Translations under genes and position numbers: made by a program
The notes under the pieces: generated by a model
Told to the model about the DNA's origin: nothing
What the model saw: the letters and a program-made list of their open reading frames with translations, nothing else
The model's database searches: none
NCBI GenBank assembly: GCA_020845705.1
Contig: JADLFH010000015.1
Coordinates: 1 to 64,000, forward strand
Source of the DNA: Microthrixaceae bacterium
Lineage (GTDB): Bacteria > Actinomycetota > Acidimicrobiia > Acidimicrobiales > Microtrichaceae
Direction: 5' to 3'
DNA length: 64,000 nt
Shown: piece by piece, positions 1 to 64,000 of the stretch
Layout of the letters: each line of letters opens with the position of its first letter
Numbering within the stretch: the first letter of the stretch is position 1

Positions 1-1052
1 ATCCTCCGTATCTCAGGGAGACGGGCCTCGGTGAGTACCTGTCGCCCGTGGTGAATCCGATCGAGGGCATTCCCGAATCCGTGGTGGTGACAACCGGAGT
101 GGTCTACGCGCCAGCGGGGTCCATGCCGGGGTCGGGGGACATGAAGCTCGACATCTACCTGAACGCCACCACACCCACATGGTGGGGTTCGCGACCGACT
201 GTCATCTGGTTCCACGGGGCCGGTGGCAGCAAGGCCCGTCACGACATTGCGCCCATGGTCTGGGAGCTGTTGTACCGCGGGTTCATCGTGGTGTCGGCCG
301 AGTACTCCCAGAACCTCCACAATCGGGGCCTGGCACCGGAAACCCCGATCACCCAGGCAAAGGCGGCGGTTCGTTTCGTGAAGGGCCTCGCTGCCACCTC
401 GCCGATATACAACCCCGAGCGTGTCTATGTGGCCGGAGTGTCCTTCGGGGCGATGCTGGCGTCGATGGTGGGGTTGACACCGGGGAGCCTGGAACCGCCG
501 GGCAGTGCTGGTTCTCCGGTGAATTCCTCGGTGCGCGGCGTGGTTGCGCTTCAACCCGCCGCGGACCTCGGATCGATGGTCACCTGGGCAGAGGATCGGT
601 ATTCCGAGCCTCCGTACGCCAGAGAGGTCGAGATCGTGAAGGACACGGTGAAATCGATGTTCAGTTGCAAGCTCCCATCTGACCAGGCACTCGGCTACGT
701 CCCCTGCACCGACCCGTCCAAGCAAGCATTGCTCAGCAGCATCTCGCCGATTACGCACGCGGCCACAGGACCAGGGGACGTGGGGTTCTACGTGTTGACC
801 GGCACCGCCGACATGATCACGCAGTCGGTTCCACAAGGTCGCGAGTTCACCGCCGCGCTGGGGCGAAGAAGTGGCGATGGCAGGGAGATCTGGGGTGATG
901 TCGTGGGCGGGACCCACTTCATGAACACCTGGTTGCCGTTCGAGGTCCAGTTCGTCGGCTCGGCGCAACATGGATCGGCCAACATGGCCGCGCTACTTCC
1001 CCTGCTGGGCTGCGTGCGGACCTACGGCGAAGTGGACTACATGATCTGTTGA
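1..1052 (+). CDS. alpha/beta-hydrolase fold esterase (carboxylesterase-like), probably 5'-truncated by the window edge
   Basis: Oxyanion motif VIWFHGAGG and nucleophile elbow GVSFGAM in ORF 48..1052; the frame stays open upstream to the window edge, so the true start may lie outside. Confidence 0.75.
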   Translation, partial: PPYLRETGLGEYLSPVVNPIEGIPESVVVTTGVVYAPAGSMPGSGDMKLDIYLNATTPTWWGSRPTVIWFHGAGGSKARHDIAPMVWELLYRGFIVVSAEYSQNLHNRGLAPETPITQAKAAVRFVKGLAATSPIYNPERVYVAGVSFGAMLASMVGLTPGSLEPPGSAGSPVNSSVRGVVALQPAADLGSMVTWAEDRYSEPPYAREVEIVKDTVKSMFSCKLPSDQALGYVPCTDPSKQALLSSISPITHAATGPGDVGFYVLTGTADMITQSVPQGREFTAALGRRSGDGREIWGDVVGGTHFMNTWLPFEVQFVGSAQHGSANMAALLPLLGCVRTYGEVDYMIC

Positions 1053-1053
1053 A

Positions 1054-1069
1054 CCGAACACATGTTCGA
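1054..1069. promoter_or_regulatory. LexA/SOS box upstream of dnaE2
   Basis: ccGAACacatGTTCga: perfect inverted repeat CGAAC-ACAT-GTTCG matching the Gram-positive/actinobacterial SOS box GAAC-N4-GTTC, 12 bp before the dnaE2 ATG. Confidence 0.88.
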
Positions 1070-1075
1070 TAACAT
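1070..1075 (+). promoter_or_regulatory. putative -10 element (TAACAT) of a leaderless dnaE2 promoter
   Basis: TAACAT, 6-nt spacer, then ATG at 1082; directly abuts the SOS box. Confidence 0.6.
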
Positions 1076-1081
1076 CGGAAC

Positions 1082-4000
1082 ATGGGGTTCGGCAAGTCCT
1101 TTCCCGGCGACGGTTCCGATTCGCCCGCGTGGTCCCGCCGTCGGACGACCTATGAACCACCCGGCGACGCGCTTCGCTCACGCGGCGAGGTGCCCTATGC
1201 GGAGCTGCACGCCCATTCCAACTTCAGCTTCCTCGACGGTGCTTCCCACCCCGAGGAGTTGGTGGAGGAGGCGGCACGGCTGGGCCTCGAAGCGCTCGCG
1301 CTCTGTGACCACGACGGCTTCTACGGCATCGTGCGCTTCGCCGAAGCCGCCCGCGCCGTGGGGCTGCCCACGGTCTTCGGCGCCGAGCTGACCCTCTCGG
1401 CAGGAGCGTCACGCACCGGCGACGTTGACCCAGATGGCCGTCACCTTGTGATCCTCGCTCGTGATCCTGTGGGCTATGGCCGTCTGGCCCGGGCAATCAG
1501 CAACGCCCAGATGGCGGGCTCGAAGGGCCGTCCGCTGGCCGCCGTGGAACAGCTCGCGGCCGATCTGGGCCGGGGCCACCACCTTGTTCTCACAGGGTGC
1601 CGAAAGGGGACGGTGCCCGCGGCGCTCTTGGCCGACGGGCCGGCGGCGGCGCGGCGTGAGGTCGAACGGCTCGTCGATGCCTTCGGTCGTGACCAGGTTG
1701 TGGTGGAGCTGTGGGATCACGGCGACCCCCTCGACGGTGCACGCAACGATGCCCTTGCAGAGTTGGCAGTGGCGGTCGGCCTGGAGACGGTGGCCACCAA
1801 CAACGTCCACTACGCCACCCCCTCGCGGCGGCCTCTGGCCACTGCGCTGGCCGCGGTGCGTGCCCGTCGATCCCTCGACGAGCTCGACGGCTGGCTGCCG
1901 GGTGGCGCGACCGCGCACCTGCGTTCCGGTGCCGAGCAGGCGCGACGCTTCGCCCGATATCCGGGGGTGGTCGAGGCTGCCGCCCGCCTGGGGCGGGAGT
2001 GCGCCTTCGACCTGTCGCTGGTCGCCCCGAAGCTGCCGCCCTATCCGTGCCCGCCCGACGAGTACGGCCGGCCCCGCGACGAGATGACCCTCCTGCGCCA
2101 TCTCGTACGTGAGGGTGCAGCCCGCCGCTACGGCACCCCGGGCAGCGGCCGCCTCGCCGACTTCGTCGCCCTCTGCGGGCGCGACCCCTACGTCACCCTC
2201 GCACACGAGCTGGAGCTCATCGAGTCGCTGGGGTTCCCCGGCTACTTCCTCATCGTGTGGGACATCGTCGAGTTCTGCCGTCGATCCGACATCTACTGCC
2301 AGGGTCGCGGGTCGGCAGCGAACTCCGCGGTCTGCTACGCGCTCGGCATAACCAACGCCGATGCCGTCAGACTCGGCCTGCTCTTCGAGCGGTTCCTCTC
2401 TCCCGAGCGCGACGGCCCACCCGACATCGACATCGACATCGAATCGGGCCGCCGGGAAGAGGTGATCCAATACGTCTACGGCCGTTACGGGCGGCAGTGC
2501 GCGGCGCAGGTGGCCAACGTCATCACCTACCGGGCGAAGTCCTCGGTGCGCGACATGGCCCGGGCGCTGGGATACGCCCCCGGCCAGCAGGACGCCTGGT
2601 CCAAAGAGGTCGACCGCTGGGGCAGCGTGGTGGCGCCGGGGGAGGGGGAGCGCCACGGTGTCACCGCCCCCGACCCGGTGCTGGAGTTGGCCGCCGTGGT
2701 CGAGCATTTCCCCCGCCACCTTGGCATCCACTCCGGGGGGATGGTCATATGCGACCGCCCCGTGGTGGAGGTGTGCCCCACCGAGTGGGCCGCCATGGCA
2801 GACCGCTCGGTGTTGCAGTGGGACAAGGACGACTGTGCAGCTGCGGGGCTGGTGAAGTTCGACCTGTTGGGCCTGGGGATGCTCTCGGCGTTGCACGGCG
2901 CGGTCGACCTGATCGAACAACACAGGGGCACGCGCATCGATCTGGCGCTGCTGGCTCAGGAGCCGGAGGTCTACGACATGATCTGCCGGGCCGACACCGT
3001 CGGCGTGTTCCAGATCGAGTCACGCGCGCAGATGGCCACCCTGCCCCGGCTCAAGCCGCGCACTTTCTACGATCTGGTTGTCGAGGTGGCGCTCATCCGC
3101 CCGGGCCCCATCCAGGGTGGATCGGTGCATCCCTACATCCGTCGTCGCAACGGCCAGGAGGCGGTCACCTACCTGCATCCGCTGATGGAACCGGCGCTGG
3201 CCAAGACGCTGGGAGTGCCGCTGTTCCAGGAGCAACTCATGCAGATCGCCATGGACGTGGCCGGCTTCACCCCCGCTCAGGCTGACGAGCTGCGTCAGGC
3301 GATGGGTTCGAAACGCTCTCGGGAACGGATGGAGCGGTTGCGCGGTCGGCTGTATGAGGGGATGGCCGCGCGGGGGATCGAGGAGTCGGTGGCAGATGAG
3401 ATCTACGAGAAGCTCGCGGCGTTCGCCAACTACGGCTTTCCCGAGTCGCACTCGGTGAGCTTCGCCTACCTGGTCTACGCCTCGTGTTGGATCAAGTACC
3501 ACGAACCGGCGGCATTCTGCGCGGCGCTGTTGAACGCTCAGCCAATGGGCTTCTACTCGCCCCACACGCTGGTGCAGGACGCCCGGCGTCACGGGATCCG
3601 AACTCTGACCCCCGATGTGAACACGTCGGACTGGTGCGCCACCCTCGAGCCCTGCGCTGAGTCCTCCGGTGGGCTGGCGGTACGACTGGGGCTGTCCTCG
3701 GTTCGGTCGGTGGGAGACGAGTTGGCGAAGCTCATAGCCGCTGGTCGTCCCTATGGGTCGGTGGCGGATCTTGCTCACCGCAGCGGTGCGCGGCGTCCGG
3801 CATTGGAGGCGCTGGCAACCGCAGGTGCTCTGGGGGGACTCGCCCAGTCGAACCGTCGGGAGGCGTTGTGGAGCGCCGGTGCCGCAGCGGATGTCGGTCC
3901 CGAGCGGCTACCGGGTGTCGCGACCGGGCTCCACGCTCCCCGGTTGCCGGGGATGGCGCCCGTCGAGGAGGCCATGGCCGACCTGTGGGCCACAGGTGTG

Positions 4001-4366
4001 GCACCCGACGGGCATCCCACCAGGTTCCTTCGCGATCAACTCGATGAGCTGGGTGTTTCTACTGCGGCGGGGCTCGGGTCGGTGGAGGCGGGCTCGAAGG
4101 TGGTGGTCGGGGGAGTGGTGACACACCGCCAACGCCCCGCCACCGCCGGGGGCACGATGTTCATCAACCTCGAGGACGAGACGGGGCTGATCAACGTGGT
4201 CTGTTCGCCGGGTTGTTGGGTGCGTCACCGCAGTGTGGCGCGCAGTGCCCCGGCGCTGATGATCCGCGGGCGGCTGGAGCGGGCCGAAGGGGTGACCAAC
4301 GTGATAGCGGAGCGGATCGATCCGTTGCCCGTCCCCGCCGGCATTCCTTCACGTGACTTCCGGTGA
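1082..4366 (+). CDS. dnaE2: error-prone DNA polymerase III alpha subunit (DnaE2/ImuC type)
   Basis: PHP start YAELHAHSNFSFLDGASHPEEL; polymerase motifs QGRGSAANSAVCYALGIT, PDIDIDIES, GIHSGGMVI, SHSVSFAYLVYASCWIKYHEPAAFCAALLNAQPMGFY; C-terminal OB fold. Confidence 0.96.
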   Translation: MGFGKSFPGDGSDSPAWSRRRTTYEPPGDALRSRGEVPYAELHAHSNFSFLDGASHPEELVEEAARLGLEALALCDHDGFYGIVRFAEAARAVGLPTVFGAELTLSAGASRTGDVDPDGRHLVILARDPVGYGRLARAISNAQMAGSKGRPLAAVEQLAADLGRGHHLVLTGCRKGTVPAALLADGPAAARREVERLVDAFGRDQVVVELWDHGDPLDGARNDALAELAVAVGLETVATNNVHYATPSRRPLATALAAVRARRSLDELDGWLPGGATAHLRSGAEQARRFARYPGVVEAAARLGRECAFDLSLVAPKLPPYPCPPDEYGRPRDEMTLLRHLVREGAARRYGTPGSGRLADFVALCGRDPYVTLAHELELIESLGFPGYFLIVWDIVEFCRRSDIYCQGRGSAANSAVCYALGITNADAVRLGLLFERFLSPERDGPPDIDIDIESGRREEVIQYVYGRYGRQCAAQVANVITYRAKSSVRDMARALGYAPGQQDAWSKEVDRWGSVVAPGEGERHGVTAPDPVLELAAVVEHFPRHLGIHSGGMVICDRPVVEVCPTEWAAMADRSVLQWDKDDCAAAGLVKFDLLGLGMLSALHGAVDLIEQHRGTRIDLALLAQEPEVYDMICRADTVGVFQIESRAQMATLPRLKPRTFYDLVVEVALIRPGPIQGGSVHPYIRRRNGQEAVTYLHPLMEPALAKTLGVPLFQEQLMQIAMDVAGFTPAQADELRQAMGSKRSRERMERLRGRLYEGMAARGIEESVADEIYEKLAAFANYGFPESHSVSFAYLVYASCWIKYHEPAAFCAALLNAQPMGFYSPHTLVQDARRHGIRTLTPDVNTSDWCATLEPCAESSGGLAVRLGLSSVRSVGDELAKLIAAGRPYGSVADLAHRSGARRPALEALATAGALGGLAQSNRREALWSAGAAADVGPERLPGVATGLHAPRLPGMAPVEEAMADLWATGVAPDGHPTRFLRDQLDELGVSTAAGLGSVEAGSKVVVGGVVTHRQRPATAGGTMFINLEDETGLINVVCSPGCWVRHRSVARSAPALMIRGRLERAEGVTNVIAERIDPLPVPAGIPSRDFR

Positions 4367-4440
4367 TCTCACGCACCGTGGTCGCGCCGAACTCACTCAG
4401 CGTGGTTGTTTGAGTGCGCGACGGATTCTGCCGATACAAA

Positions 4441-5784
4441 ATGGTGCCAATGATGTCGGACCGCCCCCTTCGTGGACGCGCCGTCGGCGCGCTCGCAGCG
4501 GTCGTCGTGACGAGCCTGGCGGGTATCGTTCCGGTCTCTGGGGCCGTGTCGCAGAGCACCACCGAGGCTCCCGCCGTCACCACCACCACGCTCACTCCAT
4601 CAGATCAGCGAGCCCGCAACCGCCAGGAGCGGCGGCAGGTTGGTGGTGAGATCGCCACGCTCCATGCGAGCGATCAGCAGGTGCGCGATGCCCTGGCAGA
4701 GCTTGACGTGCAGTTGGCGAGCGCCAACTCGGCTCTCAACGCTGCCACGGCGATGATGGAGGCGGCTCAGGCCGAAGTTGCCGCCGCTGAGGTCGCGGAG
4801 AGCGGAGCGCGAGACCGAGCCGAGCAGATCGCCGACGAGGTGAAGCAGATGGCGATCGACGAGTTCGTGAACCCACAGACCGAGGGCATCGCCTCGGTCA
4901 TCGCCAGCAGTTCGATTGGTGAGGCACGTGAGCGCCGGACGATGCTCGGTGTCCGAACCGACCAGCGAAAGGGCCTGCTCCGCCGTCAGCGAGCGGCGAT
5001 TGCGGAGTTCGCCGAGAAGCGAAAGCAGGCCAAGGCGGCGGTCGCAGCGGCCGAGCAGGCGGCCACAGAACAGCGAGATGCCATCGCGGCGCTCGAGTCG
5101 ACTCGCCAGGCCCATGTCCAGGTGGTCGCCGAGGTCGATCAGCGACTCGAGGCGGCATTGGGCGAGGCGGCGGCGTTGGATGCGATCGACGCGCAGCTCG
5201 CCGCGCAGATCACACGGCAACAACAGCAGATCCGGGCCGAGGCGCTCGCCCGGCAGGCGGCGGCATTCGCCGCGGCGCAACAGGCCGCCGCGTTGATGCC
5301 GACCACATCGGCTCCTCGTTCGGGCAGGCCCGCGCCCAGCCCCACCACGACCACCACGGTGCCCCGATTCATTCCACCCTCGCTCACCACTATCGAGGAC
5401 ATGGACGAGGTGGGGGGCATCTACGTGAACAAGCTGATCTCTTCGCAGTTCGGTCGCATGATGACGGCGGCGACCGCAGCCGGTCTGGTGTTGGGAGGAG
5501 GTGGGTTCCGAGACGCTGCCGCCCAGATAGCCACCCGCCGCAACAACTGCGGGACCTCCGACTTCGCGATCTGGGAGATGCCGGCCTCACAGTGCTCTCC
5601 ACCCACAGCGCGTCCCGGCACGTCGATGCACGAGCAGGGGATGGCCGTGGACTTCACTTGCAGCGGTGCGCTCATCCGCGACCAGGCGAGCCCGTGTTTC
5701 ATCTGGCTTGCCGCCAACGCAGCGTCGCATGGGTTCTACAACCTGCCGTCGGAGCCCTGGCACTGGTCGATCAACGGCAACTGA
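4441..5784 (+). CDS. secreted coiled-coil protein with C-terminal M15/VanY-like D-Ala-D-Ala carboxypeptidase domain
   Basis: N-terminal signal-like hydrophobic segment, long Ala/Gln/Glu-rich coiled coil, C-terminal SMHEQGMAVDF...EPWHWSING matching the M15 Zn site (HxxxxxxD ... WHW). Confidence 0.82.
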   Translation: MVPMMSDRPLRGRAVGALAAVVVTSLAGIVPVSGAVSQSTTEAPAVTTTTLTPSDQRARNRQERRQVGGEIATLHASDQQVRDALAELDVQLASANSALNAATAMMEAAQAEVAAAEVAESGARDRAEQIADEVKQMAIDEFVNPQTEGIASVIASSSIGEARERRTMLGVRTDQRKGLLRRQRAAIAEFAEKRKQAKAAVAAAEQAATEQRDAIAALESTRQAHVQVVAEVDQRLEAALGEAAALDAIDAQLAAQITRQQQQIRAEALARQAAAFAAAQQAAALMPTTSAPRSGRPAPSPTTTTTVPRFIPPSLTTIEDMDEVGGIYVNKLISSQFGRMMTAATAAGLVLGGGGFRDAAAQIATRRNNCGTSDFAIWEMPASQCSPPTARPGTSMHEQGMAVDFTCSGALIRDQASPCFIWLAANAASHGFYNLPSEPWHWSINGN

Positions 5785-5812
5785 GTTGGACGGGCCCCCT
5801 TGCCCGGCCAAC
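5785..5812 (+). terminator. intrinsic-terminator-like hairpin immediately after the VanY-like gene
   Basis: GTTGG-A-CGGGC-cccctt-GCCCG-G-CCAAC: 10 bp plus one mismatch, starting at the base after the stop codon. Confidence 0.65.
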
Positions 5813-5823
5813 GTGCGTGGGTT

Positions 5824-5842
5824 TCCGCCGCTGGAGGGCGGA
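5824..5842. terminator. second hairpin between convergent genes
   Basis: TCCGCC-gctggag-GGCGGA. Confidence 0.4.
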
Positions 5843-5870
5843 TCCGTACGCAGTTTCGGCTCGGCGCCGG

Positions 5871-6707
5871 TCAGTCGCGCAGCTTCGCCAGCAGCCGCAG
5901 GATCTCCAGGTAGAGCCACACAACCGTCAGGATCAGGCCGAAGGCGCCGTACCACTCCATGTGCTTGGGCAGCCCTGCCGCAGATCCACGTTCTATGAAG
6001 TCGAAGTCGAGGATGAGGTTGAAGGCCGCGATCGCAACCACCACCACGCTGAAGCCGATGCTGAGGCCGCTGGAAGAGCTGAAGATCCCCAGGTCGCTGC
6101 CGAAGGCGCGTGCGATGAACGCGACGAGGTAGATGGCCGCCACGCCGAACGTGGCGGCGACGACGGCCTTGGTGAAACGTGGTGTGGCACGGAGGATCCG
6201 CAGTCCGTACAGCAGCAGCATCATGGCGACGACCCCGCAGGTGGCGATGACGGCTTGAATGGCGAGACCGGATGACTGGGCGTCATAGAGGTGGGAGATG
6301 ACACCCAGGGCGATGCCTTCGGTGAGCGCATAGGGGACTGCGGTGAAGCGTGCGAGCTTCGGCACGAAGACCGTTGCCATCGCGAGCACGAACGCGACGA
6401 TGATGCTGCCCATCAACCACGCGGGCTGGGTGAGCGAGGCGGATGAGACGACGCGCCCGAGTTCGTCCACGCCCTCGACGACATCGACCTTGCCCCACCC
6501 GAACCATGCACCCACTCCCAGGAGGGCCAGCATCAGCGCCGACGCCGAACATGTGCCGCCGATGGTCATGGTGGCCTCGGAAGCGGTGGGGGTCCAAGCC
6601 CCCGCCGGGCTGTGTCGAGGCGATGTGAGAGGCGGGTTGAGCGGTCCGCCCGGGCCGCTGGTGGCGGTACGTTCGAGCATTCGGTCGCTGAGAATCGGGT
6701 TGGGCAT
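5871..6707 (-). CDS. Bax inhibitor-1/YccA family membrane protein
   Basis: MPNPILSDRMLERT...; about seven hydrophobic segments; conserved C-terminus DFDFIERGSAAGLPKHMEWYGAFGLILTVVWLYLEILRLLAKLRD; start chosen at MPNP instead of the longer ORF. Confidence 0.93.
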   Translation of the reverse strand: MPNPILSDRMLERTATSGPGGPLNPPLTSPRHSPAGAWTPTASEATMTIGGTCSASALMLALLGVGAWFGWGKVDVVEGVDELGRVVSSASLTQPAWLMGSIIVAFVLAMATVFVPKLARFTAVPYALTEGIALGVISHLYDAQSSGLAIQAVIATCGVVAMMLLLYGLRILRATPRFTKAVVAATFGVAAIYLVAFIARAFGSDLGIFSSSSGLSIGFSVVVVAIAAFNLILDFDFIERGSAAGLPKHMEWYGAFGLILTVVWLYLEILRLLAKLRD

Positions 6708-6800
6708 CGTGTCTCCTCGAGTTCGCCCCAACGTTATCGACGGGGCGGGTTCCAACCACCGCGGGAAACCTCGGGCCGCTTCGGTATCCTGGCTGTCTCC

Positions 6801-8051
6801 ATGGACGACCGCCCGCGAAGTCTCCGCCACATGCTGGCGGACGCGAAGGACACCTCCGAGCTGATGGTCGATCTGGCCTACGCCGGGGTCTACTTCAACG
6901 ATCCCGGTATGTGCGAGGAGGTGGCGGAGCTCGAGGAGCGCCTCAACGACTTGGTGCACGACATGCGAGCTGTGTGCATCCTTGCCGCGCGTCGGCCCAA
7001 GGAGGCCGAGTCGATGGCATCGGTGCTCCAGGTCATCTCCGCGATCGAGGGCATCGGCAACGCGGCCATCGACATCACGAGGATCGTCACCCACCGCCTC
7101 GGCATCCCCCAGGAACTGATCGCGGATCTGTCCAATGCCGAGGAGGTCTCCCACCGAGTCTGGGTGCGTGAGGGCTCCCACATGGCGCACCGACCACTCG
7201 CGTCGCTCGAGCTCCCCGTTGCCACGGGCATGCGGCTCATGGCCGTTCGGCGTGACCGTTCGTGGATCACCGAGATCGACGGCGACCTGGTGTTGTTGCC
7301 CGGCGACGTGTTGTTCCTACGAGGGTCTCCGGCGGGGTTGGTCCGCCTCCATGAGCTCGCGGCCGCACCCACGTGGGATCCGCCCCAGGCGCCCGCAGCG
7401 GACGCCCTCACCGACCTCGACCGCGCAGTGGACGTGTTGGTCGAGATGAAGAACATCTCCGAGGCTGCCGTCGGGCTTGCGTACTCGGCGTTGGCGTTGC
7501 GCGACGGTGGGCTTGCCGCCGAGGTGGAACACCTGGCCGACCGGCTGGGGGAGATGAAGGACCACCTCCAGATCTGGGTGTTGCGGGCCGGCGCCAACGA
7601 CTTGGATCCGTCGCCGCTGCGTGGCCTCCTTCAGCTCTCACACGTGGCCGAGGAACTTGGGGACCAGGCCAACCAGATGGTGTGGCTCATCCGTGAGGAC
7701 GCCCACCTCCATCCGGTCCTTGCCATCGCGTTGGGCGAATCCGACGACGTGGTCATGCGCGTGCCGGTTGCCGAGGGCTCCACCGCCGAGGGCGCCACCA
7801 TCGCGCAGCTGCAAATCGACATCGAACCCGGATTCCATGTTCTCGCGATCCTGCGGGGCGGCCGCTACATCTATCGGCCGCGGGCCTATGTCGCGTTCCG
7901 GGCAGGCGACGAGCTGATCGCGACCGGTCCACAGGAGGGTCGCCCGCTGTTGGCGGAGTTGTGTGGCTGGCAGCTGGTCGACGACGACGACGATCCGACC
8001 ATCGAGATGGAGCTCGTGCCGCTCGGCGTCGGCCAGAGGCACCACCAGTGA
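6801..8051 (+). CDS. PhoU-like / TrkA_C (RCK_C) domain regulatory protein with duplicated architecture
   Basis: Two PhoU-like helical blocks (DTSELMVDLAYAGVYF..., NISEAAVGLAYSALAL...) each followed by an RCK_C-like block ending in DLVLLPGDVLFLRG / AYVAFRAGDELIATG. Confidence 0.8.
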   Translation: MDDRPRSLRHMLADAKDTSELMVDLAYAGVYFNDPGMCEEVAELEERLNDLVHDMRAVCILAARRPKEAESMASVLQVISAIEGIGNAAIDITRIVTHRLGIPQELIADLSNAEEVSHRVWVREGSHMAHRPLASLELPVATGMRLMAVRRDRSWITEIDGDLVLLPGDVLFLRGSPAGLVRLHELAAAPTWDPPQAPAADALTDLDRAVDVLVEMKNISEAAVGLAYSALALRDGGLAAEVEHLADRLGEMKDHLQIWVLRAGANDLDPSPLRGLLQLSHVAEELGDQANQMVWLIREDAHLHPVLAIALGESDDVVMRVPVAEGSTAEGATIAQLQIDIEPGFHVLAILRGGRYIYRPRAYVAFRAGDELIATGPQEGRPLLAELCGWQLVDDDDDPTIEMELVPLGVGQRHHQ

Positions 8052-8917
8052 CCGCGCCGTTGCGCCTCCTGTCGGTGCACGCCCACCCCGACGACGAGGC
8101 ATCGAAGGGAGCGGCGCTGGTTGCCATGTACCGGGCCGAGGGAATCGGCGCAACGCTCGTTTGCTGTACGGGTGGAGAGCAGGGCGAGATCCTCAACCCG
8201 GCGATGGACCGACCCGAGGTGATGGCGCGACTCGCCGAGGTGCGGCGCGGGGAGCTGGAGCGGTCCGCATCGATCATCGGTTTCGACCGACTCGATCTGT
8301 TGGGCTACCGCGACTCGGGCATGGCCGACTCGGCGGCGAACGCGCATCCCGGGAGTTTCGCCGCCGCACCGATCGAAGAGGCTGTGGAGCGGTTGGTGCG
8401 GATCATCCGTCGTGACCGACCGCAGGTGGTCATCACCTACGGCGACGACCAAGGTCACTACCCCCACCCCGATCATCTTCGGGTGCACGACATCACGGTG
8501 CCGGCCTTCGCCCGGGCAGGCGACGACTCCTGGTACCCCTCCGCCGGCGAAGCGTGGCAGCCTCTCAAGCTCTACTACTCGATGTGGTCCATGCAGCGGA
8601 TAAAGGTCACCCACGAGAAGCTTCTCGAGCTGGGCCTCGACTCACCCTTCGACGACAAGTGGTTCGACCGAGTCGACCAGGACAGCCGAATCACCACCCG
8701 GGTCGACATCGGAGCGTTTCACCACGTCCGTGGCGACGCACTTCGCTCGCACGCCACCCAAGTGGCCCCCGACTCGCCGTTCTGGTTCGCTCTACCCGAG
8801 GATATCCAACGGGAGATCTACCCCTGGGACGACTACATCCTCGCCGAGAGCCATGTGGAGACCTCGCTGCCTGAGGACGACCTGTTCTTCGGGGTCCCCG
8901 GTAGCCGGGCTGGGTGA
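8048..8917 (+). CDS. mca: mycothiol S-conjugate amidase (PIG-L/LmbE family)
   Basis: LSVHAHPDDEASKGAAL, TGGEQGEILNPAMD, YGDDQGHYPHPDHLRVH, ALRSHATQ; GTGA overlap with the upstream stop. Confidence 0.87.
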   Translation: MTAPLRLLSVHAHPDDEASKGAALVAMYRAEGIGATLVCCTGGEQGEILNPAMDRPEVMARLAEVRRGELERSASIIGFDRLDLLGYRDSGMADSAANAHPGSFAAAPIEEAVERLVRIIRRDRPQVVITYGDDQGHYPHPDHLRVHDITVPAFARAGDDSWYPSAGEAWQPLKLYYSMWSMQRIKVTHEKLLELGLDSPFDDKWFDRVDQDSRITTRVDIGAFHHVRGDALRSHATQVAPDSPFWFALPEDIQREIYPWDDYILAESHVETSLPEDDLFFGVPGSRAG

Positions 8918-9759
8918 GGTCTATGGGGTTGGTTTCCCAGCGCCTGGGTTTCGGTCCAGAGGATCGGGTCGTCATCGTCAACTGTGACGACCTGGGACTG
9001 TGCCAAGCCACGAACGACGGCGTCTACGACTCGCTCCGGACAGGGCTGGCCACGAGCGCGTCTCTGATGGTTCCGTGTCCGTGGGCGCGCCACGCGGCCG
9101 CCGGCTACAGGGGCGAGGATGTTGGGGTCCACCTGACTCTCAACGCCGAGTTCGACTCGTACCGCTGGGGCCCCATCACCCACGCGCCTTCGCTGTTGGA
9201 CGGCGACGGAGGTTTCCCCCGGACACTGGAGGATCTCTGGGACCACGCGGACCTCGACGAGGTCCGTCGTGAGTGTGCCGCGCAGCTCGAACGGGCGGTG
9301 CTGTGGGGCTTCGACGTGACCCACCTCGACTCGCACATGGGGGCGCTACAGCTCCGTCCCGAGTTCTTCGACGTCTATCTCGACCTGGCGATCGAGCATC
9401 GACTCCCACTGAGGATGGCGGGCGCGTCGGGGCAGCGGATGGTGGGGTTCCCCTACCGGGATCGTGCCGAGGGGGAGGGAGTGGTGTTTCCCGATCACTT
9501 CGTTCTGGTCGACGGAGGGGTCGGCTCACGCCACAGCATCGAGCGGGTGGTGATGGACCTCCGGCCCGGCGTGACCGAGATCTACGTCCATCCGGCGCGT
9601 GACACTCCGGAGCTGCGTGCAATCGGAACCGACTGGCCTGCCCGCGTGGACGACTTGGCGCTGATGACCGCCGACTCGCAGCTTCGGGCGATGCTGGATC
9701 GTGCCGGTGCGGTGCTGATCGGCTGGCGTGCGATGCGATCACTCATGCGTGCAGGCTGA
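8914..9759 (+). CDS. ChbG/HpnK (YdjC) family carbohydrate deacetylase
   Basis: VVIVNCDDLGLCQATNDGVYDSLRTGLATSASLMVPCPWA, GVHLTLNAE, THLDSHMGA, EIYVHPA; GTGA overlap with mca. Confidence 0.88.
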   Translation: MRSMGLVSQRLGFGPEDRVVIVNCDDLGLCQATNDGVYDSLRTGLATSASLMVPCPWARHAAAGYRGEDVGVHLTLNAEFDSYRWGPITHAPSLLDGDGGFPRTLEDLWDHADLDEVRRECAAQLERAVLWGFDVTHLDSHMGALQLRPEFFDVYLDLAIEHRLPLRMAGASGQRMVGFPYRDRAEGEGVVFPDHFVLVDGGVGSRHSIERVVMDLRPGVTEIYVHPARDTPELRAIGTDWPARVDDLALMTADSQLRAMLDRAGAVLIGWRAMRSLMRAG

Positions 9760-10245
9760 CCAGAGCCCGGATCCCGACTCTCTGGCGGCGCGCTGTGAGG
9801 CCGTGAAGCGCTCGACGTGAGCGATGTTCGGCGGGATGGTGAGGAGCTGTCCATAGCCGTCGCGCAGGAGCGCATCGTTGACGAAAAGCCCGTCACGCGA
9901 GCGATACAGGTACGCGAGCAGGCGGCCGTAGCGGTCGCGTTGCTCGACATCACGCTCGAGGCGCACCTCGGTGCCTTCCGGGAGGAGCGACTTGGTGTGA
10001 GCGCCGGCCTCCTTGCCGAAGCACCCCACCGGTCGACGCGGGTCCACTGTTTCGGGTGTGTCGACCCCGATGAGACGCACGTTCTCCTCGCTGCCGCCGA
10101 TGTTCACCACGACTGTGTCGCCGTCGACCACCCGCAGCACCGTCGCGGCGCCTGCCGGTCGTGAGGGGGTCTCGGCGCAACCCGCCAAGAGCGCACCGAT
10201 CGCGACGAGGAGCACGCGCCGGAAGATGCGCGTGGGGTTGATCAC
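9739..10245 (-). CDS. thermonuclease (SNase) family lipoprotein
   Basis: Lipobox LLAGC near the N-terminus; RVVDGDTVVVNIGGSEENVRLIGVDTPETV...ERDVEQRDRYGRLLAYLY. Confidence 0.92.
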   Translation of the reverse strand: MINPTRIFRRVLLVAIGALLAGCAETPSRPAGAATVLRVVDGDTVVVNIGGSEENVRLIGVDTPETVDPRRPVGCFGKEAGAHTKSLLPEGTEVRLERDVEQRDRYGRLLAYLYRSRDGLFVNDALLRDGYGQLLTIPPNIAHVERFTASQRAARESGSGLWSACTHE

Positions 10246-10412
10246 GCGGCGTGGGGATGGTCGGTGTCGGGTTTGTCGCCGCCGGCGGACTTGCCGTGGC
10301 AGCGGAGCACTTCGCGAGCCGCGGCGATCCCCCGGAGGCCGACTTCGATGGTGTGGTCGTCGAGCCGCCAGTCGGGTTCGTCGGGATCGATGAGGACCAG
10401 TTGCCTACTCAT
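10242..10412 (-). CDS. small hypothetical protein (56 aa)
   Basis: MSRQLVLIDPDEPDWRLDDHTIEVGLRGIAAAREVLRCHGK...; 4-nt overlap with the SNase gene. Confidence 0.5.
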   Translation of the reverse strand: MSRQLVLIDPDEPDWRLDDHTIEVGLRGIAAAREVLRCHGKSAGGDKPDTDHPHAA

Positions 10413-10489
10413 GGTTCCATTCTGCCCAGGGGGTGTGACAACGAACCCCGTCGCACTTCGATCTCCGAGCTCCACAACCCCCACCCCCC

Positions 10490-11878
10490 CTACAGGGGTG
10501 CTGCCGCTGCGACAAGCGGCCACGGGCGTTCTCTCTCCATGATCGCGGCCAGGTCCAACAGCAGTTGGTCTTCGTGATGGCGCCCGATGATCTGCATGCC
10601 GACGGGGAGACCGTCTATCTGCTCGATCGGAACCGATACGGCCGGATTGCCGACGACGTTGGCGGGGATGGTCAGGACCCCGTTGTTCTCGGGTCCAACG
10701 GGCTTACCGGCGACCTGTTGGTTCAGGTACACGTCGGCACCGAAGGCGACATCGGGATTGGTCGCGGCGATCACGAAGTCCACCTCGTCGAAGATGGCCG
10801 CCATCGTCTGGTTGAGTCGGGTTCGTGCGCTCTCGACGTTCGCCATCATCTTCAGGTTGAAGTGCTCGTTCGCGAGTTGGAGGCCGAAGGAGATCTCGGT
10901 GGTGAGCTCGTCCCGGCATTCGGGCCAGCGGTCACCAAGCGTGCGCTGGAGTTGAACCAGGTTCGCCATCGCCCACTCGAATCCGACGCCGGGCATGTTC
11001 ACCGCCAGGCCGACCACCTCGAGGCCGGCGTCTTTGACCAGCAGCTCTGCTGCTTCCAAGACGTTCGCCTCCACTGCCGGGTTCAGAGTGGCGACGCCGA
11101 GGTCGGGCACTATCGCAACCCTCTTGCCGTGGAGGTCGAAGGTGCCCAGATCGCGCTCCCATTCCTCCCGCTTGGGCAGCGAGTAGGGATCGCGCATGTC
11201 GTAACCACACGACACGTCGTACCAGCGGGCGACATCGCGTACCGACCGCGCCATCGGGCCGTAGACCACCGTCAGGGGGTTGATCTCCGTGTGGGGGCCA
11301 CGCGGGATGCGTCCGGCGGTCCCCTTCATGCCGAGGAGACCGTTGAAGCCGGCTGGTATCCGGATCGAGCCCCCTCCGTCGCCTCCGGTCGCGATCGAGA
11401 CCAGGCCACCGGCGACCGCCGCCGCGGAGCCCCCGGAGGATCCCCCGGCGGTGCGGCCCTGTTGCCATGGGTTGTGGGTGACGCCGTAGATGCGGTTCAC
11501 GCTGATGTTCAGTCCGCCGAACTCGCTCGCGTTGCACATGCCGACGGGGACCACGCCGGCCTCGAAGAGGCGGGTGACATGGGTTGCGGAGTGATCGGCG
11601 ATCGTCCCCTTCAACGCCAACGAGCAGCTGTCGTCAGGCCAGCCCTCCACGGGCATGAGTGCCTTGAACCCGACCGGCACCCCACCGAAGGGCTGGGACA
11701 CGTCCGCCGATGCGGCGGCCGCGCGGGCACGGTCCGGGTCGAGGAACGTGAAGGCATTCAGGGTGGAGGCCTCGATCGCTGCAAGCGACGCCTCCAGTTC
11801 CTCTACGGGGGATCGTTCGCCGGAGCGGAATGCATCGACGAGCGAGCAGGTATCACCAAGCCACGGCGTGTCCGACAT
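10490..11878 (-). CDS. amidase signature (AS) family amidase
   Basis: GRTAGGSSGGSAAAVAGGLVSIATGGDGGGSIRIPAGFNGLLGMKGT: Lys/Ser-Ser AS signature. Confidence 0.94.
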   Translation of the reverse strand: MSDTPWLGDTCSLVDAFRSGERSPVEELEASLAAIEASTLNAFTFLDPDRARAAAASADVSQPFGGVPVGFKALMPVEGWPDDSCSLALKGTIADHSATHVTRLFEAGVVPVGMCNASEFGGLNISVNRIYGVTHNPWQQGRTAGGSSGGSAAAVAGGLVSIATGGDGGGSIRIPAGFNGLLGMKGTAGRIPRGPHTEINPLTVVYGPMARSVRDVARWYDVSCGYDMRDPYSLPKREEWERDLGTFDLHGKRVAIVPDLGVATLNPAVEANVLEAAELLVKDAGLEVVGLAVNMPGVGFEWAMANLVQLQRTLGDRWPECRDELTTEISFGLQLANEHFNLKMMANVESARTRLNQTMAAIFDEVDFVIAATNPDVAFGADVYLNQQVAGKPVGPENNGVLTIPANVVGNPAVSVPIEQIDGLPVGMQIIGRHHEDQLLLDLAAIMERERPWPLVAAAAPL

Positions 11879-11978
11879 GGTTGCCAGAATAGGTGAAAGA
11901 CGTTCGCGTCACCCGGAGGCGAACCTGGGGCCTTCGCTGTCTGCCGCCGCGTCGCTGAGCGCCGTATACGGTCCCACA

Positions 11979-12782
11979 ATGGACGCCGGCGAGTTCCTCG
12001 GACTGCAATCCACCCACAACCCGCATCGCTGGTACCTACCTGTGGTGCCGGGAATCGCGACAGCCGGGAGGTTTCTCTTCGGTGGATGTGGTCTGGGTGC
12101 CGCGATCGTCGCCATGGAGCGAGTGCTGGATCGTCCCGTTGTTTGGGCAACCGCGCAGTACCTGTCCTTTGCGATGGTCGACGAGGTGATGGACATCGAC
12201 GTGACGGTCGCGTCCCACGGCCACTTCACGTCCCAGGCGCGTGTGGTGGCACGGGTGGGCGACCGTGAGATCCTCACGGTGAACGCCGCATTGGGATCGC
12301 GGCCGACGCCGGTCGATCGGGGCTGGGGTGCAGCACCGTTGGTGCCGAGACCAGACGAGTGCCCCCAACGTCACAACCGGATCGTGGACGAGCAACTCGC
12401 CGGGTCGATCATGGATCGCCTCGACATCCGTCTCGCTGTGGGCGCGCAATGGGAGGACTTCCCCCACGCCGGGACGGCCGACGGCACCTCCGCCCTCTGG
12501 GTGCGTCTGCCGAACATCGACATTTCGGCCGCGTCTTTGGCCATCCTCGGCGACTACGTGCCCTACGGCATCGCGCAGGCGCTCGGTCACTGGACTCGCT
12601 CCAACAGCCTCGACAACACGTTGCGGACCATTCGCATCGTTGCGAGCGAGTGGGTGTTGCTGGACATAGCGGTGCACGGGGTGAACCAGGGGTTCGGTCA
12701 CGGCAGGGTCCACCTGTGGTCAGAGGACGGGGTCCGCCTCGGCACCGCCTCCCAGACCGCGATCGTCCGCGAGATCGAGTAA
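11979..12782 (+). CDS. acyl-CoA thioesterase family protein (double hot-dog, TesB-like)
   Basis: FFxxCG-type start FLFGGCGLGAAIVAMERVLDRPVVWATAQYLS; start at ATG 11979 preceded by TACGGT-N6. Confidence 0.72.
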   Translation: MDAGEFLGLQSTHNPHRWYLPVVPGIATAGRFLFGGCGLGAAIVAMERVLDRPVVWATAQYLSFAMVDEVMDIDVTVASHGHFTSQARVVARVGDREILTVNAALGSRPTPVDRGWGAAPLVPRPDECPQRHNRIVDEQLAGSIMDRLDIRLAVGAQWEDFPHAGTADGTSALWVRLPNIDISAASLAILGDYVPYGIAQALGHWTRSNSLDNTLRTIRIVASEWVLLDIAVHGVNQGFGHGRVHLWSEDGVRLGTASQTAIVREIE

Positions 12783-12807
12783 CCCCCCTCCGAACCGGGA
12801 GGGCGGG
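12783..12807 (+). terminator. candidate hairpin terminator after the thioesterase gene
   Basis: CCC-CCCTCC-gaaccg-GGAGGG-c-GGG directly after the TAA stop; no strong T-tract. Confidence 0.45.
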
Positions 12808-12833
12808 GGTGGGGCTGTGGGTAGGGTCCGGGG

Positions 12834-13796
12834 ATGGAGCGGTACGGCATGACGATCCCCTTCGACGGGATACCTCTCGCAGAGCAGGGTGATTGGATCC
12901 GTGAGCTGGCGGATCTCGGATACACCGACGTGTGGTCGTCGGAGACCAACGGTGCGGACGGGTTCGCCCCCTTGGCGTTGGCCTCGGTGTGGGCGCCCAC
13001 GCTCAGGTTGGGCACGGCGATAATCCCCGCCTTCACCCGTGGTCCTGCCACTCTCGCCCAATCCGCAGCCACCATCGCCCACGCCGCGCCGGGACGGTTC
13101 GCGCTGGGCATCGGAACGTCTTCGAACGTCATCGTGGAGCGATGGAACGGGATCCCCTTCGAGGAGCCCTACCGCCAGGTCCAGGCCATGATCCGCTTCC
13201 TCCGCGCTGCGCTCGCCGGCGAGAAGGTCTCCGGTGACTTCGGTCGGTTCACGGTGCGCGGCTTTCGGCTGGGGATGGCCCCGCCTGAGCCGGCGGTGCC
13301 CATCCTGGTTGCAGCACTGCGTGAAGGGATGCTGCGCCTCGCCGGAAGCGAGGGCGACGGAGCCATCGTGAACTGGCTGTCGGCTGCCGATGTGTCGGCT
13401 GTGGCGCCCATTGTTGCCGGACAGGGCGACGGCAAGGAGATCGTGGCCCGTATCTTCGTGGCTCCGACAGAGGACCGCGAGCTGGTCATGCGCGCCGGGC
13501 GGATGGCGATCGCCGCCTACCTCAACGTCGGCGTCTACGCGGAGTTCCACCGCTGGTTGGGTCGAGGCGACGATCTCGCTGTCATGTGGCGGCGCTGGGC
13601 GGAAGGTGACCGCGTCGGCGCGTTGGAGGCGATCCCCGAGTCGCTCGTCGGCGAGTTGATCGTCTGGGGCTCTCCGCAGGCGTGCCGTGACCACATCGCC
13701 GAGTACGTGGCGAACGGAGTCACCACGCCCGTGCTCGCCCTGCTCCCAGCGGGCCTCGATCAGCGCCAGGCAATCCGCGCTCTGGCCCCTCGCTGA
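12834..13796 (+). CDS. LLM class (F420-dependent type) oxidoreductase
   Basis: GYTDVWSSETNGADGFAPLALAS, RLGTAIIPAFTRGPATLAQSAATIAHAAPGRFALGIGTSS. Confidence 0.87.
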   Translation: MERYGMTIPFDGIPLAEQGDWIRELADLGYTDVWSSETNGADGFAPLALASVWAPTLRLGTAIIPAFTRGPATLAQSAATIAHAAPGRFALGIGTSSNVIVERWNGIPFEEPYRQVQAMIRFLRAALAGEKVSGDFGRFTVRGFRLGMAPPEPAVPILVAALREGMLRLAGSEGDGAIVNWLSAADVSAVAPIVAGQGDGKEIVARIFVAPTEDRELVMRAGRMAIAAYLNVGVYAEFHRWLGRGDDLAVMWRRWAEGDRVGALEAIPESLVGELIVWGSPQACRDHIAEYVANGVTTPVLALLPAGLDQRQAIRALAPR

Positions 13797-13874
13797 GGGT
13801 CGCCACCGGCACCGGTCGGACCTGAGGCCCTCCATGGCGGCCGGTGACCACGACGTTGGTGCCGGCGAGTTCCG

Positions 13875-14888
13875 TCAGCCCAGCCCTTCGGCGACGGCGG
13901 TGATCGTCTCGGCCACCGCAGCTCGTCGGTCCGCAGCCCACGGAAGGGGCATCACCACGGGCACCTCGACGCCCGCTTCGACATAGGCCCGCACCGAGGA
14001 AGCAACGTGGCCGGGGTCGCCGACTATGTCGATGGCGTCGATCATCGCGTTGGAGATGGCGGCGAGCGCAGCGTCGCGGTCGCCCGTAGCGTGGTGCTCG
14101 GCCACCGCGGCCACGTCGTCGGCGAAGCCGGCACGTGCGAACGCCGCTGCGTAAGCGGGTACCACCGCGTAGGAGAACAGGTCCCGGCGCGCCAGTTCCG
14201 CTGCGGCATCGCGGTCGCCGACCCCTACGTGCACATAGGCGTAGACGGTGCAGGAACCGCTGAGTCGACCAGCGGCCACCTCGCCGGCACGTACCTGTTC
14301 GACACACCACCGCACCGCGGTGGCAGGGAGATAGTTGAGCAGTACGCCGTCGGCCACCTCCCCGGCCAGCCGCAGCATCTGGCCGTTGAGTGCACCAAGC
14401 AAGAGCTTGGGCCGACGTTCTCCGAGGCGCACCCCGAGGCGGAACCGGCGGCATCGGTAGAAGTCGCCATCGAAGGTGACTGCCTCGCCCGTGAGGCACT
14501 CGCGCACGAGGGTCAGGTACTCCCGGCACCGTGCGACGGGCCGCTCCCCGTAGGGGGTGCCGTGCCACTGGCCGGTGACAACGGGGCTCGAGACGCCGAC
14601 GCCCAAGACGACCTCGATGTCGGGTTGGAGCGATTGAAGGGTTGCGGCGCCCATCGCCGCCAACATCGGAGTGCGCAGTTGCAGCGCCAGAACCCCGGTG
14701 CCGAGGTCCATCCCCGGTGCCACTGCCCCAACTGCCGCCAGTGACGCGAACGCCTCGGGCCCGGTTGTCTCGGCGGTCCAGTACGAGCGGTAACCCAGGT
14801 CCTTGGCCAGTCGGGCTGCACTCAGCATCGTGTCGGTGCCGAGGGCCTGGATGCTGGCGGCTGTGACGCCGAGGGGCGGTCTGGTCAT
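13875..14888 (-). CDS. LLM class (F420-dependent type) oxidoreductase
   Basis: LGYRSYWTAETTGPEAFASLAAVGAVAPGMDLGTGVLALQLRTPMLAAMGAATLQSL...VLGVGVSSP; homologous to the convergent neighbour. Confidence 0.87.
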   Translation of the reverse strand: MTRPPLGVTAASIQALGTDTMLSAARLAKDLGYRSYWTAETTGPEAFASLAAVGAVAPGMDLGTGVLALQLRTPMLAAMGAATLQSLQPDIEVVLGVGVSSPVVTGQWHGTPYGERPVARCREYLTLVRECLTGEAVTFDGDFYRCRRFRLGVRLGERRPKLLLGALNGQMLRLAGEVADGVLLNYLPATAVRWCVEQVRAGEVAAGRLSGSCTVYAYVHVGVGDRDAAAELARRDLFSYAVVPAYAAAFARAGFADDVAAVAEHHATGDRDAALAAISNAMIDAIDIVGDPGHVASSVRAYVEAGVEVPVVMPLPWAADRRAAVAETITAVAEGLG

Positions 14889-15148
14889 GGTGAGGGGCAC
14901 GCTACCGGGCGGTGGGTTCGGGACGGCCCTGGCGCCTGGTGAGTGCCTCGCGAACCGCTCGGCTGAAGACCTCTACCACGGATTTTCGGCCTGGGCAGCT
15001 TTCCTCTGGTGCCCAGGCGGGAATTCACTTGCGGAGGCGTGGCCCGGGCCTGACACTCTGCTGAAGCGACACCCCACGGGCCGCTGTGCGGACAGGGATC
15101 ACCTGTGGGGCGTAGGCTGGTGCCCAGGAGAGATGAGTGGAGGACCAC

Positions 15149-15316
15149 ATGGCTGAGACCACAGAGGTGGAAACCATCACCGAAGCGCTCGCTCTGATCG
15201 ATCGCGGGCTGGGCTCGATCGCCGAGCGCTCGATCGTTTCGGCGTCTGAGGTGGCCGACCTTCTGCTCGACGTGCGCACGTTGCTGACCCGCCCCGAGGT
15301 GGTGTCGGCCAACTGA
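15149..15316 (+). CDS. small hypothetical protein (55 aa), absent from the supplied ORF track
   Basis: MAETTEVETITEALALIDRGLGSIAERSIVSASEVADLLLDVRTLLTRPEVVSAN; SD-like GGAGGA 5-6 nt upstream; just before the CaiB gene. Confidence 0.55.
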   Translation: MAETTEVETITEALALIDRGLGSIAERSIVSASEVADLLLDVRTLLTRPEVVSAN

Positions 15317-15398
15317 GCGGCTGGATCGATTCGGTCCGCCAGGGCCAGGAGTCCCCACGCTGAGCGAACAATCCGCAACGCCGCTTCCGCTGGAGGGG

Positions 15399-16490
15399 AT
15401 GCGCGTGATCGACCTTTCCACGGTCGTCGCGGGCCCCGCAGCGACGCGCTATCTGGCCGATTTCGGTGCCGACGTGATCAAGGTCGAGCGTCCCGGTGGC
15501 GACGGGGTCCGAAACATGGGCTGGCGAGACCCCGGCGACGGCACCACGTTGTGGTGGAAGCTGGTCAACCGCAACAAGCGGTGCGTGGTGTTGGACCTGA
15601 AGGTGGACCGCGACCGCGACGTGCTGTTGGGTCTGGTCGACGGCGCGCACGTGCTGGTCGAGAACTTCCGGCCGGGCACCCTCGAGCGGCTGGGCCTCGG
15701 TCCCGATGTGCTGCATGAGCGCAATCCCCGGTTGGTCATCACGCGGGTTAGCGGCTTCGGCCAGGACGGTCCGTACGCGCAGCGGCCCGGGTTCGCCAGC
15801 ATCGCGGAGGCCATGAGCGGTTACGTGGCGCTGAGCGGCGAGCCCGACGGGCAGCCGCTACTGCCGCCGGTGGCGCTCACCGACGAGGTCACCGGTTTGG
15901 CCGCGGCGCTCGTGACGATGGTTGCGCTGCATTCGGGGGTCGGTCAGGTGGTCGATGTCAACCTGCTGGAATCGATCTCTCAGATCATGGGCCCGCTGTT
16001 GAGCGCCTTCCTGTTGACCGGATACGAGCAACCCCGCCTCGGCGCCGGTATCCCTTACACAGTGCCCCGCGGCACATACCGCAGTGCCGACGGGGTGTGG
16101 CTGGCCATCTCCACATCCTCGGAGTCGGTAGCGGCCAGGGTCATGGAGCTGATCGGCGTCGGTGACGACAGGCGTTTCGAGTCGTTCGCGGGTCGCGTCG
16201 AGCACCGTGAGGAGCTCGACGCGCTGGTTGCGAGTTGGGTGGGCGAACGCAGCGCCGACGAGGTGCTCGATGCCTTCGATCGGGCCGAGGCCGCCGCTGC
16301 GCCGGTGTTGGGTGTGGGCCAGCTCAGCGCGGACGCCCAAGTCGTCGCCCGCGGAATGGTGAGCGAGCTCGACGGGGTGCCGATGCAGGGGCTGTTGGCG
16401 CGGCTCTCCGCCACGCCCGGAGCGTTGCGATGGGCCGGTCGGGAACTGGATGCAGACGGCCCCGAGATCCGCGCCGACGGCTGGGGCTGA
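15399..16490 (+). CDS. CaiB/BaiF family (class III) CoA-transferase
   Basis: MRVIDLSTVVAGPAATRYLADFGADVIKVERPGGDGVRNM...RNKRCVVLDLK...LVENFRPGTLERLGLG; true start may lie slightly upstream. Confidence 0.94.
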   Translation: MRVIDLSTVVAGPAATRYLADFGADVIKVERPGGDGVRNMGWRDPGDGTTLWWKLVNRNKRCVVLDLKVDRDRDVLLGLVDGAHVLVENFRPGTLERLGLGPDVLHERNPRLVITRVSGFGQDGPYAQRPGFASIAEAMSGYVALSGEPDGQPLLPPVALTDEVTGLAAALVTMVALHSGVGQVVDVNLLESISQIMGPLLSAFLLTGYEQPRLGAGIPYTVPRGTYRSADGVWLAISTSSESVAARVMELIGVGDDRRFESFAGRVEHREELDALVASWVGERSADEVLDAFDRAEAAAAPVLGVGQLSADAQVVARGMVSELDGVPMQGLLARLSATPGALRWAGRELDADGPEIRADGWG

Positions 16491-16496
16491 ACTACC

Positions 16497-17897
16497 TCAG
16501 AGTCCCGCGGCGACCAACAGCTCGCGGTAGGCGCCTTCGATGCAGCTCGCCAGCAGCTTCGGCTCCTCCACCGCGGCGGTGTCGGTCACGAGCCCCATGT
16601 TCAGCGAGCCCCGGTACGACATCGTGGTCAGGTTGAACGCGGTGCCCGCGAGTGGCCCGATCGGGTAGTTGCCCTCCATCAATGCTCCGGCCAGGTAGAT
16701 GTCGAAGGGGGCCGCGCGAATGTTGGAAGTCACGAAGTCGACCGCGGATGACGTGCGATACCCCGCCCACACGAGGAGCGGGTGCGGAAGCAGGTTCAGC
16801 GCCGCGGCCAGCGGTTCGACCGCGCCCACTGCGGGCTCCTCCCGCGTCCGGGCCAACAGTTCGTGAACCTGCGCGAAGCGTTCTGTGGGCGACAAGTCGC
16901 CGGCGGGTAGGACGGTCTGAGTGGGAGCGAACAGGTTTCCACCAGCGGAGCGATCACTCCCGCGGGTGCTCACCGGCATGGCAACACGGAGTGCCTCCAC
17001 CGGCATCCCGGCGCGGCGGTGGTACTCGGCCGCCCCGGCCAATACGCCGGTGACGAAGAAGTCGTTGACCGACCCGCCCAGCAATCGTCCTCCCTCCTTT
17101 GCAGCGACGAGCGACACGTCGATCAGATCAAGACGCCGCTCCAGTGACCGTTGTCGCCACAGCGGAGACAGCCGGGACTCGGTCACGCGTGCCTGTCGCG
17201 CGGTGCTGCGGATCAGGTCGATGCCTCTGGCGGTCGACCCCAGAAGTGATCCCGGGTTGGTCAACCACTCGCGCGCCCGGTCGCTGCGTTGACGGAGCAG
17301 GTCGAGTTGGTGTCGGCTGAGGTGCGCCACGGTTTCGGTCACGCTGTCGAGAAAGCCGGGTACATCGACGGTGGGAGGCGACTCGATCGGAGGAGGTTCG
17401 GCAGCGTTGCGTTCGAGGTCGATGAACTGCTCGGAGATGCGCAGACCGCCGATTCCGTCGGTCACTGCGTGATGCAGCCGTTGCAGCATCGCAGCGCGAC
17501 CGTCGACCATGCCTTCTATCACTACGAAGTCCCACAACGGACGTGAACGATCGAGTGGTTCAGCGAACAGCTCCATCGCCATGTCGAGCATCGCTCGCTG
17601 GGATCGGTGTCCCTTCAGCGTCACGCGCCGCACATGGCGGTCGATGTCGAAGCCGGCATCCGGAATCCATCGGGGCGGCGCGAGCCCTCCAAGCGTCTCG
17701 ACGATCCGTTGACGCAACCGCGGGATCGCCGCCGCCGCGCGGTCCAGGCGGGTGCGGAGGCGACGCCAGTCGGGCGTGGTGTCGAGGATCGTTAGGTTCG
17801 CGATGGTGGAGGAGAGCCGGGGATCCGCGTCGAGGCGCCATAAGAGCGCCTCGAACTGGCTCATGTGGCCTGTGTCGTGCTGGGGGCGCTCGGCCAT
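16497..17897 (-). CDS. wax ester synthase/diacylglycerol acyltransferase (WS/DGAT) family
   Basis: HHxxxDG motif LHHAVTDGIGG; NDFFVTGVLAGA; C-terminal PIGPLAGTAFNLTTMSYRGSLNMGLVTD. Confidence 0.95.
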   Translation of the reverse strand: MAERPQHDTGHMSQFEALLWRLDADPRLSSTIANLTILDTTPDWRRLRTRLDRAAAAIPRLRQRIVETLGGLAPPRWIPDAGFDIDRHVRRVTLKGHRSQRAMLDMAMELFAEPLDRSRPLWDFVVIEGMVDGRAAMLQRLHHAVTDGIGGLRISEQFIDLERNAAEPPPIESPPTVDVPGFLDSVTETVAHLSRHQLDLLRQRSDRAREWLTNPGSLLGSTARGIDLIRSTARQARVTESRLSPLWRQRSLERRLDLIDVSLVAAKEGGRLLGGSVNDFFVTGVLAGAAEYHRRAGMPVEALRVAMPVSTRGSDRSAGGNLFAPTQTVLPAGDLSPTERFAQVHELLARTREEPAVGAVEPLAAALNLLPHPLLVWAGYRTSSAVDFVTSNIRAAPFDIYLAGALMEGNYPIGPLAGTAFNLTTMSYRGSLNMGLVTDTAAVEEPKLLASCIEGAYRELLVAAGL

Positions 17898-17902
17898 TGG
17901 CC

Positions 17903-18445
17903 TCAGCGTAGGGGCCACTTACGCCTGATTGAGCGGCCGATTGCGGCTCCCACGACAACGCCTCCAACAACATCGGAACCATGGTGGATTCGGACGTGAA
18001 TTCGGCTTGCGGCCACGACTGTGGCCACCAGGACCATCGCGGTGGTGGTCCATGGTCGCTGACGGCCGGCAGTGAGGACCACGGCGCATGCTGCCGCTGA
18101 CGCGTGTCCGCTCGGGAAGCTCGAGGTCCGGGGAGTTCGCAGGCGATGAGCTCGTTCCTCCGGTGATGAGGTCGGCCGCTCTCTGCCGAACATGGCCTTG
18201 ATTGGGCCGTTGACCAGAGCCGACTCGATGCCCAGCCCGACAGCGAGTCTCAAGGCTCGCCGCTCCGCGGCTTCGTCGCCGAGCGCTGCCGTGGTGGTGG
18301 CGGCGATGAGCCAGATCAACGAGTGATCCCCGAGCTCGGAGGCCGCGTACATGATCCGGTCGAGCTTGGGCCGGCCACGGAGACGGTCGAAGAAGCGATC
18401 GGAGGCCGCGTCGAAGCGGGCGACGGTGCCGGCAGCGGCAGTCAT
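17903..18445 (-). CDS. PAP2-family phosphatase (membrane)
   Basis: KAMFGRERP, SSFPSGHASAAACA, SRIHVRIHHGSDVVGG: the three PAP2 signature motifs; start at MTAAAGT. Confidence 0.9.
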   Translation of the reverse strand: MTAAAGTVARFDAASDRFFDRLRGRPKLDRIMYAASELGDHSLIWLIAATTTAALGDEAAERRALRLAVGLGIESALVNGPIKAMFGRERPTSSPEERAHRLRTPRTSSFPSGHASAAACAVVLTAGRQRPWTTTAMVLVATVVAASRIHVRIHHGSDVVGGVVVGAAIGRSIRRKWPLR

Positions 18446-19287
18446 CCTGTGGAGGCGAAGGTCATCGATGTGGAGGTGCGCTCCAGCTCGACGGAGACGG
18501 CCGGGACCAGGGACAGGTCGCCGCCGACCGCCGGGCAGAAGGCTTGGAAGGCGCACCAGTCGCAGAGGCGCGACGGCTTCGGTTGGAAGTTCTCGCGTTC
18601 GCACGCACGAGTGATCGCGTCCCATATGGCGAGGACCTTGCGTTCGAGTCCCCGGGTGGACTGCTCGGTGGGCGTGGCGATGATCATCTGGGGCTTTTGG
18701 CCGAGATACATGAGCTGGACCCGTGCCGGGCGCCGCCCGAGGAGCTGCTCGCACATGAACGCGTAGAAGTGCACGCCGCCGAGGCGCGCACGTTCCTGCT
18801 GCTCGGTGGGCGCCCGGCCGGTCTTGTAGTCGGTGACGACGAGCTCGCCTTCTGCATCGAGCTCGAGGCGGTCGATGATGCCCCTGAGCCGCAGATCGCC
18901 CACCTCGACCTGCAATCGGAGCTCGATGCCGATGGGGGAGACCGCGGCTGGGTCTTCGAGGAGGAAGTAGCGATCCAGCATCTTCGAGGCGTCGGCGAAG
19001 AAGGACTCGGCCGCGGTGTCGTCGAGTCCGAGCCCGGTGAACTCCGGGTTCATGCCGAGCTCGGCCATCGCGTCGACGAGGCACTCCTGGGCACGCTCGA
19101 CGCTGCGGCGATGCGCCGGTTCACAGAAGAGCAACTCGAGGGCTCGGTGCACGAGCGTGCCTTTGACGGCAGGTGCCGAGGGCGGCTCGGGGAGGCGGTC
19201 GATCGCCGAGAACCGGAAGGCGAGGGCGCAGTCCTGGAACGCGGACACCTTCGAGGGCGACAGCGAGGTGGGTAGCTCGAAGGCCAT
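18442..19287 (-). CDS. PD-(D/E)XK (RecB/Cas4-like) family nuclease
   Basis: LSPSKVSAFQDCALAFRFSAIDRLPEPPS, KGTLVHRALELLF, RGIIDRLELDAEGELVVTDYKTG, CDWCAFQAFCP cysteine cluster. Confidence 0.9.
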   Translation of the reverse strand: MAFELPTSLSPSKVSAFQDCALAFRFSAIDRLPEPPSAPAVKGTLVHRALELLFCEPAHRRSVERAQECLVDAMAELGMNPEFTGLGLDDTAAESFFADASKMLDRYFLLEDPAAVSPIGIELRLQVEVGDLRLRGIIDRLELDAEGELVVTDYKTGRAPTEQQERARLGGVHFYAFMCEQLLGRRPARVQLMYLGQKPQMIIATPTEQSTRGLERKVLAIWDAITRACERENFQPKPSRLCDWCAFQAFCPAVGGDLSLVPAVSVELERTSTSMTFASTG

Positions 19288-19425
19288 GAGCCGATGCTAC
19301 GCATCGCCCCTGACAGTGGACTGCCATGCCGCTGGGTTGGGCTGGTTTCGGCAGTGGAACGCGGCATGCCGTGGGCCGATTACGGTGATGGTGCCCGGGG
19401 GATCCGCAGCGCAGCGGGAGGCGCC

Positions 19426-20571
19426 ATGACTCCAACTCCGACCGTCGCCGTCGTGGGTGCAGGTCCGGCGGCACTGGCCGCTGCTCGTCGGCTTCGGGCG
19501 GAGTCGAGGCTCAAGGTGCTGCTGGTCGCCCCTGATGGGGTGTCGGACTACCTCGGTGGATCCCTTCCGGTGGCGACCGGCGATGCCGATGTCTCGCAGT
19601 TCCGGGCGCAGGTCGAACTCGACGGTGTCGAGGTGCTGGCGGCGTCCGCGGAGGCGGTGGGGACCGGTTTCGTGCGGGTCGGGGGTGCCGAGCTGAGCGT
19701 TGATGCGGTGCTCGCTGCGCCGGGCCTTGCCACCGAGGCACTCGGGATGCCCGAGGCCGGCTCGGATCGTGCGATGGTGAGCTTCTGGGACCTGACGGGG
19801 GCGGCGATGGCGGCGCCTGTCATCTCCGGGTTCGAGCGGGGGGTGCTCACCGTCGTCATAGCGACACCGCTGTACCGCTGCCCGCCGGCCCCCTACGGTC
19901 TGGCGATTCGCCTGGCGCGGCGTGCGACGCGACTCGGTCTGGATGTCCGGGTTCGGCTGAGCACTCCTGAGCCGAAGCCCCTCGCAGCGGTCGGGACGGC
20001 GGTGACCGAGTTGTTGGTCAACTCATGTGAGGAGGCGGGAGTGGAGCTCCACTTCGACGTGTTGCCGGAGCCGGATGCGCTGGCCGCGGGACACGTCGTC
20101 GATGCCAGGGGTGCGGTGCCCTCGGCCGACCTGTGGGTCGTGGTGCCTCCCCACCGGGCACACCCGCTGCTCGCGGATCTGGCAGGACCGAACCACCTGG
20201 TGCCCGCCGATGGGTGGGGTCGCACCGCTGCCGAGGGCGTTTACGTCGCCGGTGACGCGCTCTTCAGTCCGTTCCCTCGGGCAGTCGCTCCGGCCGCGGC
20301 CTCTGGGGTTGCCGCTGCCGAAGGAGTACTCGTGGATCTCGGGCTGATCGACGAGGTGAAGCCCAAGCTTCCGGAGCCGGACTGCTTCGTCGACCAAGGC
20401 GACGGCCTCTACAGTCGCATCCAGATCAGCTACCCCTCAGGGCCCCCTCCGGTGGGTACACCCCGAGTTGTGGTCAGCCCGCCCGAGTCGGCGAACTCGA
20501 TCGGCTTCGACGACGCAGTGGCACGCTGGCGGAACCAGGCGCTCAGCCCAGACCGCGACTGTCCTGTTTGA
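19426..20571 (+). CDS. FAD/NAD(P)-binding oxidoreductase (sulfide:quinone oxidoreductase-like)
   Basis: VAVVGAGPAALAAARRLRAE; TPLYRCPPAPYGLAIRLA; GVYVAGDALFSPFP. Confidence 0.78.
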   Translation: MTPTPTVAVVGAGPAALAAARRLRAESRLKVLLVAPDGVSDYLGGSLPVATGDADVSQFRAQVELDGVEVLAASAEAVGTGFVRVGGAELSVDAVLAAPGLATEALGMPEAGSDRAMVSFWDLTGAAMAAPVISGFERGVLTVVIATPLYRCPPAPYGLAIRLARRATRLGLDVRVRLSTPEPKPLAAVGTAVTELLVNSCEEAGVELHFDVLPEPDALAAGHVVDARGAVPSADLWVVVPPHRAHPLLADLAGPNHLVPADGWGRTAAEGVYVAGDALFSPFPRAVAPAAASGVAAAEGVLVDLGLIDEVKPKLPEPDCFVDQGDGLYSRIQISYPSGPPPVGTPRVVVSPPESANSIGFDDAVARWRNQALSPDRDCPV

Positions 20572-21412
20572 GGGCGGTGTCGACCGACAAGGCGGCGGCC
20601 ACGACCAACGACAGGAGCGGCTGGGGGAGTTGGCGGTGCAGTTGCACCACGTAGTTGTCCGCCGTGGTGAACAGCGTCTTGGCGAGCCCTTCCCACGTCT
20701 TGGTGATGCGCGCCACCTCTGCACCTGTGTGGTCCTGGATGTTGAAGTTCCACGCTCGCCAGTTCTCGGCGTTGATCGAGCCCAGTTCCTGACCGTTGGC
20801 TTGGAGGGAGAAGTGGATCTTGCCGATCATGTTGTCCTGCACGATCCGACCGATCTCACCGCCGTCGGGATGTTCCACCAGGATCGTGGACTTGAAGACC
20901 TTCGCCGGTCGGGTCAGCCTCAGCTGGCAGGTGCCGTCCAGCGCGGAGATCTCGAGGCGATGCGTCATGAACTGGTCGAGGTTCGTGAGCACACGCAGCG
21001 CCTTCTTCGCGGCCGACTGGCCCACCTGGTTGACATAGCCGATCTGTTGGCCGCCCTGGTTGAACACCGAGTACTGGTTGGTGACCTCCAACAGCTTCGC
21101 CTTCTGGCTGACCACCAACACGGGCTCGCCCCAGATGGTGCCGTCGCCGGTGGTCGCCGGCTGGGCGATGCCGGCACCACCCCAACCGCCGCCGCTGACC
21201 ATCTGTTGGACCTGATCCGCGTTGGGGGTGCCGCCCACGCTGAGGGCGGAATCGATCCGGTCGGCGAGGTTCGCGTTCAGCGGATCCTGTTGTTGGTGGC
21301 CGTTGTCGGTGACATGGTCGGTCCAGCTGTTTCCGTCCCAGTAGCGGAGCTGGTGGCGGCCGGTGGGGTCCGCGTGCCAGCCGGCGGGGACGCTTGATTG
21401 GGTATCGCTCAC
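20543..21412 (-). CDS. DUF2510-like domain plus phospholipid scramblase-related protein
   Basis: N-terminal PAGWHADPTGRHQLRYWDGNSWTDHV; C-terminal scramblase/LURP-one-like beta domain GEPVLVVSQKAKLLEVTNQYSVFNQGGQQIGYV...GEIGRIVQDNMIGKIHFSL. Confidence 0.78.
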   Translation of the reverse strand: MSDTQSSVPAGWHADPTGRHQLRYWDGNSWTDHVTDNGHQQQDPLNANLADRIDSALSVGGTPNADQVQQMVSGGGWGGAGIAQPATTGDGTIWGEPVLVVSQKAKLLEVTNQYSVFNQGGQQIGYVNQVGQSAAKKALRVLTNLDQFMTHRLEISALDGTCQLRLTRPAKVFKSTILVEHPDGGEIGRIVQDNMIGKIHFSLQANGQELGSINAENWRAWNFNIQDHTGAEVARITKTWEGLAKTLFTTADNYVVQLHRQLPQPLLSLVVAAALSVDTALKQDSRGLG

Positions 21413-21486
21413 GACGCCCACCGTAGCTTCATGGCCGAAGTCGTCGCCCTGTACCGTGATCGACTCGACAAGGGGGCAGCAGGCAC

Positions 21487-22809
21487 ATGGCAATCACCGA
21501 CACGCGCTGGGTGTCGAAGGCGCCGAAGCTGAGCCACGTCGCGTCGTTCGACTGGATCCGTGGCTTTGGGATCTTCGGTGTCATGATCGGCCATTCCTTC
21601 GCGATGGACACGCTGTCCTTCGCGGGAATCGTGGACATCTTCTTCGTGATCTCCGGATTCCTCATCACGACCCTGCTGCTCCAGGAGCACCGTCGATACG
21701 GTCGGATCGACCTGAAGAAGTTCTACGCCAGGCGGTCGCTCCGCCTTTTGCCGCTGCTCTACGTGTTCCTCGCGGTGATGGGCGTCGCGGCGCTGGTGGC
21801 GAAGTTCAGCGGTCTGTTGGACGGAACCATCTACACGCTCAAGGAGCTCGTGAAGGAGTCGCTCACGGCGGGGCTCTACGTGCACAACATCTTCTTCCCG
21901 ACACTGGGCGGAGCCTGGTACGGCCACCTGTGGACGTTGTCGGTGGAGGAGCAGTTCTACCTGGTGGTCGGCGTGTTCATGGTCTTCGGGCTCACCCGCG
22001 GCTGGATCAGGCCCGTGACGTGGTTGCTCGTGGCCCTCGTCGCCGTCATCCAGATCACCCGACTGTTCGCCGTCACCGGTCCGTTCAAGGGACTTGCCAT
22101 GGCGGTCTGGCTCCAGAGGCCTGACTCGCTCATGGTCGGGATGCTCGCTGCGATCGCCAACGCACACATCGCCGAGCCGATGTCGAACCGCACACGGTCG
22201 CTCATGAAGGTCGGTGGTTGGATCGGAGCTGTCGGGATCTTCGCCTCGGTTTGGGCCTCCACGTCCCTGGCTCGCAGCCGCCTGGGCTTCGACATGCCGT
22301 TCTGGCCCGGTGATCCGAACTACTCGACGGATCCCGAGAAGGTGGTCCGGAAGTTGATCGACGCGCCGGGGTGGCGGCTGGAGATGGACCGCGTCTACTG
22401 GTTGCAATGGGGATTCACCGCGTCGAACTGGTCGTTCTTCCTGGTTACGTTGCCCGCATTCCGCGTGGCCGAATGGTGGCCGAACAAGGTGATGAGCTGG
22501 AAGCCCCTGGTGCGGATCGGCGGTCTGTTCTCCTACGGGCTCTACATCTGGCACTACCCGGTGCAGCACTTCGCCCGCCTGGTTACCGGGACAACTCACG
22601 ATGCGTGCAGTGCCGCGGAGATCGTGAACACCACGACCTGTCGTCCGGGTGACCACTACCGGATGACGGGCATCAATCCCGTGCTCCAGCTCCTGTTGGA
22701 CTGCCTGCTGCCGTTCATCCTCGCGGTGCCCGCGTACTACCTGGTGGAGCGCAAGGCGCTGGAGATCAAGAACCGTTTCCAGGTTGAACGCGCGGCCAAG
22801 CCGGAGTGA
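21487..22809 (+). CDS. acyltransferase family 3 (OafA/YrhL-like) membrane protein
   Basis: FDWIRGFGIFGVMIGHSF, DIFFVISGFLITTLLLQEH, LKKFYARRSLRLLPLLYVFL, TLSVEEQFYLV. Confidence 0.92.
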   Translation: MAITDTRWVSKAPKLSHVASFDWIRGFGIFGVMIGHSFAMDTLSFAGIVDIFFVISGFLITTLLLQEHRRYGRIDLKKFYARRSLRLLPLLYVFLAVMGVAALVAKFSGLLDGTIYTLKELVKESLTAGLYVHNIFFPTLGGAWYGHLWTLSVEEQFYLVVGVFMVFGLTRGWIRPVTWLLVALVAVIQITRLFAVTGPFKGLAMAVWLQRPDSLMVGMLAAIANAHIAEPMSNRTRSLMKVGGWIGAVGIFASVWASTSLARSRLGFDMPFWPGDPNYSTDPEKVVRKLIDAPGWRLEMDRVYWLQWGFTASNWSFFLVTLPAFRVAEWWPNKVMSWKPLVRIGGLFSYGLYIWHYPVQHFARLVTGTTHDACSAAEIVNTTTCRPGDHYRMTGINPVLQLLLDCLLPFILAVPAYYLVERKALEIKNRFQVERAAKPE

Positions 22810-22857
22810 CTCCCGAGACCTGACGACGCGCTGACGACGCGGGATTGTCGGTGTCGC

Positions 22858-23760
22858 TCAGCCCTCTTCGGACAGGATGCCCAACAGCTTCACGAGCTCG
22901 TCCTGCGGTCCCTCGGGGACGATGTAGCCGTCCTGGTTGCGAACCTGATCCCAGTTGTCCCGCACGTCTTCGACCGTGTGGCCGTTCTTGTACCAGCCGG
23001 GGGTGAGGCCTATGAAGAAGCGTGATACGGAACCGCCCGCCACGGAGAAGACCTCACCCGTGACGGGGCAGTCCTCGTGCGCCAGCCAGCACACCGTGGG
23101 CGTTATCTCCTCGGCGGCGAGCTTGTCGCCGAAGCCGCCCAGCAGTTCCTCGGTCATGCGTGTCTTGGCAACCGGGGCGATGGCGTTGGCCTTGATGTTG
23201 TACTTGCGACCCTCGTTCGCCAGGACGCGGGTGAAGCCGACCAGGCCCATCTTCGCCGCTCCGTAGTTCGTCTGGCCGAAGTTGCCGAGGATTCCGGAGT
23301 TCGAGCTGGTGTTCACCACCCGGCCGTAGCCCTGCTCGCGCATGAGGACCCAGGCGGGCTGGGTGACGTAGAAGGCTCCCAGCAGGTGCACCGAGATCAC
23401 CGGTTCCAACAGCTCCGGCGTCATGTTGTGGAACGACTTGTCGCGGAGGATGCCGGCGTTGTTGATGACGATGTCGACCCGGCCGAACGCGTCGACGGCG
23501 CTCTGGACCAAGGCCTTGCCACCCTCCGGCGTCGCCACCGAGTTGCCGTCTGCCACGGCCTCGCCACCAAGTGCGTTGATCTCCTCGACGACCCGTTCCG
23601 CTGGGCCCTTGTCGCCGCCCTCTCCCGAGACGGACCCACCGAGATCGTTCACCACGATCCTTGCGCCACGGCGGGCCAGCTCCAGAGCGTGGGACCGTCC
23701 CAGGCCACCGCCCGCGCCCGTGATGATCGCAACCTTGCCGTCGTAGCCGAGATCTGCCAT
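22858..23760 (-). CDS. SDR family oxidoreductase (3-hydroxyacyl-CoA dehydrogenase-like)
   Basis: GKVAIITGAGGGLGRSHALELARRGARIVVNDLGG, NNAGILRD, TSSNSGILGNFGQTNYGAAKMGLVG. Confidence 0.94.
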   Translation of the reverse strand: MADLGYDGKVAIITGAGGGLGRSHALELARRGARIVVNDLGGSVSGEGGDKGPAERVVEEINALGGEAVADGNSVATPEGGKALVQSAVDAFGRVDIVINNAGILRDKSFHNMTPELLEPVISVHLLGAFYVTQPAWVLMREQGYGRVVNTSSNSGILGNFGQTNYGAAKMGLVGFTRVLANEGRKYNIKANAIAPVAKTRMTEELLGGFGDKLAAEEITPTVCWLAHEDCPVTGEVFSVAGGSVSRFFIGLTPGWYKNGHTVEDVRDNWDQVRNQDGYIVPEGPQDELVKLLGILSEEG

Positions 23761-23849
23761 CTGTCGTTGCCCTCCCAGTAGTGAAGTGGGCGATCAGGTT
23801 AGCGATGGGGCCGCATCACGGTGCCATCCGGTGCCGTAGAGGCCGTGGT

Positions 23850-25481
23850 TCAGCCGTCCAGGTCTTCGATGGCGTAGGCCTTCCAGCGCGCGTAGTCAAC
23901 CTTGCCGTTCGCGGCGCGCTCGATGGAGGGAACCGCCAGGAGGCGCTTCGGTGCCTTGTAGGCCGCGAGTCGTCCCCTGACGTGTGCGACGAGGCCGGGT
24001 TCGTCGAGTGCGTCGCCTCGCCGGAGCTCGACCACGGCGATGATGGCCTCGCCGAACTTCTCGTCGGCCACCCCCACGACCACAGCGTCCTCGACGGCCT
24101 CGTGTTCCTTGAGCGCTTCCTCCACCTCTTCGGGGAACACCTTCTCGCCGCCGGTGTTGATGCACACGCTGCCGCGTCCCAACAGGTTGATGGTGCCGTC
24201 GGCGTCGACCGTCGCCCAGTCGCCGGGCATCGAGTAGCGCTTTCCACCGATCGTGACGAAGGTGGCTGCGGACTTCTCCGGGTCCTTGTAGTAGCCGAGG
24301 GGGGTAGTTCCACCAACTGCGACGCGACCCTTCTCGCCCGATCCGGCCTCCACGATTCGCCCATCCTCGGTCACGACGATCGCGTTCTCGCCGAGGACGA
24401 ACTTCGCGGTACCCGTGTCCATCCCCGCCGCGGTCAGCGACTGCCCCAACCCGATGGCCTCCGAGGAGGAGAACGCGTCGATCAGGAACATGTTCGGGTG
24501 ATGGCGCAACAGACCCTTCTTGACGCCCTCGGACCACATGACTCCCGACGAGGTGATCAGAGCGAGCGAGGAGAGGTCCCATCGGCCGGGCTCGGCGTCG
24601 AGGGCGTTCAGGATCGGTTTGCCGAAGGCGTCTCCGACGATGGTCATCGCCCCGACCCGCTCACGTTCGATCGTGTCGAGCAGTTCGATCACGTCGAAGC
24701 GACGACCCGGCAGCGTGACGACCGAGCCGGCCATCGACAGGTAGATGTTCGCGGTGAACCATCCCGTGCCGTGCATCAGCGGACAGGCGGGCAGCCCCGG
24801 GGACCCCACGGAGCCCAACGACGCGACCAACGCGTCGGGGCCGCCGACATCGTCGGGGTCGGACAACACCATGGGCAGGCCCGCGGCGCAGGTGGCCCGG
24901 ATCAGGTCGTCCTGTCGCCACATGACCCCCTTCGGCATCCCGGTGGTGCCGCCCGTGTAGATCATGAGGATGTCGTCGCCGCTGCGATCTCCGGCGCCGA
25001 CCACCCGGTCGGTGGTGGTTGCGGCAGCGTCCTCGTAGGGCGCGGCCCACTCGGGGCACGGCCCGAACCCGTCGTCCACCCACAGCCAGACGCGCACCTT
25101 GGGGACACGGTCGCGGACGCGATCGACGGTCTCGGTGAACGAGCCGTGGAAGATCACGGCGACGGCGTCCGCGTTGTCCCACAGGTAGGCGAGCTCGTCC
25201 TCCACGTAGCGGTAGTTGGTGTTCACCGGGACGAGCGACGCCTTGAACGCGGCGAAGGCCCCTTCCATGTACTCCGGGGCGTTGTAGAGGTAGAGCGCAA
25301 CCTTGTCCTGATGCTGGGCACCGGCCGCCAGCAGGGTTGCGGCGATGCCGTCCGCGCGTCGGTCGAAACTCCTCCACGAGATGCGCCGATCGCCGTGCAC
25401 CAGCGCATCGGCGTCGGGGAACTTGGCTGCGATCCGTTCCCAGATTTCGGCGAGGTTCCAGCCGTTCGTAGCGGTGCTCAT
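23850..25481 (-). CDS. acyl-CoA synthetase (AMP-binding, FadD-like)
   Basis: IYTGGTTGMPKGVMW, ITSSGVMWSEGVK, GRGSVCINTGGEKVFPEEVEEALKEHEAVEDAVVVG. Confidence 0.95.
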   Translation of the reverse strand: MSTATNGWNLAEIWERIAAKFPDADALVHGDRRISWRSFDRRADGIAATLLAAGAQHQDKVALYLYNAPEYMEGAFAAFKASLVPVNTNYRYVEDELAYLWDNADAVAVIFHGSFTETVDRVRDRVPKVRVWLWVDDGFGPCPEWAAPYEDAAATTTDRVVGAGDRSGDDILMIYTGGTTGMPKGVMWRQDDLIRATCAAGLPMVLSDPDDVGGPDALVASLGSVGSPGLPACPLMHGTGWFTANIYLSMAGSVVTLPGRRFDVIELLDTIERERVGAMTIVGDAFGKPILNALDAEPGRWDLSSLALITSSGVMWSEGVKKGLLRHHPNMFLIDAFSSSEAIGLGQSLTAAGMDTGTAKFVLGENAIVVTEDGRIVEAGSGEKGRVAVGGTTPLGYYKDPEKSAATFVTIGGKRYSMPGDWATVDADGTINLLGRGSVCINTGGEKVFPEEVEEALKEHEAVEDAVVVGVADEKFGEAIIAVVELRRGDALDEPGLVAHVRGRLAAYKAPKRLLAVPSIERAANGKVDYARWKAYAIEDLDG

Positions 25482-25527
25482 CGCTGCCCCCTGTTTCCTG
25501 TTGGGCCACGGTGTCTACCATCCCGGC

Positions 25528-26682
25528 GTGGACTTCGAGATGCCCCCCGACGACGACCCTCGACGCACCGAGGTGCGAACGTGGCTGTCGGAGCACCCCA
25601 ACCCCTCCAACCGAACCCTTGCGGAGGCCGGACTTGTCGCCCCGCACTGGCCTCGGCCGTGGGGGCTCGACGCCGATCCGATCCATCAGCTGATCATCGA
25701 CGACGAGCTGCGGCGCGCAGGCGTCGGGCGTCCCCAGAACATGATCGGCATCGGCTGGGCGGGCCCCACCATCCTCCATGCCGGCACCCAGGAGCAGAAG
25801 GACCGCTACCTGTTCCCGCTCCTCGCAGCCGAGGAGATCTGGTGTCAGCTCTTCTCCGAACCCGGGGCCGGGTCCGATCTGGCGGACCTCGGAACCCGGG
25901 CTGAACGGGACGGCGACGAATGGGGGGTCAACGGCCAGAAGATCTGGACGTCGTGGGCGCAGTACTCCCAGGTCGGGATCCTCCTCGCCCGGACCAACCC
26001 GGACGCCCCCAAACACCAGGGGATCTCGTATTTCGTCTGCCCGATGAACACGCCGGGCATCGAGATCCGTCCAATCGTCGAGATGACCGGCTCCGCGCTG
26101 TTCAACGAGGTGTTCTTCACCGATGTCCGCCTCCCCGCCGACGCGTTGGTAGGCGAGGTCGACCGTGGTTGGTCCCTGGCAAAGGTGACCCTGGGCAACG
26201 AACGCGTGTCGCTGTCGGGTGGTGGGGCGTTGTGGGGTTCGGGGCCGACCGCGGCGAACCTCTTTCGAGTCGTCCGCGAAGCCGGGGGTGTGTCCGACCC
26301 TCACCTCCGCCAGCGCCTGGCGCAGGTGTATGTGATCGACGAGATCCTGCGGCTCATCCGCCTCCGGAGCGTCTCCGCGGCGATAAAGGGCGAGCCGCCC
26401 GGGCCGGAGGCGTCGGTCCGCAAGCTCATCGCCGACGAGCACGGCCAGCGGATCATGGAGCTGGCCAAGGACCTGGCCGGCACCGGGGGGCTGCTGAGCG
26501 ACATCGGGCCCCTCGGCGGCAGTGTCGACCTGTGGCACTACGGCTACCTGTTCGCCCGGGCCTTGACCATCGGCGGAGGCACCACCCAGGTGCAGCGCAA
26601 CATCCTCGCCGAAGCGGTGCTCGGGCTGCCCCACGACATCGACGTGAGAGAGGGCGCCTCTTGGCGCAGCACCCGGCGCTGA
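25528..26682 (+). CDS. acyl-CoA dehydrogenase family protein
   Basis: QLFSEPGAGSDLADLGTRAERDGDEWGVNGQKIWTSWAQ, DVRLPADALVGE, GGGTTQVQRNILAE; start GTG 25528 preceded by TACCAT-N6. Confidence 0.94.
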   Translation: MDFEMPPDDDPRRTEVRTWLSEHPNPSNRTLAEAGLVAPHWPRPWGLDADPIHQLIIDDELRRAGVGRPQNMIGIGWAGPTILHAGTQEQKDRYLFPLLAAEEIWCQLFSEPGAGSDLADLGTRAERDGDEWGVNGQKIWTSWAQYSQVGILLARTNPDAPKHQGISYFVCPMNTPGIEIRPIVEMTGSALFNEVFFTDVRLPADALVGEVDRGWSLAKVTLGNERVSLSGGGALWGSGPTAANLFRVVREAGGVSDPHLRQRLAQVYVIDEILRLIRLRSVSAAIKGEPPGPEASVRKLIADEHGQRIMELAKDLAGTGGLLSDIGPLGGSVDLWHYGYLFARALTIGGGTTQVQRNILAEAVLGLPHDIDVREGASWRSTRR

Positions 26683-27536
26683 TGCGGGTGCTCGTAACCG
26701 GCGGGAGCGGAATGCTGGGCGGCCACCTGGCCCGGTGCCTCCTCGCGCTGGGCCACGAGGTCCACACAGCGGACCGCCACGAGCGTGCTCCGGACGGCGC
26801 GCGGGTCCATGTGGTGGAGCTGTCATCGCCCTGTGCGTTCAATTCGGTGGTCGCGGAGGTGCGACCCGAGCTGGTGGTCCACACCGCCTATTCCATGGAG
26901 GACCTCCAACGCGATGTCGTGGTGGCGGGGGAGATGGTGATCGACGCGTGTGTGGAACATGGAGCCGACCTGATCCACATGTCCACCGACGCCGTGTTCG
27001 ACGGGCAACATCCGCCCTACAGCGAACAGGACGTGCCCGAGCCGGTGCACCCCTACGGGCTGGCAAAGAGGCAGGTCGAGGATCTGATCGCTGCTCGGCT
27101 TCCCCATGCTGCGGTCGTGCGGACATCGCTCATCGCGCACCTCGACGCGGCGGGTCCCGACAGCGCCACCGCGTGGGTGGTCGATGCCAACCGGCGGGGC
27201 GATCCGGTGACGCTCTTCCACGACGAGTACCGCACGGTTGTCCGGCTGGTCGACCTGCTGGACGTCCTGGTGGAGTTGGTGGCGCTGCCGGCTGACAGGA
27301 GGCAGGGGATCTGGCATGTGGCAGGGCCCGAACGGTTGAGCCGTGTCGAGCTGGGCATGATCATCACCGAGCTCTTCGGGCTCGACCCCGCGCTGGTGAG
27401 GGCCGCGTCCGCCTCGATCATCGCGGCGCCCAGGCCGCGTGACGTGTCGTTGCGGGCGGATCGCGTGCGTGACGAGCTTCACCTGGTGTCTCTGCCGGTT
27501 GCTACCGTGCCCTCCCATGGCCAACAGCAGCGGTGA
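26682..27536 (+). CDS. NAD-dependent epimerase / dTDP-4-dehydrorhamnose reductase-like SDR
   Basis: MRVLVTGGSGMLGGHLARCL, HMSTDAVFDGQHPPYSEQDVPEPVHPYGLAKRQVE; TGATG overlap with the ACAD stop. Confidence 0.85.
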   Translation: MRVLVTGGSGMLGGHLARCLLALGHEVHTADRHERAPDGARVHVVELSSPCAFNSVVAEVRPELVVHTAYSMEDLQRDVVVAGEMVIDACVEHGADLIHMSTDAVFDGQHPPYSEQDVPEPVHPYGLAKRQVEDLIAARLPHAAVVRTSLIAHLDAAGPDSATAWVVDANRRGDPVTLFHDEYRTVVRLVDLLDVLVELVALPADRRQGIWHVAGPERLSRVELGMIITELFGLDPALVRAASASIIAAPRPRDVSLRADRVRDELHLVSLPVATVPSHGQQQR

Positions 27537-27732
27537 GTCCCTCCGGCGCGGTGATCGTGTGGTTGCCAACGAAGATCTGATCGGGGTGCCCGAGGGCAGT
27601 GCCGGTCGTGTCGAGTTGGTGAACGGCTTCCGCTGGAAGCGCTACTGGGTGCGCTTCGAGAATGGTGTGGTGGTTGGATCGATCGACCGCGCGCTCTTGA
27701 CGCGGGTGAACAAGCAGGGGGTTCCGGCATGA
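27517..27732 (+). CDS. small conserved-looking protein (71 aa), SH3/KOW-like beta-rich
   Basis: MANSSGESLRRGDRVVANEDLIGVPEGSAGRVELVNGFRWKRYWVRFENGVVVGSIDRALLTRV; ATGA overlap with the next gene; TACCGT-N8 upstream. Confidence 0.65.
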   Translation: MANSSGESLRRGDRVVANEDLIGVPEGSAGRVELVNGFRWKRYWVRFENGVVVGSIDRALLTRVNKQGVPA

Positions 27733-28769
27733 AGATCTCGATGCAACTGCCCTACGCGGGCGGCTTCGAATGGGCGGTCCAACAGGTGGTCGAGCTGGAG
27801 GCGGCCGGTCTCGACATCGTGTATGTGGCCGAGGCCTACAGCTTCGACGGGGTCAGCCAGATGGGTTACCTCGCGGCCCGCACCAGCACCGTTCAGATCG
27901 CGTCGGGCATCCTCCCGATCTACACGCGTACGCCCTCGCTTCTGGCGATGACCGCGGCCGGAGTCGACTACATCTCGGGTGGACGTGCAGTGTTGGGCCT
28001 GGGGGCGTCGGGCCCGCAGGTGATCGAAGGCTTCCACGGAGTCCCCTACGACGCGCCTTTGGGCCGTACGCGCGAGATCATCGAGATCTGTCGGAAGATC
28101 TGGGCCCGTGAGGAAAAGCTCACCCACGACGGCCGCTATTACCACCTGCCGCTGCCCGAGGGGCAGGGTACGGGCCTGGGCAAGGCCCTGAAGCTCATCA
28201 ACCACCCGGTGAGATCACGGATCCCCATCCACATAGCGTCTCTCGGGCCGAAGAACATCGAGCTGACCGCGGAGCTCGCCGAGGGGTGGTTGCCGCTGTT
28301 CTACATGCCTTCCCACGCCAAGGAGGTCTTCGGCCCCTCCCTCGACGCGGGGTTCGCCAAGCGTGATCCCGACCTCGGTCCCCTCGACGTGATCGCCGGA
28401 GGCCTGGTGGCGATCGGCGATGACGTCAAGGGCACCCTCGAGATGATGCGGCCGATGGTGGCGCTGTATGTGGGGGGAATGGGCGCGGTGGGGAAGAACT
28501 TCTACAACGCGTTGGTCCGGCGTTACGGGTTCGAGGCCGAGGCCGCCAAGATCCAAGAGCTCTACCTCGCGGGCAACAAGTCCGAAGCCGCCGCCGCGGT
28601 CCCCTTCGAGCTGTTGGATGCCTGCAACTTCGTCGGAACCGAGTCCGAGGTGCGCGAGAAGGTCCAGCTCTTCAAGGAGGCCGGGGTTACCACGCTGAAC
28701 GTGATGCCCATCGCATCCCCGGAGGATCAGCCGAAGCTGATCGACCAGCTCAAGACCTGGAGCGCGTGA
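27729..28769 (+). CDS. LLM class F420-dependent oxidoreductase
   Basis: MKISMQLPYAGGFEWAVQQVVELEAAGLDIVYVAEAYSFDGVSQMGYLAARTSTVQIASGILPIYTRTPSLLAMTAAGVDYISGGRAVLGLGASGPQV. Confidence 0.93.
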   Translation: MKISMQLPYAGGFEWAVQQVVELEAAGLDIVYVAEAYSFDGVSQMGYLAARTSTVQIASGILPIYTRTPSLLAMTAAGVDYISGGRAVLGLGASGPQVIEGFHGVPYDAPLGRTREIIEICRKIWAREEKLTHDGRYYHLPLPEGQGTGLGKALKLINHPVRSRIPIHIASLGPKNIELTAELAEGWLPLFYMPSHAKEVFGPSLDAGFAKRDPDLGPLDVIAGGLVAIGDDVKGTLEMMRPMVALYVGGMGAVGKNFYNALVRRYGFEAEAAKIQELYLAGNKSEAAAAVPFELLDACNFVGTESEVREKVQLFKEAGVTTLNVMPIASPEDQPKLIDQLKTWSA

Positions 28770-29646
28770 GCTCGCTCGACACTTCGCTGAGCACAGCCGC
28801 CACATGTGCCGGGTCTCCGGCGTAGGGCTCGCTCGGGCGAGGCCAGTGGATCACCACGTCGGTGATGCCCGCCGTCTCGTAGGCGGCGAGCTGTTCGAGG
28901 AACTCGTCGGCCGACCCGAGAGCCGGCGTCAGCTCCAAGCCGGTAAGAGCGAGGCGATCGATGGTGGAGGGGTCGCGCCCCACCGACTCGCACGCAGCCT
29001 CCAACATCGAGACCTGATCGTGTAGGGCAGCCGTAGCGGCAGGGGTTCGTAGCTGCTCGTCGCGGCCGGGGCCGGTGGTGACCCAGCAATGTCCTTGCCG
29101 TGCGGCCATGCGCATCCCCCGGGGACCTCTGGCGGCGATGGCGAACGGGACGCGGGGTTCCTGAAGGCAGCCGGGCGCGCTGCGCGCTTCGACTGCCGAG
29201 TAGTAGCGGCCATCGTGGCTGGCGTCAGGCTCACGCAAGAGCGTGTCGAGCAGGTCGACGAACTCCTCGAAGCGCTCGGTTCGCTCGCTTCGAGGCCACG
29301 GCTCATGGCCCAGCATCGTCGCGTCCCAGCCGGTACCACCCGAACCAAGCCCCACGACCAGACGCCCCAAGGTGACATCGTCGAGGGTGAGCACCTCTCG
29401 GGCGAAGGGCACAGGGTGGCGGAAGTTCGGCGACGCTACGAGCAGCCCCAACCGGGCCCGGGAGGTCACAGTGGCAACAGCGCCCAGAAGCGGGACCGAG
29501 CTGAACCAGGGTTCGTCACGCAGTGCCCGCCATGCGAGGTGGTCATAGGTCCACAGGTGGTCGACGCCGAGTTCCTCGACGCCCTGCCAGACCCGCCATG
29601 ACTGGGTCCAGCGTTGCTCAGGGAGGATCACCACGCCTACCCGCAT
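28750..29646 (-). CDS. LLM class flavin-dependent oxidoreductase
   Basis: MRVGVVILPEQRWTQSWRVWQGVEELGVDHLWTYDHL...VTSRARLGLLVASPNFRHPVPFAREVLTLDDVTLGRLVVGLGSGG. Confidence 0.92.
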   Translation of the reverse strand: MRVGVVILPEQRWTQSWRVWQGVEELGVDHLWTYDHLAWRALRDEPWFSSVPLLGAVATVTSRARLGLLVASPNFRHPVPFAREVLTLDDVTLGRLVVGLGSGGTGWDATMLGHEPWPRSERTERFEEFVDLLDTLLREPDASHDGRYYSAVEARSAPGCLQEPRVPFAIAARGPRGMRMAARQGHCWVTTGPGRDEQLRTPAATAALHDQVSMLEAACESVGRDPSTIDRLALTGLELTPALGSADEFLEQLAAYETAGITDVVIHWPRPSEPYAGDPAHVAAVLSEVSSELTRSRS

Positions 29647-29680
29647 CGGAGGACCTTACCGTGGGTGGGCGTACGCGACC

Positions 29681-30463
29681 TCAGCTTCGACGCCTGGCCA
29701 GTACCCGCTCGAGATAGGCGGCGGCAGCGTCGCGGCACTCCGGGTCGTGAAGTGCGCCGATCAGGCCGTCCGCGTCGGACCAGCTGCGTCCCGTGGACAC
29801 CATCGTCTCCGAAACGGCATTGGTGTGCGCCTTGGTGGCCAAGAGGGCCATCTTGGGCATCCGAGACAGGGTTGCCACGAGCTCCTCCACGGTGGCGTCG
29901 AGGTTCTCCTCGGCCACCACTCTGTTCAGAAAGCCCGCTGAAGCGGCCTCATCCGGGCTGAACTCGCGGCAGGTCATCACGAGCTCCTTCGTCAACGCCG
30001 GGCCGATCTCACGGACCAGGCGCGGGATGCCGCCCCACGCGAGGGGGATGCCCAACTCCACCTCGGGTATCGAGAAGCGGGCGGTGTCGGTGGCAACTCG
30101 GAGGTCACACGCAGCGGCGAGCACCAGTCCGCCGCCGACGCACCAGCCCTGGATCCGCGCGACCGTGACGGCGCGCATCTCCTCCACGGCACGCGCCATC
30201 CTCCACCCGGCGTCGGCGTCGTCACGGGGATCGTCGCCATCGCCCCCAGCCGCGAAAACCGAGATGTCGGCGCCCGCAGAGAAGGAACGACCGCGCCCGG
30301 AGACCACAACCACGCAAAGGTCGGAATGGGCGTCGAACCAGCGCGCTGCCGCCTCGATCTCGCGGAGAGTGCGGGTCGAGAGGGGATTCAGCTTGTCGGG
30401 GCGGTTGAGGCTCAGCGTCCCGAGGCGGCCCTCGATGCCGACTTCGATGGTGTCGAACTCCAT
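29681..30463 (-). CDS. enoyl-CoA hydratase/isomerase family protein
   Basis: LNRPDKLNPLSTRTLREIE, SGRGRSFSAGADISVF, IQGWCVGGGLVLAAACDLRVATDTARFSIPEVELGIPLAWGG. Confidence 0.94.
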   Translation of the reverse strand: MEFDTIEVGIEGRLGTLSLNRPDKLNPLSTRTLREIEAAARWFDAHSDLCVVVVSGRGRSFSAGADISVFAAGGDGDDPRDDADAGWRMARAVEEMRAVTVARIQGWCVGGGLVLAAACDLRVATDTARFSIPEVELGIPLAWGGIPRLVREIGPALTKELVMTCREFSPDEAASAGFLNRVVAEENLDATVEELVATLSRMPKMALLATKAHTNAVSETMVSTGRSWSDADGLIGALHDPECRDAAAAYLERVLARRRS

Positions 30464-30543
30464 GATCCGAGAGTAGGAGCTTCGCCGGTGACGCGCGGAG
30501 CGACCCAGGTGCCGCGTTGCCGCGCCGGTACCATCGTCGCCTC

Positions 30544-32040
30544 GTGGATGCCCCTCACGCGCGAACAGACGATCCGGATCCGGCCGAGCCGCAGAAGTCC
30601 CTGTCGAGCAAGGCGGCCAAGGGGTTCCTCTGGGCGCTGATCGGTTTCGCCGGGATCCAGGTTGGTTCCTATGCCACCTACGCCATCGCCTCGGGGATCC
30701 TGGGACCGGCCCAGATCGGGTTGGTCGGAGCGCTGCTGACGATCGTGTTCTGGGTCGACGTCTTCTTGGACACGGGCCTGGCAGCGTCGGTCATCTACGA
30801 GCAGGAGCAGGGCCAGACGCATCGCACGAGGGTCGCCTTCACCCTCACCGGGATCATGGCCGTGGTCATGGTCGCTGTGGTGCTGTTGGGGGCGCCGCTC
30901 ATCGCCTCGTTCTTCGAAGCGCAGGGGGAGGTCGGGCTGTTCCGCATGGTGGCGTTGGTGATCGCGGCGAAGGGACTCAACCAGGTTCCCTCCGCGATGC
31001 TGCGCCGGGACCTCGACTTCCGCAAGGGAACCTTCGTGATGCTCACCCAGTCGGTGTTGCGCTTCGTTGTTGCCGTGTCCCTGCTGCACGCAGGACACGG
31101 AGTCGCCGGCATGTTGATCGGGATCGTCACAGCCGAGATCGCCACGACGATGCTGACCTGGGTGCTCGTTGGCTTCCGGCCACACCTCGCATTCGATCGC
31201 GCCGTCGCGGCCGAGCTCTATCGATATGCGCTACCGGTGTTCGGATCCACGTTGATCGGCATGTTGTGGATCAACGGCGACTACCTCATCGTCGGCTCCC
31301 ACTTCGGCGCCAAGAGCAGCCAGTTCGGCAACTACTACACGGCGTTCCGTCTGCCGGAGCTCATCTTGGGGAGCCTCTACAACATCTTCTCGAAGGTCGC
31401 GTTCCCCACCTACTCGGCGGCTCGCGCCGCGGGGCCCGACAAGCTCCAGGAAGTCTCGCTGCGGTCGCTTCGCCTGCTGTGTCTGGTTGGCTTCAGCGCC
31501 AGTGTCGGCATGTCCCTGGTGGCCAGGGACTTCATCGGCTGGCAGTTCCCAGGCTTCAGCGGTGCCGTGACGACCATGACCGTGCTGTGCGTCGCCGGTG
31601 GCTTCGTCGGGGTTGGGTTCGCCAGCGGCGACCTCTACAACGCGATAGGACGCCAACGGATGGGGCTCGCGTTCAACCTCGTAGGTACGCCGATCCTCCT
31701 CGTCGGGTTCCTGATCGCCGTGCCACACGGCATCGTCGCCGTGGCCGCCGTGCATGTGGCCGTGATGGTTCCCTACGCCTTCATCCGCATCGAGGTCGCC
31801 AACCGACTCATCGGCACAACGTGGTCCCAGAGCCTCCGCGGGTTGCTCCCTTCACTCGCGGCCGTGGCGGGCCTTCTTGCGTTCGCGCTACCTGTCAGGC
31901 TGATGCTCGACGGCGGCGTGCTGCGGCTCCTGCTGATAGTCGCGGCCGGGGGATTCGGCGCGGTGGCAGGTGTCGCGGTGGGTGCGCGATCAACCGTCCA
32001 CGAGATTCGCGGCATGGCGTTGAAGGCGTTGGGCCGCTGA
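30544..32040 (+). CDS. oligosaccharide flippase / polysaccharide biosynthesis membrane protein (Wzx-like, MOP superfamily)
   Basis: KAAKGFLWALIGFAGIQVGSYATYAIASGILGPAQIGLVGALLTIV; multiple TM segments. Confidence 0.88.
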   Translation: MDAPHARTDDPDPAEPQKSLSSKAAKGFLWALIGFAGIQVGSYATYAIASGILGPAQIGLVGALLTIVFWVDVFLDTGLAASVIYEQEQGQTHRTRVAFTLTGIMAVVMVAVVLLGAPLIASFFEAQGEVGLFRMVALVIAAKGLNQVPSAMLRRDLDFRKGTFVMLTQSVLRFVVAVSLLHAGHGVAGMLIGIVTAEIATTMLTWVLVGFRPHLAFDRAVAAELYRYALPVFGSTLIGMLWINGDYLIVGSHFGAKSSQFGNYYTAFRLPELILGSLYNIFSKVAFPTYSAARAAGPDKLQEVSLRSLRLLCLVGFSASVGMSLVARDFIGWQFPGFSGAVTTMTVLCVAGGFVGVGFASGDLYNAIGRQRMGLAFNLVGTPILLVGFLIAVPHGIVAVAAVHVAVMVPYAFIRIEVANRLIGTTWSQSLRGLLPSLAAVAGLLAFALPVRLMLDGGVLRLLLIVAAGGFGAVAGVAVGARSTVHEIRGMALKALGR

Positions 32041-32058
32041 GGGTCCTACCATGCCGCA

Positions 32059-32739
32059 ATGGCATCCCTTGGTGGTCTCAAGCATCGGCTGAAGCGACTT
32101 CGTCCGCGCATCCAGTCCGCATTCGTCATCTATGTCACCCCCCGAGAGTCGCCCGCAGCCGATCGGGTGCAAAGCGAGTTCGAGGTTCAGGAGGTGACGA
32201 CCGCGACCGACCCGTTGGTTGCCAAGGTTTGCCCCTCCTGGCAGCGTCCGTGGGCGACGCAGATGTTCAACGAAGGTCGTCTCACCATCATCGTCGCACT
32301 GAAGGACGGAGTGCCGATCGGGCGCATCTGGGAGTTGCACGGCGACAACAACAGCTACTTCTCGGGCGTGCCGCGTGTGAAGCAGGCCACAGACGAGTTC
32401 TTCATGTTCGACCTGTTCGTGGAGAGGGACTACCGCCGCTCCAACATCGGAATGACGATGGCGGACTACTTCTTCCGGAAGTACTCCATCGAGAACATCG
32501 GTGACACGTACAAGTACGGCTATGGGTTCATCGACTACGAGAACGGACCCTCGATCATCTGGCACCACTCCATCGGGTTCAACGTCGTGCAGACGATCAA
32601 CTACCTCGCCATCGGCGAACGCATCAAGTGGCGGATCCCATTCAGCGACGTGCCCCGCTTCGGCCCGCTGTCTCGCAAGGGCCGTCACACCGATCCCGAC
32701 AAGGACCTGTTCGGCACCGCGTTGTTCCCCAACCTCTGA
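32059..32739 (+). CDS. GNAT-like N-acetyltransferase
   Basis: EFFMFDLFVERDYRRSNIGMTMADYFFRKYSIENIGDTYKYGYGFIDYENGPSIIWHHSIGF. Confidence 0.65.
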   Translation: MASLGGLKHRLKRLRPRIQSAFVIYVTPRESPAADRVQSEFEVQEVTTATDPLVAKVCPSWQRPWATQMFNEGRLTIIVALKDGVPIGRIWELHGDNNSYFSGVPRVKQATDEFFMFDLFVERDYRRSNIGMTMADYFFRKYSIENIGDTYKYGYGFIDYENGPSIIWHHSIGFNVVQTINYLAIGERIKWRIPFSDVPRFGPLSRKGRHTDPDKDLFGTALFPNL

Positions 32740-32762
32740 GCGCGGCGGATCGACAACCGAGC

Positions 32763-33971
32763 TCAGCGGTATGCGCCGGGACGACCGAGGAAGTCGCGGT
32801 GCCATCTGCGGGGCGTCAGCAACACGCCTCGCGGCTCGTCCTCGAAGAGCCAACGCGCGAAGTTGGTTCTGGTCCAGTTGGTGGCACCTGCCACCCGGAC
32901 CGCGACCCGGACGCCTTTGCGGTGCTGCAAGGCGCGGATCAACAGTGCCGACATCCGGTGATCGGGGACCAACTCGGCTTCGATCGACTCGCGGTAGCGC
33001 CACTGGGCCTGGGGTGGGTCTTCGAAGGCGGCGGTGATGGCGTTGGCGGCCATGCGCCCGGTGACCAGTGCCTGACCGATGCCCTCGCCTGTCATCGGGT
33101 CACACGCGGCAGCGGCGTCGCCGACATAGAGGGCCCGCCCCCGGCCGCTCAGCGTCTGGTCGATCGCAGCCGGTATCGGCCAGGCCCGATGCGGTGTCTC
33201 CGGGGTTGCGCCGGGCCCCAACAGCTCACGGATGTGCGGCCGCGCCAACAGATCCGGCCACAGCGCCCCCATCTCCTGGATCCGATGCTTGTGGCCGCGC
33301 TGGATCCCGAAGCCGACGTTCGCCCCTCCGCCCGGTAGTGGGAACGACCAGAAGTAGCCGGGGAGCAGGTCGGCCTCGAAGGAGATGAAGAGCTCGGTTG
33401 CGGCGGCTTCGGAGACTCCGGTGAAGTACTGCCGGAAGGCATGCCACTCGCCTCGGTAGCCGGTCCTTGCGTGGCCGAGTGCTCGCCGCAACGGCGACCA
33501 CATGCCGTCGGCTCCCACCACGTAGTCCGCGTCCAGTCGTCCGGAGTCGAGCTCGACGGTGGCCGTCTTGCGCCCCAGCACGGCCGACAACATGGCTGTG
33601 TTCTGTGTGACTTCGACGCCCTCTGCCCGGGCTCGCTGCACCAGAGCCGCATCCAGCTCTGCTCGCCTGGCAATGGCCGCGTAGGTGCCGGATCCTCGGG
33701 GCAACGGGAAGCGGCACCGGTGGCCGAGCGGTGAGCGCACCACGACGTCGTGGACCGGTTGCCAGGAGGGGATGTCGGTGGGGTCGAGTCCGAGTAGCTC
33801 CAGCTCGCGAAGCGCTGAGGCAGTGAGCCCGTCGCCACAGATCTTGTCCCGACCGGGCGCGGCCTTGTCTACGACGAGCACTTCCCGGCCGGCCCGCCTG
33901 AGGTGGATCGCTGTCGCGATACCAGCCGGACCCGCCCCGACGACCAGCACCTCGGTGCGCATTGGCATCAC
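32763..33971 (-). CDS. geranylgeranyl reductase family FAD-dependent oxidoreductase
   Basis: EVLVVGAGPAGIATAIHLRRAGREVLVVDKAAPGRDKICGDGLTASALRELELLG; ALYVGDAAAACDPMTGEGIGQALVTGRMAA. Confidence 0.93.
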   Translation of the reverse strand: MMPMRTEVLVVGAGPAGIATAIHLRRAGREVLVVDKAAPGRDKICGDGLTASALRELELLGLDPTDIPSWQPVHDVVVRSPLGHRCRFPLPRGSGTYAAIARRAELDAALVQRARAEGVEVTQNTAMLSAVLGRKTATVELDSGRLDADYVVGADGMWSPLRRALGHARTGYRGEWHAFRQYFTGVSEAAATELFISFEADLLPGYFWSFPLPGGGANVGFGIQRGHKHRIQEMGALWPDLLARPHIRELLGPGATPETPHRAWPIPAAIDQTLSGRGRALYVGDAAAACDPMTGEGIGQALVTGRMAANAITAAFEDPPQAQWRYRESIEAELVPDHRMSALLIRALQHRKGVRVAVRVAGATNWTRTNFARWLFEDEPRGVLLTPRRWHRDFLGRPGAYR

Positions 33972-33987
33972 ACGCTAGGGGTGGGCG

Positions 33988-34776
33988 CTATCCGCGCTCG
34001 AATGCCACGAAGAGATGGGCACTGCGGAATCGACCGTCGAGGCGGATCAGTCGTCCCACCAGACGCTGTGGCAACCCTCCGATCATGAGCCGCACCGCTT
34101 CCGCTGGACGGCCGAAGAGGTTCGCCCCACTCCGGGAGATCGGCTGGAACCCCGCGCCGGTGAACCGCTCGATCAGCTCCCGCGCGTCGTAGTTGTCGTG
34201 TCGGTGGCGACCCGCGGCGATATCGCCCACAAGGCCGTCGGTCGGATCGCGGAAGCGACGGTCGTATTCCTCGCCGCGGTAGCGGCGACCCATCACCACG
34301 CGGTGCAGGGCGGGGAAGTGGTACTTCAGGTCGTCAGGGTCCAGCCACGACCATCGATGCCGAGCAGGGACGGTGACGAGCAGTAGCGCTCCGGGCCGAA
34401 GGACCCGCCGGAGCTCCGAAAGCGTCGTGGTCTCGTCCCCGACGTGTTCGAGCACGTCGAGGAGGGTGGCTGAGCTGAATGCCTCGTTGCGAAAGGGCAG
34501 CCGACCGCCGACTTCGACGCGCACCAGTGGCAACGACGGCTGTGTGCCATGAGCCTCGGCGAGATAGCCGCTGTGTGCGTCGGCGCCGATCGTGGGGTGG
34601 TCGCGGTGGCCGCCGAGCATTCGCAGGAAAGGGGCACCCGCGCCGATGCCCAGGTCAAGGTGTGGGCCGGATCGGCCCTCGAGCTGTGACCACGCCCACG
34701 CGTATCTGCGGACCGGATGGTCGGCGAAGGGGTTCAGCTCAGGTCCAGGATGTCGTCGAAGCCCGCGCGGAGGCAC
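33988..34776 (-). CDS. class I SAM-dependent methyltransferase
   Basis: LDLGIGAGAPFLRMLG, FSSATLLDVLEHVGDETTTLSELRRVLRPGALLLVTVPA. Confidence 0.85.
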   Translation of the reverse strand: MPPRGLRRHPGPELNPFADHPVRRYAWAWSQLEGRSGPHLDLGIGAGAPFLRMLGGHRDHPTIGADAHSGYLAEAHGTQPSLPLVRVEVGGRLPFRNEAFSSATLLDVLEHVGDETTTLSELRRVLRPGALLLVTVPARHRWSWLDPDDLKYHFPALHRVVMGRRYRGEEYDRRFRDPTDGLVGDIAAGRHRHDNYDARELIERFTGAGFQPISRSGANLFGRPAEAVRLMIGGLPQRLVGRLIRLDGRFRSAHLFVAFERG

Positions 34777-36131
34777 TCCATCAGCAGGTCCGGATCGCTC
34801 ACCGCCGCCGGATCGGAGCTGATCCCGATGTTGAGGTCGTTCTGGTAGCTCAGCAGCGTGATGTTGAGCGCGGCGCCGGCAAGTGGGCCGAAGGGGAACT
34901 GCGACTCCATCCTCGCTCCCGCGAGGTACACCGGGAACGGCGCTCCGGGAACGTTCGACGTAGTGAAGTCGACCGTCTTCACCATCGACCCGAACAACGC
35001 GGTGAGAGCGGTGGTGGGTAGCCGGTTCAGAAGGTTCGACACCGGGGCGACCAGCTCGTTCGCCGGTTCGTGACGCGCATCGTCGATGGCCGCGTGGACA
35101 GTGCGCATCGTGTCGAGCGGGTCCTCCTGGTCGATCGGCAGTTCGATGCGCGCCGGCACGAAGGCATTGCCCGCCACCGATGGGTCGCCGCTGTGGCGAA
35201 TGTTGATGGGAATTGCCATCCGCAGCTCGTCGATGTCGACTCCGTGGCGGAGGTGGTACTTGTACAGCCCCCTGGCGACACCACCCACGAAGGCGTCGTT
35301 CAGCTTCCCGCCGGCCTTCTTCGCAGCCTTCTTGGCCTCGTCGAGGGGGATCGTGATCACGTCGAAGCGTGACGACAGCGAGCGGCCGGTCATCAGCGGG
35401 CTGAGCGGATGGCCGGCGGGGCGCAGCACGCGCCCCAGCGACGCGGCGAGCTCGGTGGTCTGTTCGACCGCAGCGGCCGGATGTGCGAGCGCGTCCCGTA
35501 CGCCCGCGAGCAGTCCGGGGCCGCTCCGCTTGAGTATCCCGAGCTGACGGCGACGCTCGTGTTGGAACGCGTCTATGAAGCGCTCGGACTGGCTGAGCAC
35601 ATGCACCTCGGGTGCGGGTGGTATCTCGCGATCGGGGGCGTCGGGTTCGAGGTCGAGGAGCTCGAGCTGGAGCTGCATCCCTCCGACGCCGTCGGTGATC
35701 GCGTGGTGGATCTTCATCACGAGGCCGGATCTACCACCTTGAAGGCCTTCCACGACCACCGCCCGCCACAGTGGACGTGCCCGGTCGAACCCGCTCATGG
35801 CAATCGGCTCTGCGACTGCCAGCAGGTCGCCCATGGTGCCTTTGCCCGGTGCCTTGACCCACCAGAGGTGGAAGTCGAGGTCGAAGTGGGGGTCCACCTC
35901 CCATCGGGGTGGCGCGATGGACAGCGGATTGGCGCGGACGCGTTGGCGGAGCCTCGGAATGACCCGGCTCATGCGGTCGATGCGCGCGGTAAGGGCCTTG
36001 CGGTCGATGACCCGGTCGAAGACGAACACGGTGGTGATCGTCGATCGGAGCGCGGGGTCCTTCTCGATGTTCCACATGAGGGCATCGGCGTCGCTCATGC
36101 GCTGCTCGAATCGCATGTGCTCCTCGGTCAT
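34734..36131 (-). CDS. wax ester synthase/diacylglycerol acyltransferase (WS/DGAT) family
   Basis: HHxxxDG motif IHHAITDGVGG; LNDAFVGGVARGLYKYH; start MTEEHMRFEQRMSDADALMW. Confidence 0.95.
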   Translation of the reverse strand: MTEEHMRFEQRMSDADALMWNIEKDPALRSTITTVFVFDRVIDRKALTARIDRMSRVIPRLRQRVRANPLSIAPPRWEVDPHFDLDFHLWWVKAPGKGTMGDLLAVAEPIAMSGFDRARPLWRAVVVEGLQGGRSGLVMKIHHAITDGVGGMQLQLELLDLEPDAPDREIPPAPEVHVLSQSERFIDAFQHERRRQLGILKRSGPGLLAGVRDALAHPAAAVEQTTELAASLGRVLRPAGHPLSPLMTGRSLSSRFDVITIPLDEAKKAAKKAGGKLNDAFVGGVARGLYKYHLRHGVDIDELRMAIPINIRHSGDPSVAGNAFVPARIELPIDQEDPLDTMRTVHAAIDDARHEPANELVAPVSNLLNRLPTTALTALFGSMVKTVDFTTSNVPGAPFPVYLAGARMESQFPFGPLAGAALNITLLSYQNDLNIGISSDPAAVSDPDLLMECLRAGFDDILDLS

Positions 36132-36173
36132 CTCACCCCCTGGGTCGCTGCGGTCTCGCAAGGCTAGGCCCCT

Positions 36174-36192
36174 GGGGGGGTGGGGGGGCGGG
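36174..36192 (+). other. G-run cluster / putative G-quadruplex (G7-T-G7-C-G3)
   Basis: gggggggtgggggggcggg in the intergenic gap between vanW-like and WS/DGAT genes. Confidence 0.6.
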
Positions 36193-37851
36193 TCAGTGCT
36201 CGGGGGGATTGCAGTTGTAGTTCGCGTGGTAGGTCTGTTCGTCGGTGTGGCCATCGACGAACAGACGGGTCCGGGTGACGGTGACCTTGCCGCATCCCGA
36301 CTTCTTGTTCTGTCCGCTCTGGGCGCCGATGGCGAAGCGGGTGGACCAGAGCTGCACGGTGATCGAACCGTTCGTGTAGGTGGGCCAGATCACGACCTCG
36401 TAGGGGGAGTTGTTGCGGATCTTGAGATCGACCGACGGGTAGGCGAGGGTTGCCTCCCTGCCGAAGGGGTAGCGGCTGATGTAGATCGAGTGGGCCTTGT
36501 GTTCTGGTATGTCGAGGCCCGCGAAGAACGCTGCGTTGAACAGCGTGGTCGCGAACTGGCTGACACCGCCGCCGATGTCGTCTTTGAACTGGCCCTCGTC
36601 GATCACCGGCGCCGAGACGAACCCCTTCTCGGCTGTTCGCCGACCCACGAACTCGTTGATGGAGAAGGTTCCGCCCGCAGGGATGATGGCTCCCCGGACG
36701 AGGTCCGCGATGCGGTGGATGTTCTTCACACGAGGTTGGCCTGCGGGATGGCGCGTCGTGAACTCGCCGACCGGCTCCTTCACCCCCAGGCTCGAAGCGA
36801 ACGCCACGCCGTCGGCGGCGCTGATCGTCTTCGTCGGGAGGGTGACCGACCTCTCCCCCGCGAGGAGTGCGGCCACGATCAGCTTCGGTGCCTCATCGGT
36901 GCAGCAGATGACGGCGTCGTGGCCGGCCACCGGCTGCATCTGGCCGTTTTCCAACCTGAAGGTGACCCCGGTCGGGTTGAAGCCCACGGGTGCCACCTGT
37001 GCGAGCACCTTCGCGACGAGTGTTGGATCGAGCTGGAGGGTCGGGGTCTCGCCGTCGAGCAGCAGGGAGAAGCCCGGTCGGAATGCGGCACCGTCGACGG
37101 CCACGGCCTTCTCGCCGATCTTGAGCTCCATCGGTTGCGCGGTGATCTCGTTTGCCCGGGCGGCCAGCATCGTGGCGGCGGCGTCGCTGATGCGGGTTGG
37201 GATTCGGGCGGGTGAGGCGCCGACGATGAGCGGTGCTTCGAGATCGACCACCTGCCGGGGAAGGGAGTTGAGTGCATCGTCGAGGTCGAGGCCGCCACCG
37301 GGTTGTCCGGCCAAAGCGGTGACCTTGCCGTCCTGAACCTCGAGTCGCGGCTCGGTCGGCTCCGTACGTCGATCACCCTCGAGTCGTTCCAGCTCGCGGA
37401 TCGCCTCGCCCCGTGCAAGTGACAGTCGAATCGCCACGGGGCGCCCCACCAGCACCGCCTTGATCCACCGGAGTGGCGCGACCGGACCCGGGTCGTTGCG
37501 GCCGGCCGCCATGGCGGCGTCGGCTGTGGCCGTCACGTCCAGCTCCAGGCCGAGCTTGCCGGCCGTGGTGTCCAGCTTCTGGTCCCCGCCGTTGACGGCC
37601 ACCGCGGTGTCGGCGAAATCCTCCGCAATGGTCCGGATCCGTCGCTCGAGCTCGTCGCGGGTCATGCCACCGACATCGACACCGTCGAGCTCGACCCCGC
37701 GTCGGGTGGTGGTGTCGCCTCGGGTGTCGATCGCCCACGCCGCCGCGGTCCCGCCGGCCAACAGCAGTGGGATCAGGAACGCGAGCAGCAGGGTCATCCG
37801 CCAACGAGACACCTCAGTAGGCTCGCGCGTCGCAGAACCGGAGTCGGGCAT
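36193..37851 (-). CDS. VanW family protein with YoaR-like/PG-binding domains, membrane anchored
   Basis: N-terminal TM LLAFLIPLLLAGGTAAAWAI; RRGVELDGVDVGGMTRDEL; VanW core TTRHPAGQPRVKNIHRIADLVRGAIIPAGGTFSINEFVGRRTAEKGFVSAPVI...GGGVSQFATTLFNAAFFAGL. Confidence 0.93.
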   Translation of the reverse strand: MPDSGSATREPTEVSRWRMTLLLAFLIPLLLAGGTAAAWAIDTRGDTTTRRGVELDGVDVGGMTRDELERRIRTIAEDFADTAVAVNGGDQKLDTTAGKLGLELDVTATADAAMAAGRNDPGPVAPLRWIKAVLVGRPVAIRLSLARGEAIRELERLEGDRRTEPTEPRLEVQDGKVTALAGQPGGGLDLDDALNSLPRQVVDLEAPLIVGASPARIPTRISDAAATMLAARANEITAQPMELKIGEKAVAVDGAAFRPGFSLLLDGETPTLQLDPTLVAKVLAQVAPVGFNPTGVTFRLENGQMQPVAGHDAVICCTDEAPKLIVAALLAGERSVTLPTKTISAADGVAFASSLGVKEPVGEFTTRHPAGQPRVKNIHRIADLVRGAIIPAGGTFSINEFVGRRTAEKGFVSAPVIDEGQFKDDIGGGVSQFATTLFNAAFFAGLDIPEHKAHSIYISRYPFGREATLAYPSVDLKIRNNSPYEVVIWPTYTNGSITVQLWSTRFAIGAQSGQNKKSGCGKVTVTRTRLFVDGHTDEQTYHANYNCNPPEH

Positions 37852-37895
37852 CCCACCCGATCGGACCCGCTTGTCATCACAAGGAGATCAATCAG

Positions 37896-38735
37896 ATGCC
37901 CATCAATCCGGAGGCCGTCGGTCTGAAAGGTGAGCCCTCCACCACCACGTGGACCTCGAAGGACTCGATCCTCTACGCGCTCGGGGTCGGCGCCGGCCAC
38001 GACGAGTTGGCCTTCACCACCGAGAACTCGATTGGCATCGACCAGCGGGCACTGCCCACGCAGGTGGTGACCCTCGTGGGTGTCTCCGACGTGTTCGCCA
38101 AGATCGGATCGTTCAACCCGGCGATGCTGGTCCACGGAGAGCAGCGGATCGAGCTTGCTTCTGAGCTCCCCGTGTCCGGCTCGGTGGAGACCATCGCCGA
38201 GATAACCGCCATCTACGACAAGGGCAAGGGGGCGGTGGTCGAGCTCACCTTCACCTCGAAGGACACCGAGACGGGCAACCTGGTGTTCACGAACGTGATG
38301 TCGGCCTTCATCCGCGGCGAAGGTGGATGGGGCGGCGATCGAGGCCCGTCGGGGCCGCGCAACGAGGCGCCGGACCGCGCGCCCGATCATGAGGTCACCT
38401 ACCAGACCTCCGAAGATCAGGCGCTGCTCTACCGCCTCTCGGGCGACCGCAACCCGTTGCACTCCGATCCGCAGTTCGCGGCGCTCGCCGGTTTCGATCG
38501 GCCGATCCTGCACGGTCTCTGCACGTACGGGTTCAGCGGTCGGGCTCTTCTGCACACCCTCTGTGACGGGGATCCCGCGCGCTTCGGGGGAATGGAGGGC
38601 CGCTTCTCCTCGCCGGTGTTCCCGGGCGAGGCGCTCACCGTGTCGATGTGGGTCGACGGCGAGGGTGGCTTCTTCAAGACCAGCGGATCCGACGGCCGGA
38701 TCGTGTTCGATTCGGGACGCTTCACCCTGCGTTAG
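37896..38735 (+). CDS. MaoC-like (R)-enoyl-CoA hydratase / dehydratase
   Basis: QTSEDQALLYRLSGDRNPLHSDPQFAALAGFDRPILHGLCTYGFSGRALL: hydratase-2 motif; AAGGAG SD upstream. Confidence 0.93.
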   Translation: MPINPEAVGLKGEPSTTTWTSKDSILYALGVGAGHDELAFTTENSIGIDQRALPTQVVTLVGVSDVFAKIGSFNPAMLVHGEQRIELASELPVSGSVETIAEITAIYDKGKGAVVELTFTSKDTETGNLVFTNVMSAFIRGEGGWGGDRGPSGPRNEAPDRAPDHEVTYQTSEDQALLYRLSGDRNPLHSDPQFAALAGFDRPILHGLCTYGFSGRALLHTLCDGDPARFGGMEGRFSSPVFPGEALTVSMWVDGEGGFFKTSGSDGRIVFDSGRFTLR

Positions 38736-38765
38736 GCGATAGCGCCGAGCGCGGCGAGCCCATCC

Positions 38766-39425
38766 TCAGAAGAGGGTGAGTTCGTCGCGCTCGATGCCAC
38801 GCAGCTCGTCGTAGTCGACCTCGACGCAGTCGATGCCGCGGCTCGCTGCCAGCACCCGCGCCTGTGGTTTGACAACCTGCGCAACGAAGATGCCGCGGAC
38901 CGGTCGCAGCGTTGCGTCCTGGTCGAGGCGATCCAGATATCTGGTGAGCTGTTCGACCCCGTCGATCTCGCCACGACGCTTCACCTCGATCGCCACCGCA
39001 CGTCCCTCGCTGTCACGGCACAAGAGGTCTACCGGCCCGATGTCGGTTGGATACTCACGACGGACCAATCGGAGGTCATCGGCTATTGCGGTGGGTGCAG
39101 CGGCGAGCAACTCCTGTAGGTGTGCCTCCACTCCGTCCTTCCGGAGGCCGGGATCGACACCGAGGTCGTGGCTCGTGTCGCTGAAGACCTCTTCCAGCTT
39201 GATGGTGAGGCGTTCGCCCTTCGGATTGGTCACCACCCAAGTCCGATCGACTTCCACCAGTCGGTTCGGCGCGTTCATCCAGTTGAGCGGCTTGTAGGCG
39301 CCGCCGTCGGAGTGGATCGCGACGCAGCCGTCCGCCTTGACCATCAAGAGCCGTGTGGCCGGCGGGAGGTGAGCCGACAGGCGGCCTTCGTAATCGACCG
39401 AGCAGTGGGCGATGACCACACGCAT
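38766..39425 (-). CDS. nucS: endonuclease NucS (non-canonical mismatch repair)
   Basis: [50 protein letters not shown]; catalytic [36 protein letters not shown]-terminal ELTLF. Confidence 0.96.
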
Positions 39426-39534
39426 CGGCGTTGACCTTACGGGATGCGCGAGGTGCACCGCGACGCCAACTAGGGTGTCGAAGTGGTCGGATGCGGGCGG
39501 ACCGGCCGTAGGACAAGCACACAGGACATGTGAC

Positions 39535-39897
39535 ATGACAAAACACCACGAAGGACGTGCGCGACGGATCGCCGTCGCGGCAATCTCGGTAGCCGGCGTC
39601 AGCGGGGTGGGTCTTGCGATCCTCGGTGGGGGTGCGGCTTCGGCTGAGCGTTGCAAGCCGGACGACTACTACTGCGAGACCACCACCACGCAGCCGCCGA
39701 CGACCCAGGCCCCCACCACTGTGGCTTCCAGCGACTCCTCAGTGGTAGCAACCTCGACCACCGAAGCGCCCACCACCACTACCACCACGGTGACGCCCAG
39801 CTCGGTCGTGAACAACAGCGTTCCGGTCGGGGTTGCAGCTGAGACCGTGGCGCGCCCCGCAGCGGCGGTTGCCGCCAAGGTCGCATTCGCCGGCTGA
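39535..39897 (+). CDS. small secreted Thr-rich protein
   Basis: [40 protein letters not shown]...: signal peptide, Thr/Pro/Ser-rich linker, Ala-rich C-terminus. Confidence 0.6.
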
Positions 39898-39908
39898 ACG
39901 CCGCTCAG

Positions 39909-39968
39909 GCGCCAAGAACCTCCGAAGCGGGACCGGGTTCGTTCAGCGACCCGGCTCCGCTTTGGCGC
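39909..39968. terminator. nested hairpin between convergent genes (bidirectional terminator candidate)
   Basis: Outer GCGCCAA(39909-39915)/TTGGCGC(39962-39968), inner AGCGG..CCGGGT / ACCCGG..CCGCT; overlaps the typA 3' end. Confidence 0.5.
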
Positions 39969-41790
39969 GCTTTGCCGCCCGTGCGCGGATCGCTGGATCG
40001 AGCTCGACCTTTCGCAGCCGGACGAAGTTCGGGGTGACCTCCACACACTCGTCCGAGTCGATGTACTCGATGGCCTGTTCGAGCGACAAGGTCCGCGGCG
40101 GGGTCAGGGTGATTGTCTGATCCGACGCGGCGGCGCGGATGTTGGTCTGCTTCTTCTCCCGGCAGATGTTCACGTCCATGTCCTCGGGCCGTGAGTTCTC
40201 CCCGACGATCATCCCCGAATACACCTCCACACCCGGTCCCACGAACAGCGCAGCGCGGTCCTGAAGGCCGACGATCGCATAGCCGCGCGTCGGGCCTCGT
40301 CGATCGGCCACCAACACGCCGTTGGGGCGTTGACGCATGGGTCCGGCCCACGGTGCCCAGTCCTCGAAGACGTGGTGGGCGATGGCAGTGCCACGGGTTT
40401 CGGTGAGCAATTCGGTGCGGAAGCCGATCAGGCCCCGGGCAGGTACCAGGTATTCGACCCGCGCCCAGCCGGTGCCGTGGTTGGTCATCTGTTGGAGCTG
40501 TCCCCTGCGAGCAGCCACCAGGCCGGTCACCGCTCCGAGGTACTCCTCGGGCACGTCGACCGAAAGGCGTTCCATGGGCTCGTGACGCTTGCCGTCGATC
40601 TCCCTGGTCAGCACCTCGGGCTTGCCGACTGTCAGCTCGAACCCCTCGCGCCTCATGATCTCGACCAGTACGGCCAACTGAAGCTCCCCGCGTCCCTGCA
40701 CCTCCCAGGTGTCGGGACGCTCGGTGCCCAGCACTCGGAGGCTGACGTTTCCGACCAGCTCGGCGTCGAGGCGGCTCTTGATGAGGCGCGCGGTGAGCTT
40801 CGATCCATCGAGGCCTGCCAGCGGTGAGGTGTTGACGCCGATCGTCATCGAGAGCGCGGGAGCGTCCACCGTGATCACCGGCAACGGTCGAGGATCCTCC
40901 GGATCCGCGAGGGTCTCGCCGATCGTCACCTCGTCGAGCCCCGCGACCGCGATGATCTCGCCTGGCCCCGCCTCGTCGGCCTCGACGCGCTGGTGGGCCT
41001 CGGTGATGTAGAGAACCCCGAGCTTGGCCCGCTCGATCTCGCCGTCGGAGCGGCACCAGGCCACCTGTTGGCCTTTGCGGATGGTTCCGTGCAGCACTCG
41101 GCAGATCGCGAGACGGCCGACGTAGGAGGAGGCGTCCAGGTTCGTGACGAGAGCCTGGAGGGGGTGGTCGACTTCGGTGTGGGGTGGGGGGACCCTGTCC
41201 AACAGAACGTCGAGCAGCGGTCGAAGATCGGTGCCCGGCTTGTCCTGGTCGAGTGACGCCCAGCCGTTGCGCGCGCTCGCGTAGACGATGGGGAAGTCGA
41301 GCTGTTCGACATCGGCGTCCAAGTCGAGGAACAGCTCCTCGATCTCGTGGCGGACTTCGTCGATGCGCGCGTCGGGACGGTCCACCTTGTTGATGACGAC
41401 CACGATCCGCAGGTTGCCTTCGAGCGCCTTGCGCAGCACGAAGCGGGTCTGTGGCAGCGGTCCCTCCGACGCGTCCACCAGGAGGAGAACACCGTCGACC
41501 ATCGCGAGGGCCCGTTCGACCTCGCCTCCGAAGTCGGCGTGTCCGGGTGTGTCGACCACGTTGATCTTCGTGTCGAGGTAGCGGATCGAGGTGCTCTTGG
41601 CGAGGATCGTGATGCCCTTCTCACGTTCCAGGTCCATGGAGTCCATGACCCGCTCCTCGACCTCGGCTCCCTCGCGGAAGGCGCCGCTCTGGCGAAGCAG
41701 GCCGTCGACCAACGTGGTCTTGCCGTGGTCGACGTGCGCGATGATCGCCACGTTGCGAATCGCGGGTGCCGCGGTCTGGGGAGGGGTCAT
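39943..41790 (-). CDS. typA: translational GTPase TypA/BipA
   Basis: [71 protein letters not shown]. Confidence 0.97.
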
Positions 41791-41806
41791 TGGGGTCCAG
41801 TCGGGA

Positions 41807-43387
41807 TCATTGGCGCTTGATGCGGCGACGAATGACCTCACGGCGGGCCTGGAGGTCCGCGTAGGTCACCTGCGTCACGTCGGGGTCGACGATGCCGAAG
41901 GTCGCCTTGATCGCTTCGGGGGAGACCTGGATGTCGCCTGCATCCACGCCCATGTCCGCAGCGATGTGATCACCGTAGGCGGTAGCCATGTGCAATGAGA
42001 GGTTGGCGAACTCCCCCAGGATGTCGAGGTTCGGTGCGAGGCGCGCGATCGCACCGTCGAGGAACATCAGGTTCTTCACGTACAGCATCAGGATCTTGGG
42101 CAGCCGCGCCCCGTATCCGAGCAGGGCCTTGATCACATGCTGGATCTCGCTGACGAGTTGGTCGGGGTCCATGGTCGTGGGGTCGACTGGGGCCTGGTCG
42201 AGACCGAGATCGACATACACCTGCTCGAGGTCCGTGTCCGTCGGAAGCGCTCCCAGGTCGCGGAAGGCTTCGAGCTGACCCCGGACATCGCCCGCCGCAC
42301 CGGTCATCATCAGCTTGAGGAAGGCGCTTCGCTGTATTGGGCTCATGCGCGCGGTGATGCCGAAGTCGAGAAGGCCGATGCGCCCGTCGGCAAGCACCAG
42401 GAGGTTCCCGCCGTGGAGGTCTCCGTGGAAGATCCCGTGGATCATGCAGCCGACGGTGAAACCCCGCATCCCGACCCGAACGACCTCCTCGGTGTCGATT
42501 CCCTCTGCGTGCATCAGGGCCACGTCGTCGAAGGCGAAGCCCTCGAATCGCTCCATGACCAGCGCACGTCGTGTGACCAGGCTCGGATGGGGACGCGGGA
42601 CGACGTAACCCCGTTCGCCGACAGCCGCGAACACGGCGGCGAGATCCAGCATGTTCTGGGCTTCGAGGCGGAAGTCCAGCTCCTCTGAGATGGTCTCGGC
42701 GAACAGCTCCACCAACGCGGGTGGATTGGCGAGCGCTGTGACCGGAATGCGGCCCACCAGCATGGGTGCGATCCACGCCATCACACGGAGATCGCGCTGC
42801 ACCTGCGTTCGGATAGTCGGCCGCTGCACCTTGACGACGACGTCTTCACCGCTTCGGAGGGTGGCCCTGTGAACCTGCGCGATCGAGGCCGCCGCCAGGG
42901 GAGTGGGATCGAGGGAGGAGAACACCGAGTCGAGATCGCCCAGCTCGGCTACGAGTACGGACCGGACCGTCTCGAATGTCTCCGCGGGAACCTGGTCGCG
43001 GCACTTCTTCATCTCCTCGACGAGCTCGGCCGGGACGATCCCCTCCCCGGAGGACACGATCTGGGCCAGCTTGATGTAGGTCGGCCCCAGCCGCTCGACG
43101 GCAACCCGGAGGCGTCTGGAGAGCCCTGCCCTCGAAACCGACCCGCCGTGGCGGCGATCGCGGAGTGCCCACGGGACCAGTGCTCGAAGCAGGTGGCCCA
43201 CGACCACGACGAGACGACCGATGGGTGGGATGGCGCGTCTGGTGGTCAGAGCCGGGATCTGGCGGAGCGTGGCGAGGCGCAGCACGTCGATGCCTCGACG
43301 CCATGGGAGCTGCTCGGGCGCCAGAACCCACGGGGCGCGCTCGGTGAAGGATCCCAACTCCCAGTCGGCGGGAAGATCCATGTTCAT
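41807..43387 (-). CDS. ABC1/UbiB/AarF family atypical kinase
   Basis: [91 protein letters not shown]. Confidence 0.95.
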
Positions 43388-43405
43388 GTAGGCGTCGCGG
43401 CCCGC

Positions 43406-44191
43406 TCAGCCCTGGCGCACCACGTCGAGGGCGGCGGTGGCCATCTCCGTGCGGCAGATGAGCAGATCCGGCAGATACGGATCCGGCCTGTTGTAGAGGA
43501 GAGGCGAGCCGTCGAGCCGGCTGCACCACAGGCCCGCAGCACGAGCCACCGCGACCGGCGCGCAGGAATCCCACTCGTACTGCCCGCCTGAATGCGGGTA
43601 GCAGTCCGCTTCACCCCGGAGGATCGCCATGGCCTTGGCTCCCGCCGAACCCATCGGGACCAACTCGGCTCCCAACGCCTCTGCGACAGCGAGCGCTTCG
43701 GCGGGCGGGCGGGTCCGTGAGACGAGGACGCGGGGCGCTGCGTCCGGCGCCGGCAGCGGTGGTGGCGAGGCGGTCGAGAAGGTGATGCCCATGGCGGGCA
43801 GTGCAACCGCTCCACACAGCGGCTCGCCGTCGATGCAAAGCGCCACGTGGACCGCCCAGTCGTCGCGTGGTGGTTCGGAGAACTCACGGGTTCCGTCGAG
43901 GGGGTCGATGATCCACACGCGTGTGGAGGCGAGGCGGGCTGCGACCGCCTCGGGCCTCTCGCCCTCCTCCTCGGAGAGGATCGGGTCTTGCGGACGGGCG
44001 TCGCGCAGCGAGGCGACGAGGAACTCGTTGGAGCGTCGGTCGCCGGCCGCCTTGAGCTCTGCTGCGGGCCGTCCCGACATCTCGGCTCTGACCTCCAGGA
44101 GCAGCTCACCGGCCCGTGTGGCCAGCTCGGCGGCGAGGCGATGATCGGCCGCGGTCGGCTCCTGGGAAGGACTTGGCGGGGATGTGGCCAT
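43406..44191 (-). CDS. cysQ: 3'(2'),5'-bisphosphate nucleotidase / inositol monophosphatase family
   Basis: ILSEEEGERPEA, VWIIDPLDGTREFSEP, WDSCAPVAVARAAGLWCSRLDGSPLLYN; divergent from cysDNC. Confidence 0.88.
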   Translation of the reverse strand: MATSPPSPSQEPTAADHRLAAELATRAGELLLEVRAEMSGRPAAELKAAGDRRSNEFLVASLRDARPQDPILSEEEGERPEAVAARLASTRVWIIDPLDGTREFSEPPRDDWAVHVALCIDGEPLCGAVALPAMGITFSTASPPPLPAPDAAPRVLVSRTRPPAEALAVAEALGAELVPMGSAGAKAMAILRGEADCYPHSGGQYEWDSCAPVAVARAAGLWCSRLDGSPLLYNRPDPYLPDLLICRTEMATAALDVVRQG

Positions 44192-44197
44192 CGACGG

Positions 44198-44203
44198 AAG
44201 GTA
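44198..44203 (-). promoter_or_regulatory. putative -10 of cysQ (TACCTT, 6-nt spacer to ATG)
   Basis: minus strand TACCTT-ccgtcg-ATG. Confidence 0.5.
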
Positions 44204-44217
44204 TCAGCGAGCGACGG

Positions 44218-44243
44218 CCGGCCTGAGGAACCGTCAGGGCCGG
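44218..44243. other. hairpin in the cysQ-cysD divergent intergenic region
   Basis: CCGGCC-TGA-ggaaccg-TCA-g-GGCCGG. Confidence 0.5.
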
Positions 44244-44320
44244 GTCCCTCACCGAACTTGCGTACGGATTCGTCGCCCGCCGGCGGATTCCGACGCCGGT
44301 TCGGTCCTGTTCGGCTGCTT

Positions 44321-44359
44321 CGACCAGGTCCCCAGGTTCGACGCCCTGGCGCCTGGTTG
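44321..44359 (+). other. hairpin upstream of cysD (possible structured leader)
   Basis: CGACCAGG-tcc-CCAGG-ttcgacgc-CCTGG-cg-CCTGGTTG with one G-T wobble. Confidence 0.5.
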
Positions 44360-44470
44360 AGACAATGGTGTTCCCGAGTTGCCTCCAGCGACCCCCGACA
44401 CTGGCGGACGAGACGGATCCGGCCCCGCAAGTAGGGGTTCGAGCCCGCTCCCGATACCGTCATCTTGGAG

Positions 44471-45388
44471 ATGACCAGCACCACCCATTACGGCCTCGAT
44501 CACCTTCAGGCGCTCGAGGCGGAGTCGATCCACATCATGCGAGAGGTCGCGGCCGAGTTCGAACGGCCCGTGCTGCTGTTCTCCGGCGGCAAGGACTCGG
44601 TAGTGATGCTCCACCTCGCGCGCAAGGCCTTCTGGCCGTGCCGCATCCCGTTCCCTGTGATGCACGTCGACACCGGGCACAACTTCGAAGAGGTGATCCA
44701 CTTCCGTGACCGAACGGTGGAGCGCGACGGGCTCCGCCTGGTCGTCGGGCTCGTGCAGGACGACATCGATGCCGGCCGGGCGACCGAGCAGTCGGGCCCC
44801 AAGGCGAGCCGCAACCAGCTCCAGACCACGACCCTCTTGCGGATGATCGAGGAGGAACGGTTCGACGCGGTGTTCGGTGGTGCCCGTCGTGATGAGGAGA
44901 AGGCACGCGCCAAGGAGCGTGTGTTGAGCTTTCGCGACGAGTTCGGCCAATGGGACCCCAAAGCGCAGCGACCCGAGTTGTGGAACCTCTACAACGGGAG
45001 GCACCGCCCCGGCGAGCACATCAGGGTGTTCCCCATCTCGAACTGGACCGAGTTGGACATCTGGTCCTACATCGAACGTGAAGGCATCGAGTTGCCGCCC
45101 ATCTACTACGCGCACGAACGCGAGGTGTTCGAACGCGACGGGATGCTGCTGTCGGTCGGACCACACGTCACGTTGCTCGACGGTGAGCTGCCCCGGCGGC
45201 GAACCGTCCGATACCGGACCGTGGGCGACGCGTCGTGCACCGGTGCAGTCGAGTCGGGCGCCGCGACCGTGGCCGAGGTGTTGGCCGAAGTCGCAGCGAC
45301 TCGGATCACCGAACGTGGTGCCACGCGCGCCGACGACCGAGCGTCCGAGGCGGCGATGGAGGATCGCAAACGGGAGGGCTACTTCTGA
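44471..45388 (+). CDS. cysD: sulfate adenylyltransferase subunit 2
   Basis: RPVLLFSGGKDSVVMLHLARKAFWP, FPVMHVDTGHNFEEVI, GGARRDEEKARAKERV, FPISNWTELDIWSYIEREGIELPPIYYAHER. Confidence 0.97.
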   Translation: MTSTTHYGLDHLQALEAESIHIMREVAAEFERPVLLFSGGKDSVVMLHLARKAFWPCRIPFPVMHVDTGHNFEEVIHFRDRTVERDGLRLVVGLVQDDIDAGRATEQSGPKASRNQLQTTTLLRMIEEERFDAVFGGARRDEEKARAKERVLSFRDEFGQWDPKAQRPELWNLYNGRHRPGEHIRVFPISNWTELDIWSYIEREGIELPPIYYAHEREVFERDGMLLSVGPHVTLLDGELPRRRTVRYRTVGDASCTGAVESGAATVAEVLAEVAATRITERGATRADDRASEAAMEDRKREGYF

Positions 45389-46671
45389 TGACAACGGAGA
45401 TCGCCACCCACTTCGGCGAAGGCAACGAGATGCTGCGCCTCGCCACGGCAGGTTCCGTCGATGACGGCAAGAGCACGCTCATCGGGCGGCTTCTGTACGA
45501 CTCGAAGTCGATCTTCGAGGATCAGCTCGCCGCGGTGGAACGCACGAGCGAGCAGATGGGAGTCGAGCACACGAACCTCGCCCTTCTCACCGACGGGCTC
45601 CGAGCCGAGCGTGAACAGGGCATCACCATCGATGTCGCCTACCGGTACTTCGCCACACCGAAGCGGAAGTTCATCATCGCCGACACCCCCGGCCACATCC
45701 AGTACACGCGCAACATGGTCACCGGTGCATCCACCGCGGACCTCGCCATCGTGCTGATCGATGCTCGCAAGGGTGTTCTGGAGCAGTCCCGCCGTCACGC
45801 GTTCCTGGCGTCGCTGTTGCGAATCCCGCACCTGGTGCTGGCCGTCAACAAGATGGACCTGGTCGACTACGACGAGAAGGTCTTCGAGTCGATCAAGGCC
45901 GAGTTCCGCGACTTCGCACGCAAGCTCGATGTCGCGGACCTGACCTTCATCCCGGTCTCCGCGCTCCACGGTGACAACGTCGTGGAGAGGTCCGCGAACA
46001 TGCCGTGGTATCAGGGCTCGCCGATCCTCAACCATCTGGAGGAAGTGCACATAGCGTCTGACCGCAACCTCGTCGACGCTCGTTTTCCTGTTCAGTACGT
46101 GCTGCGTCCCCACGGCGCGGAGTTCCACGACTACCGGGGATACGCGGGGCGGATCGCGGGTGGCGTCTTCAAGCCCGGCGACGAGGTGATGGTGTTGCCC
46201 TCGGGGTTCAACAGCCGCATCGCCCGCATCGACACCGCGGACGGCCCTGTTGAGGAGGCGTTCGCACCGATGTCGGTGACGTTGCTCCTCGAGGACGAGA
46301 TCGACATATCCCGCGGCGACATGATCTGCCGACCGCACAACCAGCCGACCGTCGCACAGGACATCGACGCGATGGTCTGCTGGATGACCGAGCAGAGCGC
46401 ATTGCGACCCGGCATGAAGCTGGGGATCAAGCACACCACCCGGTGGGCGAGAGCCATGGTGAAAGACCTTCATTACCGACTCGACGTCAACACGCTGCAT
46501 CGCGACGAGGAGTTGAGCGAGCTCACCCTCAACGAGATCGGACGCGTCCGGATGCGTACCACGGTGCCGCTCCTCATCGACGAGTACCGGCGTAACCGTG
46601 AGACGGGCTCGTTCATCCTCGTGGACGAGGCGACGAACAACACCGTCGCCGCCGGCATGCTCCTGTCGTGA
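45388..46671 (+). CDS. cysN: sulfate adenylyltransferase subunit 1 (GTPase), no fused APS kinase
   Basis: ATAGSVDDGKSTLIGRLLYDSK, EREQGITIDVAYRYF, IADTPGHIQYTRNMVTGAST; TGATG overlap with cysD. Confidence 0.97.
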   Translation: MTTEIATHFGEGNEMLRLATAGSVDDGKSTLIGRLLYDSKSIFEDQLAAVERTSEQMGVEHTNLALLTDGLRAEREQGITIDVAYRYFATPKRKFIIADTPGHIQYTRNMVTGASTADLAIVLIDARKGVLEQSRRHAFLASLLRIPHLVLAVNKMDLVDYDEKVFESIKAEFRDFARKLDVADLTFIPVSALHGDNVVERSANMPWYQGSPILNHLEEVHIASDRNLVDARFPVQYVLRPHGAEFHDYRGYAGRIAGGVFKPGDEVMVLPSGFNSRIARIDTADGPVEEAFAPMSVTLLLEDEIDISRGDMICRPHNQPTVAQDIDAMVCWMTEQSALRPGMKLGIKHTTRWARAMVKDLHYRLDVNTLHRDEELSELTLNEIGRVRMRTTVPLLIDEYRRNRETGSFILVDEATNNTVAAGMLLS

Positions 46672-46678
46672 CGCCGTC

Positions 46679-47266
46679 GTGACCGAGAACGTCGTTCGGC
46701 ATCTGGGCCATCTGAGCCGCGAGGAACGCTGGGAGGCTCTCGGCGCCGGCGGAGCGGTGGTGTGGTTCACCGGCCTGTCGGGCTCGGGGAAGTCCACCGT
46801 CGCGTACGAGGCTGAGCGTGCCCTGGTGGCCGCCGGCAGGTTCGCGGTGGTCCTGGACGGCGACAACCTCCGTCACGGATTGAACTCGGATCTCGGCTTC
46901 AGCGCAGAGGATCGCACCGAGAACCTGCGACGGGTGGCGGAGGTCGCGACGTTGTTCGCCGAGTCAGGGGCCATCGCGATCGTTCCGGTGATCTCGCCGT
47001 ACCGTTCACAGCGTGACGCAGCCCGGCGAACGGTCGAGGCGGCGGAGCTTCGCTTCGTCGAGGTCCATGTGGACACTCCGATCGAGTTGTGCGAGCAGCG
47101 TGATCCCAAGGGGCTCTACGCGAAGGCCAGGGCCGGCGAGATCCGTGGCTTCACCGGGATCGACGATCCGTACGAGGCTCCAGAGGTGCCTGAGCTGCGG
47201 CTGACACCCGCTGACGGCGACCCGAGCCAACAGGCGGCCCGCCTGCTGGCTCTACTCGCGGCCTGA
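46679..47266 (+). CDS. cysC: adenylylsulfate kinase
   Basis: GAVVWFTGLSGSGKSTVAYEAE, LDGDNLRHGLNSDLGFSAEDRTENLRRVAEVA, CEQRDPKGLYAKARAGEIRGFTGIDDPYE. Confidence 0.97.
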   Translation: MTENVVRHLGHLSREERWEALGAGGAVVWFTGLSGSGKSTVAYEAERALVAAGRFAVVLDGDNLRHGLNSDLGFSAEDRTENLRRVAEVATLFAESGAIAIVPVISPYRSQRDAARRTVEAAELRFVEVHVDTPIELCEQRDPKGLYAKARAGEIRGFTGIDDPYEAPEVPELRLTPADGDPSQQAARLLALLAA

Positions 47267-47273
47267 AGTCGTA

Positions 47274-47597
47274 TCAGGAGGCCTGAGCCTGGCGGAGCGC
47301 TGCGGCGGGGCTCGGGCTGCGGCGCTGATCCAGCGGCCCCACGATTGCGCCGTGCGGCTCACCTGCACGCTCGTAGCACTCGGCGTGGAAGTGCTCCACC
47401 CGGTCCCAGTGACCCTTCACATAGACGTTGCAGATCACCTGGCGATTGCGCATCTTCGCCTGGAACTTCACCCGCTCCCCGCAGAACGCGCAGTCCACGG
47501 TGCTGCCGGCCTCGACATCTCGAATGACGGCCCTACTGGCCCATCCGCGACGCTTGGCCGATGTGGCGGAACTGGACGCGCTCTTCGTGATCGCCAT
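47274..47597 (-). CDS. small zinc-ribbon-like hypothetical protein
   Basis: STVDCAFCGERVKFQAKMRNRQVICNVYVKGHWDRVEHFHAECYERAGEPHG: CxxC...HxxC putative Zn ligands. Confidence 0.65.
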   Translation of the reverse strand: MAITKSASSSATSAKRRGWASRAVIRDVEAGSTVDCAFCGERVKFQAKMRNRQVICNVYVKGHWDRVEHFHAECYERAGEPHGAIVGPLDQRRSPSPAAALRQAQAS

Positions 47598-47633
47598 GGC
47601 TTCCTATCGGCAGTTCCAGCGCCGATCTGAGAA

Positions 47634-47957
47634 CTATGCGGGGGGCGATGCTCGAGTGCCCGATCGTCCGAGCCGCACCGCGTCGCGTACCAGGTCGCGG
47701 ACATCGGCCTCGTCCGCGCCCGCTTGCACGATCGAGGTGATGCGTGCCTCGATCTGAGCCGCGGTCGCTTCGTCGAATGACGCCGGTGGCTCAGAGGTGC
47801 GCTCTGAGGTGACGGCGGTGACGAGCATGAGGCTCACTGCCGAAGCGGCGGTGAGCAGGCCGAAGGTCAACGCCGCCCCGTTGCTGTCCGCGACGGATCC
47901 GACGATCATGCCGAGGATCCCGGCGACGAAGACCGCTAGGACGAGCCGTCGGATCAT
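47634..47957 (-). CDS. small two-TM membrane protein, hypothetical
   Basis: MIRRLVLAVFVAGILGMIVGSVADSNGAALTFGLLTAASAVSLMLVTAVTSE; start chosen at MIRR. Confidence 0.6.
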   Translation of the reverse strand: MIRRLVLAVFVAGILGMIVGSVADSNGAALTFGLLTAASAVSLMLVTAVTSERTSEPPASFDEATAAQIEARITSIVQAGADEADVRDLVRDAVRLGRSGTRASPPA

Positions 47958-47971
47958 GCGGGGCGACAACG

Positions 47972-49675
47972 TCAACCCCGGCTGAGCGGCTTGTACTTGA
48001 TTCGATGTGGCTGGTCGGCCTCGGCGCCGAGGAGCTGATGTCGGTACGCCTCGTACTCGGAGAAGTTGCCCTCGAACCACCGCAGTTGGCTGTCGCCTTC
48101 GAAGGCGAGGATATGGGTGGCTATTCGGTCCAGGAACCACCGGTCGTGGCTGATCACCACGGCGCACCCGGGATACGCGTCCAGCCCCGCCTCGAGGGCC
48201 CGCAGGGTGTCCACGTCAAGATCGTTGGTCGGCTCGTCGAGCAGCAACACGTTGCCACCCCGCCTGAGCATCTTGGCGAGGTGGACCCGATTGCGCTCCC
48301 CACCGGAGAGGTCGCCGACCCGCTTCTGTTGGTCCGAGCCCTTGAAGTTGAACGACGCCACGTATGCCCGGCCGTTGACTTCACGGTTGCCGATCTTGAG
48401 GAGATCCTGTCCGTCGGTGATCTCCTCGTAGACGGTGTGATCGGCGTCGAGCGCGTCGCGGGACTGGTCGACGTATGCCAACTGCACCGTCTGGCCGATG
48501 CTCAGCGTCCCGCTGTCGGGAAGGTGATTCCCGTCGGTCTCGCCGTTCGCGGCGGCCACGATCATCCGGAACAAGGTGGTCTTGCCCGCACCGTTGGGTC
48601 CCACCACGCCGACGATGCCGGCGCGAGGCAACTTGAAGGTCAGGTCGTCGATGAGCAGCCGATCGCCGAAGCCCTTCGACAGATGGTCTGCCTCGATCAC
48701 GACATCGCCAAGCCGCTCTGTTGCCGGAATCGTCATCTCGAGTCTCTGGTCCTGGCCGCGAGCGGCGTCGGCTTCGGAACGCAGCTTCTCGTAGGCCGCG
48801 AGGCGGGCCTTGCCCTTCGCCTGCCGCGCCTTGGGAGCCATGCGCACCCATTCGAGCTCGCGTTGGAGGCTGCGGCGACGAGCATCGCTCTGCTTCTCCT
48901 CGAGTGCGAGTCGTGCCTCTTTCTGCTCCAGCCATCCGGAGTAGTTGCCCTCGAAGGGAATCCCTCGGCCGTGGTCCAGCTCGAGGATCCACTTGGCGAC
49001 GTTGTCGAGGAAGTAGCGGTCGTGGGTGATGGCCACGACGGTGCCCGAGTAGTCGGAGAGGAAGCGCTCGAGCCATGCCACCGACTCCGCGTCGAGGTGG
49101 TTGGTCGGCTCGTCGAGCAACAGCAGGTCGGGCCGTTGCAGCAACAGCCGGCACAACGCCACACGGCGACGCTCACCACCCGAGAGGGATGCGACCTCGG
49201 CGTCGCCCGGTGGGCAACGCAGCGCGTCCATGGCGATCTCTACGTTGCGCTCCAGGTTCCACGCGTCGGTGGCGGCAATGCGGTCTTCGAGCTCGGCCTG
49301 CTCCGCCCCGATCCTGTCGAAGTCGGCGTCGGGATCACCCCACGCGGCCATGACCTCGTCATATCGGGCGAGCAGGTCGCGGACCGCTGCGACGCCGTCC
49401 ATGACGTTGCCCATCACGTCCTTGGAGTCGTCGAGTCGTGGTTCCTGTTCGAGCAGGCCGACGGTGAAGCCGGGCGAGAGGCGTGCCTCGCCCTGATAGC
49501 CGTCGTCCAGGCCCGCCATGATTCGAAGGAGAGAGGACTTGCCGGCGCCGTTCGCTCCGAGCACCCCGATCTTGGCCCCGGGGTAGAAGGACAGGTTGAT
49601 GTTGTCGAGCACTTGGCGGTCGGGGGGATGAACCCGCGACACGCCTCGCATGGTGAAGATGAACTGTGCGCCCAT
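47972..49675 (-). CDS. ettA: energy-dependent translational throttle protein EttA (ABC-F)
   Basis: MGAQFIFTMRGVSRVHPPDRQVLDNINLSFYPGAKIGVLGANGAGKSSLLRIMAG; two LSGGE signatures, LLLDEPTNHLDAESVAWLE; possible upstream start 49702. Confidence 0.95.
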   Translation of the reverse strand: MGAQFIFTMRGVSRVHPPDRQVLDNINLSFYPGAKIGVLGANGAGKSSLLRIMAGLDDGYQGEARLSPGFTVGLLEQEPRLDDSKDVMGNVMDGVAAVRDLLARYDEVMAAWGDPDADFDRIGAEQAELEDRIAATDAWNLERNVEIAMDALRCPPGDAEVASLSGGERRRVALCRLLLQRPDLLLLDEPTNHLDAESVAWLERFLSDYSGTVVAITHDRYFLDNVAKWILELDHGRGIPFEGNYSGWLEQKEARLALEEKQSDARRRSLQRELEWVRMAPKARQAKGKARLAAYEKLRSEADAARGQDQRLEMTIPATERLGDVVIEADHLSKGFGDRLLIDDLTFKLPRAGIVGVVGPNGAGKTTLFRMIVAAANGETDGNHLPDSGTLSIGQTVQLAYVDQSRDALDADHTVYEEITDGQDLLKIGNREVNGRAYVASFNFKGSDQQKRVGDLSGGERNRVHLAKMLRRGGNVLLLDEPTNDLDVDTLRALEAGLDAYPGCAVVISHDRWFLDRIATHILAFEGDSQLRWFEGNFSEYEAYRHQLLGAEADQPHRIKYKPLSRG

Positions 49676-49727
49676 GATGACGTGATCGTAGGTGGCCGGC
49701 ATCGAGCGACGGTCACCCGGGACGCGA

Positions 49728-49756
49728 AACGACCCGGCACCAACGGCCGGGTCGTT
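49728..49756 (-). terminator. hairpin terminator after the NYN/S1/H1-tail gene
   Basis: Perfect 11-bp stem AACGACCCGGC-accaacg-GCCGGGTCGTT between the 49774 stop and the ettA start; short T-run follows on the minus strand. Confidence 0.72.
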
Positions 49757-49773
49757 CGATCGCTGCGAATCGC

Positions 49774-51024
49774 TCAGCGTTTCTTGGCTGCTGCCTTCTT
49801 CGCCGGCGCCTTCTTGGCTGCTGCCTTGGCGGGTGCCTTCTTCGCCGGCGCCTTCTTGGCGGGTGCCTTCTTTGCCGGCGCCTTCTTGGCTGCTGCCTTC
49901 TTTGCCGGCGCCTTCTTGGCTGCTGCCTTGGCGGGTGCCTTCTTTGCCGGCGCCTTCTTGGCCGCTGCCTTCTTTGCCGGCGCCTTCTTGGCCGCTGCCT
50001 TCTTCGCTGGTGCCTTCTTGGCCGCTGCCTTCTTGGCCGGGGCCTTCTTCGTTGGTGCCAAAGCTGCCTCCTCGGCGGGCTGTTCTGTCGGGCGAATGTC
50101 TATCAGTTGCTCCACTTCGCGCGGCGGAATGTTGGCCGACGCGAGTGCGAGGTCGATTCCGCGGCGCGGCGTGTCGACACGCGAGACCACGAAGGCGTGA
50201 TGCTCACCGAGGGAGAAGACCGCTCTCGCGCTCTGCGGTGCGGGCGAGCCCATCGACTTCAGCGGCACGTAGCAGCGCGCGCCCGCGGCGATGACATACG
50301 CGCCGTGGGAGGAGAACTCCACGACCTCGCCTTGGACCGTCGCGCCTATCGGGTGCTCGGTGACGAACTGGAGGAAAGCGAGCGGATCGTTGATCGGTTC
50401 AACCGCGGAACGCTTGGAGCGGCGTGGTTCAGGTGTCTCGGCAGACGCTGCCTTGGTGGCCTTCGGCGGCGGCTTCGTGGTGCTCTTCTTCGGCGTCGGT
50501 GGCGATGCCGAGGACTTCTTCCTGGCCGACCTCTCGCGGGGAGCGGGCTTGTCGGTGTTGTTGGCCGTCTTCTGCCTTGCCTCCCGAACGCTGCGTCGAC
50601 TCGCCGGCCCGCGGACCGGCGAGCGCGGGACGAACACCCAGCCGATGCCCGGAACCGGCTTGCCGCCGATGAGGCGCCCTTCGTCGAACAGCCATGGGTA
50701 CTGCCCGTGGAACTCCTGGAAGGAGTCGTTGGAGAAGACCGTCGCAGAGGCGCGATCCGCGATCTGTAGGACGAAGGCATCACCGCGTCCTATGGCTCCG
50801 GCGGGAGGCGTGAGAAGCTCGTTGGCCCGGATCGCCTCTTCGTACTGTTCGGACTCGCTCGGGTCGATCCGGTGGCCGAAGGTGGCGTCGACCACCACCA
50901 CGAGGGTGTCGTGTGGGTGCTCGGAGATGATCGAGCGGACGGCCTCGTCGAGCTGCGCGAGGCTCGGCATGGAGCGGCCCTCGGTAGCGATGTTGGACCC
51001 GTCGATGACGAGTGTTGATGTCAT
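49774..51024 (-). CDS. NYN/PIN-like ribonuclease domain (Zc3h12a-like) + S1-like domain + histone-H1-like (AKKAP)n tail protein
   Basis: LVIDGSNIATEG...DTLVVVVDATFGHRI...GRGDAFVLQIADRASATVFSNDSFQEF...; GATVQGEVVEFSSHGAYVIAAGARCYVPLKSMG; 99-residue Lys/Ala/Pro repeat tail. Confidence 0.82.
   Translation of the reverse strand: MTSTLVIDGSNIATEGRSMPSLAQLDEAVRSIISEHPHDTLVVVVDATFGHRIDPSESEQYEEAIRANELLTPPAGAIGRGDAFVLQIADRASATVFSNDSFQEFHGQYPWLFDEGRLIGGKPVPGIGWVFVPRSPVRGPASRRSVREARQKTANNTDKPAPRERSARKKSSASPPTPKKSTTKPPPKATKAASAETPEPRRSKRSAVEPINDPLAFLQFVTEHPIGATVQGEVVEFSSHGAYVIAAGARCYVPLKSMGSPAPQSARAVFSLGEHHAFVVSRVDTPRRGIDLALASANIPPREVEQLIDIRPTEQPAEEAALAPTKKAPAKKAAAKKAPAKKAAAKKAPAKKAAAKKAPAKKAPAKAAAKKAPAKKAAAKKAPAKKAPAKKAPAKKAPAKAAAKKAPAKKAAAKKR
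49777..50073 (-). repeat. 15-bp-unit tandem repeats encoding APAKK/AAAKK pentapeptides
   Basis: Tail reads as APTKK, then alternating APAKK/AAAKK units with two APAK tetrapeptides, ending in R. Confidence 0.9.
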
Positions 51025-51207
51025 GGAACCTCGATGTCGGTTGGCTCCGACCCGCCGCCCGTGGAGGGCTCGTACCTCGAGGGATACCGGGCACCTCTAC
51101 CGTGACGGCCGCGAACGGCGCCGTGTTCGTTTGCTTGGGTGCCGCCGCTTGGACAGCGCCGATACCCAGGGTAGCGGTCCGAGGGGTAATCCTGCGCGGA
51201 GGCTGGA

Positions 51208-54200
51208 TCAGCGGGGCTGGAGCTGGGAGCGGGACCAGGCCCGGGGCTTCAGCGGCGCGAACGCGCGCTCCAGCAGTTCCCGCTGTTCCTGCGCGTGGAT
51301 CAGCGCTTTGCCCGTGGCGGTGCTGCCGGCGTCGGCTCGACTTATGCGGCGGATCTCGTGGCTGTCGCCATGGGATTCGTAGAGCCGGCCCTTGACGCCG
51401 CTCCACGGTCCCATGTTCTCGGGTTCCTCCTGCAACCAGACGATCTCGTGGCAGTTGGGGAACCTGGCGAGCTCCTTGGCCACCGCCTCGAAGGGCCAGG
51501 GGAAGAGTTGCTCGACCCGCGCGACTGCAACGGATGCACCGAGCTCGTCGCGCTTGGCCGCCGCTTCGTGGCCGATCTTGCCTGATGCAAGGACGAGACG
51601 GGTGACCGACTCGGGCTCGAGGGAGGAGGAGTCGATGATGAGCTCCTCGAAGGATCCGCTGTGGAGGTGGCTCAGCGGCGAACGGTAGGTCTTGGCGCGA
51701 AGCCCCGATTTCGGTGTGAAGACGATGAGCGGCTTGGGGGCTTCCATGAAGGCCTGGCGGCGAAGGAGGTGGAAGTACTGCGCGGCGGTCGTGGCGTTGA
51801 CCAGTTGGATGTTGTCCTCGGCCGCGGCGGAGATGAACCTCTCGATCCGAGCGGAGGAGTGCTCGGGGCCTTGGCCTTCGTAGCCGTGAGGCAACAACAG
51901 GACGAGACCGGAGAGCTGATGCCACTTGGCCTCGGCAGAGACGAGGAACTGGTCGATGATGATCTGCGCGCCGTTCATGAAGTCGCCGAACTGCGCCTCC
52001 CAGATCACCAAGGCCCTGGGGTTGCCCAGGGAGTATCCGTACTCGAAGCCCAACGCCGCGTATTCGCTGAGCAGAGAGTCGTAGATCCACAGGTTGGTGT
52101 CCGCTGCGGCAATGGTCTCCAGGGGGGTGAACTCCGCACCCGTCTCGTAGTCCACGAGGGTGGAGTGCCGTTGGCTGAAGGTCCCGCGTCGGGAGTCCTG
52201 GCCGGCGAGTCGGATGGAGGTGCCTTCCTGGAGCAGTGAGCCGAACGCCAACGCTTCGCCGAGCGCCCAGTCGACATCACCGCCGCGGTACATCGAGTCA
52301 CGCTGGTCGAACTGGCGAGCGAGCTTCGGGTGGACGACGAAGCCCTCGGGCGTGGAGCTGAGAGCCGCGTAGACAGAATCGAGTCTGTCGTAGGACACTC
52401 CGGTTTCGACGTGGGGCAACACGCCTTTGGCGGGGGGATGGGGGAGCGCGACGACCTCTCCCTCGGGGGCCGCCTCGCGGGTGGCTTCGAGTGCCGCCTG
52501 GAGCTTCGTGTTGAAGTCGTCGAGCGCCGCCTCGGCGGCCTCCAGGGAGATGTCGCCGCGACGCACCAGCGTCTCGGTATAGAGCTTGCGCACGCTGCGT
52601 CGCTGGTCGATGGCGCGATACATCAACGGCTGGGTGTAGCTCGGGTCGTCGCCTTCGTTGTGTCCGTGGCGGCGATAGCACACCATGTCGATCACGACAT
52701 CCTTGTTGAACCTCTGCCGGAAGGCGAGGGCAAGTCGTCCAACCCGGACACATGCCTCGGGGTCGTCTCCGTTCACGTGGAAGATGGGTGCCTGCACCGT
52801 CTTGGCCACATCTGTGCAGTACTCCGAGCTGCGTGCAGCGGAGGGGGCGGTTGTGAACCCGAGCTGGTTGTTGATGATCAAGTGGACCGTGCCACCGACC
52901 CGATAGCCCTTGATCATCGAGAGGTTGAGCGTCTCGGACACGACGCCCTGGCCGGCGAAGGCCGCGTCTCCGTGGATCAACAGCGGCAACATCGGGAAGC
53001 GCACGTTGCCGACCGGTGGGATCTGGTCCATCTTGGCCCTGGCGATCCCCTCCACCACGGGGTTCACCGCTTCGAGGTGGGACGGGTTCGCAGCCAGCTC
53101 CACTGGCAACGTGCTGCCGGCGCGGCTGACGAATACGCCACTCTGACCCAGGTGGTACTTCACGTCGCCGGATCCCTGGATCGAATCGGGCGCCACATAC
53201 CCCTCGAACTCACTGAAGAGCTGTTCGTAGGACTTGCCCACGATGTTCACCAGCACGTTGAGGCGGCCCCGATGGGCCATGCCGAGGACCGCTCCGTGCA
53301 TTCCGTCGTCCGCGGCGCGATCGAGGATCGCATCGAGGATCGGGATCGCGGACTCGGCGCCGTCGAGGCCGAAGCGCTTCTGGCCCACCCACTTCGTGGC
53401 GAGGAACCTCTCAAGCGCTTCGGCGGCGTTGAGTCGATCGAGGATGTGTGCCTGTTCGTCGGGTTCGAGTCGCTGCGATGCTCCCTCGACCTGTTCCTGC
53501 ACCCAGCGCTTTTCCTCGGGGCTCTGGATGTGGGTGTACTCGATGCCGACGGTACGGCAGTAGGCATCACGCAGGACGTGCAACATGTCGCCCAGGGTCA
53601 TGCGCTCCCGACCGCCGACCGGCGCGTACACGCCGTTGGTGGAGCCGGTCAGGAACTCGCGGTCGAGGTCCCAGATGGTGAGACCGTAGGTGGCCGGGTC
53701 GAGCTCGGAGTGCATGTCGGGCAACTCGGCCGAAAGGGGGTCGAGATCCGCGATGAGGTGCCCGCGAACCCGGTACATGTTGATGAGGTTCGCCACCTGC
53801 ATCTGCTTGGCGACCATCGCGTCCTCGCGGTCGACGGGGTTGATGTCACGTCGCCACTGGACCGAGACGTAGGGCACGCCGATGTCGTGGAACACGGATT
53901 CGTAGAAGTTCTCCGCGCCCAGGAGCAGCTCGGAGACCTGCTTGAGGAACAAGCCCGACTCGGCTCCCTGGATTATCCGATGGTCGTAGGTGGAGGAGAG
54001 TGTGATCACCTTCGAGATACCGAAGTCCGCGACGGTCCTCGGGTCCGCACCCGCGAACGCGGCGGGGTAGTCCAGCGATCCCACACCTACGATGGCTCCC
54101 TGGCCCGGCATGAGCCTCGGCACCGAACGCTCGGTGCCGATGGTGCCGGGGTTGGTTAGGGTGATGGTGACACCGGCGAAGTCGTCGGGTGTGAGCTTGT

Positions 54201-54858
54201 TGTTGTTGGCCCTTCGGATGATGTCGTCGTAGGCGGCGACGAACTCCCCGAACGCCATCGTCTCCGCGGCTCGGATGCAGGCCACGATCAGGCTCCGCGT
54301 GCCGTCGCGCTTCTCCTGATCGATGGCGAGGCCGAGGTTGACGTGTTCGTTGCGGACACGTCGCGGCTCGCCCTCGGGGCCTTCGACGAAGGTGTTGTTC
54401 ATGACCGGGAGGTGATCTGCGATCGCGCGAACCACCGCGTAGCCGATGAGGTGGGTGAAGCTGACCTTGCCGCCACGCGTGCGCCCGAGGTACCCGTTGA
54501 TGATCGAGCGGTTGATCTCCAACAGCTTCGCCGGCACCTCCCGGAAGCTCGTGGCGGTGGGGACCGAGAGGCTCGATTCCATGTTCTCGACGATTCGAGC
54601 GCCGACCCCGCGGATCGCTTCACCATCGGGGCTCGCCGCTGTGGCGGCTGTTGCCGGGGTGGCTGGGGTGCTCGGCTCGGGTGCCGGTGGCGGCGTTGGT
54701 GCCGCCGTGGTCGCAGGCGCACCAGGTGGACGGTAACCGGCGAAGAAATCCTGCCATGTGGGGCTGACCGAGGTCGGGTCTGCTCTGAACTGCTCGTACA
54801 TCTCGTCGACCAACCAGGCGTTGGGGCCGAGGTTGGTGCGATGTTGCTCGTCGTTCAC
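51208..54858 (-). CDS. kgd: multifunctional 2-oxoglutarate metabolism enzyme (KGD/OdhA-like: E2-like acyltransferase + E1)
   Basis: N-terminal MYEQFRADPTSVSPTWQDFFAGYRP; E2 core VKSFTHLIGYAVVRA-type segment (SFTHLIGYAVVRAIADH) and TYDHRIIQGAESG; E1 core HRGRLNVLVNIVGKSYEQLFSEFEG, CYRRHGHNEGDDPSYTQPLMY. Confidence 0.96.
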   Translation of the reverse strand: MNDEQHRTNLGPNAWLVDEMYEQFRADPTSVSPTWQDFFAGYRPPGAPATTAAPTPPPAPEPSTPATPATAATAASPDGEAIRGVGARIVENMESSLSVPTATSFREVPAKLLEINRSIINGYLGRTRGGKVSFTHLIGYAVVRAIADHLPVMNNTFVEGPEGEPRRVRNEHVNLGLAIDQEKRDGTRSLIVACIRAAETMAFGEFVAAYDDIIRRANNNKLTPDDFAGVTITLTNPGTIGTERSVPRLMPGQGAIVGVGSLDYPAAFAGADPRTVADFGISKVITLSSTYDHRIIQGAESGLFLKQVSELLLGAENFYESVFHDIGVPYVSVQWRRDINPVDREDAMVAKQMQVANLINMYRVRGHLIADLDPLSAELPDMHSELDPATYGLTIWDLDREFLTGSTNGVYAPVGGRERMTLGDMLHVLRDAYCRTVGIEYTHIQSPEEKRWVQEQVEGASQRLEPDEQAHILDRLNAAEALERFLATKWVGQKRFGLDGAESAIPILDAILDRAADDGMHGAVLGMAHRGRLNVLVNIVGKSYEQLFSEFEGYVAPDSIQGSGDVKYHLGQSGVFVSRAGSTLPVELAANPSHLEAVNPVVEGIARAKMDQIPPVGNVRFPMLPLLIHGDAAFAGQGVVSETLNLSMIKGYRVGGTVHLIINNQLGFTTAPSAARSSEYCTDVAKTVQAPIFHVNGDDPEACVRVGRLALAFRQRFNKDVVIDMVCYRRHGHNEGDDPSYTQPLMYRAIDQRRSVRKLYTETLVRRGDISLEAAEAALDDFNTKLQAALEATREAAPEGEVVALPHPPAKGVLPHVETGVSYDRLDSVYAALSSTPEGFVVHPKLARQFDQRDSMYRGGDVDWALGEALAFGSLLQEGTSIRLAGQDSRRGTFSQRHSTLVDYETGAEFTPLETIAAADTNLWIYDSLLSEYAALGFEYGYSLGNPRALVIWEAQFGDFMNGAQIIIDQFLVSAEAKWHQLSGLVLLLPHGYEGQGPEHSSARIERFISAAAEDNIQLVNATTAAQYFHLLRRQAFMEAPKPLIVFTPKSGLRAKTYRSPLSHLHSGSFEELIIDSSSLEPESVTRLVLASGKIGHEAAAKRDELGASVAVARVEQLFPWPFEAVAKELARFPNCHEIVWLQEEPENMGPWSGVKGRLYESHGDSHEIRRISRADAGSTATGKALIHAQEQRELLERAFAPLKPRAWSRSQLQPR

Positions 54859-54864
54859 AGGACG

Positions 54865-54870
54865 ATCCTA
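54865..54870 (-). promoter_or_regulatory. putative -10 of kgd (TAGGAT, 6-nt spacer to GTG)
   Basis: minus strand TAGGAT-cgtcct-GTG. Confidence 0.5.
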
Positions 54871-54948
54871 CCGACGGGCTCCGCGAATTCTTCGGGGCGC
54901 GACGGGGCCGATCCTCGGGCCGCGACGGCCGCCGGATAGGTTGGCGAC

Positions 54949-55752
54949 GTGCTCGTGGCGACTTGGAACGTGAACTCGCTCAAGGCGCGGATGGCCAGGG
55001 TCGAGGAGTGGATCGAGGCGACCAAGCCCGACGTGTTGTGCCTTCAGGAGACGAAGCTCGCCGACGCCCAATTTCCGGCGATGAGCTTCCAAGCGCTCGG
55101 CTACGACTCGGTTCACCACGGCCAAGGGCAGTGGAACGGGGTGGCGATCCTGTCGCGTGTCGGGATCGAGGACACCGTCTCCGGCTTCGACGACGGACGC
55201 GAGCCCGACCCCGATGCCCGGGTCGTGTGGGCCACCTGTGGAGCGCTGCGCGTGGCGTCGGTGTACGTCCCCAATGGCCGCGAGGTGGGACACGACCACT
55301 TCCACTACAAGCTCGACTGGCTCGGTCGGCTTCGTGCACACCTCGACGCCCACCACGATCCGTCCGAGCCCCTTGTCGTGTGCGGCGACTGGAACATCGC
55401 ACCCGAAGATCGCGACGTGTGGAGCACCTCGGCCTTTGAGGGTTCGACGCATGTGACACCCGAGGAGCGGCAGGCATTGGAGAAGGTGAAGGAGTGGGGC
55501 TTGGTCGACGTCTTCCGTGAACAGCACGAACCCGGCGGGCTCTTCTCGTACTGGGACTATCGCGGTGGTGACTTCCACCAGAAACGCGGTATGCGGATCG
55601 ACTTCGTGCTCGCGTCGAGGGCCCTGGCCAAGGCATCGATCGCGAACCTGATCGACCGAAACGCCCGCAAGGGCCAAAAGCCGTCCGACCACGCACCGGT
55701 GCTGGCCCTCTTCGACGACTCAACTGCGGGCGTGAGGGGGCTTTGGAGATGA
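54949..55752 (+). CDS. xthA: exodeoxyribonuclease III
   Basis: VLVATWNVNSLKARMARVEEWIEATKPDVLCLQETKLAD, CGDWNIAPEDRDVW, GMRIDFVLAS, SDHAPVLALF. Confidence 0.95.
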   Translation: MLVATWNVNSLKARMARVEEWIEATKPDVLCLQETKLADAQFPAMSFQALGYDSVHHGQGQWNGVAILSRVGIEDTVSGFDDGREPDPDARVVWATCGALRVASVYVPNGREVGHDHFHYKLDWLGRLRAHLDAHHDPSEPLVVCGDWNIAPEDRDVWSTSAFEGSTHVTPEERQALEKVKEWGLVDVFREQHEPGGLFSYWDYRGGDFHQKRGMRIDFVLASRALAKASIANLIDRNARKGQKPSDHAPVLALFDDSTAGVRGLWR

Positions 55753-56564
55753 CCGAGCACATCGAGGCGGCGGGCCATGTGCCCCCGCGGCTCCAGAAGC
55801 TGAACAACCTGACGCTGACGCCCCGGCGGGTGGAGCTCCGCCGCCTGGCAGCGGCGTCGCGATCGGTGATCGAACACCTCGTGTCGACCGCCGCCACCGT
55901 CGAGGAGATCGCACGCGCAGCCGACGAGCTGGAGGAAGTGGCGGCGTTGCTGCGCTCCTTGCCCGCCGGGGCCACCTACGACGGGTACGCCGAGGTGGCC
56001 AACGCCGGCGTGGAGTTCATGGAGCACCACCTCGCGGCGCTCGAGTCGGTAGCGCAGGCCATCGCCGGCGGGCAGACCGTCGATCCCGAGGCTTACGCCT
56101 TCTTCGACCACAGCCCCTTCATCGGATTGGCGAACCCGCTGTCGCCACCGGTGGTCTTCAAGTTCGACCGCGAGCGGATCACCGGCAGCGTCACCTTCGG
56201 CTCGGCCTATGAGGGGCCGCCGGGTTGCGTGCACGGGGGCTATGTGGCGGCCACCTTCGACGAGCTGCTCGGTGCCGCACAGTCGCTTTCGGGAACCCAG
56301 GGGATGACGGCGCGGCTGGTGGTGAACTATCGGAGCCCCACCCCGTTGCACACCGAGCTGCGCCTCGAAGCCCGCATGGCTCGACGTGAGGGCCGCAAGT
56401 TGTTCTGCGAGGGTTGGCTGTGGGCTGGTGAGTTGTTGTGTGCCGAGGCGGAAGGCCTGTTCCTGTCGATGGACGCAGAGAGGTTCCAGGCCCTGTTGGC
56501 GTCTCGCCGCCGGCAGGTCGGGGGAGCAGCGGAGCCGGAGTCGGAGCCGGAATCGGAAGGCTGA
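55749..56564 (+). CDS. PaaI-like hot-dog thioesterase family protein
   Basis: GPPGCVHGGYVAATFDELLGAAQSLSGTQGMTARLVVNYRSPTPLHTELRLEARM; ATGA overlap with xthA. Confidence 0.87.
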   Translation: MTEHIEAAGHVPPRLQKLNNLTLTPRRVELRRLAAASRSVIEHLVSTAATVEEIARAADELEEVAALLRSLPAGATYDGYAEVANAGVEFMEHHLAALESVAQAIAGGQTVDPEAYAFFDHSPFIGLANPLSPPVVFKFDRERITGSVTFGSAYEGPPGCVHGGYVAATFDELLGAAQSLSGTQGMTARLVVNYRSPTPLHTELRLEARMARREGRKLFCEGWLWAGELLCAEAEGLFLSMDAERFQALLASRRRQVGGAAEPESEPESEG

Positions 56565-56570
56565 GTGGGC

Positions 56571-58424
56571 TCAGGTCTCGATGCGGGTGACATCGCGCGT
56601 GGCACCCTTGTCGGCCGAGCGCGCCATGGCCGCGTAGACACGCAGAGCCAGGCTTACCTGTCGCTGTCGGTTGGCGGGTGTCCAGGGGTTCTCGCTGGAT
56701 TCCATCTTCGAGCGCCTTTCCGCGAGCAGTTCGTCTGCGACGTCGAGATGGATCCTCCGGGCGACGATGTCGATGTCGATCATGTCGCCTTCCTCAACCA
56801 ACCCGATGGGCCCCCCGCTCGCGGCCTCCGGGGAAATGTGTCCGATCGACAACCCTGAGGTGCCGCCGGAGAAGCGTCCGTCGGTGATGAGGGCGCAGTC
56901 GCGGCCCAGCCCTGAGCCCTTGAGGAACGCGGTCGGATACAGCATCTCCTGCATGCCCGGACCGCCCGCGGGACCTTCGTAGCGGACCACGATGCAGTCG
57001 CCCCGCTGCACGTCTCCGCTGAGGATCAGTCCGACGGCATCCTCCTGGCTCTCCACGACCCGTGCCCTTCCGCGGAAGTTGAACAGCTCCTCGTCGATTC
57101 CGGCGGCCTTGATGACGCAGCCGTCGGGCGCGAGATTGCCCCGGAGGATGGCGAGCCCGCCTTCGGCCGAGTATGCGTGCGCCACGTCACGGATGCAGCC
57201 ACCCGCCGCGTCGGTGTCGAGCTGGTTCCAGCGGTTGTCGGTGCTGAAGGCCTCGACGGTGCGGACACCGCCGGGCGCAGCGTGGAACAGCTCGACCGCC
57301 TCGGGCGACGGTGATTCCGAGCGGATGTCCCAACGAGCCAGCCATGAGCCGAGATCCGGCGAGTGGACCGAGTGGACATCGCGGTGGAGCTTGCCTGCGC
57401 GGTCCAGCTCTCCCATGAGCGCAGGGATTCCGCCGGCGCGGTGGACATCCTCCATGTGGTAGTCGCCGTTGGGGGCGACCTTCGACAGGCACGGGACACG
57501 CCGGCTGACAGCGTCGATCGCGTCGAGGTCGAAGTCGTGGCCGGCCTCGCTTGCCGCGGCGAGGATGTGCAGCACCGTGTTGGTGGAGCCGCCCATCGCC
57601 ACGTCGAGCGCCATCGCGTTCTCGAACGCCTTCGGCGAAGCGATGTTGCGGGGCAGGACCGACTCGTCGTCGTCGCCGTAGTAGCGGCGACACAGCTCCA
57701 TCACGACCCTGCCTGCCTCCTCGAACAGTGCTCGTCGGGCGACGTGGGTGGCGAGGGTCGAGCCGTTGCCCGGCAGCGAGAGGCCCAATGCCTCCGTGAG
57801 GCAGTTCATGGAGTTGGCGGTGAACATGCCTGAGCACGACCCGCATGTGGGACACGCCGAGCGCTCGACCTCGGCGAGGCCATCGTCGTCGACCTCGGGG
57901 CTGGCGCTGGCGGAGATCGCGGTGATGAGATCGGTTGGTGTGTGGGCGACGCCATCGACGACGACCGCCTTGCCGGCCTCCATCGGTCCCCCCGAGACGA
58001 AGACGGTGGGGATGTTCAGCCGCATGGCGGCGTTGAGCATGCCCGGGGTGATCTTGTCGCAGTTGCTGATGCAGACCAGTGCATCCGCGCAGTGGGCGTT
58101 GACCATGTACTCGACCGAATCCGCGATTATCTCTCGACTCGGAAGGCTGTAGAGCATGCCGGCGTGGCCCATGGCGATGCCGTCGTCGACCGCGATCGTG
58201 TGGAACTCCTTGGTGACGCCTCCGTTCGCACGAACCGACTCGGCGACGATGTCGCCCATGTCCTTCAAGTGGACGTGGCCGGGAACGAACTGCGTGTAGC
58301 TGTTGGCGATGGCGACGATGGGCTTGCCGAAGTCGCCGTCGGTCATGCCGGTGGCGCGCCACAGTGCACGGGCGCCTGCCATGTTCCGGCCGTGGGTGGA
58401 GGTCCGGGAGCGGAGTTGGGCCAT
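56571..58424 (-). CDS. ilvD: dihydroxy-acid dehydratase
   Basis: [87 protein letters not shown]. Confidence 0.97.
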
Positions 58425-58430
58425 GGCCGC

Positions 58431-58436
58431 AGGCTA
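58431..58436 (-). promoter_or_regulatory. putative -10 of ilvD (TAGCCT, 6-nt spacer to ATG)
   Basis: minus strand TAGCCT-gcggcc-ATG. Confidence 0.5.
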
Positions 58437-58458
58437 CGTCTGAGAACCAGTGGGTCTG

Positions 58459-60609
58459 TCACACATCCCCGGAGGTGCCCGACTTCTGCGGCGCCGCCAA
58501 GACGATGGAGAGGACCTGTTTGCCGAAGCGCTCGGCTTTGACCGCTCCAACCCCGCTGACCGACAACAGTTCGGCGCCTGAACGCGGCCGGGATCGGGCG
58601 ATCTCGGTGAGGGTCGCGTCGTTGAAGATGACGAAGGCGGGGACCTCGGCGACCTTCGCCTGAGTGCGCCGCCACGACTTCAGCTTCTCGAAGAGCTGGA
58701 GGTCGTCTCCGTCGAGAGCGGGCGAGGCAGCGGTGCCACCGCCTCGACGGCGTGGCACGTCGCGGCCGTCTTCGGCACGGAGTCGAGAGCGCTGGGCGGC
58801 AAGAGCTTCGCTCAGATCGATCGGCTCGTGGCCGTCGGAGAGCAGGTCGATCGCCAGCTCGACGGTTTCCAGGTACGGGGAGGGGCGGCGGGTGAGTGAG
58901 CGGGTACCGAACGCCCGGCGCTCGGCCCGCGAGCAGTGCAGAGACGATTGGGCGCGCGTGAGCGCCACGTAGAGCAGCCGACGCTCCTCGGATTGGGCCG
59001 CCTCGGTGCGCGCGTAGTGGATCGGCACAAGTCCGTCTTCCAAGCCGGCGATGTGCACGATGTGCCATTCCAGGCCCTTCGCCGCGTGGAAGGTAACGAG
59101 GTCGACGGCGTCGACTCCTCCGGCACCGTCCTCGGAGCGCAGGGTGGAGGCCAGCCAGGTCTGGAAGCTCGCCACGTTCCCGCCGGGGTCCATGTCGAGG
59201 TACTCGCGGCCGAGCCGGACCAGCTCCGCCACGTTTGCCGTCCGGTCGTCGCTCAGCGCAGCGGTTCCGTCGGTGTGATCCGCAGGTTGATCCAGCGCGG
59301 CCCCCAGCTCGCCGAGCCTTTCGGCGAGCGATCCTGGGCCCCGGAGGTCGCGAAGCGCGTCCTTTACCTCGGGCTGATCGAGTAGGCGGCCACCGGATCG
59401 ACTGCGCGCGGGGATGCCGGCGGCACGGAACGCCTCGACGAGCACCGCCAGTTGGGCATTGGTGCGTACGAGCACTGCCTGGTCGTTCCAGGGTCGACCC
59501 GGAACGTGAGCATCGCGGCAGCGGCGCGCGATGGCGCGTGCCTCTGCTTCTTCGTCGGGGTGTACGTGAAGCCGCGGAAGCGGTCCCTCGGGTCGGTTGG
59601 GTTGAAGCCGTAGCGTGTGGTGACCGGGACGGCCCGGCCCGGCGTGGCTCGACAGCACCGCGTTCGCGACCCCCAGTATCTGAGGGCTGGAGCGGTAGTT
59701 GTCGACCAGCTCGATGACCTCGGAGTGTGGGAACCAGGTGGCGGAGTCTTCGAGATAGGTCGCATCCGCGCCGTTCCAGGAGTAGATCGCCTGGTTCGGG
59801 TCGCCGACCACGCACAAGTCGGTGCGTTCGTCGTGCTCGCCGGTCCAGCCCCGGAGGAGGGCGAACTGGAGCGGGTTGAGGTCCTGGGTCTCGTCCACGA
59901 AGAGATGTCGGAACATCCACCGGCGTGCGGCCGCGTAGTGGGCGTCGCGAACGAGGTCACGCGTGGCGAGGCGCAACAGGTCGTCGAAGTCGACCATCCG
60001 CCGGTCCAGCTTCGCCGACTCGTACGCGGCGTAGGCGTCGGCTACGAGATCGGCGTCGATCGGCGGGCGCCTCCCGGCTCGGAGCGACTCGGCCCCATAG
60101 CGGTCCGCAGGGATCATCCGGGCCTTCGCCCATTCGATCTCGGAGGTGACGTCGAGTGCGAGGGTGGAGGAGTTCTTCGTGGCGGATCGACCGAGGCAGC
60201 GGGCAACCAGGCCCACCTTGCGGTCCAACAACACCGGCGGCGTGATGCCCCGCTCCTGCCAACGCTGCCGGAGCTGTGCGTAGGCCACGGCGTGGAAGGT
60301 GCCGGCGTGGACCGGCTGTGGCAGGCCCAGGCGTGACAGTCGGCCGCGCAGCTCGGCTGCGGCCTTGCGGGTGAAGGTGAGTGCGAGAGTGTGACGCGGG
60401 TCGATCTGTTCGCTGAGCACACGGCGGGCGATGCGATGCGTGAGCACCCGGGTCTTGCCCGAGCCAGCGCCGGCGATGATCACCAGCGACGGTGCAGAGC
60501 TCATGACGGCACGACGTTGCGCGTCGTTCAGTCCCGCGGTCAGGCGCGACAGTTGATCCGTGCCCCTCGTCTCGGCGCGCTCGTGGCGCTCGTCGGGCTC
60601 CGCCGTCAT
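58459..60609 (-). CDS. UvrD/PcrA-family ATP-dependent DNA helicase with C-terminal HRDC-like domain (UvrD2-like)
   Basis: LNDAQRRAVMSSAPSLVIIAGAGSGKTRVLTHRIA, LFVDETQDLNPLQFALL, VDLVTFHAAKGLEWHIVHIAGLEDGLVP; C-terminal VPAFVIFNDATLTEIARSRPRSGAELLSVSGVGAVKAERFG. Confidence 0.95.
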   Translation of the reverse strand: MTAEPDERHERAETRGTDQLSRLTAGLNDAQRRAVMSSAPSLVIIAGAGSGKTRVLTHRIARRVLSEQIDPRHTLALTFTRKAAAELRGRLSRLGLPQPVHAGTFHAVAYAQLRQRWQERGITPPVLLDRKVGLVARCLGRSATKNSSTLALDVTSEIEWAKARMIPADRYGAESLRAGRRPPIDADLVADAYAAYESAKLDRRMVDFDDLLRLATRDLVRDAHYAAARRWMFRHLFVDETQDLNPLQFALLRGWTGEHDERTDLCVVGDPNQAIYSWNGADATYLEDSATWFPHSEVIELVDNYRSSPQILGVANAVLSSHAGPGRPGHHTLRLQPNRPEGPLPRLHVHPDEEAEARAIARRCRDAHVPGRPWNDQAVLVRTNAQLAVLVEAFRAAGIPARSRSGGRLLDQPEVKDALRDLRGPGSLAERLGELGAALDQPADHTDGTAALSDDRTANVAELVRLGREYLDMDPGGNVASFQTWLASTLRSEDGAGGVDAVDLVTFHAAKGLEWHIVHIAGLEDGLVPIHYARTEAAQSEERRLLYVALTRAQSSLHCSRAERRAFGTRSLTRRPSPYLETVELAIDLLSDGHEPIDLSEALAAQRSRLRAEDGRDVPRRRGGGTAASPALDGDDLQLFEKLKSWRRTQAKVAEVPAFVIFNDATLTEIARSRPRSGAELLSVSGVGAVKAERFGKQVLSIVLAAPQKSGTSGDV

Positions 60610-60662
60610 GCCCTGGACGATATCCCGCACCTCTGACAGCCTCGGCGGGTAGCGTCCGCGCG

Positions 60663-61319
60663 ATGGCACTGTCGAAGAAGCACCTCTACAACGACGAGAC
60701 CGTCGTGATCGACATGCACCCGCACTGGTGGTACCTGGTGCCTCGGGGTTCGGTGCTGGTGTTGAGCATGGCGATTGGCATCTGGGTCTTCGCCGCCAAG
60801 CCGGGCGAAGTGGAGGGAGGAGAGCTGAGCTGGTGGGGTGACGTCCTCCGCTACGCGGCCGCCGTGTTCATCGCCGTGGCGCTGGTGGCATTCCTGGCGC
60901 GACTCCTCCAGTGGTACTTCATCAACTTCGTCGTCACCACCGAGCGCTGCATCTATCGCTCGGGGGTGTTCGCCAAGACCGGCATCGAGATCCCGCTCGA
61001 CCGGATCAACACGGTGTTCTTCAACCAGTCCTTCTTCGAGCGGATCGTCCGCGCCGGCGACATAGCGATCGAATCGGCGGGGGAGAACTCACGGCAGCAG
61101 TTCTCCGACATCTACAACCCGCTACGTGTCCAGAACGAGATCTACCGTCAGATGGAGTCCTACGAGGATCGCAAGAGCGACAAGTTGGGCGCGGCAGTGG
61201 CCAGCGGCGGGGGCCTCAGCGTGGCCGACGAGATCGCCAAGCTCGACGAACTGCGACGCAGCGGCGCCATCACCGACGACGAGTTCGAAGCGCGAAAGGC
61301 CCGCCTGTTGGATTCCTAG
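60663..61319 (+). CDS. bacterial PH domain (YdbS-like) membrane protein with C-terminal SHOCT domain
   Basis: Two TM segments, FVVTTERCIYRSGVFAKTGIEIPLDRINTVFFNQSFFERIVRAGDIAIESAGE; SHOCT IAKLDELRRSGAITDDEFEARKARLL. Confidence 0.92.
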   Translation: MALSKKHLYNDETVVIDMHPHWWYLVPRGSVLVLSMAIGIWVFAAKPGEVEGGELSWWGDVLRYAAAVFIAVALVAFLARLLQWYFINFVVTTERCIYRSGVFAKTGIEIPLDRINTVFFNQSFFERIVRAGDIAIESAGENSRQQFSDIYNPLRVQNEIYRQMESYEDRKSDKLGAAVASGGGLSVADEIAKLDELRRSGAITDDEFEARKARLLDS

Positions 61320-61383
61320 ACGGCTGGTTCCCTGGGGGACGTCGGTGGTGGAACTGCTCGTCCAGCGCCTCATGCGGGGGTGG

Positions 61384-62385
61384 TCAGTTCGTTAGGCGGT
61401 GGGCGCCGGTGGAGGGGACCACCGCCCAGCCTCGCCCCAGGTCGACATCGCTCTCACACAGCGCCACGACGCACCCGCCGAAGCCCGCGCCGGTGAGTCG
61501 CGCGCCGAGCACCCCGGGCGTGGCGAGCAGTTCGGAGACGAGCGCGTCGAGCACGGGCGTGGACACCTCGAAGTCGTCACGCAGCGAGTAGTGGCTCTCC
61601 GACATCAGCTCGCCCGCGCTGTGGAGATCGCCCTCCGCGAGCCTGGTGCCGAACTCGCCAACTCGTCGGTTCTCGCTCACCACGTGTCGCGCGCGCCGCC
61701 GGATCGTTGGGTCGTCGATCGCACCGAGGTCGTCGAACGACGCGGACCGCAGGTCCACCAGGTCGGCCGCGGCGCGGCACTCCGCGAGGCGCTGCGCGTA
61801 GGGGCTGGAGCGGAGGTCGCGTTCCTGGCCGGAGGGCACCACGACGAATCGGGCGTCAGGTGGGATCCGCACGTGATCGAAGTGACCGGTGTGGAAGTCG
61901 ATCAACATCCCGTGGCCTTCGCGACCGCAGATCACCGCGAGCTGATCCAACAGGCCACAGGGCGTGCCGGCGTCGTGCTCCGCGAGTTGGCAGAGCAGGG
62001 CCGTTCGGGGATCGCCGGCGGGCGCACCCAGCGCCAGAGCCACCGCAGCCTCGATCGCAGCCGACGAGGAGAGCCCCGCGCTCGCCGGCAAGGTCGAACC
62101 CAACGTGGCGCTGAGCCCGGTGTTCGGAGCAGCTCTGGCGGCGGTGGCTGCGGCGATCCGCCAGCGTGGCGGGATCTTCGACAGTTGATCGATGGGCAGC
62201 GCCGCGTCGAGTGGATCGATCCCGATGTCGGTTTCGAGGCGCAGCCGGTTTCCCCCGACTCGACCCCGCAGTTCTATCCCGAGTTGGATCGCCATGGGAA
62301 AGGCGAGGCCGCCGGTGTAGTCGGTGTGCTCGCCGATCAGGTTCACCCGACCCGGTGCCCAGATCGCCACCTCGTCAATGCTCAC
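61384..62385 (-). CDS. galK: galactokinase (GHMP kinase family)
   Basis: APGRVNLIGEHTDYTGGLAFPMAI, LPASAGLSSSAAIEAAVALAL, RLTGAGFGGCVVAL. Confidence 0.95.
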   Translation of the reverse strand: MSIDEVAIWAPGRVNLIGEHTDYTGGLAFPMAIQLGIELRGRVGGNRLRLETDIGIDPLDAALPIDQLSKIPPRWRIAAATAARAAPNTGLSATLGSTLPASAGLSSSAAIEAAVALALGAPAGDPRTALLCQLAEHDAGTPCGLLDQLAVICGREGHGMLIDFHTGHFDHVRIPPDARFVVVPSGQERDLRSSPYAQRLAECRAAADLVDLRSASFDDLGAIDDPTIRRRARHVVSENRRVGEFGTRLAEGDLHSAGELMSESHYSLRDDFEVSTPVLDALVSELLATPGVLGARLTGAGFGGCVVALCESDVDLGRGWAVVPSTGAHRLTN

Positions 62386-62443
62386 CCCGAGATGCTGCCA
62401 TCCGCTGGTACCGTCCGGCGCCGATGACAGGTTCGGACCTGCG

Positions 62444-63550
62444 GTGAAGCTCGGCGTGGACCGCGCGCTCGTCGGTGGGGCATGGGTGGCGGGCGATGTC
62501 GAGGTGTCCGAGGGTCAAGTCGTCGAGGTGGGCGTCGGGCAGGGCGCCGGCAGCGGGCTCGCGGCAGCCCCGGGATTCGTCGATCTCCAGGTGAACGGCT
62601 TCGGCGGGTTCGACTTCGCAACCGCGTCGCCCGATGAGATCCTCACCGCGAGCGCTTCGATCGCATCCACTGGCACGACGGCGTTCCTCCCGACGCTGCA
62701 CAACTCCACGGTGGAACATTTCGTCGAAGCACTCCAGCGCGTCCACGAGGCGCGGCAGCGCCAAGTACGGGAGTCGATCCGCGGTGCCCGGATCGGTGGG
62801 GCCCATCTCGAAGGGCCGTTCCTCTCGCGCCGCTGGGCGGGAGCGCACGATCCGACGTTGTTGATCGAGCCCGACCTTGTGGTGTTGCACCGGTTCCTCG
62901 GCGCGGGCCCCCTGGCCATGGTGACCCTCGCGCCCGAACTGGAGGGCGCCGCGGAGCTGATCGGGCGGCTGGTGGGGCTCGGAATCGTGGTGTCGCTCGG
63001 CCACACCGACGCAGACGCTGCGACGTGTCACCGGGCGGCCGATCTCGGTGCGACCATGTTGACCCATTGCTGGAACGCGCATCGGCGTTTCGGGCCGCGG
63101 GATCCGGGCCCCGCGGGTGTCGCCCTCGACCGGCTCGCGGTGGGGCTGATCTGTGATCGGGTCCATGTCGCCGACGAGACGATCCGACTCGGCTTCGCCG
63201 CGGCAGGCGATCGTGTGTGCCTCGTCACCGACGGTGTAGCTCCCATTGGCACCGACGCGCGGCGCTGGGAACGGGGCGGCGTGGAGGTGACCATCGATGA
63301 GGGTGCGGCTCGCTTCGGCGACGGAACCCTCGCCGGTGGAGCGACGACCATGGACCAAGCGGTGCGCAACGCCGTGGCGGTGGGAGTGGTGGAGGCGGCG
63401 GCTCTGCATGCCGCGTCGAGCGCGCCCGGTCGGGTGCTGGGCGTCGAGCATCGACTCGTCGCCGGCGCGGCGGCAGATCTGGTCGTGCTCGACGATCACC
63501 TGAGGGTGGCCCGAACCCTCGTCGCCGGTCGGGTTGTCCACGAGAGTTGA
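62444..63550 (+). CDS. nagA: N-acetylglucosamine-6-phosphate deacetylase
   Basis: AAPGFVDLQVNGFGGFDFAT, GAHLEGPFLS, VSLGHTDADAATCHRAADLGATMLTHCWNA, CLVTDGVAPIG; GTG start assumed. Confidence 0.93.
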   Translation: MKLGVDRALVGGAWVAGDVEVSEGQVVEVGVGQGAGSGLAAAPGFVDLQVNGFGGFDFATASPDEILTASASIASTGTTAFLPTLHNSTVEHFVEALQRVHEARQRQVRESIRGARIGGAHLEGPFLSRRWAGAHDPTLLIEPDLVVLHRFLGAGPLAMVTLAPELEGAAELIGRLVGLGIVVSLGHTDADAATCHRAADLGATMLTHCWNAHRRFGPRDPGPAGVALDRLAVGLICDRVHVADETIRLGFAAAGDRVCLVTDGVAPIGTDARRWERGGVEVTIDEGAARFGDGTLAGGATTMDQAVRNAVAVGVVEAAALHAASSAPGRVLGVEHRLVAGAAADLVVLDDHLRVARTLVAGRVVHES

Positions 63551-63604
63551 ATCGTCGGGGAGCTTCTTGACCGCCCCTCTCGGGACGGCCACGATGGATT
63601 GCCT

Positions 63605-64000
63605 ATGCCTCTCGTGGAAGCCAACGGCATCGAGCTGTACTACGAGCGGCTGGGCGACGGGCCGCGCCCACCCTTTCTGTTGATCGCAGGGCTGGGCGCG
63701 CATTGCACCGGCTACGACGACGCCTTCTGCGACGCGTTGGTCGAGCTCGGCCACCCTGTGGTCCGTTTCGACAACCGAGATGTGGGTCTGTCCAGCCACT
63801 TGCCCGCAACCGCCTACCTTCTCGCCGACATGGTGGCGGACACGGTGGGGCTGATGGACGAGCTGGAGATCGACGCCGCCCACGTTGTCGGCACCTCTAT
63901 GGGCGGGATGATCGCCCAGCTCCTGGCCATCGACCATCCGCACCGCACCCTCACGCTCACCTCGATCATGTCGAGCACCGGCGAGCCGGATGTAGGCCAG
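63605..64000 (+). CDS. alpha/beta hydrolase, truncated by the window end
   Basis: MPLVEANGIELYYERLGDGPRPPFLLIAGLGAHCTGYDDAFCDALVELGHPVVRFDNRDVGLSSH...HVVGTSMGGMIAQLLAIDHPHR; no stop before 64000. Confidence 0.9.
   Translation, partial: MPLVEANGIELYYERLGDGPRPPFLLIAGLGAHCTGYDDAFCDALVELGHPVVRFDNRDVGLSSHLPATAYLLADMVADTVGLMDELEIDAAHVVGTSMGGMIAQLLAIDHPHRTLTLTSIMSSTGEPDVGQ

Follow-up and report, generated by a model that had tools for sequence, protein, structure and literature searches.

What does a bacterium do with a protein in which a predicted NYN nuclease domain is followed, in one chain, by an S1 domain and an extended histone-H1-like tail? The question is raised by a gene on contig JADLFH010000015.1 of a Microthrixaceae bacterium, situated in a stretch of 64,000 nucleotides that was analysed as a whole (hereafter the window). 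A preliminary description made from the sequence had placed an open reading frame at positions 49774–51024 of the reverse strand, which is correct, and had proposed for its product a Zc3h12a-like NYN domain, an S1/OB-like middle module and an H1-like tail, a layout that is now backed by Pfam, a profile search of the PDB, AlphaFold and Foldseek.

Domain layout and fold

The gene and its parts are as follows:

49774..51024 (-), whole gene, 416 amino acids: NYN domain, disordered linker, S1 domain and H1-like tail (open reading frame; homologues with the same start and end)
50608..51024 (-), predicted NYN/PIN ribonuclease domain, residues 1–139 (PF11977, profile search of the PDB, Foldseek; pLDDT mostly 93–98)
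50389..50607 (-), helix at residues 140–157, then a Pro/Lys-rich disordered linker up to residue 212 (pLDDT about 47–56 at residues 161–200)
50131..50388 (-), predicted S1 (OB-fold) RNA-binding domain with the helix before it, residues 213–298 (PF00575, match to the bS1 profile, Foldseek)
49777..50055 (-), histone-H1-like (AKKAP/AKKAA)n tail, final 93 residues (TRF array, composition, codon analysis)

Two Pfam families were recognised above their gathering cut-offs, namely PF11977 (RNase_Zc3h12a) at residues 4–108 (E 2.3e-6, 27.8 bits, cut-off 23) and PF00575 (S1) at residues 223–293 (E 1.7e-6, 28.8 bits, cut-off 22); the former was matched by 86/86 aligned homologues and the latter by 70/86. 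The linker between the two domains varies from roughly 46 to 180 amino acids among homologues. As a single sequence the NYN part had no credible match in the PDB (phmmer), but a profile built from 26 diverse NYN domains retrieved KHNYN and ZC3H12A/B/C (hmmsearch, E 2.9e-5 to 5.9e-4), and a profile of 86 NYN-linker-S1 homologues retrieved ribosomal protein S1 chains with E-values as low as 8e-27 (sum over several S1 repeats).

The AlphaFold model (86-row alignment, tail left out) consists of two confident domains separated by a disordered linker, with a mean pLDDT of 88.3 and a pTM of 0.56. When these were compared with Foldseek, the NYN part matched ZC3H12A/B/C (E about 1e-6, probability 1.00, target TM 0.56–0.67) and the S1 part the S1 domain of M. 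tuberculosis RpsA (rmsd 1.7 Å). Structure prediction, which the preliminary description had named as a check on the NYN fold, hence returned the Regnase/ZC3H12B/C RNases, and the S1/OB-like nature of the middle module is confirmed by the PF00575 score and the mycobacterial RpsA match.

Active site and basic tail

Five residues of the NYN domain (D8, N11, D82, D100, and E104) are invariant in 86/86 homologues and are paired in the HMMER alignment with D141, N144, D226, D244, and D248 in Regnase numbering. The four NYN motifs quoted in the preliminary description are all present and conserved, and the loss of catalytic acids that it had considered was not found, D8, N11, D82 and D100 being invariant. 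The position of Regnase D225 is occupied by an invariant glycine (G81), leaving only D226 of the D225/D226 pair (as D82), although other NYN enzymes make do with three aspartates, and D46 is an additional invariant acid without counterpart in the Regnases. A D226N/D244N mutant of Regnase-1 is catalytically inactive (PMC4772114), and three conserved aspartates in the equivalent motifs are common to the CRISPR-associated NYN RNase BfrNYN and MARF1 (PMC11346440). Judged by motif and not by structural superposition, D8/D82/D100 would correspond to the NYN aspartates D13/D118/D143 of the latter study. Purifying selection is stronger on the NYN domain (dN about 0.16–0.19, dS about 0.8–1.1) than on the S1 domain (dN 0.23–0.49).

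The final 93 residues comprise 43 A, 36 K, 12 P, 1 T and 1 R (98% K/A/P), close to the 99-residue tail reported initially. Their DNA is a 15/30/102-bp in-frame array (TRF) in which codons five apart differ at 46 third, 19 first and 5 second positions, and 33 of the 52 differing codon pairs are synonymous; the protein repeat has thus been kept as the DNA drifted. The tail had been called phase-variable in length, a label that is wrong, because the repeat units are multiples of 3 bp and slippage can alter the length of the protein but cannot switch the gene off. Its likeness to the HC2 histone-H1-like family is one of composition only (PF07382, 28.2 bits, below the gathering cut-off of 40). Among the complete homologues without unread stretches (n = 82), 77 carry a basic tail (C-terminal net charge of at least +15) and three lack a tail (L085, L102, L110), so it is not essential everywhere; tail lengths range from about 44 to over 400 amino acids, although a few of the very long ones may be frame-shifted MAG sequence.

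Tails of this kind are known from actinobacterial TopA, in which lysine repeats increase processivity (PMC7398561), and from HupB, whose DNA binding requires its PAKK/KAAK tail (PMC5676037). These C-terminal repeats resemble the tail studied here but are borne by DNA-acting proteins, whereas the latter sits on a predicted RNase. Similar lysine-repeat runs occur in three other products of the same genome (named by eye), namely topoisomerase I, a small coiled-coil-like protein (C23), and IF-2, where the run lies in the N-terminal region. The tail of the coiled-coil-like protein (L158, G000:C23:86000-90500), also (AKKAP/AKKAA)n, is nearly identical to the one studied, and the IF-2 region (L159, G000:C51:106500-110500) has a AKKAAAKKAAAKK stretch.

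Distribution and gene neighbourhood

Searching the contigs of GTDB genomes, which also provided the coverage beyond the phylum, yielded 355 related stretches; the record titles of the best 80 of these almost all name Actinomycetota or Acidimicrobiales, the exceptions being a few MAGs whose labels are vague or seem to be wrong. Homologues occur in records named Ilumatobacter, Desertimonas, Aciditerrimonas, and Acidiferrimicrobium. Several others (L021, L028, L041) bear Bifidobacterium breve titles on an Acidimicrobiales gene and neighbourhood, and these titles look wrong. The preliminary description had suggested looking for the same domain order across Actinomycetota. In a class-wide sample the family was present in 58/198 genomes, with 43/51 in the window's own order (Acidimicrobiales) vs. 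a patchy 15/147 in the rest of the class, and no true match was obtained by protein and PF11977 searches of about 271 actinobacterial genomes outside the class (phylum sample of 298). One match outside the class (G250) was spurious, as it sits in an open reading frame that by eye is histidyl-tRNA-synthetase-like.

A mobile or defence origin was rejected, as PADLOC run on the window gene and searches of plasmids and viral contigs all gave no match. The full orthologue is found once per genome and mostly adjoins kgd. A second, shorter NYN-like protein without S1 domain or tail was seen at L118:1342-1806 (G087:C36; 154-aa open reading frame); it has 36% identity over residues 5–94 and LLDADTV in place of VIDGSNI as motif 1, and its gene lies beside one that is desaturase-like. 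Second matches of the same sort, though weaker, came from four other genomes that also carry the main protein. The best reading of the distribution is that of a chromosomal gene kept vertically in Acidimicrobiales, an order of soil and water actinobacteria.

Two neighbours flank the gene in the window:

51208..54858 (-), kgd, multifunctional 2-oxoglutarate decarboxylase/dehydrogenase, upstream (NF008907, 1756 bits)
47972..49702 (-), ettA, downstream (TIGR03719, 927 bits)

The commonest conserved neighbour is the TCA-cycle gene kgd, located upstream on the same strand at 80/114 loci, many of which have short flanks. Where enough sequence was available, the next gene downstream was xth at 39/63 loci, ettA at 16/63, and another gene at 8/63; in the window ettA follows the NYN gene and xth lies beyond kgd on the other side. 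When the ettA/xth label was mapped on a tree of 56 homologues, it needed 3 changes vs. a shuffled mean of 14.8, i.e., this neighbour follows lineage. The preliminary description had read a role in translation or RNA quality control from the adjacency to ettA, which is true in the window but weak as an argument given these counts and their clustering on the tree, and we rejected it as the main basis for such a role. With ettA lineage-restricted and kgd steady, the synteny points to a stable chromosomal gene rather than to a translation factor.

The arrangement in six relatives (L003, L007, L009, L010, L016, L017) mirrors that of the window, with ettA beyond kgd on the opposite strand and, where the flank allows, xth after the NYN gene. 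In many relatives (L008, L018, L046, and others), though not in the window, kgd is separated from the NYN gene by an opposite-strand gene that by eye is HAD-hydrolase-like.

Probable function and relation to known nucleases

Taken together, sequence and model make it probable that the window protein is a metal-dependent endoribonuclease that binds RNA via its S1 domain and tail and serves as a housekeeping accessory to RNase E/G. In this reading D8, D82 and D100 would hold the Mg2+/Mn2+ with which the Regnase-type NYN domain cuts single-stranded RNA. The S1 domain, mounted on a flexible linker, would grip the substrate RNA; non-specific nucleic-acid affinity, for processivity or retention, may come from the long basic tail, comparable with the lysine repeats of actinobacterial TopA. 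We infer RNA cutting from the domains and the retained catalytic acids, and this part of the original interpretation is sound; its further step to quality control had rested on the lineage-restricted ettA.

The protein shares its fold, motif order and most of its active site with Regnase/ZC3H12A-C and KHNYN (PF11977), but it has an S1 domain and an H1-like tail in place of the CCCH zinc finger and is therefore Regnase-like, not a Regnase; G81 at the D225 position and the unmatched D46 are further differences. Rae1/YacP (NYN_YacP, PF05991) is also a bacterial RNase of the NYN superfamily, to which the window protein is predicted to belong, but of a different Pfam family, and it is not known to have an S1 domain or basic tail. 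Orthology with it was rejected, as the window protein matches PF11977 and not PF05991, and the YacP-type PF05991 match of the genome is a separate one at C45. RNase E/G likewise combines a nuclease with an S1 domain, and many members have a disordered basic region; since the catalytic folds are unrelated, the analogy is one of working only. Replacement of RNase E/G was rejected as well, this enzyme being nearly universal in the class (187/198 genomes, including that of the window). With RNase E/G present and the YacP-type match separate, the window protein replaces neither.

More tentatively, the protein could be a lineage-specific, Regnase-like RNA-surveillance RNase of Acidimicrobiales that is held by its tail on the nucleoid or the ribosome, with RNA cutting coupled to whichever of the two it is. 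That S1 domain and tail bring the nuclease to (stalled) ribosomes for cutting mRNA or rRNA, in the manner of B. subtilis Rae1, is rather doubtful: the S1 domain is closest to those of ribosomal protein S1 and ettA adjoins the gene in the window and at 16/63 loci, but PNPase, Tex and others also carry S1 domains, the ettA adjacency is restricted to some lineages with xth being commoner, and the protein lies outside the YacP family, with a YacP-type match elsewhere in the genome. Unlikelier still is a nuclease kept on DNA by its tail, where it would remove nascent RNA or R-loops or act in repair. Action at DNA is possible because this tail type is known mainly from DNA-binding proteins, binding DNA in actinobacterial HupB, TopA, and Ku (PMC5676037, PMC7398561), and the commonest downstream gene is xth (exonuclease III); against this, adjacency by itself is weak evidence, NYN and S1 families act mainly on RNA, and the AKKA stretch of IF-2 in the same genome indicates that such runs also occur outside DNA-binding proteins. 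A catalytically dead NYN domain on an RNA-binding scaffold, suggested by the glycine at the D225 position, is very improbable given that D8, N11, D82 and D100 are invariant in 86/86 homologues, that conservation is higher in the NYN part than in the S1 part, and that three aspartates make up the conserved set in BfrNYN and MARF1 (PMC11346440).

The preliminary description recognised no characterised protein with this architecture, and none emerged from the open-access literature searched; a description of the NYN-S1-H1-tail arrangement was not found there either, though classic NYN/PIN surveys may mention NYN-S1 fusions. Each part is known, and it is the combination, its conservation across the clade and the intact catalytic residues that are apparently undescribed. 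Enzymes with a Zc3h12a-type NYN domain are familiar mainly from animal immunity. The endoribonuclease proposed here represents a clade-wide, single-copy bacterial NYN family, usually encoded beside kgd, in which the catalytic residues are intact and two nucleic-acid-binding modules have been added, and offers a test case for how an H1-like tail acts on an RNA enzyme as compared with DNA enzymes.
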